From positions 1 through 43,833 of the IMG/VR virus record IMGVR_UViG_3300037258_000157: a stretch of 43,833 nt of DNA; one strand, given 5' to 3'. A program made the position numbers and the translations under genes. The notes under the pieces are model-generated. The model saw only the letters and a program-made list of their open reading frames with translations. It was not told where the DNA came from and did not search any database. Origin of the DNA: a virus. Positions 1-43,833 of this stretch are shown piece by piece; the stretch's first letter is position 1, and every line of letters begins with the position of its first letter.

Positions 1-127
1 AACGACTAGCGAGAAGGTGCCAACCATGCCAGACATCAGCAACCAGGACGACGTAATCGACAGCCGAGACGTGATCGAACGACTCGAACACCTCGCGCAT
101 CTCCACCAGGCCGGCCCAGTCGACATG
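1..127. repeat. Terminal repeat, left copy (circular junction)
   Basis: This 127-base stretch is identical to the last 127 bases of the window. It contains the ribosome binding site and the first third of the first gene, and the promoter for that gene lies just before the right-hand copy, so the two ends join seamlessly. The length equals a common maximum assembly k-mer, so the simplest reading is a circular or circularly permuted genome of 43,706 bp rather than a true terminal repeat. Confidence 0.95.
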
Positions 128-460
128 GGCGACGACAACGACACTGACCAGGACGATCTTTTCGCCGAGGAACGCGCACTGACCAAACTCGCTGAGGAAG
201 CGAGCCAATACGCCGACGACTGGGAATTCGGCGAAATCTTGATCCGAGACAGCTACTTCAAGGACTACGCGCGCGAACTGGTGGAGGAATGCGGCTACTT
301 CAATGCGCCACGTCAGTCCATGTCGACATACAGTGAGCCGAATACGATCGACTGGTCAGCGTGGCCCTATCGCTGCATCGACTGGGATCAAGTCGCCAAA
401 GAACTGCTACAGGACTACACAGCAGTTGACTTCGACGGCGTGACCTACTGGATACGCTAA
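26..460 (+). CDS. Conserved acidic phage protein, function unknown
   Basis: The 144-residue protein is strongly acidic in its N-terminal half (a run of D/E around residues 33-45). The ends carry blocks I recognise from a widespread phage and prophage family of unknown function: an early SRDVIERLEHL helix, LIRDSYFKDYARELVEE in the middle, CIDWDQVAKELLQDYT and a terminal VDFDGVTYWIR. I recall no firm function; the acidity would suit a DNA mimic or host-takeover factor, but that is speculation. I chose ATG 26 because GAGAAGG at 11-17 is an ideal ribosome binding site; an in-frame GTG at 17 lies inside it. It is the first gene of the plus-strand unit and is followed by a hairpin. Confidence 0.85.
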   Translation: MPDISNQDDVIDSRDVIERLEHLAHLHQAGPVDMGDDNDTDQDDLFAEERALTKLAEEASQYADDWEFGEILIRDSYFKDYARELVEECGYFNAPRQSMSTYSEPNTIDWSAWPYRCIDWDQVAKELLQDYTAVDFDGVTYWIR

Positions 461-478
461 ACACTGCACAAGGTCGAA

Positions 479-496
479 ACTCCCCACCTGGGGAGT
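479..496 (+). terminator. Small hairpin after the first gene
   Basis: ACTCCCC and GGGGAGT form a 7-8 base-pair GC-rich stem with a very short loop, 18 bases after the stop codon of the first gene. A second inverted repeat follows (TGCACG 498-503, CGTGCA 509-514). There is no T-run, so it may attenuate rather than stop transcription, or protect the upstream message. Confidence 0.45.
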
Positions 497-548
497 CTGC
501 ACGTGACGCGTGCACTGACGAGACCAGTAGATAGAAAGGGTGCCAACT

Positions 549-1022
549 ATGAAAGACATTCCGCCGAACGCGTGGCTAGATGAACTACACGACGACCGAG
601 ACACGGTAGAGCTGGACGACGCCTGCGTAGTGCTGCACATCGAGTCGGACGACATCAATCCATTCGATGAGTACGACTGCTACGGTAACGCCGAGATCGT
701 CCACACGCGCAGCGATGCGTACTGGTGGCAACCGCCGCGCGGCGACTATGCCGGCCCGAAGCGTGGCACTGACGGATTCCTACAGATGCGCCAGATGGTG
801 CTCGACCTACTGGAGTACGGCACGCAATACTGGTGGATCGAGTACCAGGACGCGGAAGGCGACGAGATCGACCGTGAGGGGGTTGGTGGTATCGAGCCAT
901 TCCCGACCGATGAGTACCGGCGCGATCTGTTGAGTGATCTGTGGGCAGAGATCGAGTACCGCGCAGAGACCAGGGAAAGTCGCGCCGCTACAGCACTGAC
1001 GCGCGCGATGGTGTCGGCATGA
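549..1022 (+). CDS. Acidic hypothetical protein
   Basis: A 157-residue acidic protein rich in Asp, Glu, Tyr and Trp, with no motif I recognise. The start at ATG 549 is supported by AGAAAGGG at 533-540. The bases before the start (AAGGGTGCCAACTATG) closely match those before the first gene (AAGGTGCCAACCATG), so the two genes share a translation-initiation leader and may be expressed to similar levels. An in-frame GTG at 540 lies in the binding site and is unlikely to be used. Its stop overlaps the start of the next gene. The early position and acidity suggest a host-interaction role, without direct evidence. Confidence 0.8.
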   Translation: MKDIPPNAWLDELHDDRDTVELDDACVVLHIESDDINPFDEYDCYGNAEIVHTRSDAYWWQPPRGDYAGPKRGTDGFLQMRQMVLDLLEYGTQYWWIEYQDAEGDEIDREGVGGIEPFPTDEYRRDLLSDLWAEIEYRAETRESRAATALTRAMVSA

Positions 1023-1222
1023 TCCGCCGCGACCACCCCCACTTCACTAACCGCGACCGCGCGCGCGTCCTCGCCGCGTGCCTACTCACTGCACTCGGCG
1101 CTTTAGTCTGGTCGGCACTCACCACGCCGAACCATGCCGCGCAAAGCAACACGCGCGCAGTGCAGGTAGCGAGGTGCAGGTTAGCAGAGAAGGTTGCACA
1201 AGTACGAGAGGATGGATGCTGA
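1019..1222 (+). CDS. Small membrane protein, function unknown
   Basis: A 67-residue protein whose ATG overlaps the previous stop (ATGA). After a positively charged N-terminus (MIRRDHPHFTNRDRAR) there is one hydrophobic segment, VLAACLLTALGALVWSAL, then a polar, outward-facing tail with two cysteines. The charge pattern suggests an N-in membrane anchor, or an uncleaved signal peptide. A longer in-frame start at 941 would overlap the upstream gene heavily and is less likely. Confidence 0.65.
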   Translation: MIRRDHPHFTNRDRARVLAACLLTALGALVWSALTTPNHAAQSNTRAVQVARCRLAEKVAQVREDGC

Positions 1223-1405
1223 ATGGCCTACTACCGACTAGTTCACACAGATACGCGTGAGCCCTACTACGTCGATGGAATGTGTGGCGTCTACAGCGGG
1301 AAAGCTGACATTGCCGAGACGGTCGACGACCGCGACGACTTGATGGATGCTGACGGTTTCCCGCTACCCGGTTGGATATGGTTCCCGGGTCCAGCGCGCA
1401 AGTAG
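1223..1405 (+). CDS. Small hypothetical protein
   Basis: A 60-residue acidic protein whose ATG directly follows the previous stop, so it is probably translationally coupled. Aromatic residues are frequent (Y, W, F) and the C-terminus is PGWIWFPGPARK. No family recognised. Its stop codon TAG is the first part of a TAGAACGA repeat found three more times in the next 900 bases, and a strong terminator follows. Confidence 0.6.
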   Translation: MAYYRLVHTDTREPYYVDGMCGVYSGKADIAETVDDRDDLMDADGFPLPGWIWFPGPARK

Positions 1406-1444
1406 AACGATACCAGGCCGACTATATCGGTTGGCACCGAAACC

Positions 1445-1478
1445 AAACGACCCCGAGGCCAACACCTCGGGGTCGTTT
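1445..1478 (+). terminator. Strong terminator hairpin ending the first gene group
   Basis: The arms AAACGACCCCGAGG (1445-1458) and CCTCGGGGTCGTTT (1465-1478) pair perfectly over 14 bases around a 6-base loop. The stem has an A-run on the left and TTT on the right, so it could work in both directions. It lies 40 bases after the last of the first four genes and closes that group. Confidence 0.8.
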
Positions 1479-1595
1479 GCGTTGTCGCATTCCAAGCTCG
1501 ACGCCCGGCCACTCGCGCGGTCCGCTTCCTTCGGCATCGCTTCGCTCCGAAAATCATACGCGCGCCGTCAAGTAGGCGAAATCGGTACATAGGGT

Positions 1596-1658
1596 CCGTG
1601 CCGCCGTGCCATCTTACGCGCGAAGTGAGTAGAACGATTTGATGGCACGGCGGCACGG
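1596..1658. repeat. 18-base perfect inverted repeat
   Basis: CCGTGCCGCCGTGCCATC (1596-1613) and its exact reverse complement (1641-1658) flank a 27-base spacer that contains one TAGAACGA copy. Each arm itself contains two CGTGCC-like units. The right arm ends directly at the -35 of a possible promoter. It could be an operator, a replication or resolution site, or a transcript hairpin. Confidence 0.75.
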
Positions 1659-1659
1659 G

Positions 1660-1686
1660 TTGACTTTTGGGTATCTGTGATATAGT
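1660..1686 (+). promoter_or_regulatory. Candidate promoter with extended -10
   Basis: TTGACT (1660-1665) is followed by TGA-TATAGT (TATAGT at 1681-1686), that is a good -35, a TGn extended -10 and a good -10, but with only 15 bases between them. Transcription from it would run through the nested hairpins at 1776-1857 into the Cys/His gene at 1875 and the helicase group. Confidence 0.5.
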
Positions 1687-1775
1687 GGAGAGGCGCGCAC
1701 TGTATATCGTAATAGATTTCTAGGGTATTCGAGGGTTATAACTTCGGACAAGTAGAACGATACCGGGCACGCCAA

Positions 1776-1857
1776 GTTGAATACACTATGGGACATCACC
1801 TACAGATTTCGAGAGGTGATGTCCCAAATATTTCTCTGGACTGGCAAAGTATTCAAC
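1776..1857 (+). other. Nested inverted repeats, possible structured leader RNA
   Basis: An inner stem TGGGACATCACCT (1789-1801) / AGGTGATGTCCCA (1814-1826) of 13 perfect pairs with a 12-base loop lies within an outer stem GTTGAATAC (1776-1784) / GTATTCAAC (1849-1857). The structure ends 17 bases before the start codon at 1875. It may be a leader hairpin, attenuator or part of an origin. An alternative start codon, ATG 1788, would lie at the edge of the inner stem. Confidence 0.6.
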
Positions 1858-1874
1858 GGTATTCTCCTGCCATT

Positions 1875-2261
1875 ATGGCCCTCGATCCAGGTGATACTCG
1901 CCACGGAACGCGCAACGGCTACAACAACCTCGGGTGTAGATGCGACGCGTGCAAGAGTGCTGAAGCCGAATATCAGACCACGCGCCGAACCAATCGTACA
2001 GCACTAAACCGTGCTGGACAGGTACGACTACGCCACGCGCGTGTATCTACCTACAATAACTATGGGTGTAGGTGCGAGCTGTGTAAGAGGGCCAAACGGA
2101 ACGATACACGGGCTCGACGCGTAGCCGCCAAAGAAAAAGCGGCCCTGGCTCTTGACGTTGCGAACTTCCAGGCGTACGGTCGGCCTCCCTTGAGTGGAAT
2201 GGACTTGAGCGAAATGCTCAAGGTGCTCCAAATCCACAAACAAGTGCTCGACCAGCAGTAG
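1875..2261 (+). CDS. Protein with two H-x10-C-x-C-x2-C zinc-binding motifs
   Basis: In the 128-residue reading two units have the same metal-ligand spacing: H10/C21/C23/C26 (HGTRNGYNNLGCRCDAC) and H54/C65/C67/C70 (HARVSTYNNYGCRCELC). Each probably binds one zinc ion. I know the HGT-x-x-GY...GCRC motif from many actinobacterial and actinophage proteins of unknown function, where a role in DNA binding is often supposed. The middle is rich in Arg and Lys and the C-terminus forms a helix. The start is uncertain: ATG 1875 leaves the first motif near the N-terminus as in relatives I recall; ATG 1788 would add 29 residues encoded by the hairpin region. Neither has a clear ribosome binding site. Confidence 0.75.
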   Translation: MALDPGDTRHGTRNGYNNLGCRCDACKSAEAEYQTTRRTNRTALNRAGQVRLRHARVSTYNNYGCRCELCKRAKRNDTRARRVAAKEKAALALDVANFQAYGRPPLSGMDLSEMLKVLQIHKQVLDQQ

Positions 2262-2295
2262 ACCAGCCAGACCAGCCAAATAGAACGAAGCATAC

Positions 2296-2832
2296 GTGTC
2301 AGACCAAGAGCTTGACGCGTCATGGGTCGTCGCGGGCGAATATGACGCTCGCGAGACCTATACGCGTGCAACCGACAGCCGAGGGCACAAAGATTCCCAC
2401 AGGATCAGTATGCCACCACACCTATGGGAACGTGCCTGTGCACTAGTCGGTGAAGGGCGGATACCTGGGTATGACTCGCCGGCCGCGTTCATACGTGATG
2501 CAATGGTGCACAGGCTGCATTACTGGTCAGAGAACCAAGTCGACGTCAGTGACTGGCCTGCACACTGGGCTGTTACATGGTTGGCAGTGAAGGCGGGGGA
2601 ACGGCTGCAACATATCCAGCAGTTGAGAGAGTTGCCCGGTGCACATCGCGAGACACTGGAGTTAGCTTTCAGTGAGGGCCTGTACGACATGGTGATAGAG
2701 AACATCATGGAGTTGCGCGAGAAGGCGAAAAGTGTACCGAGTCCTTTTAGTGCAGAGCTGATCAAGATGGCGAGCGACTACGAGGACAAAATCAGTGCAG
2801 TACAGGGCCGAGTGAAGGGATCAACGGAATGA
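2296..2832 (+). CDS. Ribbon-helix-helix-like protein, possible DNA-binding regulator
   Basis: The 178-residue protein has, at about residues 35-75, a segment of the form HRISMPPHLWERACALV followed by SPAAFIRDAMVHRLHYW. That pattern of a short strand plus two helices resembles ribbon-helix-helix-type proteins of actinophages. The C-terminal 100 residues are helical and acidic without a known motif. The GTG start at 2296 lies 7 bases after the fourth TAGAACGA repeat, with no good ribosome binding site, so the repeat itself may matter for its expression. The stop overlaps the next start (ATGA). It might bind the repeats or inverted repeats upstream; that is inference. Confidence 0.65.
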   Translation: MSDQELDASWVVAGEYDARETYTRATDSRGHKDSHRISMPPHLWERACALVGEGRIPGYDSPAAFIRDAMVHRLHYWSENQVDVSDWPAHWAVTWLAVKAGERLQHIQQLRELPGAHRETLELAFSEGLYDMVIENIMELREKAKSVPSPFSAELIKMASDYEDKISAVQGRVKGSTE

Positions 2833-2975
2833 AAGTACGAGAGCTTCAAGAACAACTTGCTCTAGCCGATCCCGACGATGAGGTAGTTGTAATCAACGAT
2901 AACTACCGCGCGCGCCATGAGTCACCTATCCGCACCGTCCGCGCCAACTACCGCGGTTGCTTGATCACCGTCTGA
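2829..2975 (+). CDS. Small phage protein of 48 residues
   Basis: A 48-residue gene whose ATG overlaps the previous stop and whose stop lies one base before the helicase start, so it is tightly packed between two real genes. The reading MKVRELQEQLALADPDDEVV resembles a common small phage family that starts with an MTVxELIxxLxxxxPDxEV pattern, a helix followed by a strand. Function unknown. The fit between neighbours and the familiar N-terminus make it more than a chance reading frame. Confidence 0.7.
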   Translation: MKVRELQEQLALADPDDEVVVINDNYRARHESPIRTVRANYRGCLITV

Positions 2976-2976
2976 C

Positions 2977-4581
2977 GTGACACTTCCACTCCTGTTCCCG
3001 CAGTCCGACCAATGGGCAGAACCCTACCCGACATGGGTTGACAGGTTCCGACCGTGGCAGTGGACCGCCGCGCACCAGATCGTCGAAGCATTCAACCGTG
3101 TCGATGTTGTGGTGCTTGACGCCCCTACTGGTAGCGGGAAAACGCTCATAGCCGAGATGGTTGCGAGGCTACTAGAAGCCAAACGACTGTACGTGTGCAG
3201 CGACAAAGGACTACAGGACCAGTTCACGCGCGACTACCCAGCAAGCCGAGTGCTGAAAGGTAGGTCGAACTACGACACACTCGACGGCGGCGATGAGGTG
3301 ACCGCGGCAGACTGTGACCGTGACCAAGATTTCTGTTCATGGTGCACTGTCACCAGCCGATGTCCATACCAGATCGCGAAACGGGAAGCACGCACCGCGG
3401 ACTGCGCTGTACTGAACACCAGTTATCTGTTGGCTGAATGTAATGGCCCGGGCGAGTTTCGGGATCGTGCGCTGTGCGTGGTGGATGAGGCCGACACGCT
3501 CGAACAACAGTTGATGGGGTATGTGACGTTCGAGCTGACCGAACGTATGGCCGAACGACTCGGGGTAGTGGACAGCGTGCCGGTCAAAGGCAGCCATATG
3601 CCGACGATCGCCACGTGGATTCGGGACATGTTGCGGCCGGCAGTCAACAAAGCACGCGGCGAGTACACAGTGAAAAGCGTGACAGTGCAGAACATTCGGA
3701 CGTTGAAAGCACTCGATGCACTCGGGGAACGTGCCAGGTTGGTCGGCGGGATGCTCGAAGCCGACGCGAGTATGTGGGTGCGAGATAACGGTAACGATCA
3801 TAAGCCACTCGTGCTGAGGCCGATCGTTGTGGACCAACTAGCCGAGGGTGCACTGTGGAAACACGCGCACAGATGGCTGCTGATGTCCGCGACGGTGGTG
3901 AGTGCAGATGAGATGATGGGGAGCCTCGGGAAGGCGCGCGGCGAGTTTGAGGTCGTTACGTGCCCGATGACGTTTCCAGTCGAGAACCGACGCGTGATTG
4001 TCGCACCGGTAGCAGATATGACGAAGAAAGCGAGACAGTGGGATGCCGCAGCGAAGGCAGTTACGAACATCTGCACGCGCCACTCATCCGAGCGGGTGCT
4101 CATTCACAGTGTCAGTTACGGGCTCACAAGACATATTGCAGATGCGCTACGTGCGGGATCAGATCGTCCAGTGTTTACGCACGACACTGCTGCAGGAAAG
4201 AGCCTTGCCGTTGAACGATACCGCGCAAGAGAGCGAGCAGTCCTCATCTCACCATCACTGGAACGTGGAATTGACCTACACGGAGACAACTGCAGAGTCA
4301 TCATCATCTGCAAAGTCCCATTCCCATACTTAGGTGACGCACAGGTCGCTGCCAGAATGCACCGCGGGCGCGAAGGCCAAATGTGGTACACGGTGCAAGC
4401 TATCCGCAGTCTCGTGCAGATGACCGGGCGTGGGGTGCGCAGTGCCGACGACTGGGCGATGAGCTATGTGCTCGACGTGCAGTTCGTGCAGAACGTGTGG
4501 CGGAAATCGAGGCATTTGTTACCGAGATGGTGGGTCGAAGCACTGGACATGAACAACGACGTGAGGTGGTTGTTGGCATGA
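2977..4581 (+). CDS. XPD/DinG-like superfamily 2 helicase with iron-sulfur cysteines
   Basis: This 534-residue protein has the full helicase signature: Walker A APTGSGKT at 49-56, DEAD at 170-173, motif III LLMSAT at 301-306 and motif VI QMTGRGVR at 481-488. Four cysteines at 113, 120, 123 and 129, between motifs I and II, sit where XPD, DinG and Rad3 helicases hold a 4Fe-4S cluster, so 5'-to-3' unwinding of DNA is expected. It heads the DNA-handling group and is probably the replicative or recombination helicase, since no DnaB-like gene is present. GTG 2977 follows the previous stop by one base. The stop overlaps the next ATG. The family assignment is strong; the phage role is inferred. Confidence 0.92.
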   Translation: MTLPLLFPQSDQWAEPYPTWVDRFRPWQWTAAHQIVEAFNRVDVVVLDAPTGSGKTLIAEMVARLLEAKRLYVCSDKGLQDQFTRDYPASRVLKGRSNYDTLDGGDEVTAADCDRDQDFCSWCTVTSRCPYQIAKREARTADCAVLNTSYLLAECNGPGEFRDRALCVVDEADTLEQQLMGYVTFELTERMAERLGVVDSVPVKGSHMPTIATWIRDMLRPAVNKARGEYTVKSVTVQNIRTLKALDALGERARLVGGMLEADASMWVRDNGNDHKPLVLRPIVVDQLAEGALWKHAHRWLLMSATVVSADEMMGSLGKARGEFEVVTCPMTFPVENRRVIVAPVADMTKKARQWDAAAKAVTNICTRHSSERVLIHSVSYGLTRHIADALRAGSDRPVFTHDTAAGKSLAVERYRARERAVLISPSLERGIDLHGDNCRVIIICKVPFPYLGDAQVAARMHRGREGQMWYTVQAIRSLVQMTGRGVRSADDWAMSYVLDVQFVQNVWRKSRHLLPRWWVEALDMNNDVRWLLA

Positions 4582-4778
4582 ACAACCCGTGGGTGTGGAT
4601 CGACCGACCACTGAAAACAATGGCACATATCCGCAGCGGCGACATGACCTTATGCGGCATCAACCTACGCGACCAGCGCACATCAGGGCATGGGGAAACC
4701 GTGCGCATCTGCCAGAAAGTTCCACAAGAGCTAGACCAATGTCCTAAGTGTCGAACTTGGGGCAATCCAACAACATGA
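4578..4778 (+). CDS. Small zinc-ribbon-like protein
   Basis: A 66-residue protein whose ATG overlaps the helicase stop. Cysteines near residues 25, 44, 57 and 60 (TLCG, RICQ, QCPKC) could bind one zinc ion; the CPKC end is typical of short phage zinc ribbons. No enzymatic motif is visible. Being coupled to the helicase, it might be an accessory factor. It ends 14 bases before the GTG of the putative SSB gene. Confidence 0.7.
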   Translation: MNNPWVWIDRPLKTMAHIRSGDMTLCGINLRDQRTSGHGETVRICQKVPQELDQCPKCRTWGNPTT

Positions 4779-4792
4779 ATGGAGAACACCAA

Positions 4793-5581
4793 GTGACGAC
4801 CGGATTGCCCTTCGAGGGCCAGACGTTCGAGGGCTGGGAGACCGGCTCGGGGATGCTCGACAACGAGGACATCACGATCCTCAATGCCAGCTTCCAGTTC
4901 AGGGCCGAATACCACAACGCACAGACCTTGGTACTGGTGCTGGAATACCAGACCAGCACGGGGGAGAGCGGCGAGCAGTTCTTGCCGTGCGGGAAAGGCT
5001 GGGCTCCCGGTGGTGGTGGCCTGCAGATGGTGCATGATAGTGGCAAGCCGAAGAAAATCCACCCGAACACCGCGTACGGGGAATGGCTGTCGAGGGCCAT
5101 CAAACTCGCCGGCCCGACATTGGCACAGCGGGGGCCGGCAACGAACGCGGCAGTGTGGGTCGGGACCGCGTGGCACGTGGAGAGCGTCGAACAGACCTTC
5201 CCGCAACGGCCGGTGAACGGCGTCGCACAGCCGGATTTGACGAGGAGCACGTTGCTGCCGACCGCGTTCCTCGGCGTGCAGGGTGTCGGTGGCCCACAAG
5301 CAAGCGCGGCATTCACTCCGCAGCCTGTCGTGCAGCAGGTGGCCGCCGTGCAAGCCCCGATGGCTCAGACCCCAATGCCGGCACAACAGTCCCTGCAGGT
5401 GAACGGTAACGGTGTCGACCCGATGATCGTCCAGGCCCTCCAGCAGGTCGCGCGCCAATCCGCCGACCAGAACAGCTACATGCAGGAAGGGCTGAAAGTG
5501 CCAGGTGTGGCTGATAACCCGCAGGCCACGGCACTGCTGCTGGATGAGCAGTTCTACGCCGCGGCACGGTCGGGTGCGTGA
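4793..5581 (+). CDS. Putative single-stranded DNA-binding protein
   Basis: The protein has 262 residues from GTG 4793, chosen because GGAGA lies 8 bases upstream; an in-frame ATG at 4775 would add 6 residues. The first half (about residues 20-165) is a beta-rich region with LNASFQFRAEYHNAQTLVLV and PCGKGW, which resembles the SSB-like partner proteins found beside Sak4 and Cas4-like genes in actinophages. The second half is a flexible Gln/Pro/Ala-rich tail, as in many SSBs, but lacks the acidic tip of bacterial SSB. The assignment rests largely on neighbours (helicase, exonuclease, Sak4). A recombination mediator of another kind is the main alternative. Confidence 0.55.
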   Translation: MTTGLPFEGQTFEGWETGSGMLDNEDITILNASFQFRAEYHNAQTLVLVLEYQTSTGESGEQFLPCGKGWAPGGGGLQMVHDSGKPKKIHPNTAYGEWLSRAIKLAGPTLAQRGPATNAAVWVGTAWHVESVEQTFPQRPVNGVAQPDLTRSTLLPTAFLGVQGVGGPQASAAFTPQPVVQQVAAVQAPMAQTPMPAQQSLQVNGNGVDPMIVQALQQVARQSADQNSYMQEGLKVPGVADNPQATALLLDEQFYAAARSGA

Positions 5582-5613
5582 GGACAGCATCGCAGGCGGA
5601 GTAAGCCAGCGAA

Positions 5614-5648
5614 TGGAGGGCCAGTGCTCACCCAGCACTGGCCCTCCA
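5614..5648 (+). terminator. Strong hairpin terminator after the SSB-like gene
   Basis: TGGAGGGCCAGTGCT (5614-5628) and AGCACTGGCCCTCCA (5634-5648) pair perfectly over 15 bases around a 5-base loop. There is no T-run after it, which is common for terminators of high-GC bacteria. A promoter follows 11 bases later, so transcription appears to be stopped and restarted here. Confidence 0.8.
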
Positions 5649-5658
5649 CGAAATCAAC

Positions 5659-5687
5659 TTGCATGGGACAAACGAACGAGGTATCGT
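5659..5687 (+). promoter_or_regulatory. Sigma-70-like promoter after the terminator
   Basis: TTGCAT (5659-5664) and TATCGT (5682-5687) lie 17 bases apart. The -35 hexamer and spacing equal those of the promoter at 43662-43690, and both regions contain ATGGGACAAACGA (5663-5675 and 43471-43483). It would drive the gene at 5723 and probably the exonuclease and Sak4 genes. Confidence 0.7.
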
Positions 5688-5722
5688 GATGGCATCATCC
5701 ATTCTACGTGAAAGTGAGTGCC

Positions 5723-6184
5723 ATGACGGCCACCGAAACCGAACTGCCCGCCGATGGTGGGACTGCTGCTGCACCTGCCGACAGCAACGGCACGAAGGTC
5801 CCGAAGGAAAAGCCCGTGTTCGGCCTCGTGCAGGTCGGCGACACGCTCCCGACCGTGACGCGTGCCACCAGCAACCTCGTCGGCGGCACGACCCGCGAGC
5901 AGCGTTTCAAGGACGACCTGGAGAAGATCAAGGCCGCGCCTGGTGTATGGTTCCAACTCGCCGACTACGGTGCTGGTACCACGGCCAAGAGGACCGCGAC
6001 GTTCCTCACCGAGGCCGTGCAGCCGATGTACACCAAGACCCACGCGGACGGCCATCAGGAACAGGTCGGCGGCGAACTGCTGGACTTGGTGAGCGATGGA
6101 CAGGGGAGTTACGAGTTCAAGGGCCAGCGTTCCGACGAGAACCCGAAGCGGTCGAAGTTGTACGCGCGGTACGTCACTGCGTAA
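5723..6184 (+). CDS. Hypothetical protein between SSB and exonuclease
   Basis: The 153-residue protein has a disordered Ala/Thr/Pro-rich N-terminus (about 35 residues), then a mixed alpha/beta part containing GLVQVGDTLPTVTRAT, a Gly-Val-Trp-Phe stretch, and a Lys/Arg-rich end. I recognise no family. It has its own promoter and lies between terminator-like hairpins on both sides, so it is expressed as a separate, perhaps abundant, message. ATG 5723 is preceded by a GAAAGTGAG stretch; GTG 5708 is an in-frame alternative. An accessory DNA-binding role is possible from context only. Confidence 0.75.
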   Translation: MTATETELPADGGTAAAPADSNGTKVPKEKPVFGLVQVGDTLPTVTRATSNLVGGTTREQRFKDDLEKIKAAPGVWFQLADYGAGTTAKRTATFLTEAVQPMYTKTHADGHQEQVGGELLDLVSDGQGSYEFKGQRSDENPKRSKLYARYVTA

Positions 6185-6203
6185 CGCAGGAGAGCAGAGA
6201 CGC

Positions 6204-6245
6204 GCTACGCGCACGTGAGCAGGTAGCTGGTCCCTGCCACGTAGC
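6204..6245 (+). other. First of three leader hairpins before the exonuclease gene
   Basis: GCTACG (6204-6209) pairs with CGTAGC (6240-6245) and, inside it, GCAGG (6219-6223) pairs with CCTGC (6233-6237). It opens a 205-base untranslated stretch with three successive hairpins (6204-6245, 6251-6309 and 6318-6390). Confidence 0.5.
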
Positions 6246-6250
6246 GGTCG

Positions 6251-6309
6251 ACAGCCCCACCCCAAGTAGGACTCTGGCTACGCGCCACGGTGGAACGGGG
6301 TGGGGCTGT
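6251..6309 (+). terminator. Terminator-like hairpin, second of three
   Basis: ACAGCCCCACCCC (6251-6263) and GGGGTGGGGCTGT (6297-6309) pair perfectly over 13 bases; the 33-base loop has a small CCAC/GTGG stem of its own. The right arm is followed by TTGTCATT, a weak T-rich tail. It probably ends the message of the gene at 5723 or acts as an attenuator for the exonuclease gene. Confidence 0.6.
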
Positions 6310-6317
6310 TTGTCATT

Positions 6318-6390
6318 CTGGTCGCCCCTGGTCCAGAGTTGGTCGGCACCCTGCAGAGGTGTCGCGCAGGTACCCGCCAGGGGCGACCAG
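6318..6390 (+). promoter_or_regulatory. Hairpin covering the exonuclease ribosome binding site
   Basis: CTGGTCGCCCCTGG (6318-6331) pairs perfectly with CCAGGGGCGACCAG (6377-6390) around a 45-base loop. The right arm contains AGGGG, the likely ribosome binding site, and its last base is the first base of the GTG start codon. When folded, the hairpin would block translation of the exonuclease gene, so a switch (protein, RNA or ligand) may control it. Confidence 0.6.
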
Positions 6391-7343
6391 TGAGCGACGC
6401 ACCGATCGCGTATGTAGACCAGGCCACCGGCAAGCACGTGTATAGGGCCAGTGCCCTCGGCATGTGCGACACAGCCCTCATGCTCGCCTTGCATGGCGTC
6501 GAGGGCGCACCACCGCCCGCCGCGATGCAGGCCCGGTTCGATGAAGGGCACAAGAACGAGCCGGTGATTATGGGCAAGCTGCTCGAAGCCAACCCGCAGA
6601 TGGTGATGCAGGCCAGTGACGACCAGATGCAGGTGGAGTTGGAAGTCGGCGGGGCGGTAGTACGCGGCCATATCGACGGGATCATCCAGCACGGGCCGAA
6701 CAGATACTTGGTCGAGGCGAAAGCACTCGGCAAGCAACTGTACAGCGAGTGGGAGAAGTCCGCGAAGTTCCCCAGTAGATTTCCCGAGGGTGGACTGTGG
6801 GATAAGTACGCACTGCAGACCAGTGTGTACCACTACGCGTTGGGCAAACTGCCGATCTGTTTCGTCGTCGGCGAGAAGGACGACAACGGCGACGTGCAGG
6901 GGATTTCGTTCAGATGGTACGCCGAAAGCATGACGCCACTCATCACCATCATGCAACGCGTGCTCAGCCTGGAGCTGCTGGCGAAGCAAGGGATGCCGAA
7001 GGATGATTGCACGAAAGGCGAGTATCCATGCCCGTACTATCAGTTCCACGCCGAGAAGATCGACAACGATGTGCTCGTGCTGGACGACAGCAAGCTAGAG
7101 GATCTGATCCGCGAAGTGAACAAGAAGCGCGAGTATGCGAAAGTGCCGGCAGAGGCACAGAAACAAGCCGAACAAGCACTGAAGGACTACGTGCGAGAGA
7201 TCGGTAGAGCAGAGGCAGGGATGGTGACGCGGGCTGGCAAGATGATCGTAAAATGGCACCACGAGAAAGTGCCTGCTGCAACGGTCGAGAGGAAAGCGTA
7301 CACGAAGGATTACTTCACGATCACGCAGGTTGGTGGCAAGTGA
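6390..7343 (+). CDS. Cas4/RecB-like PD-(D/E)XK exonuclease
   Basis: In the 317-residue reading the nuclease core is clear: RGHIDG with the metal-binding Asp at 96, then LVEAKA with Glu109 and Lys111 (the E-x-K). A cysteine at 26 and two at the C-terminal side (DC-TKGEYPC, spacing C-x5-C) resemble the iron-sulfur cluster of Cas4 and AddB nucleases, though I count three rather than four obvious ligands. Such phage enzymes resect DNA ends to make single strands for annealing. The neighbours, a putative SSB and Sak4, fit that exactly. GTG 6390 was chosen because the upstream in-frame codons run through hairpin arms. The stop overlaps the next start (GTGA). Confidence 0.85.
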   Translation: MSDAPIAYVDQATGKHVYRASALGMCDTALMLALHGVEGAPPPAAMQARFDEGHKNEPVIMGKLLEANPQMVMQASDDQMQVELEVGGAVVRGHIDGIIQHGPNRYLVEAKALGKQLYSEWEKSAKFPSRFPEGGLWDKYALQTSVYHYALGKLPICFVVGEKDDNGDVQGISFRWYAESMTPLITIMQRVLSLELLAKQGMPKDDCTKGEYPCPYYQFHAEKIDNDVLVLDDSKLEDLIREVNKKREYAKVPAEAQKQAEQALKDYVREIGRAEAGMVTRAGKMIVKWHHEKVPAATVERKAYTKDYFTITQVGGK

Positions 7344-8128
7344 CCGTCACACTGCACAGTCCCTACGCAAGCCGGGAACGTGTACTGGTATACGGTCCTC
7401 CAGGCAGCGGCAAGACGACCGCGATCCTACACCTCGCGCGTCGATGCCCGACCAGCACATTCTACGTGCTGGAAGTGAACGATGTCAGCTACGACCGGCT
7501 GTTAGATACAGAGTTCATGGACGTGCGCGCGGCAGGAAACGTGCAGACGGTGCGGATATGGGACTGGGAAGAACTGTTAGCCAGGTACAGTGAACTGGCC
7601 AAGGGCTTGCAAGCGAACGACTGGCTTGTAGGGGACCTGTTCGGCGACTCGTGGAAACTCGTACAGGACTGGTTCATCGAGAAAGTCCACGGTGTTGACC
7701 TCGCGGACTATGCGCTGCAGATGCGTCAGGCGAAATCGGGGAATGAGAAGTCGCTGGAGCTGCTGGACGGCTGGATGGACTGGTCAGTCATCAACCAACA
7801 GTACCACAAACTAGAGACCGCGATGCTGCGGTGTAACGGGCACGTGTTCTGCACTGCTGCTGCCGACAAATACGCGTCAGGGGCCGGCGATAAGGCGACC
7901 GATGCACTGTTGAGCCCGATCGGCTTCAAGCCGGTCGGGCAGAAGCATTTGGCACACAGGTTCCAGACTGTGTTGCTGGCAGATAAGACGCGGGGGGTAG
8001 GTGGAGGGTCATGGACGATGACTACCGTGAAGGACAGGGGGAGAGTGGAGATGGATCGGGTCGCGTGGAACGACTGGGCGACGAACTACATGGTGCAGGT
8101 TGCAGGCTGGACTCTACAGACAACTTGA
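7340..8128 (+). CDS. Sak4/RecA-like single-strand annealing ATPase
   Basis: A 262-residue P-loop ATPase with Walker A GPPGSGKT at residues 19-26, right at the N-terminus, and a hydrophobic-Asp stretch (WLVGDLFGDS) as Walker B. Size, position of the P-loop and neighbourhood match the AAA_24/Sak4 group of phage annealing proteins, remote RecA relatives that work with a cognate SSB. With the preceding exonuclease it would form a two-step recombination machine. GTG 7340 overlaps the previous stop (GTGA) with GGTTGGTGG upstream; a longer in-frame start would lie inside the exonuclease gene. A generic phage nucleotide-binding protein is the fallback name. Confidence 0.82.
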   Translation: MTVTLHSPYASRERVLVYGPPGSGKTTAILHLARRCPTSTFYVLEVNDVSYDRLLDTEFMDVRAAGNVQTVRIWDWEELLARYSELAKGLQANDWLVGDLFGDSWKLVQDWFIEKVHGVDLADYALQMRQAKSGNEKSLELLDGWMDWSVINQQYHKLETAMLRCNGHVFCTAAADKYASGAGDKATDALLSPIGFKPVGQKHLAHRFQTVLLADKTRGVGGGSWTMTTVKDRGRVEMDRVAWNDWATNYMVQVAGWTLQTT

Positions 8129-8149
8129 CAGTAGGTGTATACTGTAGAT

Positions 8150-8335
8150 ATGGACGATGACTCAGAGTACCAGCCAGGTAGCCTAAACCATGCTAAGCTA
8201 TACGCTTGGGCCGTCAATAACGGTGCAGGTATGGCCGAAGCAATGGAATACGCCGACTGGGCCGTTACTGAACTGATCCCCAACTGGACACCCGAAGATG
8301 CACTATACCTCTGGTACCAATGGTGTAGACTTTGA
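8150..8335 (+). CDS. Small acidic hypothetical protein
   Basis: A 61-residue acidic protein with Trp and Tyr along its length (KLYAWAVNN, EYADWAVTEL, LYLWYQWCRL) and no known family. It begins 21 bases after the Sak4 stop; ATG 8150 is taken, GTG 8135 is an alternative. Its stop overlaps the TTG start of the nuclease gene that follows (TTGA), so the two are probably coupled. A perfect TTGACA at 8125 lacks a -10 box at the right distance. Confidence 0.6.
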   Translation: MDDDSEYQPGSLNHAKLYAWAVNNGAGMAEAMEYADWAVTELIPNWTPEDALYLWYQWCRL

Positions 8336-8985
8336 CTATCATCATCTCCCCGACCGAACCCCTGTTCCGAACCCTCGGCCACGTCTCTAGCATCCCCGAG
8401 ACGCACGGCTGCGACTTCATGTTCCAGGCACGCGGCAGGCTGTACGGTGTGCAGCGCAAAGAGTTCGGGGATTTCGTTGCGAGTGTGATGGATGGGCGGT
8501 TAGCGAAAGAACTCGGCCAGATGGTCCAGTTAGAGCAAGCTGTGCTGTGCATTGAGGGCCGGCCGCAATGGACTGAAGACGGGTACTGGGTCGGGCCGAC
8601 GAGGTGGAACAGAACAGCGCACTACGGGTACCTGTGGTCGGTGAGGGCTAGAGGGGTATGGGTCGAGTGGACCGAAGATGCACGCGAGACCGGTGGACTG
8701 GTAGCGGCCTGGGAACACTGGTGCAACAAAGACACACACAGTGCACTGGTTGCGCGGAGTGGACCGCCGGCACCAGCATGGGGGACCGCGACGAACGAGG
8801 AGTATGTCGAGTGGGTGCTGCAAGGGATGCCTGGCGTCGGACCGAAACTGGCCCATGCACTGGTCGAGAGGTTTAGTGGGAGTCCGTTCAGGTGGAAGGA
8901 CGAAGTGACCGTGGAAAGTTTGACAGGGCTGAAGGGTGTAGGTAAAGTGAAGGCAGAACGATTACTGGAGGTGTTCGGTGGCTGA
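8332..8985 (+). CDS. ERCC4-type (XPF/MUS81-like) nuclease with helix-hairpin-helix end
   Basis: The 217-residue protein begins with a compact ERCC4 nuclease domain: GCDF at 26-29, YGVQRKEFGDF at 38-48 and DGRLAKELGQM at 54-64. The C-terminus (about 160-217) has two helix-hairpin-helix units, GMPGVGPKLAHAL and GLKGVGKVKAERLL, which bind branched DNA. Enzymes of this kind cut flaps, forks or recombination joints. The catalytic ERK triplet reads QRK here, which I recall from other phage members too, so activity is likely but not certain. It uses a TTG start overlapping the previous stop and ends inside the next gene. Confidence 0.87.
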   Translation: MTIIISPTEPLFRTLGHVSSIPETHGCDFMFQARGRLYGVQRKEFGDFVASVMDGRLAKELGQMVQLEQAVLCIEGRPQWTEDGYWVGPTRWNRTAHYGYLWSVRARGVWVEWTEDARETGGLVAAWEHWCNKDTHSALVARSGPPAPAWGTATNEEYVEWVLQGMPGVGPKLAHALVERFSGSPFRWKDEVTVESLTGLKGVGKVKAERLLEVFGG

Positions 8986-9397
8986 CGATGATGCACACGT
9001 AGGCCAGAGTGCCGAATGGTACCATCACGCCATCCAGCACCAACAGGACGGCAACAAGGCTCTCGTCGAACAGCTCGCCGTGCAAGGTGTCGGGGTGCAG
9101 TTGAACCCCGACTTTGCATTCGAGGCCCTGTTCAAACTGCTCTGCCCCGACGACGACTGCGCGTTCCTGAAATGGAAGCTAATGACCGAACGGAAGATCG
9201 CAGAGTTCTTGGAGAACGCCTTTACCCCCGAGATGCAGGCAGAGATTCGGAAAGCACAGATCGTGCAAGGGAACGCCGAAGCTGCTGCCGCGATCGCTGC
9301 CGGAGAAGTTGGGGATGTACAGGATAGGTTCGGTGGCGTAGTGCTCGGACAGAACCACGCGCAAGGCAACAGGCAACAGCGAAGGCATCCGAAATGA
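8978..9397 (+). CDS. Hypothetical protein, helical
   Basis: A 139-residue protein starting at GTG 8978 within the end of the nuclease gene. The N-terminus is acidic and His/Gln-rich; the middle (about 45-110) is predicted helical with FEALFKLLCPDDDCAFLKWKL and an Ala-rich helix; the last 25 residues are Gly/Gln/Arg-rich and probably disordered. The two cysteines (LC-PDDD-C) could bind metal or be chance. No family recognised. The stop overlaps the endolysin start (ATGA), but a role in lysis cannot be read from the sequence. Confidence 0.75.
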   Translation: MADDDAHVGQSAEWYHHAIQHQQDGNKALVEQLAVQGVGVQLNPDFAFEALFKLLCPDDDCAFLKWKLMTERKIAEFLENAFTPEMQAEIRKAQIVQGNAEAAAAIAAGEVGDVQDRFGGVVLGQNHAQGNRQQRRHPK

Positions 9398-10230
9398 CTT
9401 GGCCGTACCCGATCATCTTCGACTCGTACGCGCGGTCCAATGCCACTGCAGGCAAAGCTGCCGGCGCGGTCGGCTGGGTACGATACTGCCCTGGCCCGAA
9501 CGTCGACCCTGCCAAAACCTGCACTGCCGACGAGGTGAAAGCACTAGAGGACCAGGACATGACCCTGGTGCTGGTCGGGGAACGTGGCACACAGGACTGG
9601 CGTGGCGGGTACAGTGCTGGGGTGAAAGACGGCACAGGGTACCGTGCTGGGGCAACGAGTATAGGGTATGGTACAGGCGCGACGATCTATGCGAGTGCCG
9701 ACACCGATGTCCTGCAGACTGACGTACCCGTGCTGATGGACTACGCGCATGGGTTCAACATCGGTGCAGGACAGGAGCAGAATGGCGGCCTGTACGCTGA
9801 CGGTGGGAGTCTGAGTGCACTGCACAGTGTCGGGCTCATCAAGTACCCGTGGCAGACAGAGAGTAATGGGTTTTGGGGGAGCGGCACAGTGTATAGTGCA
9901 TGTGTCCTCCACCAGCGCACTAGCCACGTGTTGCAGTTCGGCGGCGTCGACGAGAACGACGTGCTGAGCGTGGACTACGGCCAGCACAACTATAAACCTA
10001 TACCAGTACCGGAGGACGAGATGAACCCCTGTTTGATCGTGTACGTGCAGGATGAGCACGGCAACCCGCTGCCGAGTCGCTGGGTTGTCGACCAGTTCGC
10101 CGGTACGAAACACCTATTCCAGGACGACGCCGTACACAAAGAACACTGCGCACAGGTACAGTTGAGTGGCGGGACTGTGGTCGAACACCCCGCAACACAG
10201 GCGTATGTCGATTCATTGACGAGCGTGTAG
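9394..10230 (+). CDS. DUF1906-like glycoside-hydrolase-type endolysin
   Basis: The first 190 residues match the DUF1906 (Rv2525c-like) TIM-barrel pattern: an early FDSYARSN strand, GAVGWVRYC, LVLVGERG, a GYSAG helix and ATIYASADTDV. That domain is common in actinobacterial secreted proteins and phage lysins and is thought to cleave or bind cell-wall glycans. The remaining 90 residues after a proline linker (KPIPVPEDE) form a separate small beta-rich domain that may bind the cell wall. No signal peptide is seen, so a holin would be needed. ATG 9394 overlaps the previous stop. It is the only cell-wall hydrolase I recognise, so endolysin is the best call. Confidence 0.72.
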   Translation: MTWPYPIIFDSYARSNATAGKAAGAVGWVRYCPGPNVDPAKTCTADEVKALEDQDMTLVLVGERGTQDWRGGYSAGVKDGTGYRAGATSIGYGTGATIYASADTDVLQTDVPVLMDYAHGFNIGAGQEQNGGLYADGGSLSALHSVGLIKYPWQTESNGFWGSGTVYSACVLHQRTSHVLQFGGVDENDVLSVDYGQHNYKPIPVPEDEMNPCLIVYVQDEHGNPLPSRWVVDQFAGTKHLFQDDAVHKEHCAQVQLSGGTVVEHPATQAYVDSLTSV

Positions 10231-10234
10231 TGCG

Positions 10235-11068
10235 ATGACGGCAGACCAGGCTGTCCAGTTCGAGTTCGCCACCTATATCCGCCCAGCCCACGATCTTCGC
10301 AAACGCCTCCAGGTGCGCTTAGACGTGCTCTCCTGCACCGACTGTGCCTGCAGCCCGAACACCCACCTGCCGGCGACGTGTGACGCCTCTGTGCCGCCAC
10401 CGTGGGTTGTGGTCGTCCCGAACCCTCGGCTGTCGACCGAGACCCACCGCGTGCTCACCGCGCTCTGCCCCGACTACGCGCGCGGTGCCGTGCCGGTGCT
10501 CGGGTGGGTGAGCTGCCCTGGTGGCGACCCGAACCTGCCGCCCGTCATGCCGACCATCACCGCGGCGCGCGCGTGTAGGCATCGGCTCTGGCAACAGTTG
10601 GAGGCCCTGCAGTACCCACCGGTCATGTTCGTCGACCAGGGATGGTTGGCATGGCGGGATGACCTTGCGCCGATGACCGTGTGTGGGTGGAGTCATGTGT
10701 GGGGGAATGCGGTCGACCTGCAGGCTGACGGGACCGTGAGTGGCGTGTGGTGCATGGCGCTCGGCAACGTGCGCGGCGTCGGGCTGGGTGTCGAGAGTAT
10801 GCCGAGGCTGCAGGGCTGGATGGAGAGGTTCAGGTGGTGTGTCGAGACCGAACCTGACCCGTTTAGCATGTCAGACTTCAGTGTGGCGGACGACGAGGTA
10901 GGGTTCGCCAGGTGGTTGAGGCCGCACTGTGTCGTGTGCGGGGTGAAAGGGAACGTGCACTACGACCAGGATGCTGTCGCATACTGTGACGTGCACATGG
11001 ACGAGTGTGGAATGAAGTGGCGTCGGCAGCGTGCTAAGTGGATCGAGAATGCCACAACGTCACGATGA
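10235..11068 (+). CDS. Cys-rich hypothetical protein with CxxC...CxxH end
   Basis: The 277-residue protein starts 4 bases after the endolysin stop. It has cysteine pairs near the N-terminus (LSCTDCAC), scattered Trp and Pro-rich segments in the middle, and a C-terminal metal-binding-like pattern, C-x2-C-x15-C-x2-H (CVVCG ... CDVH). The next gene carries nearly the same pattern. I recognise no catalytic motif. Its place after the endolysin suggests a late role but nothing more. Confidence 0.75.
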   Translation: MTADQAVQFEFATYIRPAHDLRKRLQVRLDVLSCTDCACSPNTHLPATCDASVPPPWVVVVPNPRLSTETHRVLTALCPDYARGAVPVLGWVSCPGGDPNLPPVMPTITAARACRHRLWQQLEALQYPPVMFVDQGWLAWRDDLAPMTVCGWSHVWGNAVDLQADGTVSGVWCMALGNVRGVGLGVESMPRLQGWMERFRWCVETEPDPFSMSDFSVADDEVGFARWLRPHCVVCGVKGNVHYDQDAVAYCDVHMDECGMKWRRQRAKWIENATTSR

Positions 11069-11264
11069 TGCCGGCCGCGCAGTCGGTAAAGTCCCGCGCG
11101 AGTTTGCGAAGCCGTGCAGATGGTGCGATGAGCCGCCCGACTGGCGTCTGCAGTGCGGTAACGAGACGTGCTACGCGTGCGATAGGCATGTCGACTTGGT
11201 GGAGAAAGTGGTCAGGTCGAGGCACGCGCGGAAACTGACGGTGTTATGGGCACGCGTGGTGTAG
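11049..11264 (+). CDS. Small zinc-finger-like protein at the end of the plus-strand unit
   Basis: A 71-residue protein overlapping the previous gene by 20 bases (ATG 11049; GTG 11031 is an alternative). Its core is C-x2-C-x17-C-x2-H (CRWCDEP ... CDRH), a treble-clef-like zinc motif similar to the C-terminus of the preceding protein, followed by a basic helix. Similar small proteins are common in actinophages. Its stop at 11264 is only 3 bases from the end of the opposite unit, with no terminator between. Confidence 0.65.
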   Translation: MPQRHDDAGRAVGKVPREFAKPCRWCDEPPDWRLQCGNETCYACDRHVDLVEKVVRSRHARKLTVLWARVV

Positions 11265-11267
11265 TGC

Positions 11268-11681
11268 TCAACCTTCAGCTGCATAGAACTTCTTGATCCC
11301 GGCCACCGTACAGTCCCGTTTCGGATGGTATTTCACGATCAGCGCGTCGTACTTCTTCTTGTCGGCAGCACTGATCGGTATACGTGAATGCGCGACCGCG
11401 ACCGAGAACTGCACACGGTCCCATGCGATCTCGGCATCCTGCGCGTCGTTGAACGCATTACAGGTCGCGACACGTGCCTCTAGCCGATCAGCATTCTCGG
11501 CCAACACGGCACGTTGGAGCTGGTGGGTGAGTGTCGCGTTCTGTGCAGCCTGAGCCTGTAACTTGTTATGCTGATGCCAATAAGCAGTGACGGTGAACAC
11601 GCCACCGAGGATAAGTGCGATAACGAGGATACTGATAGCGATAGTGCGAGGTTTGAACGGGAGTAACGGGAGTGGGGTCAT
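11268..11681 (-). CDS. Membrane-anchored coiled-coil protein, possible spanin-like
   Basis: The 137-residue protein has a basic N-terminus, one membrane segment (about residues 13-33, IAISILVIALILGGVFTVTA), and then a long helical, Gln/Ala-rich region with coiled-coil character and two cysteines. This N-in, C-out layout resembles i-spanins and other phage lysis accessories, and it lies beside a holin-like gene. Actinobacteria usually lack an outer membrane in the Gram-negative sense, so a true spanin role is doubtful. It is the last gene of the minus-strand unit, overlapping its neighbour by 4 bases. Confidence 0.7.
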   Translation of the reverse strand: MTPLPLLPFKPRTIAISILVIALILGGVFTVTAYWHQHNKLQAQAAQNATLTHQLQRAVLAENADRLEARVATCNAFNDAQDAEIAWDRVQFSVAVAHSRIPISAADKKKYDALIVKYHPKRDCTVAGIKKFYAAEG

Positions 11682-11950
11682 TCTTTGTCCTCATGGATGC
11701 CGAGAGCGTACATGATGAGCTTGACATTCCCGTTCACTTCAGACACCCGATCACGCGTATCGAGCGTCTTGTTTACATGCCAGCCTTGGAATACCGCGAA
11801 GGCCGACAAGAGGGTTACAATAATGGCAGTAGAGAGATAGTTCGATGACGCCGCACTGTTATTCGCCGCGACCAGCATCCCGAGCAGAAACACGCCGAAC
11901 GTCGCGAGTATGCTAGTAACAGACGTGAGAACACGAACAAAAGGGCTCAT
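11678..11950 (-). CDS. Holin-like small membrane protein
   Basis: A 90-residue protein with two hydrophobic segments, about residues 7-29 (LTSVTSILATFGVFLLGMLV) and 41-60 (STAIIVTLLSAFAVFQGW), joined by a short polar loop and followed by a charged 30-residue tail. Size and topology fit a class II holin, and the endolysin lies at the end of the converging unit 1.7 kb away. Start overlaps the stop of the XRE-type gene. There is no sequence family I can name, so holin is inferred from layout. Confidence 0.6.
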   Translation of the reverse strand: MSPFVRVLTSVTSILATFGVFLLGMLVAANNSAASSNYLSTAIIVTLLSAFAVFQGWHVNKTLDTRDRVSEVNGNVKLIMYALGIHEDKE

Positions 11951-12354
11951 GTTCTACTCCGTCCATCTTCACGTGCCGGATCGGCATTCCAGATGTCCGT
12001 GGTACAAGTCGCGTCGTCGGGGAGAGTGATCTGCAGGTGGGCGGCTTCCTCTACGGTGAGGATATCGACAACACGGGCACCGAGAGCATAGGCCATCGCA
12101 CGGATATGCTGCTGTGATCGTAACGGCCGGTCACCACACAGGTAGTTCGAGATCGTGACCCGGTTGATGTTCGTCGCGCGCGACAGTGCCCCGACGGTCA
12201 TGTGACGTCGGTACATAACGCGGCCGAGAGGATGGTACGTGGAATGTTTCCGACCAGCACCACCGTACGTCAGAAAGATGTCGCTGACCTGATCGCGTGT
12301 GAGGGTCGGAATATGTGGGGTGGGGTTGGGTAGACTAGGCTGCTGTAGGGACAT
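11947..12354 (-). CDS. XRE-type helix-turn-helix regulator inside the late unit
   Basis: In this 135-residue protein, residues 47-92 read as a Cro/CI-type helix-turn-helix: MTVGALSRATNINRVTISNY followed by a glycine turn and QHIRAMAYALG. The flanks are Pro-rich and polar and look disordered. It starts 20 bases inside the end of the 1294-residue ejection-protein gene and overlaps the holin-like gene by 4 bases, so it is made late. A regulator at this position could act on the next infection cycle, shut down early genes, or be packaged; none can be decided from sequence. No lysogeny gene is present elsewhere. Confidence 0.8.
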   Translation of the reverse strand: MSLQQPSLPNPTPHIPTLTRDQVSDIFLTYGGAGRKHSTYHPLGRVMYRRHMTVGALSRATNINRVTISNYLCGDRPLRSQQHIRAMAYALGARVVDILTVEEAAHLQITLPDDATCTTDIWNADPAREDGRSRT

Positions 12355-15300
12355 TCACACCACCTGCTCCAGTGTTGTTCGTGCCGCCACCCTGGATGGT
12401 GTTGAGAATAAGCTGCTGGATTTGCCTGACCTGCTCGCCAGTGTTGTAGTAGTCGAGTGCGTTATCAGACTGGAGTTGCTGGACCTGGCCGAGGACCGGC
12501 GCGAGTTGCGGGTATGCTAAGGCACCCCGCCAGTTACCGGATTTGAGGGAGTTGGAGAGGGCTGTGGATTGGGCAGTCTCACGGTTCACCTCATCCTTGT
12601 ACTGCTGCTGGATGATGTTGTTGGTCTGGTAAATGACCGGGAGGCCAGCCTGCGACATGACGAGACGTGACGCGGCACTTGGATCAGCAGAGAGGAGGGC
12701 TTTGAGTTCCGAACCTTTGGATAGCAACCCGGTGAGGATTTGTGTCTGCGGGATCGTGTTGTACAGGAAGTTCGTGATCGGGTTCGGGTGCGAGGCTGTC
12801 AGTTTGCCGGTCTGCGCGTCATACGAGACGTTCGGGTAGAGGTTCGTGCCACCACCCTGCAAGTTCACGCCGAGCTGTTCAAGTGCCGTGGAGATGATCG
12901 GGTTCGAGCCGGATAGAAGCCCAGCCAACGTCATGTAGTTCGCGACATCTTTGAACGGGTTGAGTGTATTGAGCGCGAGTTCCTTCACGTTGCCTTGCGC
13001 GTCCGGATGGCCGAGCATGAACGTGCCGAGCAGGGACTGTGGTAGGCCAGTACCGAGATCGTTCAGTTCAGTGCGGGCGACCGATGCGACGACAGCAGCA
13101 CGGAACGGATGGTCGATCGGGTAGTGGTACGCGTAGCGGAGAATCTGCTGCGTGAACCCATAGAACGGCAGGACAGATTTGAGTGCGACGCGTTCAAGTG
13201 GGGTCTGGTTATCCCACGACAAGATCACTTTACGCGCGAGTTGTTCGCCGGCAGCCTGCGCCTCGGTCTCGGACAAGCCGTCCTTGAGGGCTTCATCATG
13301 GCCGTACAAGTAGTTGATCGTCCGGTACATGTCGGTGATGTGCGACACGAGGTTATAGCTAGAGTCGAGGATACGTGTAGTGCCGTGTGAGACAGCCTGC
13401 ACAGCAGGGTTCTCACGAAATGCTTGGGTCATGTCCGCGAGCTTCCCACCATGTGAGATGTTCCACTCGATCAGCGGGTCACCGACACTGCCAAACGTAC
13501 TACGGAAGGACTCGGGCAGGTTGCTGAAATCCCCGTCGTGCGCAGCGTTCACGATGTCGCGCGCGTCCGACAGGTATTTCATTACAGTGAGAGGTGAGGA
13601 TTCGGCCGAGGTGAGAATGAAGCCACCAACCAAGTGGTTGAGTAGGAACCGCGGGGACAGGCCGAGGACGCTGTTGCGGAACAGTGTGGTGGGCAGATCG
13701 AACGCGCGCGGGAGTTCTGGCGGGTTGATGAACAGTTTTAGGTTGTTCATTACTGGTTTCGGTAGCCACGGCGCATTCGGGTCGAGGCTGGACTGCACAC
13801 CGAGGGCCTGTTTCACGTCCTGTGGAAGGGTCTCAACAGGGTACTTGACCCATTCGCGCTGTATGGCAGACCGGACAGCAGCGTCATGGTCGACGAACGG
13901 AGACTGGGAGAGTGTGCGCAGTGCAGTACCGGAACCGTTGTATTGGGCTCGAAGGTCGGCCTCGGTGCGCGCGAACGGTGCAACTGTTTCTCCATCTGCC
14001 GGGGTAGTGCGTAGGAAGTCCTGTAGGAATGACTTCGCATTCCGCAAGTTCAGCCACTCTAGGCCCTGGTGGGTGAGACCGACCGCGAGATCATGGACGT
14101 ATGGGGCGCTGGCGAGGGTGCGCGCGCGCACCTGGGTCGGATTCGGAATGTAGTTCTCGTCGATGGTACGCAGAGGTTTCGGGAAGTTGGTCTCTTGGAC
14201 CTGGCTAAGCCCGATGCGATGCATAAACAAGGGGTCGAGGCCCTGTTGCTTCGCGTCGAGAACAGCCTGACGTGCGTCGTTCATCCAACCCGATAGTTCC
14301 TGTGACGTGATTAGACCGTCTTTGATCGCGTACTGGTACAGCCCGTTCTGCACGTAGCTGTTATACAGGTCGTAGTTCGGGTTGTCGGTGAGCAGGAACC
14401 CACGGTCGGTGAGGGCTTGGCCGACCGACGACTTGATCGCGTCCTCCACGACCGGCGACCAACGTGCGGGTGTTAGTGCAATCTCTCGGCTACCGACGAG
14501 GCTACGGACGCGCGCGAGGCCGGCGTCGGTGTACTTCGACGCGCGAGTAAGCCAAGGTGAACTTGCAAGCTGGTCGGGTGGTGGGGGGTTATCCAGCCGT
14601 ACAATCGGGTTGGTGTCAAGCAGGTCGTGCGCCTGTGCGAATTGACCACTATTGACGAGACTCTTATAACCATCCGGTAGTTGGTACCCGTAGGTGTCGT
14701 AGACATAGTTCAGCCCCTGGAGCAGAGCCCGTTTAGAAGTTGCCGGTGCAGATGAATTGATGTATTCTTTCGCGTTGTCGACAAGGCTGCGGATCGAGTC
14801 GGGTGTGTCGGTAAGGGCCGCGAACCGTGCGTCGGACGTGAGCGGCGCATAGGCCGCGCGTAGTGCATTCGCGACCGGCGTGAACGCCTCATAGCGTGCT
14901 TGTACTGCCCGATAGTTCAGGAGCTGTTTCGCTTGTTGTGGCGTGAATACTTCCTGTCCGCCAAGCCACTGTTGCTGGGTCAGGAGATTGTTGTCCTCAC
15001 CGTACTGGGCGTACCGTGCGGCGATATCGCGGTAGTCATGCAGTGCAGCGAGTTCTGGTGGAGTGAGGGTAGGGTCGGTTGCCCAGGTACCCGACTCGGC
15101 CGCGTCGGTGAGGTACCGGACGCGGTCGGGGGCGATCTGCGCGTGCCAATCCTGTGCCCACTTCACGCTGTCTTTAGCGATGTTGTCGAGTAGGTCGGGG
15201 GACGCGATAGCAGGGTTGAGGGATTCTTTGACGCGTTCCGCGACACCTGATGCCATGATCGACATCTGACGCGACTGGCTACCCCACAGTTGCTGTGCGA

Positions 15301-16219
15301 TCTGTCCGATACGTGTCGAGCCGAGAGTGTCTGTTGCACTGCGGGCTGCATCGCCAATGGCAGAGTCCGAAATAGCTTCACCGACGCCGAGTTCTTTCGA
15401 TGCCGGCAACACGTCGAGTAACGTGCTGACCGGATGGCGTGCAATATCCCCAAAGTCTCCCGACAGTACATCAGCAGCAGTATGCACGCCAGGGATCAGG
15501 TTGATGCCAGGGACACCAGAGAGTGCCTTCAGTTTCGCACCGATACCACCTGATGTTGCGAGGGCAGTCGACACATCACCAGGGATTTGACCGAAGTGTT
15601 CAGCCTCACCGATCAATGTTGCAGGTATCTCGGGGACGGATGAGACAATGTTGGATAGGTCATGGTACGCATTGACTGGCAGATCCCACCAGGAAGTTTT
15701 CGGTGATGGTGTAGCAGCCTGATGGGTGATCGCTGTTTGGAGTGCGCCAAGGGTCTGTGCTGTGGTGAGGGGGGCAGAACCACGCGAGACCCTACCGGCG
15801 TCGAGTTGGGCGAGCGCATTCAAGTACATCGGCTGGATGCCTGCAGCCTGCAGTTGTGGGAGCAGGGTACTGTATTTCTTTGCGTACTGTTTCAGTGCGG
15901 TCGGCGCGTTCGTGTCGAGCGGTTGCCCACCGATAGTCGCGAACGGGTTGACCGACGCAGCATTCGATGCCGGTGGCGCGCCGAGCGTGTTCGTGCCGTT
16001 CAACAGGGACGTGAGCTGTGTGGGGGTGACGGCAGGCTGTGGGAGCGTGCCGACGATCTGGTTCAGCGCAGTAGCAAGCGGCGTCGTCGGTGTGGTGGTC
16101 GGCGTGCTGAGCCCGGCGGCGAGGCCGGCCGGCGTCAGTGCAGAACCGTCCGCCGGTTGGAGCTGGATCGGCGCGACGGGCTGCGGCCCCGCAAACAGCG
16201 CCCCGAGGTTCGCCGCCAT
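12335..16219 (-). CDS. Giant internal virion (ejection) protein
   Basis: At 1294 residues this is the largest gene. The first 130 residues are low-complexity Thr/Pro/Ala/Gln; the rest is largely helical. Towards the C-terminus a stretch with PTTLFRNSVLGLSPRFLLNH, ARKVILSWDNQTPLER and LPFYGFTQQILRYAYHYP resembles the LPD38-type region found in very large phage internal proteins. T7 gp16 and P22 gp16 are functional comparisons: they are packed in the capsid and leave it with the DNA. No transglycosylase motif is visible. It follows two other putative ejection proteins, each starting about 10 bases after the previous stop, which supports a three-protein complex. Confidence 0.75.
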   Translation of the reverse strand: MAANLGALFAGPQPVAPIQLQPADGSALTPAGLAAGLSTPTTTPTTPLATALNQIVGTLPQPAVTPTQLTSLLNGTNTLGAPPASNAASVNPFATIGGQPLDTNAPTALKQYAKKYSTLLPQLQAAGIQPMYLNALAQLDAGRVSRGSAPLTTAQTLGALQTAITHQAATPSPKTSWWDLPVNAYHDLSNIVSSVPEIPATLIGEAEHFGQIPGDVSTALATSGGIGAKLKALSGVPGINLIPGVHTAADVLSGDFGDIARHPVSTLLDVLPASKELGVGEAISDSAIGDAARSATDTLGSTRIGQIAQQLWGSQSRQMSIMASGVAERVKESLNPAIASPDLLDNIAKDSVKWAQDWHAQIAPDRVRYLTDAAESGTWATDPTLTPPELAALHDYRDIAARYAQYGEDNNLLTQQQWLGGQEVFTPQQAKQLLNYRAVQARYEAFTPVANALRAAYAPLTSDARFAALTDTPDSIRSLVDNAKEYINSSAPATSKRALLQGLNYVYDTYGYQLPDGYKSLVNSGQFAQAHDLLDTNPIVRLDNPPPPDQLASSPWLTRASKYTDAGLARVRSLVGSREIALTPARWSPVVEDAIKSSVGQALTDRGFLLTDNPNYDLYNSYVQNGLYQYAIKDGLITSQELSGWMNDARQAVLDAKQQGLDPLFMHRIGLSQVQETNFPKPLRTIDENYIPNPTQVRARTLASAPYVHDLAVGLTHQGLEWLNLRNAKSFLQDFLRTTPADGETVAPFARTEADLRAQYNGSGTALRTLSQSPFVDHDAAVRSAIQREWVKYPVETLPQDVKQALGVQSSLDPNAPWLPKPVMNNLKLFINPPELPRAFDLPTTLFRNSVLGLSPRFLLNHLVGGFILTSAESSPLTVMKYLSDARDIVNAAHDGDFSNLPESFRSTFGSVGDPLIEWNISHGGKLADMTQAFRENPAVQAVSHGTTRILDSSYNLVSHITDMYRTINYLYGHDEALKDGLSETEAQAAGEQLARKVILSWDNQTPLERVALKSVLPFYGFTQQILRYAYHYPIDHPFRAAVVASVARTELNDLGTGLPQSLLGTFMLGHPDAQGNVKELALNTLNPFKDVANYMTLAGLLSGSNPIISTALEQLGVNLQGGGTNLYPNVSYDAQTGKLTASHPNPITNFLYNTIPQTQILTGLLSKGSELKALLSADPSAASRLVMSQAGLPVIYQTNNIIQQQYKDEVNRETAQSTALSNSLKSGNWRGALAYPQLAPVLGQVQQLQSDNALDYYNTGEQVRQIQQLILNTIQGGGTNNTGAGGVNVPTAA

Positions 16220-16228
16220 CGCACGGGC

Positions 16229-17611
16229 CTACTGGAGGGCCGCGAGCTGGGCGAGCAGGTCAGACTGACCCGAGGCCGAGGACGCGTTCGCGGAGAGCGT
16301 GGCCGGCGTTGTAGGAGACGTGAGCGACGAGAGTATCTGCGCGGGTGTCGGGGCCGTCGAGTTCGTCGCTGCCGTCGTCGCCGCCGACTTGGAAGTGGAC
16401 GACGAGGATGAAGACTTCGACGTGGAGGTGGTGGGCGACAAGTTCACACCCGCGAGTTGCAACGCCAACTGGTATGGCAGTTCTGCATTCTGCGCGTTCT
16501 GTTGCTGTTCGGTCGCGAGTGCATTCGACTGGTTCTGGCCGACGAGATAGTTCGCGTAGTCCCGTTGTGCTGGTGCGAGTTGGGCGGCGAGCTTCGACAG
16601 GTACGCATTCTGCGCGGCTTGCTGCTGCGCGTACTGAGCCTGTTGGGCTTTGAACGGCGACGATGCCTGGTACTGCTGGAATGCCGACAGGAACGACGAG
16701 ACGTTGTTCTGTAAGGTGCGCTGGGCGGTGTCCTGCTGGAGGGCCTGAGTGAACACTTGGCCGAGTTGCTGGGTGTAGGTCTGGTAGATTTGTGCTTGGG
16801 TTTTCGGGTCGATCTTACCATTCTGGTCGGCAGCCTGACCCATCTGGACGCGGAGTAACGCGTCGAGCTGCTGGGCTGCAGCCTGACCTGTCGGGCCAGT
16901 CGACGCGACAGTGTTGAATAGGCTGTTATAGTTGCGTTGGTCGAGAGATTCGGTGGTTTGTGCCTGTTGGGTTGGGGTCGGGCCACTATGGTGCAACCAT
17001 CCGAACAGACCCCCACCAACACCACCAAGTGCAGCACCGATCCCGGTACCGAGTACAGGGATCACCGATCCTGCAGCAGCACCGATACCAGCACCAACAG
17101 CAGCATCACCAAGAACGGACTTGGCAGAACCGGCCTTGTCTGCACTGCCGGGGATGAACGGCAGACGGTCGATCGCGAACTTGCCGAGACCGCCGAGCGC
17201 GAGAGGACCGCCTGTTGCAGAAAGCGATGCACCAGATAGGGACGGTACAAGACCCGACAGAAAACTGCCACCTTCACCAGCCGCACCGGCACCTGCAATA
17301 TCTGCCCCTATACCCCCGCCGATACCTACTCCACTTCCTCCAAGAATGCCGCCAGCTTCACCACCGGCAGCACTACCACCCAACGACGACAATGCACCGA
17401 GTGCATCATTGGCTGTCAGTTCACCTACGCCACCAACACCTGGCAGACCACCAGCCAGGTTGCTCGCACCTGTAGTCGGTGAACCAAGGAGGCCACTAAG
17501 CGCCTGGTTAGGCTCACCCATAACAGGCGAGTTGAAGAAATTGAACCCACCAGCGTACGGTGGCTGTGCTGCCGGTGCTTGGGGGATGATACCACCGAAA
17601 TTGAAGGTCAT
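16229..17611 (-). CDS. Glycine-zipper ejection protein
   Basis: The 460-residue protein has a Gly-rich N-terminus (about 40-125) and a strongly hydrophobic glycine-zipper stretch at about 166-205 (VGAGIGAAAGSVIPVLGTG and IGAALGGVGGGLFGWL), able to insert in a membrane as a channel. The second half is Gln/Ala-rich helix with coiled-coil character, and the end is a Ser/Thr linker. Podoviruses use such proteins to build a DNA conduit through the cell envelope. Its position between the adaptor and the 1294-residue protein fits. No homologue can be named from sequence alone. Confidence 0.65.
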   Translation of the reverse strand: MTFNFGGIIPQAPAAQPPYAGGFNFFNSPVMGEPNQALSGLLGSPTTGASNLAGGLPGVGGVGELTANDALGALSSLGGSAAGGEAGGILGGSGVGIGGGIGADIAGAGAAGEGGSFLSGLVPSLSGASLSATGGPLALGGLGKFAIDRLPFIPGSADKAGSAKSVLGDAAVGAGIGAAAGSVIPVLGTGIGAALGGVGGGLFGWLHHSGPTPTQQAQTTESLDQRNYNSLFNTVASTGPTGQAAAQQLDALLRVQMGQAADQNGKIDPKTQAQIYQTYTQQLGQVFTQALQQDTAQRTLQNNVSSFLSAFQQYQASSPFKAQQAQYAQQQAAQNAYLSKLAAQLAPAQRDYANYLVGQNQSNALATEQQQNAQNAELPYQLALQLAGVNLSPTTSTSKSSSSSSTSKSAATTAATNSTAPTPAQILSSLTSPTTPATLSANASSASGQSDLLAQLAALQ

Positions 17612-17621
17612 AACCCTCTAC

Positions 17622-18827
17622 CTACGTGAGCTTGCTGCCGCCGCCACCGACGCCGACCGTAGAACCAGGCTGATATTGTGGTGCGGTGAAGCCGGGGATT
17701 TGGATGCCGTACGCGGCGAACTGACCAAGCAACCATTGGGTCGCCATGTCCTGCCCGAACAGTTGGCTGATCTGCCCATAGCCCGTCAACAATTGGAATT
17801 GGAGTTGTTCTGGTGAGACCTGCTGTGATTCGAGACCGGACAGTTGCTGGGAGATGTCCTGCTGCTTCAGGAATGACGCGAGACCAGCGAGCGGGTTCGG
17901 TGTCGAGCCAGACAGACCTGACGCTTTACCCGTGAGTGTATCGATCTGGTTCTGCAGCGCGAGTTTCTGGAGTGCTTCCTGCAGACCGCCCTGAGTTTTC
18001 TGCAGGTCCAGTAAGTTCTTATGGTAGGTGTCGGACGCGTTCGTGGTCTGCGTCGAATACTGCTGGAGTTGTTTGACAAGGGCGGCAGATAGCTGATTGA
18101 GTCCGAGGCCCGTACCTTGCGCTGTCATCGCCCCACGTTGCGCCGCGTCACTGAGCAACTGGGCGCGTTGCTGAGCTGCACTAATCTTCGCCGCGCCCTG
18201 CTGTGCAGTGATGTTCGCGAGCGCCGACGCGTAATCATTCTTGTTGAGAGCCGTGAGCATCGGAATCTGCGCGAGTTGCTGGCGCGTATAGCCAGCGTCA
18301 AGATTATTCTGCTGGACGTGTAAGGCTGCGATCTGGTTCGCGAGCGCGGCAGCCTGGGCAGCAACACCGCTACCGGATGATGCGCCAGCATTCGCGGCAG
18401 TACCCGACGCGAGGAGCTGATTACCGAGCGCCTGTTCCTGTGCGGAGAGTTGCGAATTCTGCGCGTTAGCGATACCAGCAGCAAGATCACCGGTCTGGCT
18501 GATGACCGACGTGTAAGGGTTCGAGGACGCGACTGGCTGGCCGAACGCTGCCGCAACATCGGAAGGGATCGCACCGAGACCGCTAGAAATCACGCCCCAC
18601 AGACCGCCCGGATCACCTTGACCCGAACCAGACGGCGACGCGAGGTTTTGGGCTGCAGGTTGGGCAGTACCGGCAGCACTGCCGAACGGGTTCGCGATCG
18701 CGCCAGGAGAATTGACTGGAGTGGTAGGACCAGCACCCGGTGCTGTACCTTTCGAGAACGGTACAGCCTGCGTGGCCGAGGCGGATGGTGTGTAGCTGGT
18801 TGAAGGGAGAAGGTTATTGATCGACAT
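17622..18827 (-). CDS. Putative ejection protein, Ala/Gln-rich
   Basis: A 401-residue protein read from ATG 18827, which lies 8 bases after the adaptor stop; a start at 18860 would overlap the adaptor. The first 80 residues are Pro/Ser/Thr/Gly-rich, followed by long Ala/Gln-rich helices (about 110-310) and a Gly-rich C-terminus ending GVGGGGSKLT. The composition and place, first of three consecutive large Ala/Gln proteins after the head-tail adaptor, suggest an internal virion protein. No catalytic motif is seen. Confidence 0.65.
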   Translation of the reverse strand: MSINNLLPSTSYTPSASATQAVPFSKGTAPGAGPTTPVNSPGAIANPFGSAAGTAQPAAQNLASPSGSGQGDPGGLWGVISSGLGAIPSDVAAAFGQPVASSNPYTSVISQTGDLAAGIANAQNSQLSAQEQALGNQLLASGTAANAGASSGSGVAAQAAALANQIAALHVQQNNLDAGYTRQQLAQIPMLTALNKNDYASALANITAQQGAAKISAAQQRAQLLSDAAQRGAMTAQGTGLGLNQLSAALVKQLQQYSTQTTNASDTYHKNLLDLQKTQGGLQEALQKLALQNQIDTLTGKASGLSGSTPNPLAGLASFLKQQDISQQLSGLESQQVSPEQLQFQLLTGYGQISQLFGQDMATQWLLGQFAAYGIQIPGFTAPQYQPGSTVGVGGGGSKLT

Positions 18828-18835
18828 TGTTGAGC

Positions 18836-19537
18836 CTAGTAATCCGGGTTCGCCAACCAACCGGGAATGAACCCACCAGTCGGTGTCGTGATAAGACCTG
18901 TCGCGTCATCGGGCCGGGTCGTAATATTGATGAGCTGCGTCAGACGGTTCTGGAACTCGGTCTGTGCGTCCGTCCAGTTCTGTTGCTTGTCGTTGCGCAT
19001 CGCGCGGTATTCCGCGTAGTCGACGATGCAGTCCTCCCAGCCATCAGGACACTCGACGACATCAGTGTCACCGGTACCGTCCGTCGCGACAGGTGTCGGG
19101 TTGCGGTAGTAGTAGAGGGTGAGGGTCGCGTTCGACTGCGGGATAGGGTACAGCACGACAGAGATATTCGGGAAGTACCCCCATGCAGTCCAGTACGCGG
19201 TCCTGCCGGATGAGATTTTCTGGTATGCACCCCACACGTTATCCATCGTGTTGTAGTCACGGTATTCGAGCGGGTACAACAGGTCGCTGCCTGTTTCCTC
19301 ATACTCGACACGATGGATGCGTAGAGGTTGCGGGGAGAGGGTGCTGAGCGAATAGTCGCGTACGCCGGCCGTGACGCTGACAGTGCCCGTGTCGGAGAGG
19401 CATTCGGCCTGGCGCGCGACCTCACGTGCACCCTCGTTGATCCAGTCCCCGAGCTGTACGTCAGTCCAGTGCGCCGGGGAGGGCTCGTTGAGGCGGCTGC
19501 GGAGACGGGTTCTGAGTACCGCCAGCGTCGCCGTCAT
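18836..19537 (-). CDS. Head-tail adaptor (podovirus-type connector)
   Basis: The 233-residue protein starts LRTRLRSRLNEPSPAHWTD followed by LGDWINEGAREVARQAE, a helical signature typical of the podovirus adaptor that docks under the portal (T7 gp11 and P22 gp4 are functional equivalents). The middle is beta-rich with many Tyr, and a helix follows (DYAEYRAMRNDKQQNW). It comes right before the ejection proteins and after the putative nozzle. TACACT lies exactly 6 bases before its ATG and no ribosome binding site is visible, so a leaderless message is possible. Confidence 0.75.
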   Translation of the reverse strand: MTATLAVLRTRLRSRLNEPSPAHWTDVQLGDWINEGAREVARQAECLSDTGTVSVTAGVRDYSLSTLSPQPLRIHRVEYEETGSDLLYPLEYRDYNTMDNVWGAYQKISSGRTAYWTAWGYFPNISVVLYPIPQSNATLTLYYYRNPTPVATDGTGDTDVVECPDGWEDCIVDYAEYRAMRNDKQQNWTDAQTEFQNRLTQLINITTRPDDATGLITTPTGGFIPGWLANPDY

Positions 19538-19543
19538 GGTGGG

Positions 19544-19549
19544 AGTGTA
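19544..19549 (-). promoter_or_regulatory. Possible leaderless promoter for the adaptor gene
   Basis: On the minus strand TACACT stands 6 bases before the ATG of the adaptor gene, the right distance for a transcript starting on the start codon. The portal gene has the same hexamer at the same distance. No -35 box is visible, as is usual for such promoters in actinobacteria. Confidence 0.35.
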
Positions 19550-19659
19550 CCTGGGGCTTGCGGGCTGGCGGAAGGGCGAGTACGGTCAGGGGTGCTCACC
19601 CCACGTCCGCCCCCCACACGAGCACCCGCCCGCTCGAGGACGTGGCACGGGCACCCAGT

Positions 19660-19694
19660 CGACGCCCCGAGGTTCGTGTGCCTACGGGGCGTCG
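19660..19694 (-). terminator. Terminator hairpin after the zinc-finger gene
   Basis: CGACGCCCCG (19660-19669) and CGGGGCGTCG (19685-19694) form a 10-pair GC stem with a 15-base loop that contains the stop codon of the zinc-finger gene. It lies 120 bases before the adaptor gene on the minus strand and may separate the adaptor-ejection group from the genes before it. No T-run is present. Confidence 0.6.
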
Positions 19695-19942
19695 GCGCGT
19701 GTGGGGTGTTTCGGTCGAGCCATGAGCCGCGCAGCCACCGAAGCTTTCGCACCATGCTCGGTGGAATGGTGCCACTGCATGAAGTGCTGGACGAGAGCAG
19801 CCGGCGTGAACTTCCGCGTCGTACATGGTTGTAGCGGACAGCGGATCAGTTCTCGTTCGGCGTAGATGTGCTGGGTAGAAGCTTCGCGGCTAGAGAAGTA
19901 GCCGCCCGAGTGGAAAAGAACGACGTTGTGGCTGCGGCGCAT
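19682..19942 (-). CDS. Small C2H2-like zinc-finger protein, start uncertain
   Basis: The C-terminal 54 residues hold a C-x4-C-x12-H-x5-H pattern (CPLQPCTTRKFTPAALVQHF and HH), which looks like a single C2H2 zinc finger followed by a basic tail. The stop lies in the loop of a terminator hairpin, as expected for a real gene end. The start is unclear: the only ATG (19942) makes an 86-residue protein overlapping the membrane-protein gene by 97 bases, while a CTG at 19849 overlaps that gene's stop by 4 bases (CTGA) and would give a 55-residue protein. Function unknown; DNA or RNA binding is possible. Confidence 0.5.
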   Translation of the reverse strand: MRRSHNVVLFHSGGYFSSREASTQHIYAERELIRCPLQPCTTRKFTPAALVQHFMQWHHSTEHGAKASVAARLMARPKHPTRADAP

Positions 19943-20145
19943 AATGTGATGATCCCGTCGCCGTTGCGTAGGAAAGCCCACGCGATAAGTGTGGTCAGTG
20001 CATACTTGACCAGATCACCGGTCGCGTCAAGTACCCCGGCGAGAGTAGCACGACCACGGGACTCGGCGACGACAAGGAACGTGCCGAGGAAATCCTGCAC
20101 AGCCATACCAACACAGGCCAACAGGATCGGCAGCCAGGTGGTCAC
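19846..20145 (-). CDS. Small membrane protein with two or three membrane segments
   Basis: The 99-residue reading from GTG 20145 gives hydrophobic segments at about 5-27 (WLPILLACVGMAVQDFLGTF), 46-60 (VKYALTTLIAWAFL) and a weaker one after them, then a Ser/Thr-rich end. In-frame codons further upstream run through the hairpin region at 20160-20290, so the short version is preferred. It could be a holin or a membrane component of DNA delivery; the location between the nozzle group and the adaptor leaves both open. Confidence 0.6.
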   Translation of the reverse strand: MTTWLPILLACVGMAVQDFLGTFLVVAESRGRATLAGVLDATGDLVKYALTTLIAWAFLRNGDGIITLCAAATTSFFSTRAATSLAAKLLPSTSTPNEN

Positions 20146-20214
20146 AATGCGAACGGCCCCACCACAAGGATGGGGCCGAACAACCCGTCTACTAGTGCTG
20201 CTTCCACGGACACA

Positions 20215-20287
20215 GAAAGTGGGTTGACTCTCCGTGGACGGCTCTGATGTGGGAGCCCTCTCCACACCAGTCTCACAATCCACTTTC
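20215..20287 (-). ncRNA. Long imperfect hairpin, possible structured RNA
   Basis: Within the 191-base gap 20146-20336 the plus-strand arms GAAAGTGGGTTG (20215-20226) and CAATCCACTTTC (20276-20287) pair at 11 of 12 positions. Inside them ACT/AGT, GTGGA (20234-20238)/TCCAC (20261-20265) and GGCTC (20240-20244)/GAGCC (20253-20257) continue the helix to an 8-base loop. The whole 73-base unit is one rod with internal loops. It could be a processing site, a leader element or a terminator. The rest of the gap shows only a CGGCCCC/GGGGCCG stem next to the following gene. Confidence 0.5.
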
Positions 20288-20336
20288 GCAGATGAGGGCG
20301 TGACGCTGAGGAACAACCTAGCACGGCTGTCAACCC

Positions 20337-20852
20337 CTACAATGGCCGGTAGAAGCCTTGTAGGACGAGCTGGTCGCCAGTACCCCACCCAGTGCCAGAG
20401 CCCATGATGTTGCCGGCACCGTCACAGATACTGCCGATACCACCACCGTTGATCGGGCCACTGATTGCAGTGTTGGTCGAGTTGACATGCGCGTATCCCG
20501 CAATGCACTGGTAGTACGCGGTGTCGGCAGCATATGGGAGCGTGAAGTTCCATGCACCAGTACCAAGCGTTGTTGTACTACCGATCACCAAGTCAAGGTT
20601 CAAGAACACCACGTCACCGAACGACCTGCACGCGACCGTGAGTGTTCCGTTGTTCAGGACAGGTGCACTGGACGCGGAACCCCACACGCATACACCTGGG
20701 GCCGACGCGTTCGCGGGGAGTGTCGGGTCCGTGCGAACAGGCTGATGTGGGAGTAGGAGCAGGTCAGCCCACTGGTATACCTCATCGACCGCCGGGTCTG
20801 TGGAAGGCACACGACGAATACGTTGCCGGTCAGCGAATGGTGCGACGGCCAC
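20337..20852 (-). CDS. Hypothetical virion protein
   Basis: The 171-residue protein is Gly/Asn/Thr-rich after residue 45, with alternating hydrophobic strands (LTVACRSFGDVVFLNLDLVI) and a C-terminal GTGWGTGDQLVLQGFYRPL, which suggests an all-beta domain. Its GTG overlaps the stop of the putative nozzle gene by one base (TAGTG), so it is coupled to it. It may be a tail tip or fibre-attachment protein; no family recognised. Confidence 0.7.
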   Translation of the reverse strand: MAVAPFADRQRIRRVPSTDPAVDEVYQWADLLLLPHQPVRTDPTLPANASAPGVCVWGSASSAPVLNNGTLTVACRSFGDVVFLNLDLVIGSTTTLGTGAWNFTLPYAADTAYYQCIAGYAHVNSTNTAISGPINGGGIGSICDGAGNIMGSGTGWGTGDQLVLQGFYRPL

Positions 20853-22717
20853 TACAGGATACCTTGCGGAACATAGCCGACCGAGACTGCAAGGACACGT
20901 GGCGCGTCATCGGAGTTCGTGGAGGTCGACGTGATCTGGACCTGTACCCATGACGCGAACAGGCCGGCATTCAGACGGACGACCTGCATACCGGACGCGG
21001 CCAAGGTGACGGTCTGCGTCACACCTTCACCACCGTAACCTTTCAACGTGAACGCAACAGTGTCGCCTTCTAACCCGACGATCGTGGCGAGTATTTCACG
21101 GCATTCGATATAGCGGTTACGGGACTTGGCGAGAGGCTGGGATTCGTAATAGTAGGAGTGTTGGCCTTGTTCGAGGTCGAATGCGAGGCCAGCAGACGTA
21201 TTCGTGTCGTCAATGTAGGCCCTAAACCCCCATACCTTGCTGGGGCGTGAGGACGAGTACCAGTGCGTGATGTGGACCTGTTCGCCGTTCGGGTCCTCGA
21301 TCTGCCACCACGCGTCCGAACGGAAATCACATACCCACCCGTTCGGGGTGAACAACCACGGATGCGTGTACGCGAACCGCCCGACAGGACCATATATACC
21401 ATAGAACGATCCCGTGCCAGTAGAGCCGTTCGCTGTATAGCATTCGATACCGAACACTGCACCAGGCCAGTTCCGGTCATAGAGCCAGAACAACGGGTCG
21501 AGGTTCTCGCTGATGGATTCCGAATTGTCGAGACCTGCCCACAAGAATGCACCGGCAGCAGTCCCGTACGCGACACCAGGGTAACGGAAGTTATGTCCAG
21601 GGACACTGACCGCTATATTCGGCAGTCCACCAGTAGAACGGATACCAGGCAAACGGAGGACGGTCGGGTTGTCCAATGCACCGGAGATTTCTACAGCACC
21701 CCCAGCGTTCTTGATGATGATGAGCTGGTTCGCCGACACGGAACACCACGTGCCTATGCCTGATGGGTCCTCTTCGACGATGATCTGCGGGCCGAAGAAA
21801 TCTGGCTGGGTAAGGTCGAACTTCCCGTATGCCGCCAACCAGAGCTGTTCAGGATGATAGTAGATACCAGCCGACGTAAACTGATTGTCGCTTGGTGCCC
21901 CATCACTCGACACGACGATCACACGGCCCTGGTGGAGGATGATGAATACACCAGCAACAAAATTAGATGTGTCAGTGAACAGGTTATTGACGTAGGGGAG
22001 ATGGCCTACGGAAGGCGAGCCAGGGTTCGGGAGGGCGAAGAACTGACAACCCTGGATATGTCCACCTACACCCGTAGGGGTAGAGGCAATCGCGAGAACA
22101 GTAGGCCGATGGCCGTGACTATTAGCTGCCGTACTAATGCCAAGGTTGCCAGCACCAACAATCAGGTTCCTTGCACTATCAAGATCCCAGAGATATTCGA
22201 CCTGTGTGTAGGCCGATCCTACGCCCGCGAATGTGTAGGTGAGGGAGACGCCGAACTCATAGATTGTACCACCACTCGTGCCGGCAGGGTTATGTAGGAA
22301 GGCGTAAATGCCGACAGGTACATCGGTTGCCGGAAGGTTATTGTCACCGGAGATCGGACCGTGAACAAGCGCATCAACCAGGAAGCACCGGCCGTAGCCG
22401 CGCGCGATGTCGTTCGTTGCGGGGAGATAGCCTGGACGGCCAGCATTCCCAGTGATAGCGGTAGGGGTCAATGTCCACGTGTCGCCGACCTCGGTGCTCG
22501 GCCGAGGGAGTGGTGCGAGACCACCACTGGGAGGACAGAAACACCCGTACGTGTTATCGGTCGCTGCACCATCAGGGGCACTACGGAGAGCACCGTACAT
22601 GTCCGAATAGATGCCAGGCGAGAAGTCCAGGTCCATGTAGGACAGACCTGGGGTATTGCCTGTCGGGACACCAGGGGCAGACGGCGGAGGACCACTAAGA
22701 GGACTGGTCTGTACCAC
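20852..22717 (-). CDS. Putative tail nozzle protein, beta-rich
   Basis: The 621-residue protein has repeated aromatic- and Gly-rich strands and few helices, consistent with a beta-propeller. The N-terminal part includes LSYMDLDFSPGIYSD and TYGCFCPPSGGLAPLPR, a start I recall from uncharacterised podovirus tail proteins. T7 gp12 and P22 gp10 nozzles have comparable size and fold, and the gene lies just before the adaptor group as in many podoviruses. A receptor-binding protein is the main alternative. GTG 22717 overlaps the previous stop (TAGTG) and its stop overlaps the next start in the same way. Confidence 0.5.
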   Translation of the reverse strand: MVQTSPLSGPPPSAPGVPTGNTPGLSYMDLDFSPGIYSDMYGALRSAPDGAATDNTYGCFCPPSGGLAPLPRPSTEVGDTWTLTPTAITGNAGRPGYLPATNDIARGYGRCFLVDALVHGPISGDNNLPATDVPVGIYAFLHNPAGTSGGTIYEFGVSLTYTFAGVGSAYTQVEYLWDLDSARNLIVGAGNLGISTAANSHGHRPTVLAIASTPTGVGGHIQGCQFFALPNPGSPSVGHLPYVNNLFTDTSNFVAGVFIILHQGRVIVVSSDGAPSDNQFTSAGIYYHPEQLWLAAYGKFDLTQPDFFGPQIIVEEDPSGIGTWCSVSANQLIIIKNAGGAVEISGALDNPTVLRLPGIRSTGGLPNIAVSVPGHNFRYPGVAYGTAAGAFLWAGLDNSESISENLDPLFWLYDRNWPGAVFGIECYTANGSTGTGSFYGIYGPVGRFAYTHPWLFTPNGWVCDFRSDAWWQIEDPNGEQVHITHWYSSSRPSKVWGFRAYIDDTNTSAGLAFDLEQGQHSYYYESQPLAKSRNRYIECREILATIVGLEGDTVAFTLKGYGGEGVTQTVTLAASGMQVVRLNAGLFASWVQVQITSTSTNSDDAPRVLAVSVGYVPQGIL

Positions 22718-23211
22718 TACGACTTCACCTCACCACGGAAACTTGTGCGACGCCGATCGTCGGGCGCCCAGCGGTGTAGCCGGTTCTGATCATCACCAGG
22801 GCCGTGCAGTGGCGCGAACGGCCGCTCAACGCATGGGCGGTGGTCGCCTTCGTCCACAATCGTGCGTATAAGACGGAAGTATTCGCCACGCTCGTGACGC
22901 TCGATATCGGCAATGCAATCGAGCAGCCACATCATCCACGAGTCTCGGTTCCATGTGGTAGGTGGCACCGGCCACGTGAACGCAGTGTGGCGGACTTCAT
23001 GTGGTGGGTAACTGTTCGTGTGTCGAATGATGCATTCAAGTGTCGTACCACCGGCAATCGCAATAGTGCGCGCATGATCATTCGGCGCGTAGTCACGGTC
23101 GTAAGTTTCGTGTAGAGACCATCGCCATGTGTCGTTGTAGTCTAGCTCAGCGACAAGCATCTCTAGGTCAGAGGGCCACGGCGCCCATTGTGTGATGCGA
23201 CGATCGGTCAT
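22717..23211 (-). CDS. Hypothetical protein, Trp/Asp/Arg-rich
   Basis: A 164-residue polar protein with many Trp (WAPWPSDLEML, NDTWRWSLHETYDRDY) and an Arg-rich C-terminus. The centre looks alpha/beta. No family recognised. ATG 23211 overlaps the previous stop (ATGA) and its own stop overlaps the nozzle gene start, so all three are probably co-translated; a chaperone or assembly role for the tail is a guess from position. Confidence 0.7.
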   Translation of the reverse strand: MTDRRITQWAPWPSDLEMLVAELDYNDTWRWSLHETYDRDYAPNDHARTIAIAGGTTLECIIRHTNSYPPHEVRHTAFTWPVPPTTWNRDSWMMWLLDCIADIERHERGEYFRLIRTIVDEGDHRPCVERPFAPLHGPGDDQNRLHRWAPDDRRRTSFRGEVKS

Positions 23212-23501
23212 GGAAGATTCCTAAACGCGATCACATGGTCGATTAGGGAAAGGCGTTCGCGTAGCGCGTCACATTCCCCTTGCATGACGAAGATGTCGCG
23301 CGTGAAGTTGCCGGCAGCCTGGTCAGCCTGCATGTCGCGTTGCTTCAGGGTGTCGGCAGGCGTGTTGAACCATGTCGCGATTTTCGCTTCGAGTTGTGCG
23401 GCACGCGCCTGTGCCAGTTCAGATAACGCGTTCTGTAACCGAATGCTGGTCGACTCATAGTCCGCGTAGAGAACTGCAGGCGGTGTGTCCATGAAGGACA
23501 C
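23208..23501 (-). CDS. Small helical coiled-coil protein
   Basis: A 97-residue protein that is nearly all helix: residues 15-45 (STSIRLQNALSELAQARAAQ) and 60-90 show heptad-like Leu/Ala/Ile spacing. The start may be GTG 23501 or ATG 23492. It overlaps the next gene by 4 bases. Small coiled-coil proteins in the head region may be assembly factors; nothing more specific can be said. Confidence 0.7.
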   Translation of the reverse strand: MSFMDTPPAVLYADYESTSIRLQNALSELAQARAAQLEAKIATWFNTPADTLKQRDMQADQAAGNFTRDIFVMQGECDALRERLSLIDHVIAFRNLP

Positions 23502-23504
23502 GAG

Positions 23505-23702
23505 TCACGCTTTCGGTGCAGGTGGTGCAGGTGGTGCAGGTGGTGCAGGTTGAGCGTTCTTGCCCGTCACGTCCGAAGGTGTCAGCACACCGATCACAGC
23601 ACCGACGCACAACGAACCAATATTGGTTTGCCCGAGCGCGAACAACACGACACCCGCTACAAGTACAGCGATAGCGACAATGAATGTCTGTGTCTGGTTC
23701 AC
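23505..23702 (-). CDS. Small two-segment membrane protein with APP repeat tail
   Basis: A 65-residue protein with membrane segments at about 7-26 (FIVAIAVLVAGVVLFALG) and 28-42 (IGSLCVGAVIGVL), followed by a tail of PAPPAPPAPPAP repeats. The tail is encoded by a 9-base tandem DNA repeat. Two-segment topology and size would fit a holin, but the gene lies between virion genes, so a membrane role in DNA delivery is also possible. It starts inside the end of the preceding gene. Confidence 0.7.
   Translation of the reverse strand: MNQTQTFIVAIAVLVAGVVLFALGQTNIGSLCVGAVIGVLTPSDVTGKNAQPAPPAPPAPPAPKA
23515..23552 (-). repeat. Tandem 9-base repeat in a coding tail
   Basis: About four copies of GGTGCAGGT (plus strand) follow one another and encode the Ala-Pro-Pro repeats of the small membrane protein. 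Such repeats change copy number by slippage, so tail length may vary between phage individuals. Confidence 0.8.
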
Positions 23703-24508
23703 GGCGTCACCTGCGGCTGTCCAGGCTCATCCGGCAGCGCGCCTTGGGCGACATCGGGTGTGGCCGGCAAGGGGACCGCGTTCGCTGGCGGCGCATCGAA
23801 CACCTGCGGTGCGGTGGCGGGCGTCGTGATGCCGGGGCCTGGCGGGGCCGTGAACGTGTTGCTGGTAGGCCCTGCAGGCGCCACGACGCTCGACCCGGCA
23901 CCAGGGGCCGGCGGGGTAGAGGTCGGGTCGCCGGGCACAGTGTGGCCTTCAGCGGCGAGCTTCGCGGTCAAGAGCGCGATCTGCTGCTGCATCGCCTGCA
24001 ACTGCTGGGAAACCGGGGCTGAAAGACGGTCGCGCGCGGTCGACTGTGATGCCAGCTTCTCACCACGCGGATCGTCGACTACCGAGGTGATCCGTTCACC
24101 GGTCACGACGCTGTATGCTTGGAGGGTCGGCTTACGCCGTTCCCATTCCACCTCGTCGTCGTACACCCCGTACCTCATCTGGATTTGCTTCACGTTCTGT
24201 GCACGTTCCTGCGCGCGGGCAGTGTCGTACGAGAACGGGTTGCCGAGGAAGTCGACCATCACAGCCCACGGTACGATAGTGTCGGTACCGGCAGGGATCG
24301 TGTAGATGTCGGTGAGATGCTGGAGCTGGAAGTCGCGCCCACCTTCCAATGCCGGCGGGTTCACTAGACGGACGACGTATTCGCGTTCGCCGAGCTGCGG
24401 TCGCACATCGAACTGCGCGAAGGACCGCACGGTACCAGACGCGGGTTGGACGCCGGGGTTCGTGGTCTCGGCTGGCGTAACGGAAGGTGCTGTCATAGTC
24501 ATCGTCAT
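23699..24508 (-). CDS. Hypothetical virion-region protein with Pro/Ala-rich tail
   Basis: The 269-residue protein is read from ATG 24508 because GGGAG lies 9 bases upstream; two more in-frame ATGs follow within 12 bases (MTMTMT). Residues 35-165 form a folded part with EREYVVRLVNPPALEGGRDF and WAVMVDFLGNPFSYDTARAQER, then a short coiled coil (about 170-200), and the last 70 residues are Pro/Ala/Thr-rich. No family recognised. The gene sits downstream of the capsid genes and is probably structural or an assembly factor. Confidence 0.72.
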   Translation of the reverse strand: MTMTMTAPSVTPAETTNPGVQPASGTVRSFAQFDVRPQLGEREYVVRLVNPPALEGGRDFQLQHLTDIYTIPAGTDTIVPWAVMVDFLGNPFSYDTARAQERAQNVKQIQMRYGVYDDEVEWERRKPTLQAYSVVTGERITSVVDDPRGEKLASQSTARDRLSAPVSQQLQAMQQQIALLTAKLAAEGHTVPGDPTSTPPAPGAGSSVVAPAGPTSNTFTAPPGPGITTPATAPQVFDAPPANAVPLPATPDVAQGALPDEPGQPQVTP

Positions 24509-24536
24509 GGTACTTGTCTCCCTGGTAGACGGTCGG

Positions 24537-24878
24537 TTAGGACGCGGGCGGTGCAGGTGCCGGTTCTGGTGTAGGTGTAGGTGCAGGTGCTGGTCCCGTC
24601 GCGTTCTGGAGTGCTTCGGCCGACGAGTTGATCGACGCCGCTGCCGACTGAAGCTGCGCGAGCGGCGCGTCGAGTGTCGTCGGGTCGATACCGGTCGTAT
24701 CGGAAAGCTTCGCGGTCGCGGCCGCAACCGCGCCCTGCACCTGAGTAGCAGTCTGTGTCAGACCATCGGCAAGCGTCTGGAAATCGGATGCCTGAGCCAT
24801 GATTGCCTCTTTCAGTTCGATAAGAGCTTGGAGTACGTCAGTAAGTGACGCGTCGCGGTGATGGTGGAATACATGCAC
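24537..24878 (-). CDS. Small helical protein with Pro/Ala tail
   Basis: A 113-residue protein from GTG 24878, which lies 2 bases after the previous stop. The N-terminus is His-rich (VHVFHHHRD), followed by an amphipathic helical region with heptad character (DVLQALIELKEAIMAQASDF, then Gln/Thr/Ala helices) and a PAPAPTPTPEPAPAPP tail encoded by degenerate repeats. A longer frame to 25016 would overlap the upstream gene. Function unknown. Confidence 0.65.
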   Translation of the reverse strand: MHVFHHHRDASLTDVLQALIELKEAIMAQASDFQTLADGLTQTATQVQGAVAAATAKLSDTTGIDPTTLDAPLAQLQSAAASINSSAEALQNATGPAPAPTPTPEPAPAPPAS

Positions 24879-24880
24879 GG

Positions 24881-25261
24881 TTAGTTCGCGCGACCCCACA
24901 CCAGGAGCACGATCGGCAGCGACGTGAGTGGCGTACCGTACGCGCCGTCTGCCATCTCGGTCAACGGCCCAAGAGAACCTGTATCGCCCAAGAACCGGAG
25001 CGTCAACTGCGGCCAACCACCACCGCCACCACCAGAGTTCACGTATGGTGTACCCGACAGTTCGACGACCGGGATTTGGCCGGTGATCTGGCCTCCCATA
25101 CCACCCGACGCGGACGCGCCCTGGATGACATAGAGGCCCATCGCCGTCGCTGTGATGACTTCACCTGGCGTCGCGTACGAACCGGTCAAGGTGACAGCGA
25201 CAGATTTCTGCACGTTCTTGAGCGAACGGTGCGTCGTGACGACCGAGATACTGTGCGCCAT
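24881..25261 (-). CDS. Small beta-rich virion protein
   Basis: The 126-residue protein starts at ATG 25261 overlapping the glycosyltransferase stop (TGATG). It is Ser/Thr/Gly-rich with alternating strands (KSVAVTLTGSYATPGEVITA, GLYVIQGASAS) and a run of six glycines. The composition suggests a small structural beta protein such as a minor head or fibre component. No family recognised. Confidence 0.65.
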   Translation of the reverse strand: MAHSISVVTTHRSLKNVQKSVAVTLTGSYATPGEVITATAMGLYVIQGASASGGMGGQITGQIPVVELSGTPYVNSGGGGGGWPQLTLRFLGDTGSLGPLTEMADGAYGTPLTSLPIVLLVWGRAN

Positions 25262-25905
25262 CAGAGGATCACTTTCTTGTGGTGTCGGACGCGAACATGC
25301 GGATCGACCATAATGCGACCACCGACACGCGGGTCTGTCACCCGCCAACAGAACCCGTGATCCTCGCCGTAATGCACACCATCGACGACAGGTTCAGTGA
25401 AGAACGGGCAGCCGCGCGGAGTCAGTTCGCGCAGACGTTCGAGTAGCGGCCGTTGGATGAGGATAAACCCGGCACCGATCGACGCGACAGAGAGAAGTTC
25501 GTCCTCGGCGTCGGTGAGTATAGTCTCGGGAATGTTCTGCAGTTCGGGACCGTGCTCAGTGTCAACCCAACGGAACACGACCGGCCACGGCCCTTGGATA
25601 CGCGCGGACGGCGACATATACCAGCCAGCAACCACGTCGAGAGTTGTGGTCTGTTCAGTTGCTTTGACGAGACGTGTGATGTCGTCGGGCTCGAACTGTA
25701 CATCGCTGTCGATGAACAGGAGCGCATCCGCATCGGTCTGGTCCAAGAACGCGAGGCAAACATCGTTGCGGTTATCGTCGAGATAGGGGCCAGACTTGCA
25801 GATCACCCCGCCAGTGACAGTACCGGTAACGAGCGCATTGACGACCGACTGAAAGAACGCGGTATCGACTTGCCCTGGACTGATATTGCCGATCGCGACC
25901 TTCAT
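25261..25905 (-). CDS. Family A glycosyltransferase in the capsid gene cluster
   Basis: The 214-residue protein has the GT-A fold layout: an N-terminal MKVAIGNIS strand, LLFIDSDVQFEPDD with the metal-binding D-x-D at 66-68, a conserved turn AGWYM, then SIGAGFILI and GEDHGFCWRV, the acceptor-side acidic motif of family 2-like enzymes. It would move a sugar from a nucleotide-sugar donor to an acceptor. It lies two genes after the capsid gene and next to the decoration-like gene, so virion proteins are possible acceptors; host wall or DNA are alternatives. Length is typical of phage single-domain enzymes. Confidence 0.8.
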   Translation of the reverse strand: MKVAIGNISPGQVDTAFFQSVVNALVTGTVTGGVICKSGPYLDDNRNDVCLAFLDQTDADALLFIDSDVQFEPDDITRLVKATEQTTTLDVVAGWYMSPSARIQGPWPVVFRWVDTEHGPELQNIPETILTDAEDELLSVASIGAGFILIQRPLLERLRELTPRGCPFFTEPVVDGVHYGEDHGFCWRVTDPRVGGRIMVDPHVRVRHHKKVIL

Positions 25906-25909
25906 ATGG

Positions 25910-26329
25910 TTATCGCTTGCTCACCCACACGTCCACGAAGTTCGACGCGCTGTTGATGACCGCGAAGCCGACGCCGCCACCAGCGACCGGGGCCGCAGAT
26001 GCGATGACCGCGCCGGCCGACGTAGCCGAGACCTGCAGGAGGTTACCGGCCGAGACCGCACCGTTCGCGACAACACCTGACACGTACCCACGCACGACGA
26101 TGAGGCCGGTCTGGCCTGCCGTGATCGCGTTCAACGAGAACCCGACGAACTGTGTCGTATTCGCGTTCGTCGGCTGCGTGTAGACCGTGCCATCACTGGA
26201 AAGGTAGACAGCGGCACGCGCGGCGATTGCAGCACCAGCGACCTGTTCGGCAGCAAGATACCAGAATTTCTGTTCGGCATCAGTGACACCGAATGCGCCA
26301 CCAGGGTTCGTAATGGCTTTGTCACTCAC
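25910..26329 (-). CDS. Putative capsid decoration protein
   Basis: The 139-residue protein starts at GTG 26329 with AAGGA 7 bases upstream. It is Ala/Gly/Val-rich, with a beta-pattern such as AGQTGLIVVRGYVSGVVANG, NLLQVSATSAGAVIA and a GGGVGFAVINSA turn, similar in style to DUF2190-type small head proteins that line or decorate capsids. It directly follows the major capsid gene, the usual place for a cement protein. Confidence 0.65.
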   Translation of the reverse strand: MSDKAITNPGGAFGVTDAEQKFWYLAAEQVAGAAIAARAAVYLSSDGTVYTQPTNANTTQFVGFSLNAITAGQTGLIVVRGYVSGVVANGAVSAGNLLQVSATSAGAVIASAAPVAGGGVGFAVINSASNFVDVWVSKR

Positions 26330-26354
26330 GGTACAGTCCTTCTCTGGTCTCTGG

Positions 26355-27299
26355 TCAGGCCGCGATCGCGGTGAGCTTCGCCTGGCGTCCAGGGTTCGTG
26401 CAGACCAGCTCACCGGCCCACAGGAGCTTGCTGACTGCAGCGTCCTGGTTGACCGGCGTCTGGAAGTCCTCCAACGCGAAGTCCGCGCGTGGCGTCACAA
26501 CAAGGAAGATGTAATCCTCGTTGAGCATGAAGATCGTCGAGCTGTTGACCGTGTGCGAATCGACCACCCACGGCACACCGTTGAACAGCATGTTCTTGAA
26601 CCCGGCTGCGGCCAACTGCATGTCCGAACCGGCAGGGCCGATGTCCTGAATAACCGCACCGGAACCAAGCGCCCAGTAACGGTTGTACGCGGCCTGCTGA
26701 CCGACGATCAGGGTCGGGTGCCGGCCACCTTCAGTCGCCGTACCGTGCGCGGCTTGCAGGCCCGACAAGGACATGATCGTGGTGGTCGAATCCTTGTACG
26801 ATCCCCACCACGTGTACGTCGAGCGGTCCAACCCACCGTACACCCCGGCACTATCCACTGCGAGCTGCAGACCTGCGATCTGTTTCGGGTCTGTCGTACC
26901 GTCCGAGTGGATACCGGTACCGAGGTTCTCGCACATTTCTTCTTCGGCCTGCTGTGCCTGCAGGCGCATCAGGTTCGCGATCGCCTCAGGCGTATCGGCC
27001 TTGATGAGCGTCAGACCATCGAACACGACCGGCACGTACTGCTGCTTCCACGTGAACACAGCATTACGCACCGTGTCGCTGGGCGCGATCGTGAGGACAT
27101 CGGCACCCTGGTACGGACCACCAGCCGCGAACCTCTTGTACATGAGCGGCACTTCGATCTGCGTGCCACCCGTGATCTTCCTATTCGACGCGTTGAGGCG
27201 ATAGAACAGGGGGTTCGATCGGTAGATGTTGTCGACGATCTCCGGCAGGATGTACCTGCGCGAGATCGAGGTCAACGTGTCGACGCCGATGACCGCCAT
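26355..27299 (-). CDS. Major capsid protein
   Basis: The 314-residue protein shows the layout of a short HK97-fold capsid protein: an N-terminal helix (VDTLTSISRRYILPEIVDNI), TGGTQIEVPLMYKR, then DVLTIAPSDTVRNAVFTWKQ and PVVFDGLTLIKADTPEAIAN, a long helix ending EEEMCENLGTG, and a C-terminal domain with IVGQQAAYNRYWALG and GVPWVVDS. I recall closely similar proteins annotated as major capsid in uncultured podoviruses. The scaffold-like gene precedes it and a decoration-like gene follows. AAAGG 9 bases before ATG 27299 is the ribosome binding site; it lies in a hairpin between scaffold and capsid genes. Confidence 0.88.
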   Translation of the reverse strand: MAVIGVDTLTSISRRYILPEIVDNIYRSNPLFYRLNASNRKITGGTQIEVPLMYKRFAAGGPYQGADVLTIAPSDTVRNAVFTWKQQYVPVVFDGLTLIKADTPEAIANLMRLQAQQAEEEMCENLGTGIHSDGTTDPKQIAGLQLAVDSAGVYGGLDRSTYTWWGSYKDSTTTIMSLSGLQAAHGTATEGGRHPTLIVGQQAAYNRYWALGSGAVIQDIGPAGSDMQLAAAGFKNMLFNGVPWVVDSHTVNSSTIFMLNEDYIFLVVTPRADFALEDFQTPVNQDAAVSKLLWAGELVCTNPGRQAKLTAIAA

Positions 27300-27301
27300 A
27301 C

Positions 27302-27331
27302 GGGGGAGCCTTTCACTCGGTCGGCTCCCCC
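27302..27331 (-). promoter_or_regulatory. Hairpin directly before the capsid gene
   Basis: GGGGGAGCC (27302-27310) and GGCTCCCCC (27323-27331) pair perfectly over 9 bases around a 12-base loop, 2 bases from the capsid ATG. The AAAGG ribosome binding site falls at the loop-stem border. It may stop some transcripts, mark a cleavage site that stabilises capsid message, or tune capsid translation relative to scaffold. Confidence 0.6.
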
Positions 27332-27355
27332 TGGCGGGGCCTCACTGAGGGATGA

Positions 27356-28750
27356 TCAGTTGGGCGACGAGCCGTTCCCTGAGAGAACGCCTCGCAATTC
27401 TGCCACCATACCTGCACGATAGTCGGGCTGTCCAGATGGAGATGTGGGCAGAGGGGTATCGGCACGGGGAACCGAGCCAGCCGAACCGGCGAGCGAACCT
27501 GCACGTGCGCGGGCCTGCTGGGTCGCGCGGTCCGCCGCGAGCTGGCGTGATGCCTGCTGATCGACGATCCGTTGCCGAAGTGCAGGGTCCGCGAACGCGA
27601 CCTGCTCGAATGCTGAATAGTACGCAGCGGTTGGGTCGGCAGGGGATGCAGCGAACGTGCGCTGGAGAAGGTCGTTCGCCTGCTGGGTTTTCTGGATGAG
27701 GACAGCCATGTCCGCGTCCGGGAGCTGGTAGGTAGACTTGAACTGGTTGATTGCAGCATCACCGTAGGGCTTCAGGGTCGCGGCCTGGTTTTGGGCCGCG
27801 ATCTGGGCCTGGTACGCGGCCTGCTGCTGGGCGAGTTGCTGCTGTTGGGCAGCGAGAGTGGCGAGCTGCTGGGCAGTGTATGGATCGGGACCAGTCGGCT
27901 GCTGCACAACCGGTGTCTGTATGACGGGTTGTGGTGCAGCGAACGGGTCCGCGAACATCTGTGCAGGGAGTGGACCAGAGACCGACGGAGGTTGGGTGAC
28001 CCCCTGCACAGAACCTGGAGGGCCGAAGAACTGTTGGCCCGGTTGGATCGTAGTATTCGGCTGTGGAATATACGGATTCTGCGGCTGAACGTAATCGTTC
28101 GGTGGAACCGTGTAACCGTTGGTCGGTGCAGGAACCCCATTCGGTTGCGATGGCACACCGTTCGGATTGTTGATGTACGCCTGCAACCGGGCCATCTGCT
28201 CGGCCGACATGCCGGTGATCCACTGGTGGACGAGGCTCAGTTCCTGCAGGGCCTGCGGCGTGACCTGGGTTCCGTCAGCGAGAGTGACGGTTTCACCACT
28301 TGACCCTGGGGATAAGGTTGGGGGTGACGCGGGCAGCGCGTACGGGTCAACGACCGTTGGCTGGTTCGGTGCGACCTGTGCGCCGGCTGCTGTAGCGTCA
28401 GGCAACTGCCCTGGGGGTTGCTGTTGTTGCGAGGGTGCACCGGTTCCAGGGTCCGGTGCACCCACGCTCTGGTCACCAGCGGGCGCGGGTGCTGTACCGG
28501 GTGCGGTGGTGGGCGCGGGTGCGTTCGGGTCGACGACGGTCGGCTGCGCGTACTGCGGGTGTGTCGCGAACCATTCTTCGAGCCGCGGATCCATGTCGGA
28601 CTGCACCGCGACCGCGGGAGCCTGGTGCACGATGGCGGGTGTAGGGCCAGGGGCAGGTGCCGGCGCGCCTGCGGGATCAACAGGCGCGCCGGCAGGCCCG
28701 CTGGGGGGAAGGACCGCGGGCGAAGTGGGTAGAGGTTCGGTGGGTGTCAT
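27356..28750 (-). CDS. Scaffold-like protein, Pro/Gln-rich
   Basis: The 464-residue protein is dominated by Pro, Gln and Ala. After a disordered half with several short VDP-rich repeats it has a helical region (about 290-420) with LATLAAQQQQLAQQQAAYQA and QFKSTYQLPDADMAVLIQKT, and a short conserved-looking end (DYRAGMVAELRGVLSG). Position right before the capsid gene and the helical C-terminal half fit a capsid scaffolding protein. GGGAG precedes ATG 28750. No protease motif is visible. Confidence 0.75.
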   Translation of the reverse strand: MTPTEPLPTSPAVLPPSGPAGAPVDPAGAPAPAPGPTPAIVHQAPAVAVQSDMDPRLEEWFATHPQYAQPTVVDPNAPAPTTAPGTAPAPAGDQSVGAPDPGTGAPSQQQQPPGQLPDATAAGAQVAPNQPTVVDPYALPASPPTLSPGSSGETVTLADGTQVTPQALQELSLVHQWITGMSAEQMARLQAYINNPNGVPSQPNGVPAPTNGYTVPPNDYVQPQNPYIPQPNTTIQPGQQFFGPPGSVQGVTQPPSVSGPLPAQMFADPFAAPQPVIQTPVVQQPTGPDPYTAQQLATLAAQQQQLAQQQAAYQAQIAAQNQAATLKPYGDAAINQFKSTYQLPDADMAVLIQKTQQANDLLQRTFAASPADPTAAYYSAFEQVAFADPALRQRIVDQQASRQLAADRATQQARARAGSLAGSAGSVPRADTPLPTSPSGQPDYRAGMVAELRGVLSGNGSSPN

Positions 28751-28791
28751 CGCATCTCCCTGGAAGTGCTACAAGCTACCGTGCTGGCCGA

Positions 28792-29220
28792 CTACTGGCC
28801 GACGCCGGAACCGCCGCCACCGAGGATGCGCGCGAGGTCGTCGGGGTTCGGGCCAGCGTTACGCAGACCGGCGACTGCCGGCGGTCCACCACCACCGGGT
28901 GGGATACCTGGACCACCACCACCGGGACCACCACCACCGAGTTGGGCGAGCGCCGCCGCGAGCTGAGGGGGTAGTCCTGCACCAGCATTCCCGCCGGGTG
29001 GTAGTGCTCCTGCAGGCGGCATACCACCCTGACCGCCCTGCTGCGCTTGGAGTGCAGCGAGCTGGTCATGCGGCGCGCGTAGTGCCTGAATAATCATCGT
29101 TTCGAGCTGTACGACGAGGTTCAAGTCGGCATCCGGCATCGTTTTCGCGACGGCCAAGTCCTGGAGCATCTTCATCAAGATGTCCTCGAACGTGCCGGTT
29201 GAACGCGTACCGAGCGCCAC
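28792..29220 (-). CDS. Gly/Pro-rich small protein
   Basis: A 142-residue protein with a helical first half (FEDILMKMLQDLAVAKTMPD, LNLVVQLETMIIQALRAP) and a Gly/Pro-rich low-complexity second half. It starts with GTG 29220 preceded by AGG. It lies just before the scaffold-like gene and may be a head assembly factor; no family recognised. Confidence 0.7.
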   Translation of the reverse strand: MALGTRSTGTFEDILMKMLQDLAVAKTMPDADLNLVVQLETMIIQALRAPHDQLAALQAQQGGQGGMPPAGALPPGGNAGAGLPPQLAAALAQLGGGGPGGGGPGIPPGGGGPPAVAGLRNAGPNPDDLARILGGGGSGVGQ

Positions 29221-29263
29221 CTGTACCTACTGTCGTGGTGTCGTGGGTGTTGGTGTTGGGCGA

Positions 29264-29392
29264 CTAGTGCTTGATCGGCGTCGCGTCGTTAGTCTGCGCC
29301 TTCGCCATGTAATCGCTACCGAACTGACGGTTCGTGGTGTGACCCTGCCACATCATCTGCGCGTCTTTGGTCTGACCGAGGTTCGTATTCAT
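29264..29392 (-). CDS. Very small protein of 42 residues
   Basis: A 42-residue reading frame fits exactly into the gap between two genes: its ATG (29392) lies 10 bases after the stop of the upstream gene and it ends 43 bases before the next. It reads MNTNLGQTKDAQMMWQGHTT and ends NDATPIKH, polar and without a membrane segment. No ribosome binding site is obvious. Without it the gap would be 182 bases in an otherwise packed unit, so it is probably real; function unknown. Confidence 0.55.
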   Translation of the reverse strand: MNTNLGQTKDAQMMWQGHTTNRQFGSDYMAKAQTNDATPIKH

Positions 29393-29402
29393 GGAGGCCA
29401 GA

Positions 29403-29696
29403 TTACAGGGCGTGGGTGAGGAAGTGAAGGGTCAAGTCCGCCGCGACCCCGCCGGCCGCTCCCAAGGCCAGGATCAAGGCGACCGTGCGGCGCGTGAGGC
29501 GCGCAATGTACTGGCTGGGTTCGGCTGTCGGGGCAGAGGTGGAGGTTGGGGTGAGCTGGGTGACCGACGCGAGTTGGGTCGATGGGGTCGGTTCGGTCAA
29601 ATGCTCCACGAATGCTTTACCTGTCTCGTGGAGATCGTCGTCGACTTCCACCCACACTTTGTCAATGTCCGATTCAGACTTCACGATCCAACCCAT
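29403..29696 (-). CDS. Tail-anchored membrane protein
   Basis: A 97-residue protein with an acidic N-terminal part (SDIDKVWVEVDDDLHETGKA), a Ser/Thr/Pro linker, and one hydrophobic segment near the C-terminus (about 70-92, TVALILALGAAGGVAADLTL) after the basic sequence RLTRR. That is a C-terminal membrane anchor. No family recognised. Confidence 0.68.
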   Translation of the reverse strand: MGWIVKSESDIDKVWVEVDDDLHETGKAFVEHLTEPTPSTQLASVTQLTPTSTSAPTAEPSQYIARLTRRTVALILALGAAGGVAADLTLHFLTHAL

Positions 29697-29711
29697 TGTT
29701 CACCCCTGGAG

Positions 29712-30392
29712 TTAGTAGTTCTTCAGGTAGCTGCGCATCTGGATCAGGTTCGGCGTGACCGTCGATGTCGCGGTGTTCGTGCTCATCGTCGCCTTGAGGT
29801 CGAAGGCTTCGGCGATGTTCGTCGCTGCGGTCGGCGTGATCGACGCGCCGTCTGGATAGAGGATCGAGCCGAGCGACGCGGGCGAGTCCGTGTCGAGCGC
29901 GTCAGCACCGGACGGCAGGTAAAGCGTGCCGTGCACCTTCACTGCACCAGAACCTGCCGCCGCGATGGTGCGGAGCGTTACCCACATGTCGAGTTGCACG
30001 ATGCGGAAGCTGGCGCTCGCCGAGAGGTTCGCCGTCTGGAACGACCAGATCGATGAGCCGCCGTAGAAGATGTCGAGCTGGAGTTTCTGGTTCGCACCCG
30101 AGTTGTTGAGCCATTTGAGGTTGGCGAGGATGTGATGCGTGTCGCCTTTGCGTGGCCCGGCGGTCGGGTCGGCGAGGAAGCCGAGGTTCAGGTTGCTGCC
30201 GCCGCCCGCGAGCAGTGACGTTTGTGCGGAGTTGTTCGTGATCGCCGCGGCGCCGTCGTCGTCGACTTCGAGGAACCCAGGCGGATATTGCCAGAGTCCG
30301 GTCGCGCCGAGGACCATGCCGTTCTGTGCAGCGGCGAGTGTCGGCGCTGTGAGTGCTTCGCCAGGATGTGTGCCGATATCGACGAGAGGCAT
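29712..30392 (-). CDS. Virion-associated beta-rich protein after the SGNH fibre
   Basis: The 226-residue protein is Ala/Thr/Ser/Gly-rich, with strands such as QKLQLDIFYGGSSIWSFQTA and FRIVQLDMWVTLRTIAAAG, and reads as an all-beta domain. The opening (MPLVDIGTHPGEALTAPTL) resembles no enzyme. ATG 30392 directly follows the stop of the 767-residue fibre gene, so it is probably co-assembled with it, as a fibre tip, chaperone or head fibre. Confidence 0.68.
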   Translation of the reverse strand: MPLVDIGTHPGEALTAPTLAAAQNGMVLGATGLWQYPPGFLEVDDDGAAAITNNSAQTSLLAGGGSNLNLGFLADPTAGPRKGDTHHILANLKWLNNSGANQKLQLDIFYGGSSIWSFQTANLSASASFRIVQLDMWVTLRTIAAAGSGAVKVHGTLYLPSGADALDTDSPASLGSILYPDGASITPTAATNIAEAFDLKATMSTNTATSTVTPNLIQMRSYLKNY

Positions 30393-32696
30393 CTATTGGC
30401 CTCCTACGAGGACACGCGACACGCGACCACCAATGCTGCGACCACCATTCGGACCAGGGTGGTAGTACGACGTGTCGCCCGTATCGATGAGGCCGTCGGT
30501 GGCACATGCTGCACTCCCGACGTTGCCTTCCGCCGACCATGCATCGTACATATTGATCGCCGCAGCAGCATTCCCGCTCGCACCGAACAGCCCGCCGAGG
30601 TTCCGTCGCACCGCGTACGCGGCTGCGCACGCGGCCCGGTAGGTGGCTTGGTCGGCACTCGACGAATGCGTGCCGTCAAGCCGGTTACTGCCCTGTTCGT
30701 AGGGGACCATGCCGAGCACGTTCGCGAATGCGGTCCAACGGTTGAGTGCCGTATTGAGGTTGTTCGTGATACCAGCGTTGACCGCGGCCGCAGTGCCGCC
30801 GAGGTTGGTGAGGGTCTGGTCCATGTCGTTGGTCCAGAACCCCGAGATAATCAGATCGGGAACGAGTGATGCCGCGTCGCCCTCGAGGAGCCGGTTCCAG
30901 CCAGTCGCCGCGACCACGGTCACGATGCCAGCTGACGCGACCGTTGAACCCGCAGTCGACATCGTGACGTGCGAACTGTCGACATACGTCGAGATGTAGG
31001 TGCCCGACGTGATCCCAGAGCCGAGGACCGCTTTGCCGACATCATTCGCGGTGAACGCCGCGGTCGGCGAGTAGAGGCTCGTTGTCGAGACCGAATGCGT
31101 GCCATCGTTGATGAGCGCGTCAGTGACCGTGCGTGAGTACGCGTTGATGTTCGGGTTGCCGCCCGTGTCGCCCGAACTTCCCGCGACGGTGAACACGACA
31201 CCCGACGCAGCCGCGGTCGTGTTCTGCGACAAGGTGACGTGCGTGCTGTCCGTATAGGCGGAGATGTACGTGCCAGCTGGGATGCCTGCGCCCTGGATCG
31301 AGCGGTTGACCATGGTTGACGCAAAGAAGGCTCCCGACGCGACGACTGCACCGGTCGAGCCATCCGTTGTGAGCGTGATCCCGTTCGGCGTCTGCGCACG
31401 GAGAAAGTTCTGCAACGTCTGGCCGTCGTAGCCGAGGTTGTGAACCTTGATGCCTTTGGTGACACCCCACACCGGGACCGTCGACCACACATCGACACCC
31501 ACGAAAATGCAGGTCTTACTCGTGCCGGCCGCGGTCGCGCAGCGCACGATGATCGAGGTCGGGTCCTGGCACGCCACCGAGACCTTCTTGAGCGTCGTCG
31601 TGTGTGGGAGCGTGCACGTCACGTCGATCCACGTCGTGCCGCCGTCAAGGCTGTACGAGAAGCTGCCATCAGCAGCGGACTGGTCGACGTAGAAGATGTC
31701 GACCTGCTGCACCCGTAGACCGGCAGGGCGAGTCCACGTCGCGGTCTTGCTGCTACCCGTGTTGTATGGCGCGACAAGGAACGGGCCCAGATCCCACGTG
31801 TTCGTCGAGGTTTCGACCTGCCATCCGGAGCCGGTCAACGTCCACTCACTCGCGGTATTCGTCGAAGTTGCTCCAGCGAGCGTCGAGCCGCCACACCGCC
31901 ACATCGGGTAGAACCCTGCGCCGAGCAAACCGCCCTTCGCGTCACCAAGTGCCCGCGCTGCACGGTTCGGCCAGTTGTCCCACGGCCCTGTCGACAATGA
32001 GCTGTGCGTCGAACCCTGCACGGTCGAGTCGCCGAGGATGACGACATCCATCCACGTCTTGCGGACCACCGCAGCGCCGCTCGAATGCGTCGCAGCAGTC
32101 GTGCCGTTCACGCCACGGCGCACGGTTCCGTAGCAGACGCCACCAACGATCGCGACGCCAGTGACGAGCACCTGCTCCGAGTCGACCTGCACCACTTCGT
32201 TAATGCCGTTACCACGGAAGATGTTCGAGTTCGCGAACTGCCAGAGCGTGCCGGTCGTATCCGCTACCGCGGCGGTGAGCGAAGTCTTGTGTGGCCCGAA
32301 CCCGCCACGGAACAAGTCGAGCGACCGACGTGGAACGGTAAGGCCAGCCTGCGAGATGCGCAGCGTGTCGAGCGCAATGTCGTAGCCCTGGACGGTGACA
32401 CCAATATCATCCGTATAGATAAATGTCGTCGGGTCTATTGCTGTCGTCACACCTGCCGATGTGCGTTCAACAATCCCGTTTGATCCAGGGTCCGCGAGGT
32501 CTCCATCACCCAGGATCGGCAGGTACACCCATATCGTACCGTTGTCCCGGTAGAACTTGTCCTGGTCGGTTGCGTAGAACACCCGGCCGTCTTTCGACGC
32601 TGCCGGCCGGTTCGCGAGAACATCGGGGTCGAGGAACACCTGCGCGGCAGTAACACCACCGCCGGTACCGCCGCCAGGGAATTCGACGCGAGGCAC
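30393..32696 (-). CDS. Tail fibre with SGNH/GDSL esterase domain
   Basis: The 767-residue protein starts with a Gly-rich virion-attachment part. From about residue 215 an SGNH hydrolase can be traced: VVILGDSTVQG with the nucleophile Ser224, a Gly block at GYDGQT (422-427), GFWTND (619-624) with the oxyanion Asn623, and a C-terminal D...H pair near 741 and 746 (YYHPGPNGG). Two copies of a roughly 40-residue beta repeat (about 465-504 and 554-594, sharing GTYIS-x-Y-x-DS-x-HVT) are inserted between the second and third blocks. SGNH domains in phage tails usually remove acetyl groups from surface glycans. GTG 32696 overlaps the previous stop (TAGTG). Confidence 0.82.
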   Translation of the reverse strand: MPRVEFPGGGTGGGVTAAQVFLDPDVLANRPAASKDGRVFYATDQDKFYRDNGTIWVYLPILGDGDLADPGSNGIVERTSAGVTTAIDPTTFIYTDDIGVTVQGYDIALDTLRISQAGLTVPRRSLDLFRGGFGPHKTSLTAAVADTTGTLWQFANSNIFRGNGINEVVQVDSEQVLVTGVAIVGGVCYGTVRRGVNGTTAATHSSGAAVVRKTWMDVVILGDSTVQGSTHSSLSTGPWDNWPNRAARALGDAKGGLLGAGFYPMWRCGGSTLAGATSTNTASEWTLTGSGWQVETSTNTWDLGPFLVAPYNTGSSKTATWTRPAGLRVQQVDIFYVDQSAADGSFSYSLDGGTTWIDVTCTLPHTTTLKKVSVACQDPTSIIVRCATAAGTSKTCIFVGVDVWSTVPVWGVTKGIKVHNLGYDGQTLQNFLRAQTPNGITLTTDGSTGAVVASGAFFASTMVNRSIQGAGIPAGTYISAYTDSTHVTLSQNTTAAASGVVFTVAGSSGDTGGNPNINAYSRTVTDALINDGTHSVSTTSLYSPTAAFTANDVGKAVLGSGITSGTYISTYVDSSHVTMSTAGSTVASAGIVTVVAATGWNRLLEGDAASLVPDLIISGFWTNDMDQTLTNLGGTAAAVNAGITNNLNTALNRWTAFANVLGMVPYEQGSNRLDGTHSSSADQATYRAACAAAYAVRRNLGGLFGASGNAAAAINMYDAWSAEGNVGSAACATDGLIDTGDTSYYHPGPNGGRSIGGRVSRVLVGGQ

Positions 32697-33853
32697 TAGG
32701 AGGTCGCCACCGTGCCGACATTCGTGCCGATAGTGGTACTGCTACCCGTCGGGACTAGATATCCATCGACCGTTGACCAGCCGTCAGGTGCAACATTGCC
32801 GTCGAGCAGACAGTTGGTGTGTGTCGTGCCGTTCTCTGCGTAGCCGTATGTCTGGCCTGGGGATACCGCGTTACCGAGCATATTCCCGACCGTAGCGATA
32901 CCGACGCATGTGCCGTCGAGCACGATCGAGGCACCCGCATAACCAGACGTACCGTTCTGGTTATTCTGCCAGCAACGGTTCCCCTGGATGATAACGCCGT
33001 TCGCAGAGTAGAGGTAGATCGCGTTCTTGTAGTTTAGGTAGAATACGTTGTTCGCGATGACACTATTCGCAACGTTGCTGCTGCCGACACGAATACCATA
33101 GCCGCCTGTTTGCGACTCGACATAGCTGGCTGTGAGGCTGAATGCGTTCGCGTGAGTGTTCGCGAGGGTGAACCCATCACGGTTCGATCCTGCTGCAGTA
33201 CCGTTGCCCCACACGTGATAGTTATTGAACCGCGACGATGCCGCATCGACATAGACGCCTGAAGCGCCGCACTGGTCGACGAACCCGGCAGCAAACTGGC
33301 AATCAGAAGCACCATATACGATATGAATGCCGTACTGACCAGCAAGACGCGACTCTAACCCAACAACATTCAACCCAAGACTCGTACCAGGAGCCTGTAG
33401 GAGAAGATTATCGGTCTTACAGGAGTCGACACGAAGATTGTCGATATAGCCATAATTGCAGGGGATCGTAGGGCTATAGACAAGCCCGTTCGACGCGCCC
33501 GACTGATTCGCACCGTTACCGTAGATCGAGAAGTCGCGAAATGTTACGTTCGTTGCCTCAACGGTGAGGATATCGGCATTCGATGCGGGGAGAAGGTAGA
33601 GCTGTGCGTCGGTGTCATATGGATAACCGCGTCCAGGGCCGATAATCGTGCACGGCTTCGAGAGCACGTGCCCACCACGCGTATAGTACCGGACAGGTGG
33701 GAAGTACAGCACCCCGCCGGCAGTGACGTTCGCGAGTGCCCGGTTGATCGTGTCGGTATCGTCCGAAGTACCGATCGGTCCGAAACGCGATACGTCAGTC
33801 ACACCATATGGAGTGTCGATCTCACCAGGAATTTGATAGTACGGCCAGGTCAC
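32696..33853 (-). CDS. Pectate-lyase-like beta-helix tailspike
   Basis: The 385-residue protein has the entry signature of pectate-lyase-superfamily tailspikes: VSRFGPIGTSDDTDTINRAL followed by GGVLYFPPVRYYTRGG, then parallel beta-helix rungs rich in Asn, Gly and hydrophobic residues (FRDFSIYGNGANQS, NSVIANNVFYLNYKNAIYLY). Such trimeric spikes bind or cut capsular or wall polysaccharides. The catalytic acids cannot be placed by eye. GTG 33853 is preceded by AGGCGG. It stands between two other large adhesins. Confidence 0.82.
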   Translation of the reverse strand: MTWPYYQIPGEIDTPYGVTDVSRFGPIGTSDDTDTINRALANVTAGGVLYFPPVRYYTRGGHVLSKPCTIIGPGRGYPYDTDAQLYLLPASNADILTVEATNVTFRDFSIYGNGANQSGASNGLVYSPTIPCNYGYIDNLRVDSCKTDNLLLQAPGTSLGLNVVGLESRLAGQYGIHIVYGASDCQFAAGFVDQCGASGVYVDAASSRFNNYHVWGNGTAAGSNRDGFTLANTHANAFSLTASYVESQTGGYGIRVGSSNVANSVIANNVFYLNYKNAIYLYSANGVIIQGNRCWQNNQNGTSGYAGASIVLDGTCVGIATVGNMLGNAVSPGQTYGYAENGTTHTNCLLDGNVAPDGWSTVDGYLVPTGSSTTIGTNVGTVATS

Positions 33854-33865
33854 ATATACCGCCTA

Positions 33866-36607
33866 TTACGACAGTTTCTGCCAAGGTGCTGCGGCAGTAC
33901 GCGGCGAGGTCGGATGCCCGATCACACTCGAAGCCCCACCAGCCTTCACCTGAGCGTTACTGCCGATACCGGCGACGGTGCTGTTCGCGTCGACCGTGAC
34001 AGCCTGCAGGTTTGTCGCTGCAGACTGTCCACCACCAGCCTGACCGATAATGCAAGAGTTCGGCGCACCTGTGATGATCGAATTTTTGATCGTGTAGTTC
34101 CCACAATTCTGTGCAGTGTACGGACCGTAGTTGCTGTTGATCGACGTATGCGCGTAGACGGTGAGGACACCGACCTGACCACCACCCGACGAGTCGCAGC
34201 CGACATCACCTGTCGTACCTGCAAGATTCCCACAGTTTGTTGTGACGACTGGATTACTGGGGCTACCAGATTCGCCGACGTAGAGGAGTGGGGAATGGAT
34301 ACCGACACCAGCGATCGACGGGTCGCCATCTTCCGCATACACGCCACGTGCCGTATTCGACCCGGTACTGCCACCCATCACTTGTGACGGCCCACCACAG
34401 TATAGCCCGAACATATGCCGGCGTTTGTCGACCGTCAGCTTGAATTGTGCGAGCGGTGCGAGGTTGTCTACAGTCTCGACAGTGTTCTGGTTTACACACC
34501 CACTGCAGTAGTGGGCCGTGTTCGTGTCCGCGTAGCCCGAGATGTTGATGTTGCCTTTGATCGTGCATTCGAGATCGGCACCCCCACCAGACTGTCCGAG
34601 CCACACATCAAAGGTTTCGCTAGTACCACCTGACGACGAACCAGTTACACCAACACCATTGAAGGCGTTGAGAACCCCGGACTCATGGTCGCACTGGAAA
34701 AGCTTGATGCTATGGTTGTAGAAGCCTGCAGCACCAGAACCTGCAGCAGGCGGAGCGGCCTGAGAACTGCCACGCGTATCGGTGTTGAGGAAGAATGCAC
34801 CGTTCGACACGCCGGTAATCTGGATGATCTGACACGGCGAACTACCGACAGGCTGCTGTTTGCCCGTGCCGCCCAGCAGGTAGAAGATCACGTTGTCTAA
34901 CTGCCAGATCGTCAGCTTATTGCCGTTATAGGAAATGTACGGCGTGTTGTTGCCAAATGAGGATTTGTGCAGACCGATCAGGATAGGTGTCCCGCCGTCG
35001 ATCGATGTGCCTTGCGACGAGTTCAGGCCGTAGCCTTGTGATGCTGCACTGGCGATAGCATTCGCGATTGCAGTGACGTTCGCGATGCCTTGGGCCGTCG
35101 TGATCCCGTCGCCGAGTGTGATCCCGGAGAACTTCGACAGGTCCACATAGTTGCCTTTAGCAATGACTGTCAAGTGGCATTGCACTGACTGCCATCCACT
35201 TGTGTCGTTCGCGCGGATAACCGGATTGATCGTCGCCTTGTTCAGTTTCGCGGTACCGCCGAAATGGTTTGTTGTCGGCACATTGATGTTCATGCCGTCC
35301 GCTGGGAGTGTTGCAGGCGAACCAGAATCCATCGTGATCGCGCCGGCAGGAGTACCGCTAAAGAACTGCGACATGTCGATGTCTACACTGTCACCGTCAT
35401 GTGGGTTGCCGGCAGCCGCGGTCAGATCACCGTTATTCGGGACCGAGAACGTCCACGGTGCTGCAGCGACCGCGATCGTCCCCGTGTATTCCTGGGTGTC
35501 AGTGACCGGTGTACCTTCCGAGTCGGTCGCGCCATACGTCACGTCATATGCACCGCTACCGGTCGGTGTGCCAGACAGGACCCCGGTGCTCGATACCGCC
35601 AGACCTGCAGGGAGCGTGCCGGCAGTTTTCGCCCATGCGTAGGGTGCAGTACCACCCACAACCATGAGCTGGAACGGGGTCAATGCAACATTCTGTTGCA
35701 TGGCCGGGAGTGTCGTGGTCGTGATTGTGACAGTACCGGTCGGGATCGAGAACGTGATCGGTTTCGTGACACTATGCACGCCGTCTGTTGCGGTGATCTG
35801 CGCAGTGAACGACGCGCCATAGTCGGCTGAGGTAGGCGTACCAGAGATCACGCCTGCAGAGTTGATGGACAGATGATTCTGGAATCCGGTCGCGGAGAAT
35901 GTCGGGGTAGTGGTGAAGTTTGCAGCGAGACTGGACGTGTCGTATGAATATGCGTTGCCGACAGATGGTTGTGTTGGTGGCACTGCAGGGAGTGCATAGG
36001 TCGGCGTGAGTGCGGCAGCAATGACGAGCGTGACGAGCTGTTGTGCTTCACCATCGAGTTCGTCCGCGACTTCGACAGTGAACACGAACGTACCAGTCGT
36101 GTTCGGCGTACCGGTGAGAGTGCCGGCCGCGGGGTCGAGGACAAGGCCAGCGACATGGGTCGCGTCGGTGTACTGCCCACCGATCAGCGACCATGCGAGA
36201 TCACCACCACCGAGGTCTGATGTCGCAGCGAACGTGAAACCATCATACGCGGTACCGTTCGTGCCGGTCGGTAGCGTCTGAACTGACGTGATGACTGGGA
36301 GTTGGTAGGCCGGAACAGGGTTACCTTGCGCCGCCCAGTTCGCACGTTTCGTCGCGTCGAATGCTACCGACGATGCGACCCACCGATCATTACCAGAACC
36401 GTCAGGGAGTAGCGTCGCGGCAGCAGGAGGGAAATTACGACCCTGCTGCTTCGCCCCCGTCCATTGGACATCGGACGCGGTACGGAGACCTTCGGTCGGG
36501 ATGAATGTGTTGATCTGATCAACGGCAGCAGATAGGTCGTCAACTTCACCTTGTGTCGCGACATCTACGCCGCCAGCACCACTCTCACTACCAACCGAAA
36601 CGCCCAC
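33866..36607 (-). CDS. Large tail fibre with Ig-like repeats and beta-helix end
   Basis: The 913-residue protein begins with a short helical attachment region (about 15-40). Between about 100 and 380 there are three Ig-like repeats of the bacterial putative-Ig type, each with a GxLxxTPTxxGxYxxTxxxxD-like core (for example DPAAGTLTGTPNTTGTFVFT and STGVLSGTPTGSGAYDVT). The last 400 residues are Gly/Asn/Ser/Cys-rich, with rung-like repeats suggesting a beta-helix. It is probably the main receptor-binding fibre. GTG 36607 has AAAGG 8 bases upstream. Confidence 0.78.
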   Translation of the reverse strand: MGVSVGSESGAGGVDVATQGEVDDLSAAVDQINTFIPTEGLRTASDVQWTGAKQQGRNFPPAAATLLPDGSGNDRWVASSVAFDATKRANWAAQGNPVPAYQLPVITSVQTLPTGTNGTAYDGFTFAATSDLGGGDLAWSLIGGQYTDATHVAGLVLDPAAGTLTGTPNTTGTFVFTVEVADELDGEAQQLVTLVIAAALTPTYALPAVPPTQPSVGNAYSYDTSSLAANFTTTPTFSATGFQNHLSINSAGVISGTPTSADYGASFTAQITATDGVHSVTKPITFSIPTGTVTITTTTLPAMQQNVALTPFQLMVVGGTAPYAWAKTAGTLPAGLAVSSTGVLSGTPTGSGAYDVTYGATDSEGTPVTDTQEYTGTIAVAAAPWTFSVPNNGDLTAAAGNPHDGDSVDIDMSQFFSGTPAGAITMDSGSPATLPADGMNINVPTTNHFGGTAKLNKATINPVIRANDTSGWQSVQCHLTVIAKGNYVDLSKFSGITLGDGITTAQGIANVTAIANAIASAASQGYGLNSSQGTSIDGGTPILIGLHKSSFGNNTPYISYNGNKLTIWQLDNVIFYLLGGTGKQQPVGSSPCQIIQITGVSNGAFFLNTDTRGSSQAAPPAAGSGAAGFYNHSIKLFQCDHESGVLNAFNGVGVTGSSSGGTSETFDVWLGQSGGGADLECTIKGNINISGYADTNTAHYCSGCVNQNTVETVDNLAPLAQFKLTVDKRRHMFGLYCGGPSQVMGGSTGSNTARGVYAEDGDPSIAGVGIHSPLLYVGESGSPSNPVVTTNCGNLAGTTGDVGCDSSGGGQVGVLTVYAHTSINSNYGPYTAQNCGNYTIKNSIITGAPNSCIIGQAGGGQSAATNLQAVTVDANSTVAGIGSNAQVKAGGASSVIGHPTSPRTAAAPWQKLS

Positions 36608-36621
36608 GTACAGCGCCTTTC

Positions 36622-36933
36622 TTAGATGGTGTTCGCGAGCACGGTGACAGTTTTCGTGTTACCTGACGCCGAGATCGCGTAGAGTTCGTCCCCGTTGTCG
36701 AGGTCGATCGTCACGACACTGAAACCACTGTCCAATGGGAAGCCATTCGAGCCGTCATTGCCGACTGTCGGACCACCGATATAGACCGGGTTCGAGTCGG
36801 GTGATAGGACCCGCACAGCACCGTAACGTTTCTGGATAACGTTCGCGTTGACCGCGCTGAGGATCACGTACGGCAGACCGGCGCCGAGCGGGTTCGCGGT
36901 ACCGTCATCGATAGTGTAGACCGTTGCGAGCAT
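36622..36933 (-). CDS. Small beta-barrel virion protein
   Basis: The 103-residue protein contains NPVYIGGPTVGNDGSNGFPL and GDELYAISASGNTKTVTVL. I recall this pattern from small phage structural proteins, in which a VYIGGP strand is followed by a NGFPL turn and a final DELYAI strand, often encoded next to fibre genes. A role as fibre adaptor or head decoration is plausible. It starts at ATG 36933. Confidence 0.75.
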   Translation of the reverse strand: MLATVYTIDDGTANPLGAGLPYVILSAVNANVIQKRYGAVRVLSPDSNPVYIGGPTVGNDGSNGFPLDSGFSVVTIDLDNGDELYAISASGNTKTVTVLANTI

Positions 36934-36941
36934 GGAGAGGC

Positions 36942-37145
36942 CTACGCGACCGTAATGTTCGCCGGCACGACCACATGACGGTTATCTGCCTCGGAAGGCT
37001 GCGGTACCGCGTCGAGATCCTGACCGTCGTTGATGTCGCGGTTATACGCGGTCGGGTCTGCTGCACGCCATGCCTGCGACACGATCACTGCAGGACCAGC
37101 GGGCGCGTTCGGGAGCAGATGGTTCGGTGCTGTCTCACGATCCAT
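36942..37145 (-). CDS. Small hypothetical protein, polar
   Basis: A 67-residue polar protein (RETAPNHLLPNAPAG ... DNRHVVVPANITVA) without membrane segment or known motif. It sits 6 bases after the previous stop and 8 bases before the next start in the packed region between portal and fibres. Confidence 0.65.
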   Translation of the reverse strand: MDRETAPNHLLPNAPAGPAVIVSQAWRAADPTAYNRDINDGQDLDAVPQPSEADNRHVVVPANITVA

Positions 37146-37151
37146 GTCGGA

Positions 37152-37352
37152 CTACTTTCCTTGCTTGATGCCGGGATACTTCGACTTCACTGCGGCCTTG
37201 ATCTGTTCCTGTTCCGATGGGGACGCGTTGTGCAACATCGAAAGAGCTGCACGCGCGTGGTTCTCGTCACCGATCGGATAGGCACGCTTACCGGGCAGCG
37301 CGAAGTCCTTGGAGTTCATCAACTTGCGCTGAGTGCTGGAGAGGGTTGCCAT
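37152..37352 (-). CDS. Small head-region protein, ALPGKRAYPI family
   Basis: The 66-residue protein reads LSSTQRKLMNSKDFALPGKR followed by YPIGDENHARAALSML and an EQ-rich helix. I recall this pattern, in which a serine-rich start leads to FALP, YPI-x-D and HARxAL, from many phage and bacterial small proteins of unknown function, often encoded near capsid or portal genes. ATG overlaps the portal stop by one base (TAATG). Confidence 0.75.
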   Translation of the reverse strand: MATLSSTQRKLMNSKDFALPGKRAYPIGDENHARAALSMLHNASPSEQEQIKAAVKSKYPGIKQGK

Positions 37353-39253
37353 TATGCTCTACTCATTTCTCGTTGACTTGCCCCACCTTGCTGTGCCGCG
37401 GCCTGTGCCATCGCCTGATTCTCGGCGATCGTCCGCTGATACACCTGCTGGAAGTTCGGGATATTGTGAATCTGGAGCAGGGTGTACAGGTCGAGTGCGT
37501 GCATCGCGAACAACCGGTCGGCCTCATCTGCACGTGCTTGCCGTGATGTGGGGAGACTGCTGCCGGCTTGGACCTGAAGCTGGAATCGCATCGGGATACT
37601 GCCATCCATTCCCGGCACATAGAAATGTTTCGCGGCGAATGCACGTGTCGTCCGTTCACCATTAGACCCGACGAGAGAGATGAAGCGGGGCTCGGTGTAG
37701 TATTGGGCGATCAGTGCAGCGAGTTTCTCCCCGACACCGCGCAGAGAGCGTTCCATCTGGCGCGAGCCCATGCGTACTCGAACGAAGGATGCTTCCTGTA
37801 GCGACTGGATGACGGTGGCAGCATTACGACCCCCAGGCGCATTCCCCTGGTTTATGGCCGATAGCCCACTAATGCGTTCCATCTCACCGATATAGAACTC
37901 GATCCACTGCTGGAATTCTCCCGGCAGGTTCGGCGGATTCAACCATTGGACCGTCCCACCATCCTGCACCTTCAGGCGTTGTCCCGGCTTGTTCGTGATC
38001 GTGCCCTTAGAGATGCCAGCACGCTGCGATTCAACAAGCACAGGGTTACCGGTCAATTCGATGTTCTGCTGTACCGCACCCAAAAGGCGGTTGATGGAGA
38101 CCTGGCACGGCATCAGCAGTTCGATCATGCTGAGCCCCCACATCTCACCGTTCTCGAACGTGACGTACCGGTCGTACGGGTGCTGACCGTGCTGCCAGAT
38201 GTCGGTAGCCAGTTCGTTCATCAGGACGACCGGGCCACAGATGACGACGCAACGCCACTCGTCGTGGACTGTTAAGGGGTCGTCAATGTCGTCGTCGTGT
38301 CCAGTGATGCGATGTTCTCTAAGCCAGCATTCGAGGACTGTGACCCCCTGAGGGTCACGATAGATGGACTCACGTGATTGGCCCGGCAAACCATACGCAG
38401 GTACACTGGTCTGCGGACTAATTGCACCAGGATTCGCCTTCGGCGCGGTGCCGTAAGTATTGAGGTTGGGCCGTTCGTCAACTTGCTCAGAGTATCTACT
38501 AGCGACAAGTTTCTTGGCCGCACCTGGGAACCTCCTATCGACTTCCTGGATGCTCATGCGGCGTGCCTCAATGAAGTAGTTCGCATCCTTGAAGGTCGCG
38601 GCACCAGGGTCAGGGTAGAACGTATACGGATCGACGCGGATCACATTCGCGTCACCGAGGCCATCAACCAGCGTGCAGTCCCATACCGTCTTGTAGATGC
38701 CCATACCATACATGTGGGCGTCGCGCGTGACCAGCTCGCACGTCTCAGTCTCGATGTTGTTCTCGGTCCAGCAGACGTTCAGGGCTACACGTAGGTCATC
38801 TGCGAGGCCCTCGAAATAGTTCGCAGCGTCGGTGCCCATGTCGGCCGCGGGCATCACGTCCATGTTCGGCCGTTGATCGGTCTGCCATCCGACCAGCGAT
38901 TCGATGATCGGCAGCATTTCCGGCACTTCAGGTGTCGGGTAATAGGCTTGACGCGCCAACCACGTGCGGTTACGCAGTGCCGTATACCAGCGGTTCCATT
39001 TCGCGACGAGCGGCTGACGGTACGTGCGGGCCTCACTAAAGAGCCCACGCAAACGGCCTATGAGTTCCGCGTCGGACTCTTGGGGTGCCGGCGGCGGGTG
39101 CGCCATACCGGCCGGTGCTGGGGTCGGGTCGCGCGGCTGGAGCGCACCAGGCATCCACAACGGGATCGAGCCGGGTGCGTGCTGGGGCGCGGCAGGAGGC
39201 GCGGGAGGACCGGAACCGGATGCAGAGCCCTGTGGAGGCGCGAGGAACGCCAC
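37352..39253 (-). CDS. Portal protein (P22-type)
   Basis: The 633-residue protein has a Pro/Ala-rich N-terminal arm (about 60 residues), then a portal core: RQPLVAKWNRWYTALRNRTW, PEMLPIIESLVGWQTDQRPN, TRDAHMYGMGIYKTVWD, RVDPYTFYPDPGA, and the helical wing-stem part SMIELLMPCQVSINRLLGAV followed by GEMERISGLSAINQG and QSLQEASFVRVR. These match the pattern of podovirus portals of the P22 group, which form the dodecameric DNA gate. The end is Gln/Ala-rich. The GTG start lacks a ribosome binding site but has TACACT 6 bases upstream, so the message may be leaderless. Confidence 0.9.
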   Translation of the reverse strand: MAFLAPPQGSASGSGPPAPPAAPQHAPGSIPLWMPGALQPRDPTPAPAGMAHPPPAPQESDAELIGRLRGLFSEARTYRQPLVAKWNRWYTALRNRTWLARQAYYPTPEVPEMLPIIESLVGWQTDQRPNMDVMPAADMGTDAANYFEGLADDLRVALNVCWTENNIETETCELVTRDAHMYGMGIYKTVWDCTLVDGLGDANVIRVDPYTFYPDPGAATFKDANYFIEARRMSIQEVDRRFPGAAKKLVASRYSEQVDERPNLNTYGTAPKANPGAISPQTSVPAYGLPGQSRESIYRDPQGVTVLECWLREHRITGHDDDIDDPLTVHDEWRCVVICGPVVLMNELATDIWQHGQHPYDRYVTFENGEMWGLSMIELLMPCQVSINRLLGAVQQNIELTGNPVLVESQRAGISKGTITNKPGQRLKVQDGGTVQWLNPPNLPGEFQQWIEFYIGEMERISGLSAINQGNAPGGRNAATVIQSLQEASFVRVRMGSRQMERSLRGVGEKLAALIAQYYTEPRFISLVGSNGERTTRAFAAKHFYVPGMDGSIPMRFQLQVQAGSSLPTSRQARADEADRLFAMHALDLYTLLQIHNIPNFQQVYQRTIAENQAMAQAAAQQGGASQREMSRA

Positions 39254-39259
39254 GTGCGC

Positions 39260-39265
39260 AGTGTA
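39260..39265 (-). promoter_or_regulatory. Possible leaderless promoter for the portal gene
   Basis: On the minus strand TACACT stands 6 bases before the portal GTG, the same hexamer and spacing as before the adaptor ATG. The 55-base gap upstream is pyrimidine-rich and contains no ribosome binding site. Confidence 0.35.
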
Positions 39266-39308
39266 CGGGAGGTGCGAGGTGCAGGGCTAGGGTCAGTCCA
39301 CTCGTCGG

Positions 39309-39686
39309 CTAGTCGGGCATCGTGATCTTCCGACCGCGCGCGCGGTGCACGCGCGCGGTCGAATCTAACCCTTCACCTGTCACGCCCAATGTTTCAGTGT
39401 CGCGCCGATCGACCTCTTGGAAGTCGTGTGCGATACCGAGGCGTTCTGATACTGCGTCGGATTTCCGCGCGAGGGCATCACGGAACTCGCGGCGGTTATG
39501 GACGACCTGGCCTACTGTGACGTTATGATGTGTCGGGAGGTCAGCACGGCCGAGGTTCACACAAAGGATTCTACGCATAGTGCCACTGCAGACCCCACAG
39601 CGCCGGAAGTTGGAGGCGGAGAGCGGCTGGTAGATGTCATTGCAGGTCTCACCACAAGACGTGCAACGGTAATCATATAACGGCAC
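39309..39686 (-). CDS. FmdB-like zinc-ribbon protein
   Basis: The 125-residue protein opens with MPLYDYRCTSCGETC and FRRCGVCSGTM, the two CxxC knuckles of the FmdB-type zinc ribbon, with the typical LYDYRC strand at the very start. The rest is polar and basic (DALARKSDAVSERLGI ...). Such proteins occur beside terminase genes in other phages, where their role is not known; transcription control or DNA packaging are possible. GTG 39686 overlaps the previous gene by 14 bases. Confidence 0.8.
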   Translation of the reverse strand: MPLYDYRCTSCGETCNDIYQPLSASNFRRCGVCSGTMRRILCVNLGRADLPTHHNVTVGQVVHNRREFRDALARKSDAVSERLGIAHDFQEVDRRDTETLGVTGEGLDSTARVHRARGRKITMPD

Positions 39687-39897
39687 GGATCACCACTGTT
39701 CCTTCGACCCTGAACTTCTCAATCTCGGCTTTCATCATGCCTTCGGTCGCCCAGTTCAGCACGGCACGGTTACCACTGACGAGAGAGTAAGAGATCACGT
39801 CGACAACGCGACCGTCGGAGAGCAGGTACCGTTGCTGTTGCGGGGTTTGCTGAGAGGTTAGGTCGATAGTGTGGTCAGGTATTGTCCTGGAAGTCAT
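39673..39897 (-). CDS. Small hypothetical protein after the terminase
   Basis: A 74-residue protein with a Gln-rich start and a beta-rich second half (RYLLSDGRVVDVISYSLVSG, KFRVEGTVVIRAVI). ATG overlaps the terminase stop (ATGA). No family recognised. Confidence 0.65.
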   Translation of the reverse strand: MTSRTIPDHTIDLTSQQTPQQQRYLLSDGRVVDVISYSLVSGNRAVLNWATEGMMKAEIEKFRVEGTVVIRAVI

Positions 39898-41534
39898 GTC
39901 CCTACCATTTCGTTGTAGTCGCTGGTTTCTTGCATTTCGGGGTGGAATACGGCATCGAACGGGTTCTTAGTGCTGTCCGCGCCGACTGGCGGGAGAGGTG
40001 GTTCGGTGAAGTGGCATACGAGGCCGATCGCGAGTGCCATCACGCAATCGTCGAACATGCCGGCAGCGACCGGCCCATACCCTCCACCGTCCAGTGCCAC
40101 ATAGTTCTTCATCTCGTTGTAGGTGATCGGATCGTGGATAACGAGGGATTGGTCCGACACACACTGAAGCGCCCAGCCGACCGCCGCGGATTTACGTGCT
40201 ACGTTCGTCTCGAAACCGTACCTGTCAGACATCGAACCTGGGGTTTTGTCAAGCCAGTGTCCCTGCCAGACGTACGGGTAGCCCATCGTCATTACCGCGC
40301 CGATTGTCGCGTATCCTGGTCCAGTTGACTCGGAGACCAAGAGGGCATCGTTGTAGTATTTGGCGACGGCGACGAGGTGCTTGGCAAATTCGATCGGGGT
40401 GCAACGTAGCCGAATACGAGCCACTTGTTCAAGCGTACGCCGATGAAGTACCTGGACGACCGCGAAGTCTCCGCGTGTTGTGTGCGTCGGATCACCGGCC
40501 ACGATATATCGACCATAGTCTCGGTTCCTGCTGGGCCAACGATATATAGCAGCGGTTCCGTCGATGTTTTCGGTGAAGGTTGCAGCCCCACCCGTAATAT
40601 GAATGTAGCCTCGTGTGCCTTCATTTCTACGGTACACCTTATTCAGTTCGGCCAGCGGGAACACATTCCGGCCTGTTGACTGGAATGCGTCCTCTGGTGT
40701 AGTCGGATATTCTTGGTGGAGTTTCTTGACATCGCCTTGCGCGAGGTTCCTGTGCGCCCACCGGTACCATGCGAGCCTATCGTCGGCCTGTTCAGAGGTG
40801 AGACCCTGGGCCATCAGGTAGACTTTTAACAGTCTTTCGTCAGAGGATAATGCACCGAGAATGCTGGTTAGGCCGATAACACTAGCAGTGTACTCAGGGT
40901 GTTTCCACCACGGGTAGAATACTGGGATGAACTCGGTGTCGCCATTGACCGCAGCCTCCCATTCAGAATGGAAGTAGTTACCAACGCCGTTGGCCGTAGA
41001 TTCCAAACAGATGAATGTGCCGCGCTTGTTCGGAATAGCTTGTCTGAGGCCCGTCATTAGGGTTCCAGGGTCTGGCCAGAACGCCACCTCCGACGCGTGC
41101 AAAGCATGGACGGTCTGTGATCGTGCGGCGTCGACAGACTTCGCAGTGGCAGTAAAGATGCTGCTGCCCGTCTCGTTCCATGCCAACTCCCGCCGTGACA
41201 GGTAGGTGGTCGTGTACGCGCGTTTCGCCCAATACGTCGACCAGTAGTGTTTCGAGATGTTCAGGAGGTGCTTGTAGCTGGCCTCGTCGTGACTAACGAC
41301 CAGGGAACGGTTGTTGTCGTAGAGGAACGAAAGGGTGAAGATAACACCCTCACTGACGGTGCTGAGACCGAGCTGGCGAGCCTTGAGAACAATGGCACGC
41401 ATGGGACGACCAGCATTATGTTGGGCTTCAACGCGGCGAACGAAATCATCTTGTGCCCAGTTCAATGCGAGCGGGATAGTCTCGCGGTCCTTGTTGACGA
41501 TCTTCAGTTTGGACAGGAACGGCCGAAGGTTCAT
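39894..41534 (-). CDS. Terminase large subunit
   Basis: The 546-residue DNA-packaging motor has an ATPase domain with Walker A KARQLGLST at 51-59, Walker B VHALHASEVAFW at 142-153 (Glu149) and the coupling motif LESTANG at 178-184. The nuclease domain carries the acidic triad: AGDPTHTTRGDF (Asp348), LVSESTGPG (Glu402) and GMFDDCVMALAI (Asp495/Asp496). It cuts concatemers and pumps DNA into the capsid through the portal encoded downstream. ATG overlaps the previous stop (ATGA). The packaging type (headful or site-specific) cannot be told by eye. Confidence 0.95.
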   Translation of the reverse strand: MNLRPFLSKLKIVNKDRETIPLALNWAQDDFVRRVEAQHNAGRPMRAIVLKARQLGLSTVSEGVIFTLSFLYDNNRSLVVSHDEASYKHLLNISKHYWSTYWAKRAYTTTYLSRRELAWNETGSSIFTATAKSVDAARSQTVHALHASEVAFWPDPGTLMTGLRQAIPNKRGTFICLESTANGVGNYFHSEWEAAVNGDTEFIPVFYPWWKHPEYTASVIGLTSILGALSSDERLLKVYLMAQGLTSEQADDRLAWYRWAHRNLAQGDVKKLHQEYPTTPEDAFQSTGRNVFPLAELNKVYRRNEGTRGYIHITGGAATFTENIDGTAAIYRWPSRNRDYGRYIVAGDPTHTTRGDFAVVQVLHRRTLEQVARIRLRCTPIEFAKHLVAVAKYYNDALLVSESTGPGYATIGAVMTMGYPYVWQGHWLDKTPGSMSDRYGFETNVARKSAAVGWALQCVSDQSLVIHDPITYNEMKNYVALDGGGYGPVAAGMFDDCVMALAIGLVCHFTEPPLPPVGADSTKNPFDAVFHPEMQETSDYNEMVGT

Positions 41535-41737
41535 TCATCCACGGTCTCTGGACTTATGGTGATGTAGTTTTCACAGCACCAGAATTGACCATTAGAGCCC
41601 TTGAAATCGTCAACTGTGTGTCGATGAATTATTGTGATGGTTCCACGTTCCCTGGCGGCACGAGTTGCTTCCTCTCGCCAAATGGCGAGAGGTTCCCAAT
41701 CCGCCGTACCACTGTTACCCACAAAGACGTGCCCCAC
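41531..41737 (-). CDS. Small hypothetical protein before the terminase
   Basis: The 68-residue reading starts at GTG 41737, 2 bases after the stop of the previous gene, and ends with a 4-base overlap with the terminase start. It has a central helix (AIWREEATRAARERGTITII) flanked by strands, and two adjacent cysteines near the C-terminus (FWCCEN). Longer frames upstream overlap two other genes. No family recognised. Confidence 0.6.
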   Translation of the reverse strand: MGHVFVGNSGTADWEPLAIWREEATRAARERGTITIIHRHTVDDFKGSNGQFWCCENYITISPETVDE

Positions 41738-41739
41738 AA

Positions 41740-42000
41740 CTAGGTGCCTTTGACTTCGGCCAGCAGTTCCATCATCTGCACACGCATTGCGATCCCGTCC
41801 TGGTCTTCGGGCTGCTGTTTCATGCTCGCCATCGTCACCGGCAGCAAGGTAGCGACCATACGCGCGCGGACTTCGGGTGCACCGTTGAACAGGAGGTACC
41901 GGGCCTGGGCGATCGCGTCTAAGGCGAGTTGCTTCGCGAGGGCCTTGATCTCGGGGTCGTCCGAGACAGCGTTCAGAAGCGGGGCGAGGTTGGCACTCAT
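41740..42000 (-). CDS. Helical protein, candidate small terminase subunit
   Basis: The 86-residue protein is all helical (DPEIKALAKQLALDAIAQAR, PEVRARMVATLLPVTMASMK, AMRVQMMELLAEVKG). Its place just before the large terminase and the helical build fit a small terminase subunit, but it lacks an obvious helix-turn-helix and is short. An alternative is an unrelated head-assembly helper. Its ATG overlaps the previous stop (TGATG). Confidence 0.6.
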   Translation of the reverse strand: MSANLAPLLNAVSDDPEIKALAKQLALDAIAQARYLLFNGAPEVRARMVATLLPVTMASMKQQPEDQDGIAMRVQMMELLAEVKGT

Positions 42001-42191
42001 CAGTTCTCACCCAGGTCGTCACCATAGTTGAAACGATCATGCGGGCGAAGCATCTGCCAGCCAGTACACTTCTCGTCACCACAATCACACGGTACGGGTC
42101 GACGGCCATGTTGCTGCAGAATCTGACGTTCGGCCTTATCGCCCAACGTGTAGTAGTCCCAAAACTCGTCAGCGGTCTCAATCCGTTCCAT
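42000..42191 (-). CDS. Small protein with CDCGDEKC zinc motif
   Basis: The 63-residue protein begins with an acidic helical part (ETADEFWDYYTLGDKAERQI) and has a compact cysteine cluster CDCGDEKCTGW near residue 35. I recall such C-x-C-G-x3-C clusters from small phage proteins of unknown function. GTG 42194 is an alternative start. It overlaps the previous gene by 14 bases. Confidence 0.65.
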   Translation of the reverse strand: MERIETADEFWDYYTLGDKAERQILQQHGRRPVPCDCGDEKCTGWQMLRPHDRFNYGDDLGEN

Positions 42192-42453
42192 CACCCACCA
42201 CCCATGTCGAGTCGACCTCTAGTGTAACTTGAGGGTTAGTCATCTGCGGCTCTAGCACGCCGACAGCCCGTTTTCTGTACACCGCGACCACTACCTCCAA
42301 CCCACGTTCATCAGTGCACGGCCACACGACGTTCTTGTACTCGTGCTCGACAATGAACTCGATCTTGTAGCGCGAGTAGGGCGCGTCACCGAACTTGCTG
42401 ATCGTGGCAGGAAAACGGGCGAGTTCGGTCTCGACGAACTGGACGGCCTCCAC
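42178..42453 (-). CDS. Hypothetical protein
   Basis: A 91-residue alpha/beta protein (FVETELARFPATISKFGDA, IEFIVEHEYKNVVWPCTD, EVVVAVYRKRAVG). GTG overlaps the previous stop by one base (TAGTG) and the protein begins MEA, as does its upstream neighbour. No family recognised. Confidence 0.65.
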   Translation of the reverse strand: MEAVQFVETELARFPATISKFGDAPYSRYKIEFIVEHEYKNVVWPCTDERGLEVVVAVYRKRAVGVLEPQMTNPQVTLEVDSTWVVGDGTD

Positions 42454-42695
42454 TAGTCATCTTCCTCGTACACCGACATCAACTTATGCCGAATGGTGTC
42501 AGCCATCGTCATGCACTGCCCTAGTGCCTCAACAAGTGTATGCCCATCAGTGACTCGTTCGATATATCTCCGACGACCCTCGGTGTCGACAACCACGATC
42601 AGTACGATGGCTGCTATCGGAATGTCGTCGGGGTCGAGGGACGTAATGCTGAGGTTGGTCAGTACCTCACCGACAGGTAGAGAGTTAGCCTCCAC
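42453..42695 (-). CDS. Hypothetical protein
   Basis: An 80-residue protein with a beta-rich first half (PIAAIVLIVVVDTEGRRRY) and a helical second half (HTLVEALGQCMTMADTIRHK). GTG overlaps the previous stop (TAGTG). The hydrophobic stretch is more like a buried strand than a membrane segment. No family recognised. Confidence 0.65.
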   Translation of the reverse strand: MEANSLPVGEVLTNLSITSLDPDDIPIAAIVLIVVVDTEGRRRYIERVTDGHTLVEALGQCMTMADTIRHKLMSVYEEDD

Positions 42696-43177
42696 TACTC
42701 GTCGACCCCTGGGATGAGGGTTTCGCCGGGTGCAACCATGACGACCTTCTCGTGGTCGGGTGGGAGCTGGTAGCCGCCGTCGAGCTGTTCAGCGTAGGTT
42801 GAGGGTTCGTCGAGGCGGTCGATGAACGCCCCGATGTTGGTTGGGTCAGGGTCACCGTCGTAGGGCTGGCTCATCCACGCGGGCTCGGCGGACTGCACTG
42901 GGGGTATCTGCATGGCCTGCAGGCGTTCGGTGGCACGGTGGGCTAGCTCGCGGACGCTCAGGTCGTGCTGGAGGTCGTCGGCGTGCCGGCGTGCTTCGAT
43001 CTCGGCGCGGCGTGTGGCTTCGAGGTCGGCGACGAGGCCCTGCATGAGGGTGAACAGCTCTCGGGACTGGTGCTGCTCACGGCGGTAGGACCAGTGGCCG
43101 GCGTCACGGGTGAGCAGGGCTTGGAGGACGACGTTGCCGACGACGACAGTCACGAGAACGCACACAACGCCCGTCAC
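42695..43177 (-). CDS. Membrane-anchored coiled-coil protein
   Basis: The 160-residue reading starts at GTG 43177, with GGGAGG 9 bases upstream. It has one N-terminal membrane segment (about 3-22, GVVCVLVTVVVGNVVLQALL), then a charged helix with coiled-coil character (ELFTLMQGLVADLEATRRAE, ARRHADDLQHDLSVREL) and a Pro/Asp-rich C-terminal third. A longer frame from 43252 would overlap the tiny membrane-peptide gene. Function unknown. Confidence 0.65.
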   Translation of the reverse strand: MTGVVCVLVTVVVGNVVLQALLTRDAGHWSYRREQHQSRELFTLMQGLVADLEATRRAEIEARRHADDLQHDLSVRELAHRATERLQAMQIPPVQSAEPAWMSQPYDGDPDPTNIGAFIDRLDEPSTYAEQLDGGYQLPPDHEKVVMVAPGETLIPGVDE

Positions 43178-43254
43178 CGGTACCAGCCTCCCGACCCTAA
43201 TAGCACTACCCCGATGCAGAACACGGCCCACAGCGCCGCCATGAGGTACCACAC
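43174..43254 (-). CDS. Tiny single-segment membrane peptide
   Basis: A 26-residue frame (GTG 43254; ATG 43242 would give 22) consists almost entirely of one hydrophobic helix, WYLMAALWAVFCIGVVLLGS, ending GGWYR. Its start lies one base after the previous stop and its TGA overlaps the next gene's GTG (GTGA). It fills what would otherwise be a gap. Such tiny membrane peptides are easily missed; the evidence is positional and compositional only. Confidence 0.45.
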   Translation of the reverse strand: MWYLMAALWAVFCIGVVLLGSGGWYR

Positions 43255-43255
43255 G

Positions 43256-43444
43256 TCAACGGTCCATACGACAGACTGCGTGACCGAGCACGTACATCGG
43301 GCCGTGTGGAGGATTCCACGGCCAGCACAGTTCCTTGATCTGCTCTATTTCGGCTCCTGTGAGGTGCCAGACCTGGCCCGGTGTCATCCCCCGTTCGCGT
43401 TCTACGAGACCCTCCAGCGTGATCGTGGGCTTCACGGTGCCCAT
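43256..43444 (-). CDS. Small hypothetical protein, first of the minus-strand unit
   Basis: A 62-residue protein from ATG 43444; GTG 43435 is an alternative with AGGA 8 bases upstream. It reads MTPGQVWHLTGAEIEQIKEL followed by a Trp/Pro-rich part (CWPWNPPHGPMYV). No family recognised. It is the first gene on this strand after the divergent control region. Confidence 0.6.
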   Translation of the reverse strand: MGTVKPTITLEGLVERERGMTPGQVWHLTGAEIEQIKELCWPWNPPHGPMYVLGHAVCRMDR

Positions 43445-43495
43445 CCTAGGCCATTGAGCGGCCGATTACAATGGGACAAACGATGAAGCCCTATT

Positions 43496-43523
43496 TTTGT
43501 ACAACTGGTTGGTGACTGCGCAA
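43496..43523 (-). promoter_or_regulatory. Weak candidate promoter for the minus-strand unit
   Basis: On the minus strand TTGCGC (43518-43523) and TACAAA (43496-43501) are 16 bases apart, about 50 bases before the first minus-strand gene. The match to the sigma-70 consensus is poor. It overlaps the 8-base palindrome TTGTACAA at 43497-43504, which could be an operator. It is the best candidate I can see for the start of the long virion transcription unit. Confidence 0.25.
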
Positions 43524-43627
43524 TCGGCACTGCAGGTTTTGATGCCGGCCAAACTGGGATCAGTACAGTGTGCGGCTGGAGACTGTAGACCACTCCGAAC
43601 ATCAACAGTGGGGAGGGTGACCGTGCG

Positions 43628-43648
43628 GGATGGTGGATGGTGGATGGT
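43628..43648. repeat. Three tandem GGATGGT heptamers
   Basis: Three perfect head-to-tail copies of GGATGGT lie in the divergent control region, ending 13 bases before the -35 box of the plus-strand promoter. That is a natural place for an activator or repressor site. The 7-base period is not a helical turn, so it might be a slipped-strand repeat instead. Confidence 0.6.
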
Positions 43649-43661
43649 GTGCAGTAAGTGC

Positions 43662-43690
43662 TTGCATGATGATAGGTAGTGGTGTACGAT
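43662..43690 (+). promoter_or_regulatory. Sigma-70-like promoter for the plus-strand unit
   Basis: TTGCAT at 43662-43667 and TACGAT at 43685-43690 are separated by exactly 17 bases. Transcription would start near 43697 and reach the first gene (ATG 43732, equal to 26 after circularisation). The same -35 hexamer and spacing occur at 5659-5687, which supports both. Three perfect GGATGGT heptamers lie 13 bases upstream, and GTGTACG occurs twice around the -10 (43683 and 43697), so the site is probably regulated. Confidence 0.7.
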
Positions 43691-43706
43691 GATGGTGTAC
43701 GGCAAC

Positions 43707-43833
43707 AACGACTAGCGAGAAGGTGCCAACCATGCCAGACATCAGCAACCAGGACGACGTAATCGACAGCCGAGACGTGATCGAACGACTCGAACACCTC
43801 GCGCATCTCCACCAGGCCGGCCCAGTCGACATG
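43707..43833. repeat. Terminal repeat, right copy (circular junction)
   Basis: Exact duplicate of bases 1-127. It carries a second, truncated copy of the first gene (start codon at 43732, running off the end). It should be removed when the genome is closed; the partial gene here is not an extra gene. Confidence 0.95.

Follow-up and report, generated by a model that had tools for sequence, protein, structure and literature searches.

The stoperators of cluster A mycobacteriophages and the start-associated sequences of cluster K phages are asymmetric short sites that keep one orientation relative to transcription. The ribbon-helix-helix (RHH) repressor MetJ was found to bind 8-bp met boxes in its own and other promoters, with several dimers on adjacent boxes (PMC2775130), and the RHH protein ParB of pSM19035 was found to bind contiguous heptads in direct or inverted arrangement (PMC9499535). 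The stretch analysed here, a 43,833-base virus contig from IMG/VR called the window below, was found to contain tandem boxes at an exact 8-bp spacing near a predicted promoter, as for MetJ. It is probable (about 0.6) that positions 1406-1874 form the terminator, operator and promoter region of an RHH-helicase replication module.

The first 127 bases of the window (1-127) were found to be an exact match of positions 43707-43833, so that the contig can be closed into a circle of 43,706 bp, or else represents a terminally redundant genome. The plus strand contained the genes from position 26 to about 11.3 kb, including helicase, Cas4-type exonuclease, Sak4-like AAA ATPase and endolysin genes, followed by the presence of portal, terminase and tail genes on the minus strand in the remainder of the window. 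No DNA polymerase and no integrase was found among the window proteins searched. The replication module at 4748-11068 was found to contain no identified DNA polymerase or primase; both are carried by Jasminevirus and Shocker. The related proteins point to actinobacterial hosts. When phage records were searched at the nucleotide level, nothing related to the window and no close relative turned up; Rfam gave a single sub-threshold match, to the terminator hairpin, and scanning the window for tRNAs gave none. A tandem 9-bp repeat, GGTGCAGGT, was present in at least three copies at 23515-23550, within the minus-strand gene 23505-23702.

The non-coding gap in front of the RHH-like gene (Table 1) was found to have a GC content of 53% against 60%. 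The terminator-like hairpin sits at the start of the gap and closes the first early gene unit, followed by the presence of a perfect 18-bp inverted repeat (arms 1596-1613 and 1641-1658), which has the longest arms of all perfect inverted repeats in the genome and an RNA folding z-score of -6.3. The first-pass annotation had described this repeat with TAGAACGA in its loop, and both features were confirmed. The arms consist of the tandem heptamer CCGTGCC at 8-bp spacing, with CCGTGCCG CCGTGCCA in one arm and TGGCACGG CGGCACGG in the other; the pair of CCGTGCCG and CCGTGCCA is present in both arms and abuts the top-scoring promoter. For nearby periods, the chance that an 18-bp arm contains a tandem of this kind is about 0.001. 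The promoter, TTGACT-15-TGATATAGT, begins one base past the inverted repeat and contained the best score in the genome on both strands, as given by our own matrix built from the textbook consensus; a generic promoter scan with 16-18 spacing missed it because its spacer is 15. The nested stems, previously placed at 1776-1857, were found to contain an inner stem of 13 bp (1789-1801/1814-1826) and an outer stem of 9 bp (about 1772-1780/1850-1858) with a z-score of -4.2. The repeats, inverted repeat and nested stems of the earlier description were therefore real, but they were not unique in the phage, an additional TAGAACGA copy was present, and the hairpin, the promoter and the CCGTGCC tandems composing the arms had been overlooked. 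Such structure had been said not to occur elsewhere, which was wrong, as further perfect inverted repeats were found in a cluster at 5614-5648, 6251-6309 and 6318-6390. This second cluster (5.6-6.4 kb) lies around the genes preceding the Cas4-type exonuclease, and the loop of 6251-6309 holds AAGTAGGAC.

Table 1. Positions of the repeats, structures, predicted promoter and genes at the control region of the window.
Feature	Position	Strand	Remark
CAAGTAGAACGATACC, copy 1	1399..1414	+	overlaps stop codon of gene 1223-1405
Terminator-like hairpin, 15-bp perfect stem, 6-base loop	1444..1479	+	z -6.4 (1399-1490)
Inverted repeat, 18-bp arms, 27-base loop	1596..1658	.	proposed operator, four 8-bp boxes
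AGTAGAACGAT copy	1628..1638	+	in inverted-repeat loop
Predicted sigma70/SigA-type promoter TTGACT-15-TGA-TATAGT, extended -10	1660..1686	+	predicted start near 1693
CAAGTAGAACGATACC, copy 2	1749..1764	+	
Nested stems in presumed leader	1772..1858	+	possible attenuator or RNase III site
Small protein, two GCRCxxC zinc-type motifs	1875..2261	+	related to actinophage HNH/HTH proteins
TAGAACGA copy (CAAATAGAACGA)	2281..2288	+	just 5' of RHH gene start; weakest of the four
RHH-like DNA-binding protein, 178 aa	2296..2832	+	kept before helicase; proposed binder of the 8-bp boxes
DinG/Rad3-like DNA helicase	2977..4581	+	PHROG 2488; first large gene of the replication/recombination module

Single-protein scans with the helicase, terminase, exonuclease and portal found no relatives, whereas alignment-based scans of IMG/VR succeeded: an alignment of three terminases retrieved the phage G001 (44,451 bp), and helicase alignments retrieved about 20 phages. 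The relatives are uncultured phages with helicases 25-47% identical to that of the window, and G001 was found to share 45% identity in the terminase, 47% in the helicase and 44% in the portal. A genome scan for prophage relatives yielded only remote helicases (20-29% identity), and prophages were rejected as relatives. The gene order was found to be conserved, with the RHH-like gene just 5' of the helicase gene in nearly all relatives, and a profile recognised it there in most. The profile matched relatives outside its building set at E 3e-30 to 2e-23 (L152, L144, L148 and L145) and L157 at E 6e-18; the match was weak in other relatives, and no match was found in L138 and L139.

The non-coding gap 5' of the RHH-like gene was likewise conserved, with a length of 255-1117 bp in 18 of the 21 genomes and of less than 170 bp in three relatives. 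In all of these genomes the gene calls, and hence the gap borders, come from a simple home-made codon-usage caller. Not one pair among 20 gaps was found to share at least three 12-mers. The gaps contained recurring terminators, strong inverted repeats and promoter-like sites, and perfect inverted repeats of at least 12 bp numbered 13 against 2.0 expected by length, non-coding DNA being terminator-rich anyway. A hairpin was present at the gap start in G001, L142, L145, L148 and L149, and the promoter score in the gap ranked first also in L142 and L139. In G001, the equivalent stretch (1938-3049) contained a terminator-like hairpin and two more hairpins followed by the presence of one nested hairpin at about 2905-3020 with a folding energy of -58 kcal/mol, and GACGGCAGA was found three times in this gap and nowhere else in the genome. 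The 1.1-kb non-coding stretch L143:5941-7044 was found to contain an array of GAGCGAGCCA/GAGAGTACCA units of about 18 bp. Directly 5' of the RHH gene of L143, contiguous GTAAACC octads were present, along with an AT-rich stretch, and L143 is the most origin-like member.

For each period from 4 to 60, 20 gaps were scored for the presence of a tandem run in which seven or more bases match. Period 8 was found in 10 of the 20, whereas the other periods averaged 0.95 gaps with a maximum of 3; this period had been spotted first and was then tested on the same data. L143, the 21st genome, stands outside these counts, and its octads bring the gaps with period 8 to 11 of 21. The period-8 runs in the gaps numbered 13 against 0.57 in dinucleotide shuffles. 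For comparison, 79 kb taken downstream on the same contigs, most of it coding, contained six runs (p 1e-8 against the gaps), and intergenic DNA from elsewhere, 18.8 kb in total, likewise contained six (p 0.004 against the gaps). The two tandem runs of the window represent one event, since they are mirror copies. The units were found to differ from phage to phage: CCGTGCCG, GACGTACG, ATATCTTG, CAGGGTGG, CCCCGTAG, CTTTCTCG, GTCTGAGC, TGTTCGCA, CACATAGC and ACGGATAT. Because every pair of gaps shares fewer than three 12-mers, as described above, the 8-bp repeats look independent. Half of the gaps contained no octads, and the gap of L140, merely 110 bp long, yet contained two period-8 pairs. Octads were commoner in genomes with a strong RHH match (9/12 against 2/9, p 0.024, in a grouping made after the fact).

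The 8-mer TAGAACGA was found in five copies in the window, all on the plus strand, where 0.68 are expected and none of 100 shuffles reached five. Four copies are clustered at 1403, 1630, 1753 and 2281, as the first-pass annotation had stated, but its claim that they lie between genes only was inexact: the copy at 1403 overlaps a stop codon, and the fifth, at 21402, is inside a minus-strand coding gene. At 21402-21419, this fifth copy lies two bases from CCGTGCCA, a box of the inverted repeat, which may be due to chance. The 8-mer alone is modest evidence, since a search over all 8-mers found one with four copies within 900 bp in 8 of 60 shuffled genomes. The strong part is the exact 16-mer CAAGTAGAACGATACC at 1399 and 1749, with the 11-mer in the inverted-repeat loop. 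The stretches 1399-1418 and 1749-1768 agree at 19 of 20 bases, of which the 16 are identical, at an exact spacing of 350 bp, and AGTAGAACGAT is common to three of the TAGAACGA copies.

Conservation of TAGAACGA in relatives, which had been anticipated, was not borne out. G001 contained a single copy, in a coding region, and as the equivalent region of G001 contains none, TAGAACGA is not the conserved signal. A search with the 15-mer AAGTAGAACGATACC gave 29 single matches in IMG/VR and no relatives. The comparison of the gaps points instead to the 8-bp periodicity inside the inverted-repeat arms as the conserved signal, and the TAGAACGA repeats are a second, phage-specific set of candidate sites. 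Such a second class of sites is likely, because dispersed 11-mer repeats of other sequences were found in 9 of 20 gaps against about 1 expected.

The RHH assignment of the product of 2296-2832 is based on a conserved motif and on a weak match of one member to Pfam RHH_8 (E 0.0027), and the same segment gave a weak match to NikR (E 0.29). AlphaFold without alignment gave low confidence for the RHH-like protein, and the model of the zinc protein was of low confidence too. An RHH fold is thus assigned here as a putative one. The earlier hunch of a ribbon-helix-helix gene gained support, as members of the family are kept next to the helicase, with tandem 8-bp boxes recurring 5' of them. The zinc-motif gene had no tblastn match in the nine relatives searched, and it was therefore probably inserted later, downstream of the control region and ahead of the RHH gene. 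Its motif was found to be duplicated, with the copies 132 bp apart in the DNA. A mobile cassette, consisting of the zinc gene flanked by TAGAACGA, was considered and rejected, the repeats and the absence of the gene from the nine relatives being all that suggested it.

The name of master control site, given to the region by the first-pass annotation, came close: the relatives point to a control region that is conserved in position and variable in sequence in front of the RHH-helicase module. The module under control would contain the RHH-like protein, the helicase, the Cas4-type exonuclease and the Sak4-like AAA ATPase. The hairpin at the gap start would terminate the first early transcript, and the strong host-type promoter would start the next one. 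The inverted repeat touching the -35 box can be read as 8-bp boxes (CCGTGCC N) in two mirrored pairs, and an operator fits better than a cruciform because the element combines an inverted repeat with two tandem pairs. By analogy with MetJ, dimers of the RHH-like protein would bind the four boxes cooperatively. The simplest form would be an autoregulatory operator, in which the protein controls the abutting promoter, so that its own gene and the helicase module would be controlled, and the nested stems in the leader RNA may tune read-through or processing. Judged from the sequences, this suggests a fast-evolving switch that is read by the neighbouring DNA-binding protein and is perhaps also a replication origin.

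That the region is (also) an origin, with the direct repeats beside the hairpins bound by an RHH protein that acts as initiator or accessory factor and helps to load the neighbouring helicase, is a tentative reading and rather unlikely. The gap is always 5' of the helicase module and reaches 1.1 kb, which is more than a promoter needs, and the unit array, the octad block and the AT-rich stretch of L143, three tandem 12-mers in L137, the confinement of GACGGCAGA to the gap of G001 and the excess of dispersed 11-mers would all fit an origin. Iterons and an AT-rich stretch beside replication genes are clear in L143 and partial elsewhere. Transcription control can nevertheless account for all of these elements, and we know of no RHH initiator of such a kind. 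After detrending, the GC skew, proposed earlier as a check, was lowest at 3.4 kb for the window, whereas for G001 the lowest point was at 40.3 kb, away from its gap; since the minima differ, the skew is not consistent support for an origin. The DnaA-box matches in the gaps were found at chance level (6 seen, 4.6 expected), and a DnaA-dependent origin was rejected for want of an excess of boxes.

The hairpins allow two further explanations. In the closely related Jasminevirus genomes of the Arthrobacter phages Jasmine, Brad and Casserole, whose portals are 22-23% identical to that of the window, the end of the terminal repeat was found to fall precisely within the loop of a strong, nested hairpin. 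This hairpin adjoins an inverted repeat of 18-19 bp built from iterated TGGATAGGATAG, and the site is the gap that separates the first early genes from the early operon. The hairpins concerned are at L044:43848-43882, L045:45372-45406 and L046:44977-45011 (Brad, Jasmine and Casserole, respectively). The terminal repeats of Jasmine are 1,330 bp long (PMC5513430), the word hairpin not being mentioned in that paper, and terminal hairpins occur in T7 and N4 (PMC4281155, PMC3896407). The region of the window could by this likeness be a genome end or packaging junction of a direct-terminal-repeat phage, with the hairpin processing concatemers, which is very unlikely: the T4 gp17-like terminase is of another lineage than that of Jasminevirus (28% identity to Roseobacter CRP-7 and Vibrio douglas 12A4), Shocker has terminal repeats without such a hairpin, the types and positions of the hairpins vary among the true relatives of the window phage, and the circular closure of the contig does not locate the ends. 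A T7-like terminal-repeat end, suggested by Jasminevirus, was accordingly rejected, being weakened by the terminase type and the relatives. It is highly improbable, too, that the stems act mainly as RNA, that is, as terminators and RNase III or attenuator structures between early transcripts with the repeats being incidental. In favour of this, the window and several relatives have a terminator-like first hairpin, the nested hairpin of G001 folds strongly, and similar hairpins are present between genes at 5.6-6.4 kb, but a role in RNA leaves the exact 8-bp period, its independence of sequence and its placement before the RHH gene unexplained.

If the reading as an operator and promoter of the RHH-helicase module is true, the region would represent a protein-DNA recognition pair whose DNA side has diverged almost completely between relatives, with the 8-bp spacing and the gene order fixed, and about 20 natural pairs would be at hand for studying the change of RHH specificity. 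It would also locate the replication control, and possibly the origin, of an uncultured phage lineage without a characterised member. An unlikely and speculative extension is that, in this lytic lineage without an identified DNA polymerase gene, the RHH protein on its self-paced 8-bp boxes would be both the switch and the origin-recognition factor for the adjacent helicase, which would make a new type of origin that conserves only the box spacing and not the sequence.

The region resembles the met-box operators of E. coli in the tandem 8-bp boxes beside a promoter and, MetJ being an RHH repressor that controls its own gene, in the proposed regulator. It differs in that the boxes vary in every phage, the two pairs of the window face each other as an inverted repeat, and the phage protein is longer, not MetJ-like in sequence and a putative binder. 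The contiguous short direct and inverted repeats are similar to the heptads at the parS sites and promoters of pSM19035, which are bound by the RHH protein omega/ParB, and the array of L143 resembles them closely; unlike in pSM19035, the period is 8, mostly two boxes only are present, and no ParA partner was identified. By general description, TAGAACGA is like the stoperators and start-associated sequences in being asymmetric and in one orientation relative to transcription, but it is present in five copies, four of them in one 0.9-kb stretch and not genome-wide, and no such repressor was identified. The ends of Jasminevirus share with the window a gap after the first early genes that contains a nested hairpin and an 18-19 bp inverted repeat of short repeats followed by the presence of a promoter, whereas the window shows no sign of a genome end and belongs to a different terminase lineage.

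Follow-up and report, generated by a model that had tools for sequence, protein, structure and literature searches.

The window, the whole 43.8-kb virus record analysed here, derives from a tailed phage, as indicated by its portal and terminase genes, and its portal protein displays only ~23% identity to those of Arthrobacter, Microbacterium and Paenibacillus phages. The locus of interest comprises two upstream genes, here gene A and gene B, followed by a nuclease gene and an ATPase gene (Table 1). The product of the nuclease gene matched phrog_1990 (Cas4-domain exonuclease, E 6e-13) and phrog_434 (RecE-like, E 1.7e-8), with no Pfam match. The gap of 205 nt between the gene B stop codon (6184) and the Cas4-like gene holds three consecutive hairpins, H1, H2 and H3.

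Table 1. Genes and RNA features at the Cas4 locus, in window coordinates
Feature	Coordinates	Strand	Basis or property
Gene A, predicted OB-fold SSB-like protein, 277 aa	4748..5581	+	ORF, structure model
15-bp perfect hairpin, 33 nt past gene A stop	5614..5648	+	z -8.13
Gene B, small protein, 153 aa, predicted alpha/beta fold	5723..6184	+	ORF, relatives
H1, weak, alternative pairings	6203..6246	+	starts 19 nt past gene B stop; z -2.33
H2, 13-bp perfect arms ACAGCCCCACCCC/GGGGTGGGGCTGT, then T-rich TTGTCATTCT; terminator-like	6251..6309	+	folding
H3, 14-bp perfect arms, right arm buries Cas4 ribosome site	6318..6390	+	folding
AGGGG, ribosome-binding-site-like, in H3 right arm	6379..6383	+	accessibility 0.00
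Cas4-domain/RecE-like exonuclease gene, GTG start	6390..7343	+	PHROG matches, homologue starts
AAA ATPase (AAA_24 / Sak4-like)	7340..8128	+	family matches

No Pfam or PHROG family was matched by the gene A product. Its structure model contains a beta-rich core (pLDDT 79), for which the best match in the PDB was the plasmid protein PrgE (E 2e-3, prob 1.0); viral models named SSB or DUF669 were matched at E ~1e-4 to 1e-2 and bacterial SSBs in the PDB at E >0.05, and TM-scores were low in all these comparisons. The modelled protein appears to resemble OB-fold ssDNA-binding proteins only weakly. The gene B product (model pLDDT 76) matched no Pfam or PHROG family and no known fold. The original prediction that the neighbours of the nuclease gene encode SSB-like or annealing proteins survives in part, through the weak OB-fold likeness of the 4748 product, and finds no match in the 5723 product. 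The gene B family (A7), represented by 5723-6184 and its relatives, is small and fast-evolving, and retains its place between the OB-fold gene and Cas4.

The leader as a whole (6204-6410) folds with a minimum free energy of -113.8 kcal/mol (z -5.09), which none of 200 shuffled sequences equalled. The same was true of H2 (6251-6309; -37 kcal/mol, z -4.05; 0/200) and H3 (6318-6390; -47.7 kcal/mol, z -5.49; 0/200) when each was folded alone. H1 is judged weak because 4/200 shuffles matched or beat its region folded alone (6198-6250; z -2.33), and because it takes a different pairing in the full-length leader fold. The arms of H2 and H3 are complementary at 13/13 and 14/14 positions, respectively, and the hairpins are separated by 4 nt (H1-H2) and 8 nt (H2-H3). 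The right arm of H3, CCAGGGGCGACCAG (6377-6390), includes AGGGG as well as the first base of the GTG start. The three hairpins claimed to precede the Cas4-like gene are thus real in the case of H2 and H3, which lie far beyond chance, and less secure for H1, while the description of H3 as a 14-pair perfect stem whose right arm carries AGGGG and touches the start codon is confirmed.

Seven perfect-arm hairpins of at least 13 bp (loop up to 60) are present in the full window, and 10 randomised windows contained none above 12 bp. These are H3, those at 1444, 1596, 1789, 5614 and 6251, which all lie ahead of the nuclease in the left arm, and one at 28658. This last, a 14-bp perfect hairpin (28658-28694), is located within a proline/alanine-rich ORF (27356-28750, minus strand). 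Rfam 15 gave no match above the gathering threshold in the window.

Upstream of the locus, AAGTAGAACGATACC occurs as two exact copies and a partial third among 1400-1414, 1627-1640 and 1750-1764. The partial copy sits in the loop of a perfect hairpin with an 18-bp stem (1596-1658), and the copies bracket three strong hairpins. When up to 3 mismatches were allowed, AAGTAGAACGATACC had 4 matches in the window against 0.53 expected, and the stretch near 1400-1764 is possibly an early control region. Right after the 18-bp hairpin is a promoter-like TTGACT, 15 nt, TATAGT (1660-1686), recognised by eye, its spacing being outside the range of the scan.

Relatives of the gene block

Searches at nucleotide and protein level with the Cas4 gene as query recovered no relatives from phage records or IMG/VR, and neither the helicase nor the ATPase, as single IMG/VR queries, returned any. 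The major capsid protein as IMG/VR query yielded 7 and then 36 loci; a Cas4 homologue was present in 6 of the 33 distinct capsid-relative records searched, and many of the others are fragments. An alignment of five helicases, from the window and four relatives, led to 79 loci. In total 41 sequences were examined, comprising 37 of the 79 helicase loci (L061-L097), L058-L060, which had been fetched earlier, and the window. A Cas4 homologue was detected by profile in 32 of the 41, with no profile match in L074, L081, L085 and L091-L096. The counts of hairpins, occlusion and pre-Cas4 z values given below leave out the near-duplicates L063 and L079, L068 (on the same contig as L059), and L082, L084 and L088, whose Cas4 start was not resolved; L066 and L089 were kept in the perfect-arm hairpin count and dropped from the other two.

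The order of the block in relatives is helicase, gene A (4748), gene B (5723), Cas4 and ATPase, and extra genes are often inserted ahead of Cas4. Neither the Cas4 nor the helicase profile matched in eleven capsid relatives, several of them fragments. Near-full-length phages with the same capsid type and no match to the two profiles are G008, G011, G013, G014 and G020 (L015, L023, L025, L026 and L033). Early modules appear to have been swapped in same-capsid phages without a match to the helicase/Cas4 block. No capsid relatives were found in bacterial genomes, an exact search of IMG/VR with the H3 arm found nothing, and none of the searches identified a close relative carrying the same H3 hairpin. 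Close pairs within the block are identical at the hairpin site. A literature search, covering the open library only, found no paper on a Cas4 leader hairpin.

The Cas4 start codon and its ribosome site

The frame of the Cas4 ORF is open upstream as far as a GTG at 6300. Homologues begin 15-17 residues ahead of a YRAS-like motif, as the window protein does from GTG 6390, and their N-termini are MSD or MGD, often followed by RP (L060, L062, L065, L067 and others), or MSDAP (L078 and L087). As these N-termini match GTG 6390, the Cas4 start is fixed at 6390, the codon on which the original prediction depended.

Occlusion of the start was calculated as the predicted cost of forcing open positions -15 to +3. 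At 27.7 kcal/mol, the Cas4 start was the most costly to open of 44 starts in the window; the remaining 43 ranged from 1.8 to 16.3 kcal/mol, in a list that derives from the analysis's own gene calling, so that single entries may err, but the second value lies far below 27.7. The Cas4 starts of 23 relatives required 2.2-13.4 kcal/mol, none approaching 27.7. The claim of a hidden ribosome site is thus supported, the site being predicted to be buried far deeper than any other start tested. In the competition between ribosomes and RNA structure, a stem of -47.7 kcal/mol predicts almost no initiation unless it is opened. As in the T4-type arrangement, the prediction places the ribosome site of the true start within a stable, paired helix. 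Occlusion of the Cas4 site was not kept in relatives, a test added in this analysis that is not a published criterion.

Position of the hairpins in related phages

The hairpins of relatives have perfect arms of 10-19 bp with unrelated sequences, the arms being replaced wholesale between relatives, while their location is consistent. In ten relatives (L058, L060, L061, L064, L066, L069, L083, L086, L087 and L097) a hairpin lies 5-79 nt beyond the gene B stop, compared with 67 nt from this stop to H2 in the window; L087 was assigned to gene B by position only, as the gene B profile did not reach it. Between the hairpin and the start of the Cas4 ORF these ten have from 18 nt to 2.6 kb. In L062, L071, L072 and L077 hairpins follow the gene that occupies the place of gene B, which in L071 and L072 is not of the small gene B family. 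Arrays of two or three hairpins are present in L069, L077 and L083. Three strong hairpins in a row follow the OB-fold gene of L077 (11395-11580), far from Cas4.

Folding statistics display the same pattern. Across 17 genomes the 120 nt after the gene B stop gave a mean z of -3.40, with 11/17 below -2, compared with -0.77 for the last 120 coding nt and +0.15 for the segment 400-520 nt downstream. The six not below -2 were L065, L067, L073, L089, L058 and the window itself; in L058 and the window the 120-nt segment cuts through the hairpin or stops before its end, while L065, L067, L073 and L089 are without strong structure after the stop and do not fit the pattern. Perfect-arm hairpins of at least 10 bp were found no more than 260 nt past the upstream stop in 10 of 25 gaps, against 0.35 expected from shuffles, and their density was 2.4 per kb in gaps versus 0.05-0.18 per kb within the five genes. 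The 120 nt before Cas4 had a mean z of -2.75 where the upstream gene is adjacent (9 genomes), 0.04 where it is not (8) and -0.53 where the upstream gene is unassigned (7), with adjacency defined by a cut-off of 240 nt picked after the gaps had been seen and with the window itself in the adjacent group. An exception is L080, in which the upstream gene is unassigned and z before Cas4 is -3.65.

The z values after the gene B stop and before Cas4 show that the structure goes along with the 3' end of the upstream gene. The proposal that the three hairpins constitute a leader of the nuclease gene is not supported, since in relatives they stay at the upstream 3' end and are absent ahead of Cas4 when it has moved away. 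The idea that a neighbouring protein acts as the regulator gained no support. A spacer of 18-27 nt, in which the ribosome site is free, separates the end of the last hairpin from the Cas4 start in L064, L071, L072 and L083. The window has no such spacer, and its Cas4 ribosome site is part of H3.

A probable boundary element and its alternatives

Gupta and Pal (2021; PMC8355165) report hairpin clusters within 80 nt of stop codons as intrinsic terminators for which poly-U is not required, and place 98% of correctly identified intrinsic terminator sites no more than 80 nt from the stop. H1 and H2 lie 19 and 67 nt beyond 6184, within ~80 nt, while H3, at +134, is beyond this distance, and both spacings are below 15 nt, the distance under which the hairpins of such clusters act as a unit. 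The window is thus like the described clusters in its close, stable hairpins soon after a stop and in the optional nature of poly-U, and differs from them in that its putative cluster is inside an apparent operon and its last hairpin overlaps the next ribosome site. The frequency of T after stems was 29% versus a background of 17% (19 hairpins). H2, with a loop of 33, has 6 T in its 10-nt tail and H3 has 1; H3, like several of the hairpins in relatives, is without a T tail. An intrinsic-terminator scan, which admits loops of 3-8 only, identified none in the hairpin stretch.

We consider that H1-H3 probably represent a tandem, leaky terminator-like or 3'-end-forming cluster that closes the gene A/B pair, with the upstream genes in excess over the nuclease. 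Two strong hairpins and a weak one at the 3' boundary of the pair would impose a leaky stop on transcription, such that the OB-fold protein and its small partner would be produced in larger amounts than the recombination nuclease. The spacer that carries the Cas4 ribosome site in relatives would have been lost here, leaving the site inside the right arm of H3, and very little Cas4 should therefore be translated from read-through mRNA as long as the stem stays closed. From the structures and their positions we infer termination activity, its leakiness and low Cas4 output. Most likely the cluster is for the most part a control element of a common sort, its one peculiarity being the burial of a ribosome site by H3 in this virus only.

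The same 3'-end position is compatible with hairpins that stabilise or process the upstream mRNA, either as a barrier to 3'-exonucleases or as the target of an RNase III-type cut, which in H3 would free the Cas4 site. This is a tentative possibility, consistent with the several hairpins that lack T tails, although the T enrichment after many stems is a better fit to termination. Dedicated translational control of the nuclease, in which H3 silences Cas4 on read-through RNA until a later internal promoter, a protein or a cut frees the site, is unlikely. It draws on the opening cost at the Cas4 start, unrivalled in the window and in the 23 relatives, on the buried site belonging to the true start, and on precedent in the T4 genes e, soc, 49 and I-TevI, in which the ribosome site and the edge of the start codon likewise belong to the 3' arm of a highly stable helix, one case being a nuclease gene (PMC3014915, PMC2988022). 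However, relatives lack the occlusion, the hairpins track the upstream gene, and 6150-6420 contains no sigma-70-like promoter, though the phage's own promoters may differ from sigma-70. Unlike the T4 set, the window has no detected releasing promoter, its arrangement is not conserved in relatives, and other strong hairpins precede H3. The overlap of H3 with the ribosome site may be a selected switch, as in T4, or a by-product of crowding. The hairpin, free ribosome site and nuclease start of L064, L072 and L083 are similar to those of seg43 in Aeromonas phage 25 (PMC2988022), whereas the window hairpin includes the ribosome site.

Production of Cas4 by translational coupling is improbable. Here a ribosome in the leader frame 6310-6393, whose TGA overlaps the GTG start (GTGA), or one from 6300, would unwind H3. 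The leader and Cas4 frames are both open through H3, and in L059 and L060 Cas4 overlaps the preceding ORF. The GTGA overlap, however, is automatic once the second codon begins with A, the N-terminal extension from 6300 has no homologue, and the leader frame offers only TTG or CTG starts without a free ribosome site. A leader peptide was judged weak. That the hairpins act as DNA, for example as an origin of replication or a cruciform bound by protein, is very improbable indeed; the arms are perfect and the site is in a replication/recombination block, but the hairpins are placed after gene ends on the coding strand, which is also the strand that shows T enrichment downstream of the stems.

Two further systems bear some likeness to the locus. 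The ESAS of cluster K mycobacteriophages are also inverted repeats just upstream of the starts of selected phage genes; ESAS, however, share a consensus and accompany a 13-bp SAS (PMC3203893), while the window's arms share no consensus and no SAS was found at the start, the single match in the window, at 12910, being at chance level. The autogenous operator of T4 gene 32 similarly places an ssDNA-binding gene beside structured RNA. That operator (PMC3014915) is a pseudoknot with an A+U-rich site, 5' of the SSB gene's own start, whereas the hairpins of the window are 3' of the SSB-like and small genes.

The preferred reading, a leaky boundary at the end of the gene A/B pair, describes a regulatory boundary that is marked by conserved position, not sequence, in a large lineage of uncultured phages. 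It also cautions that a hairpin beside a start codon should not be equated with a translational switch before asking which gene the hairpin accompanies. A two-layer brake, in which the cluster stops most transcription and H3 (-48 kcal/mol) then locks the nuclease ribosome site until a phage-specific event opens the stem, whether a late start within it, cleavage of the RNA or the action of a helicase, is quite unlikely; if true, the nuclease would appear at a defined time only, and the phage would provide a straightforward example of a terminator with a second role in silencing the gene that follows.
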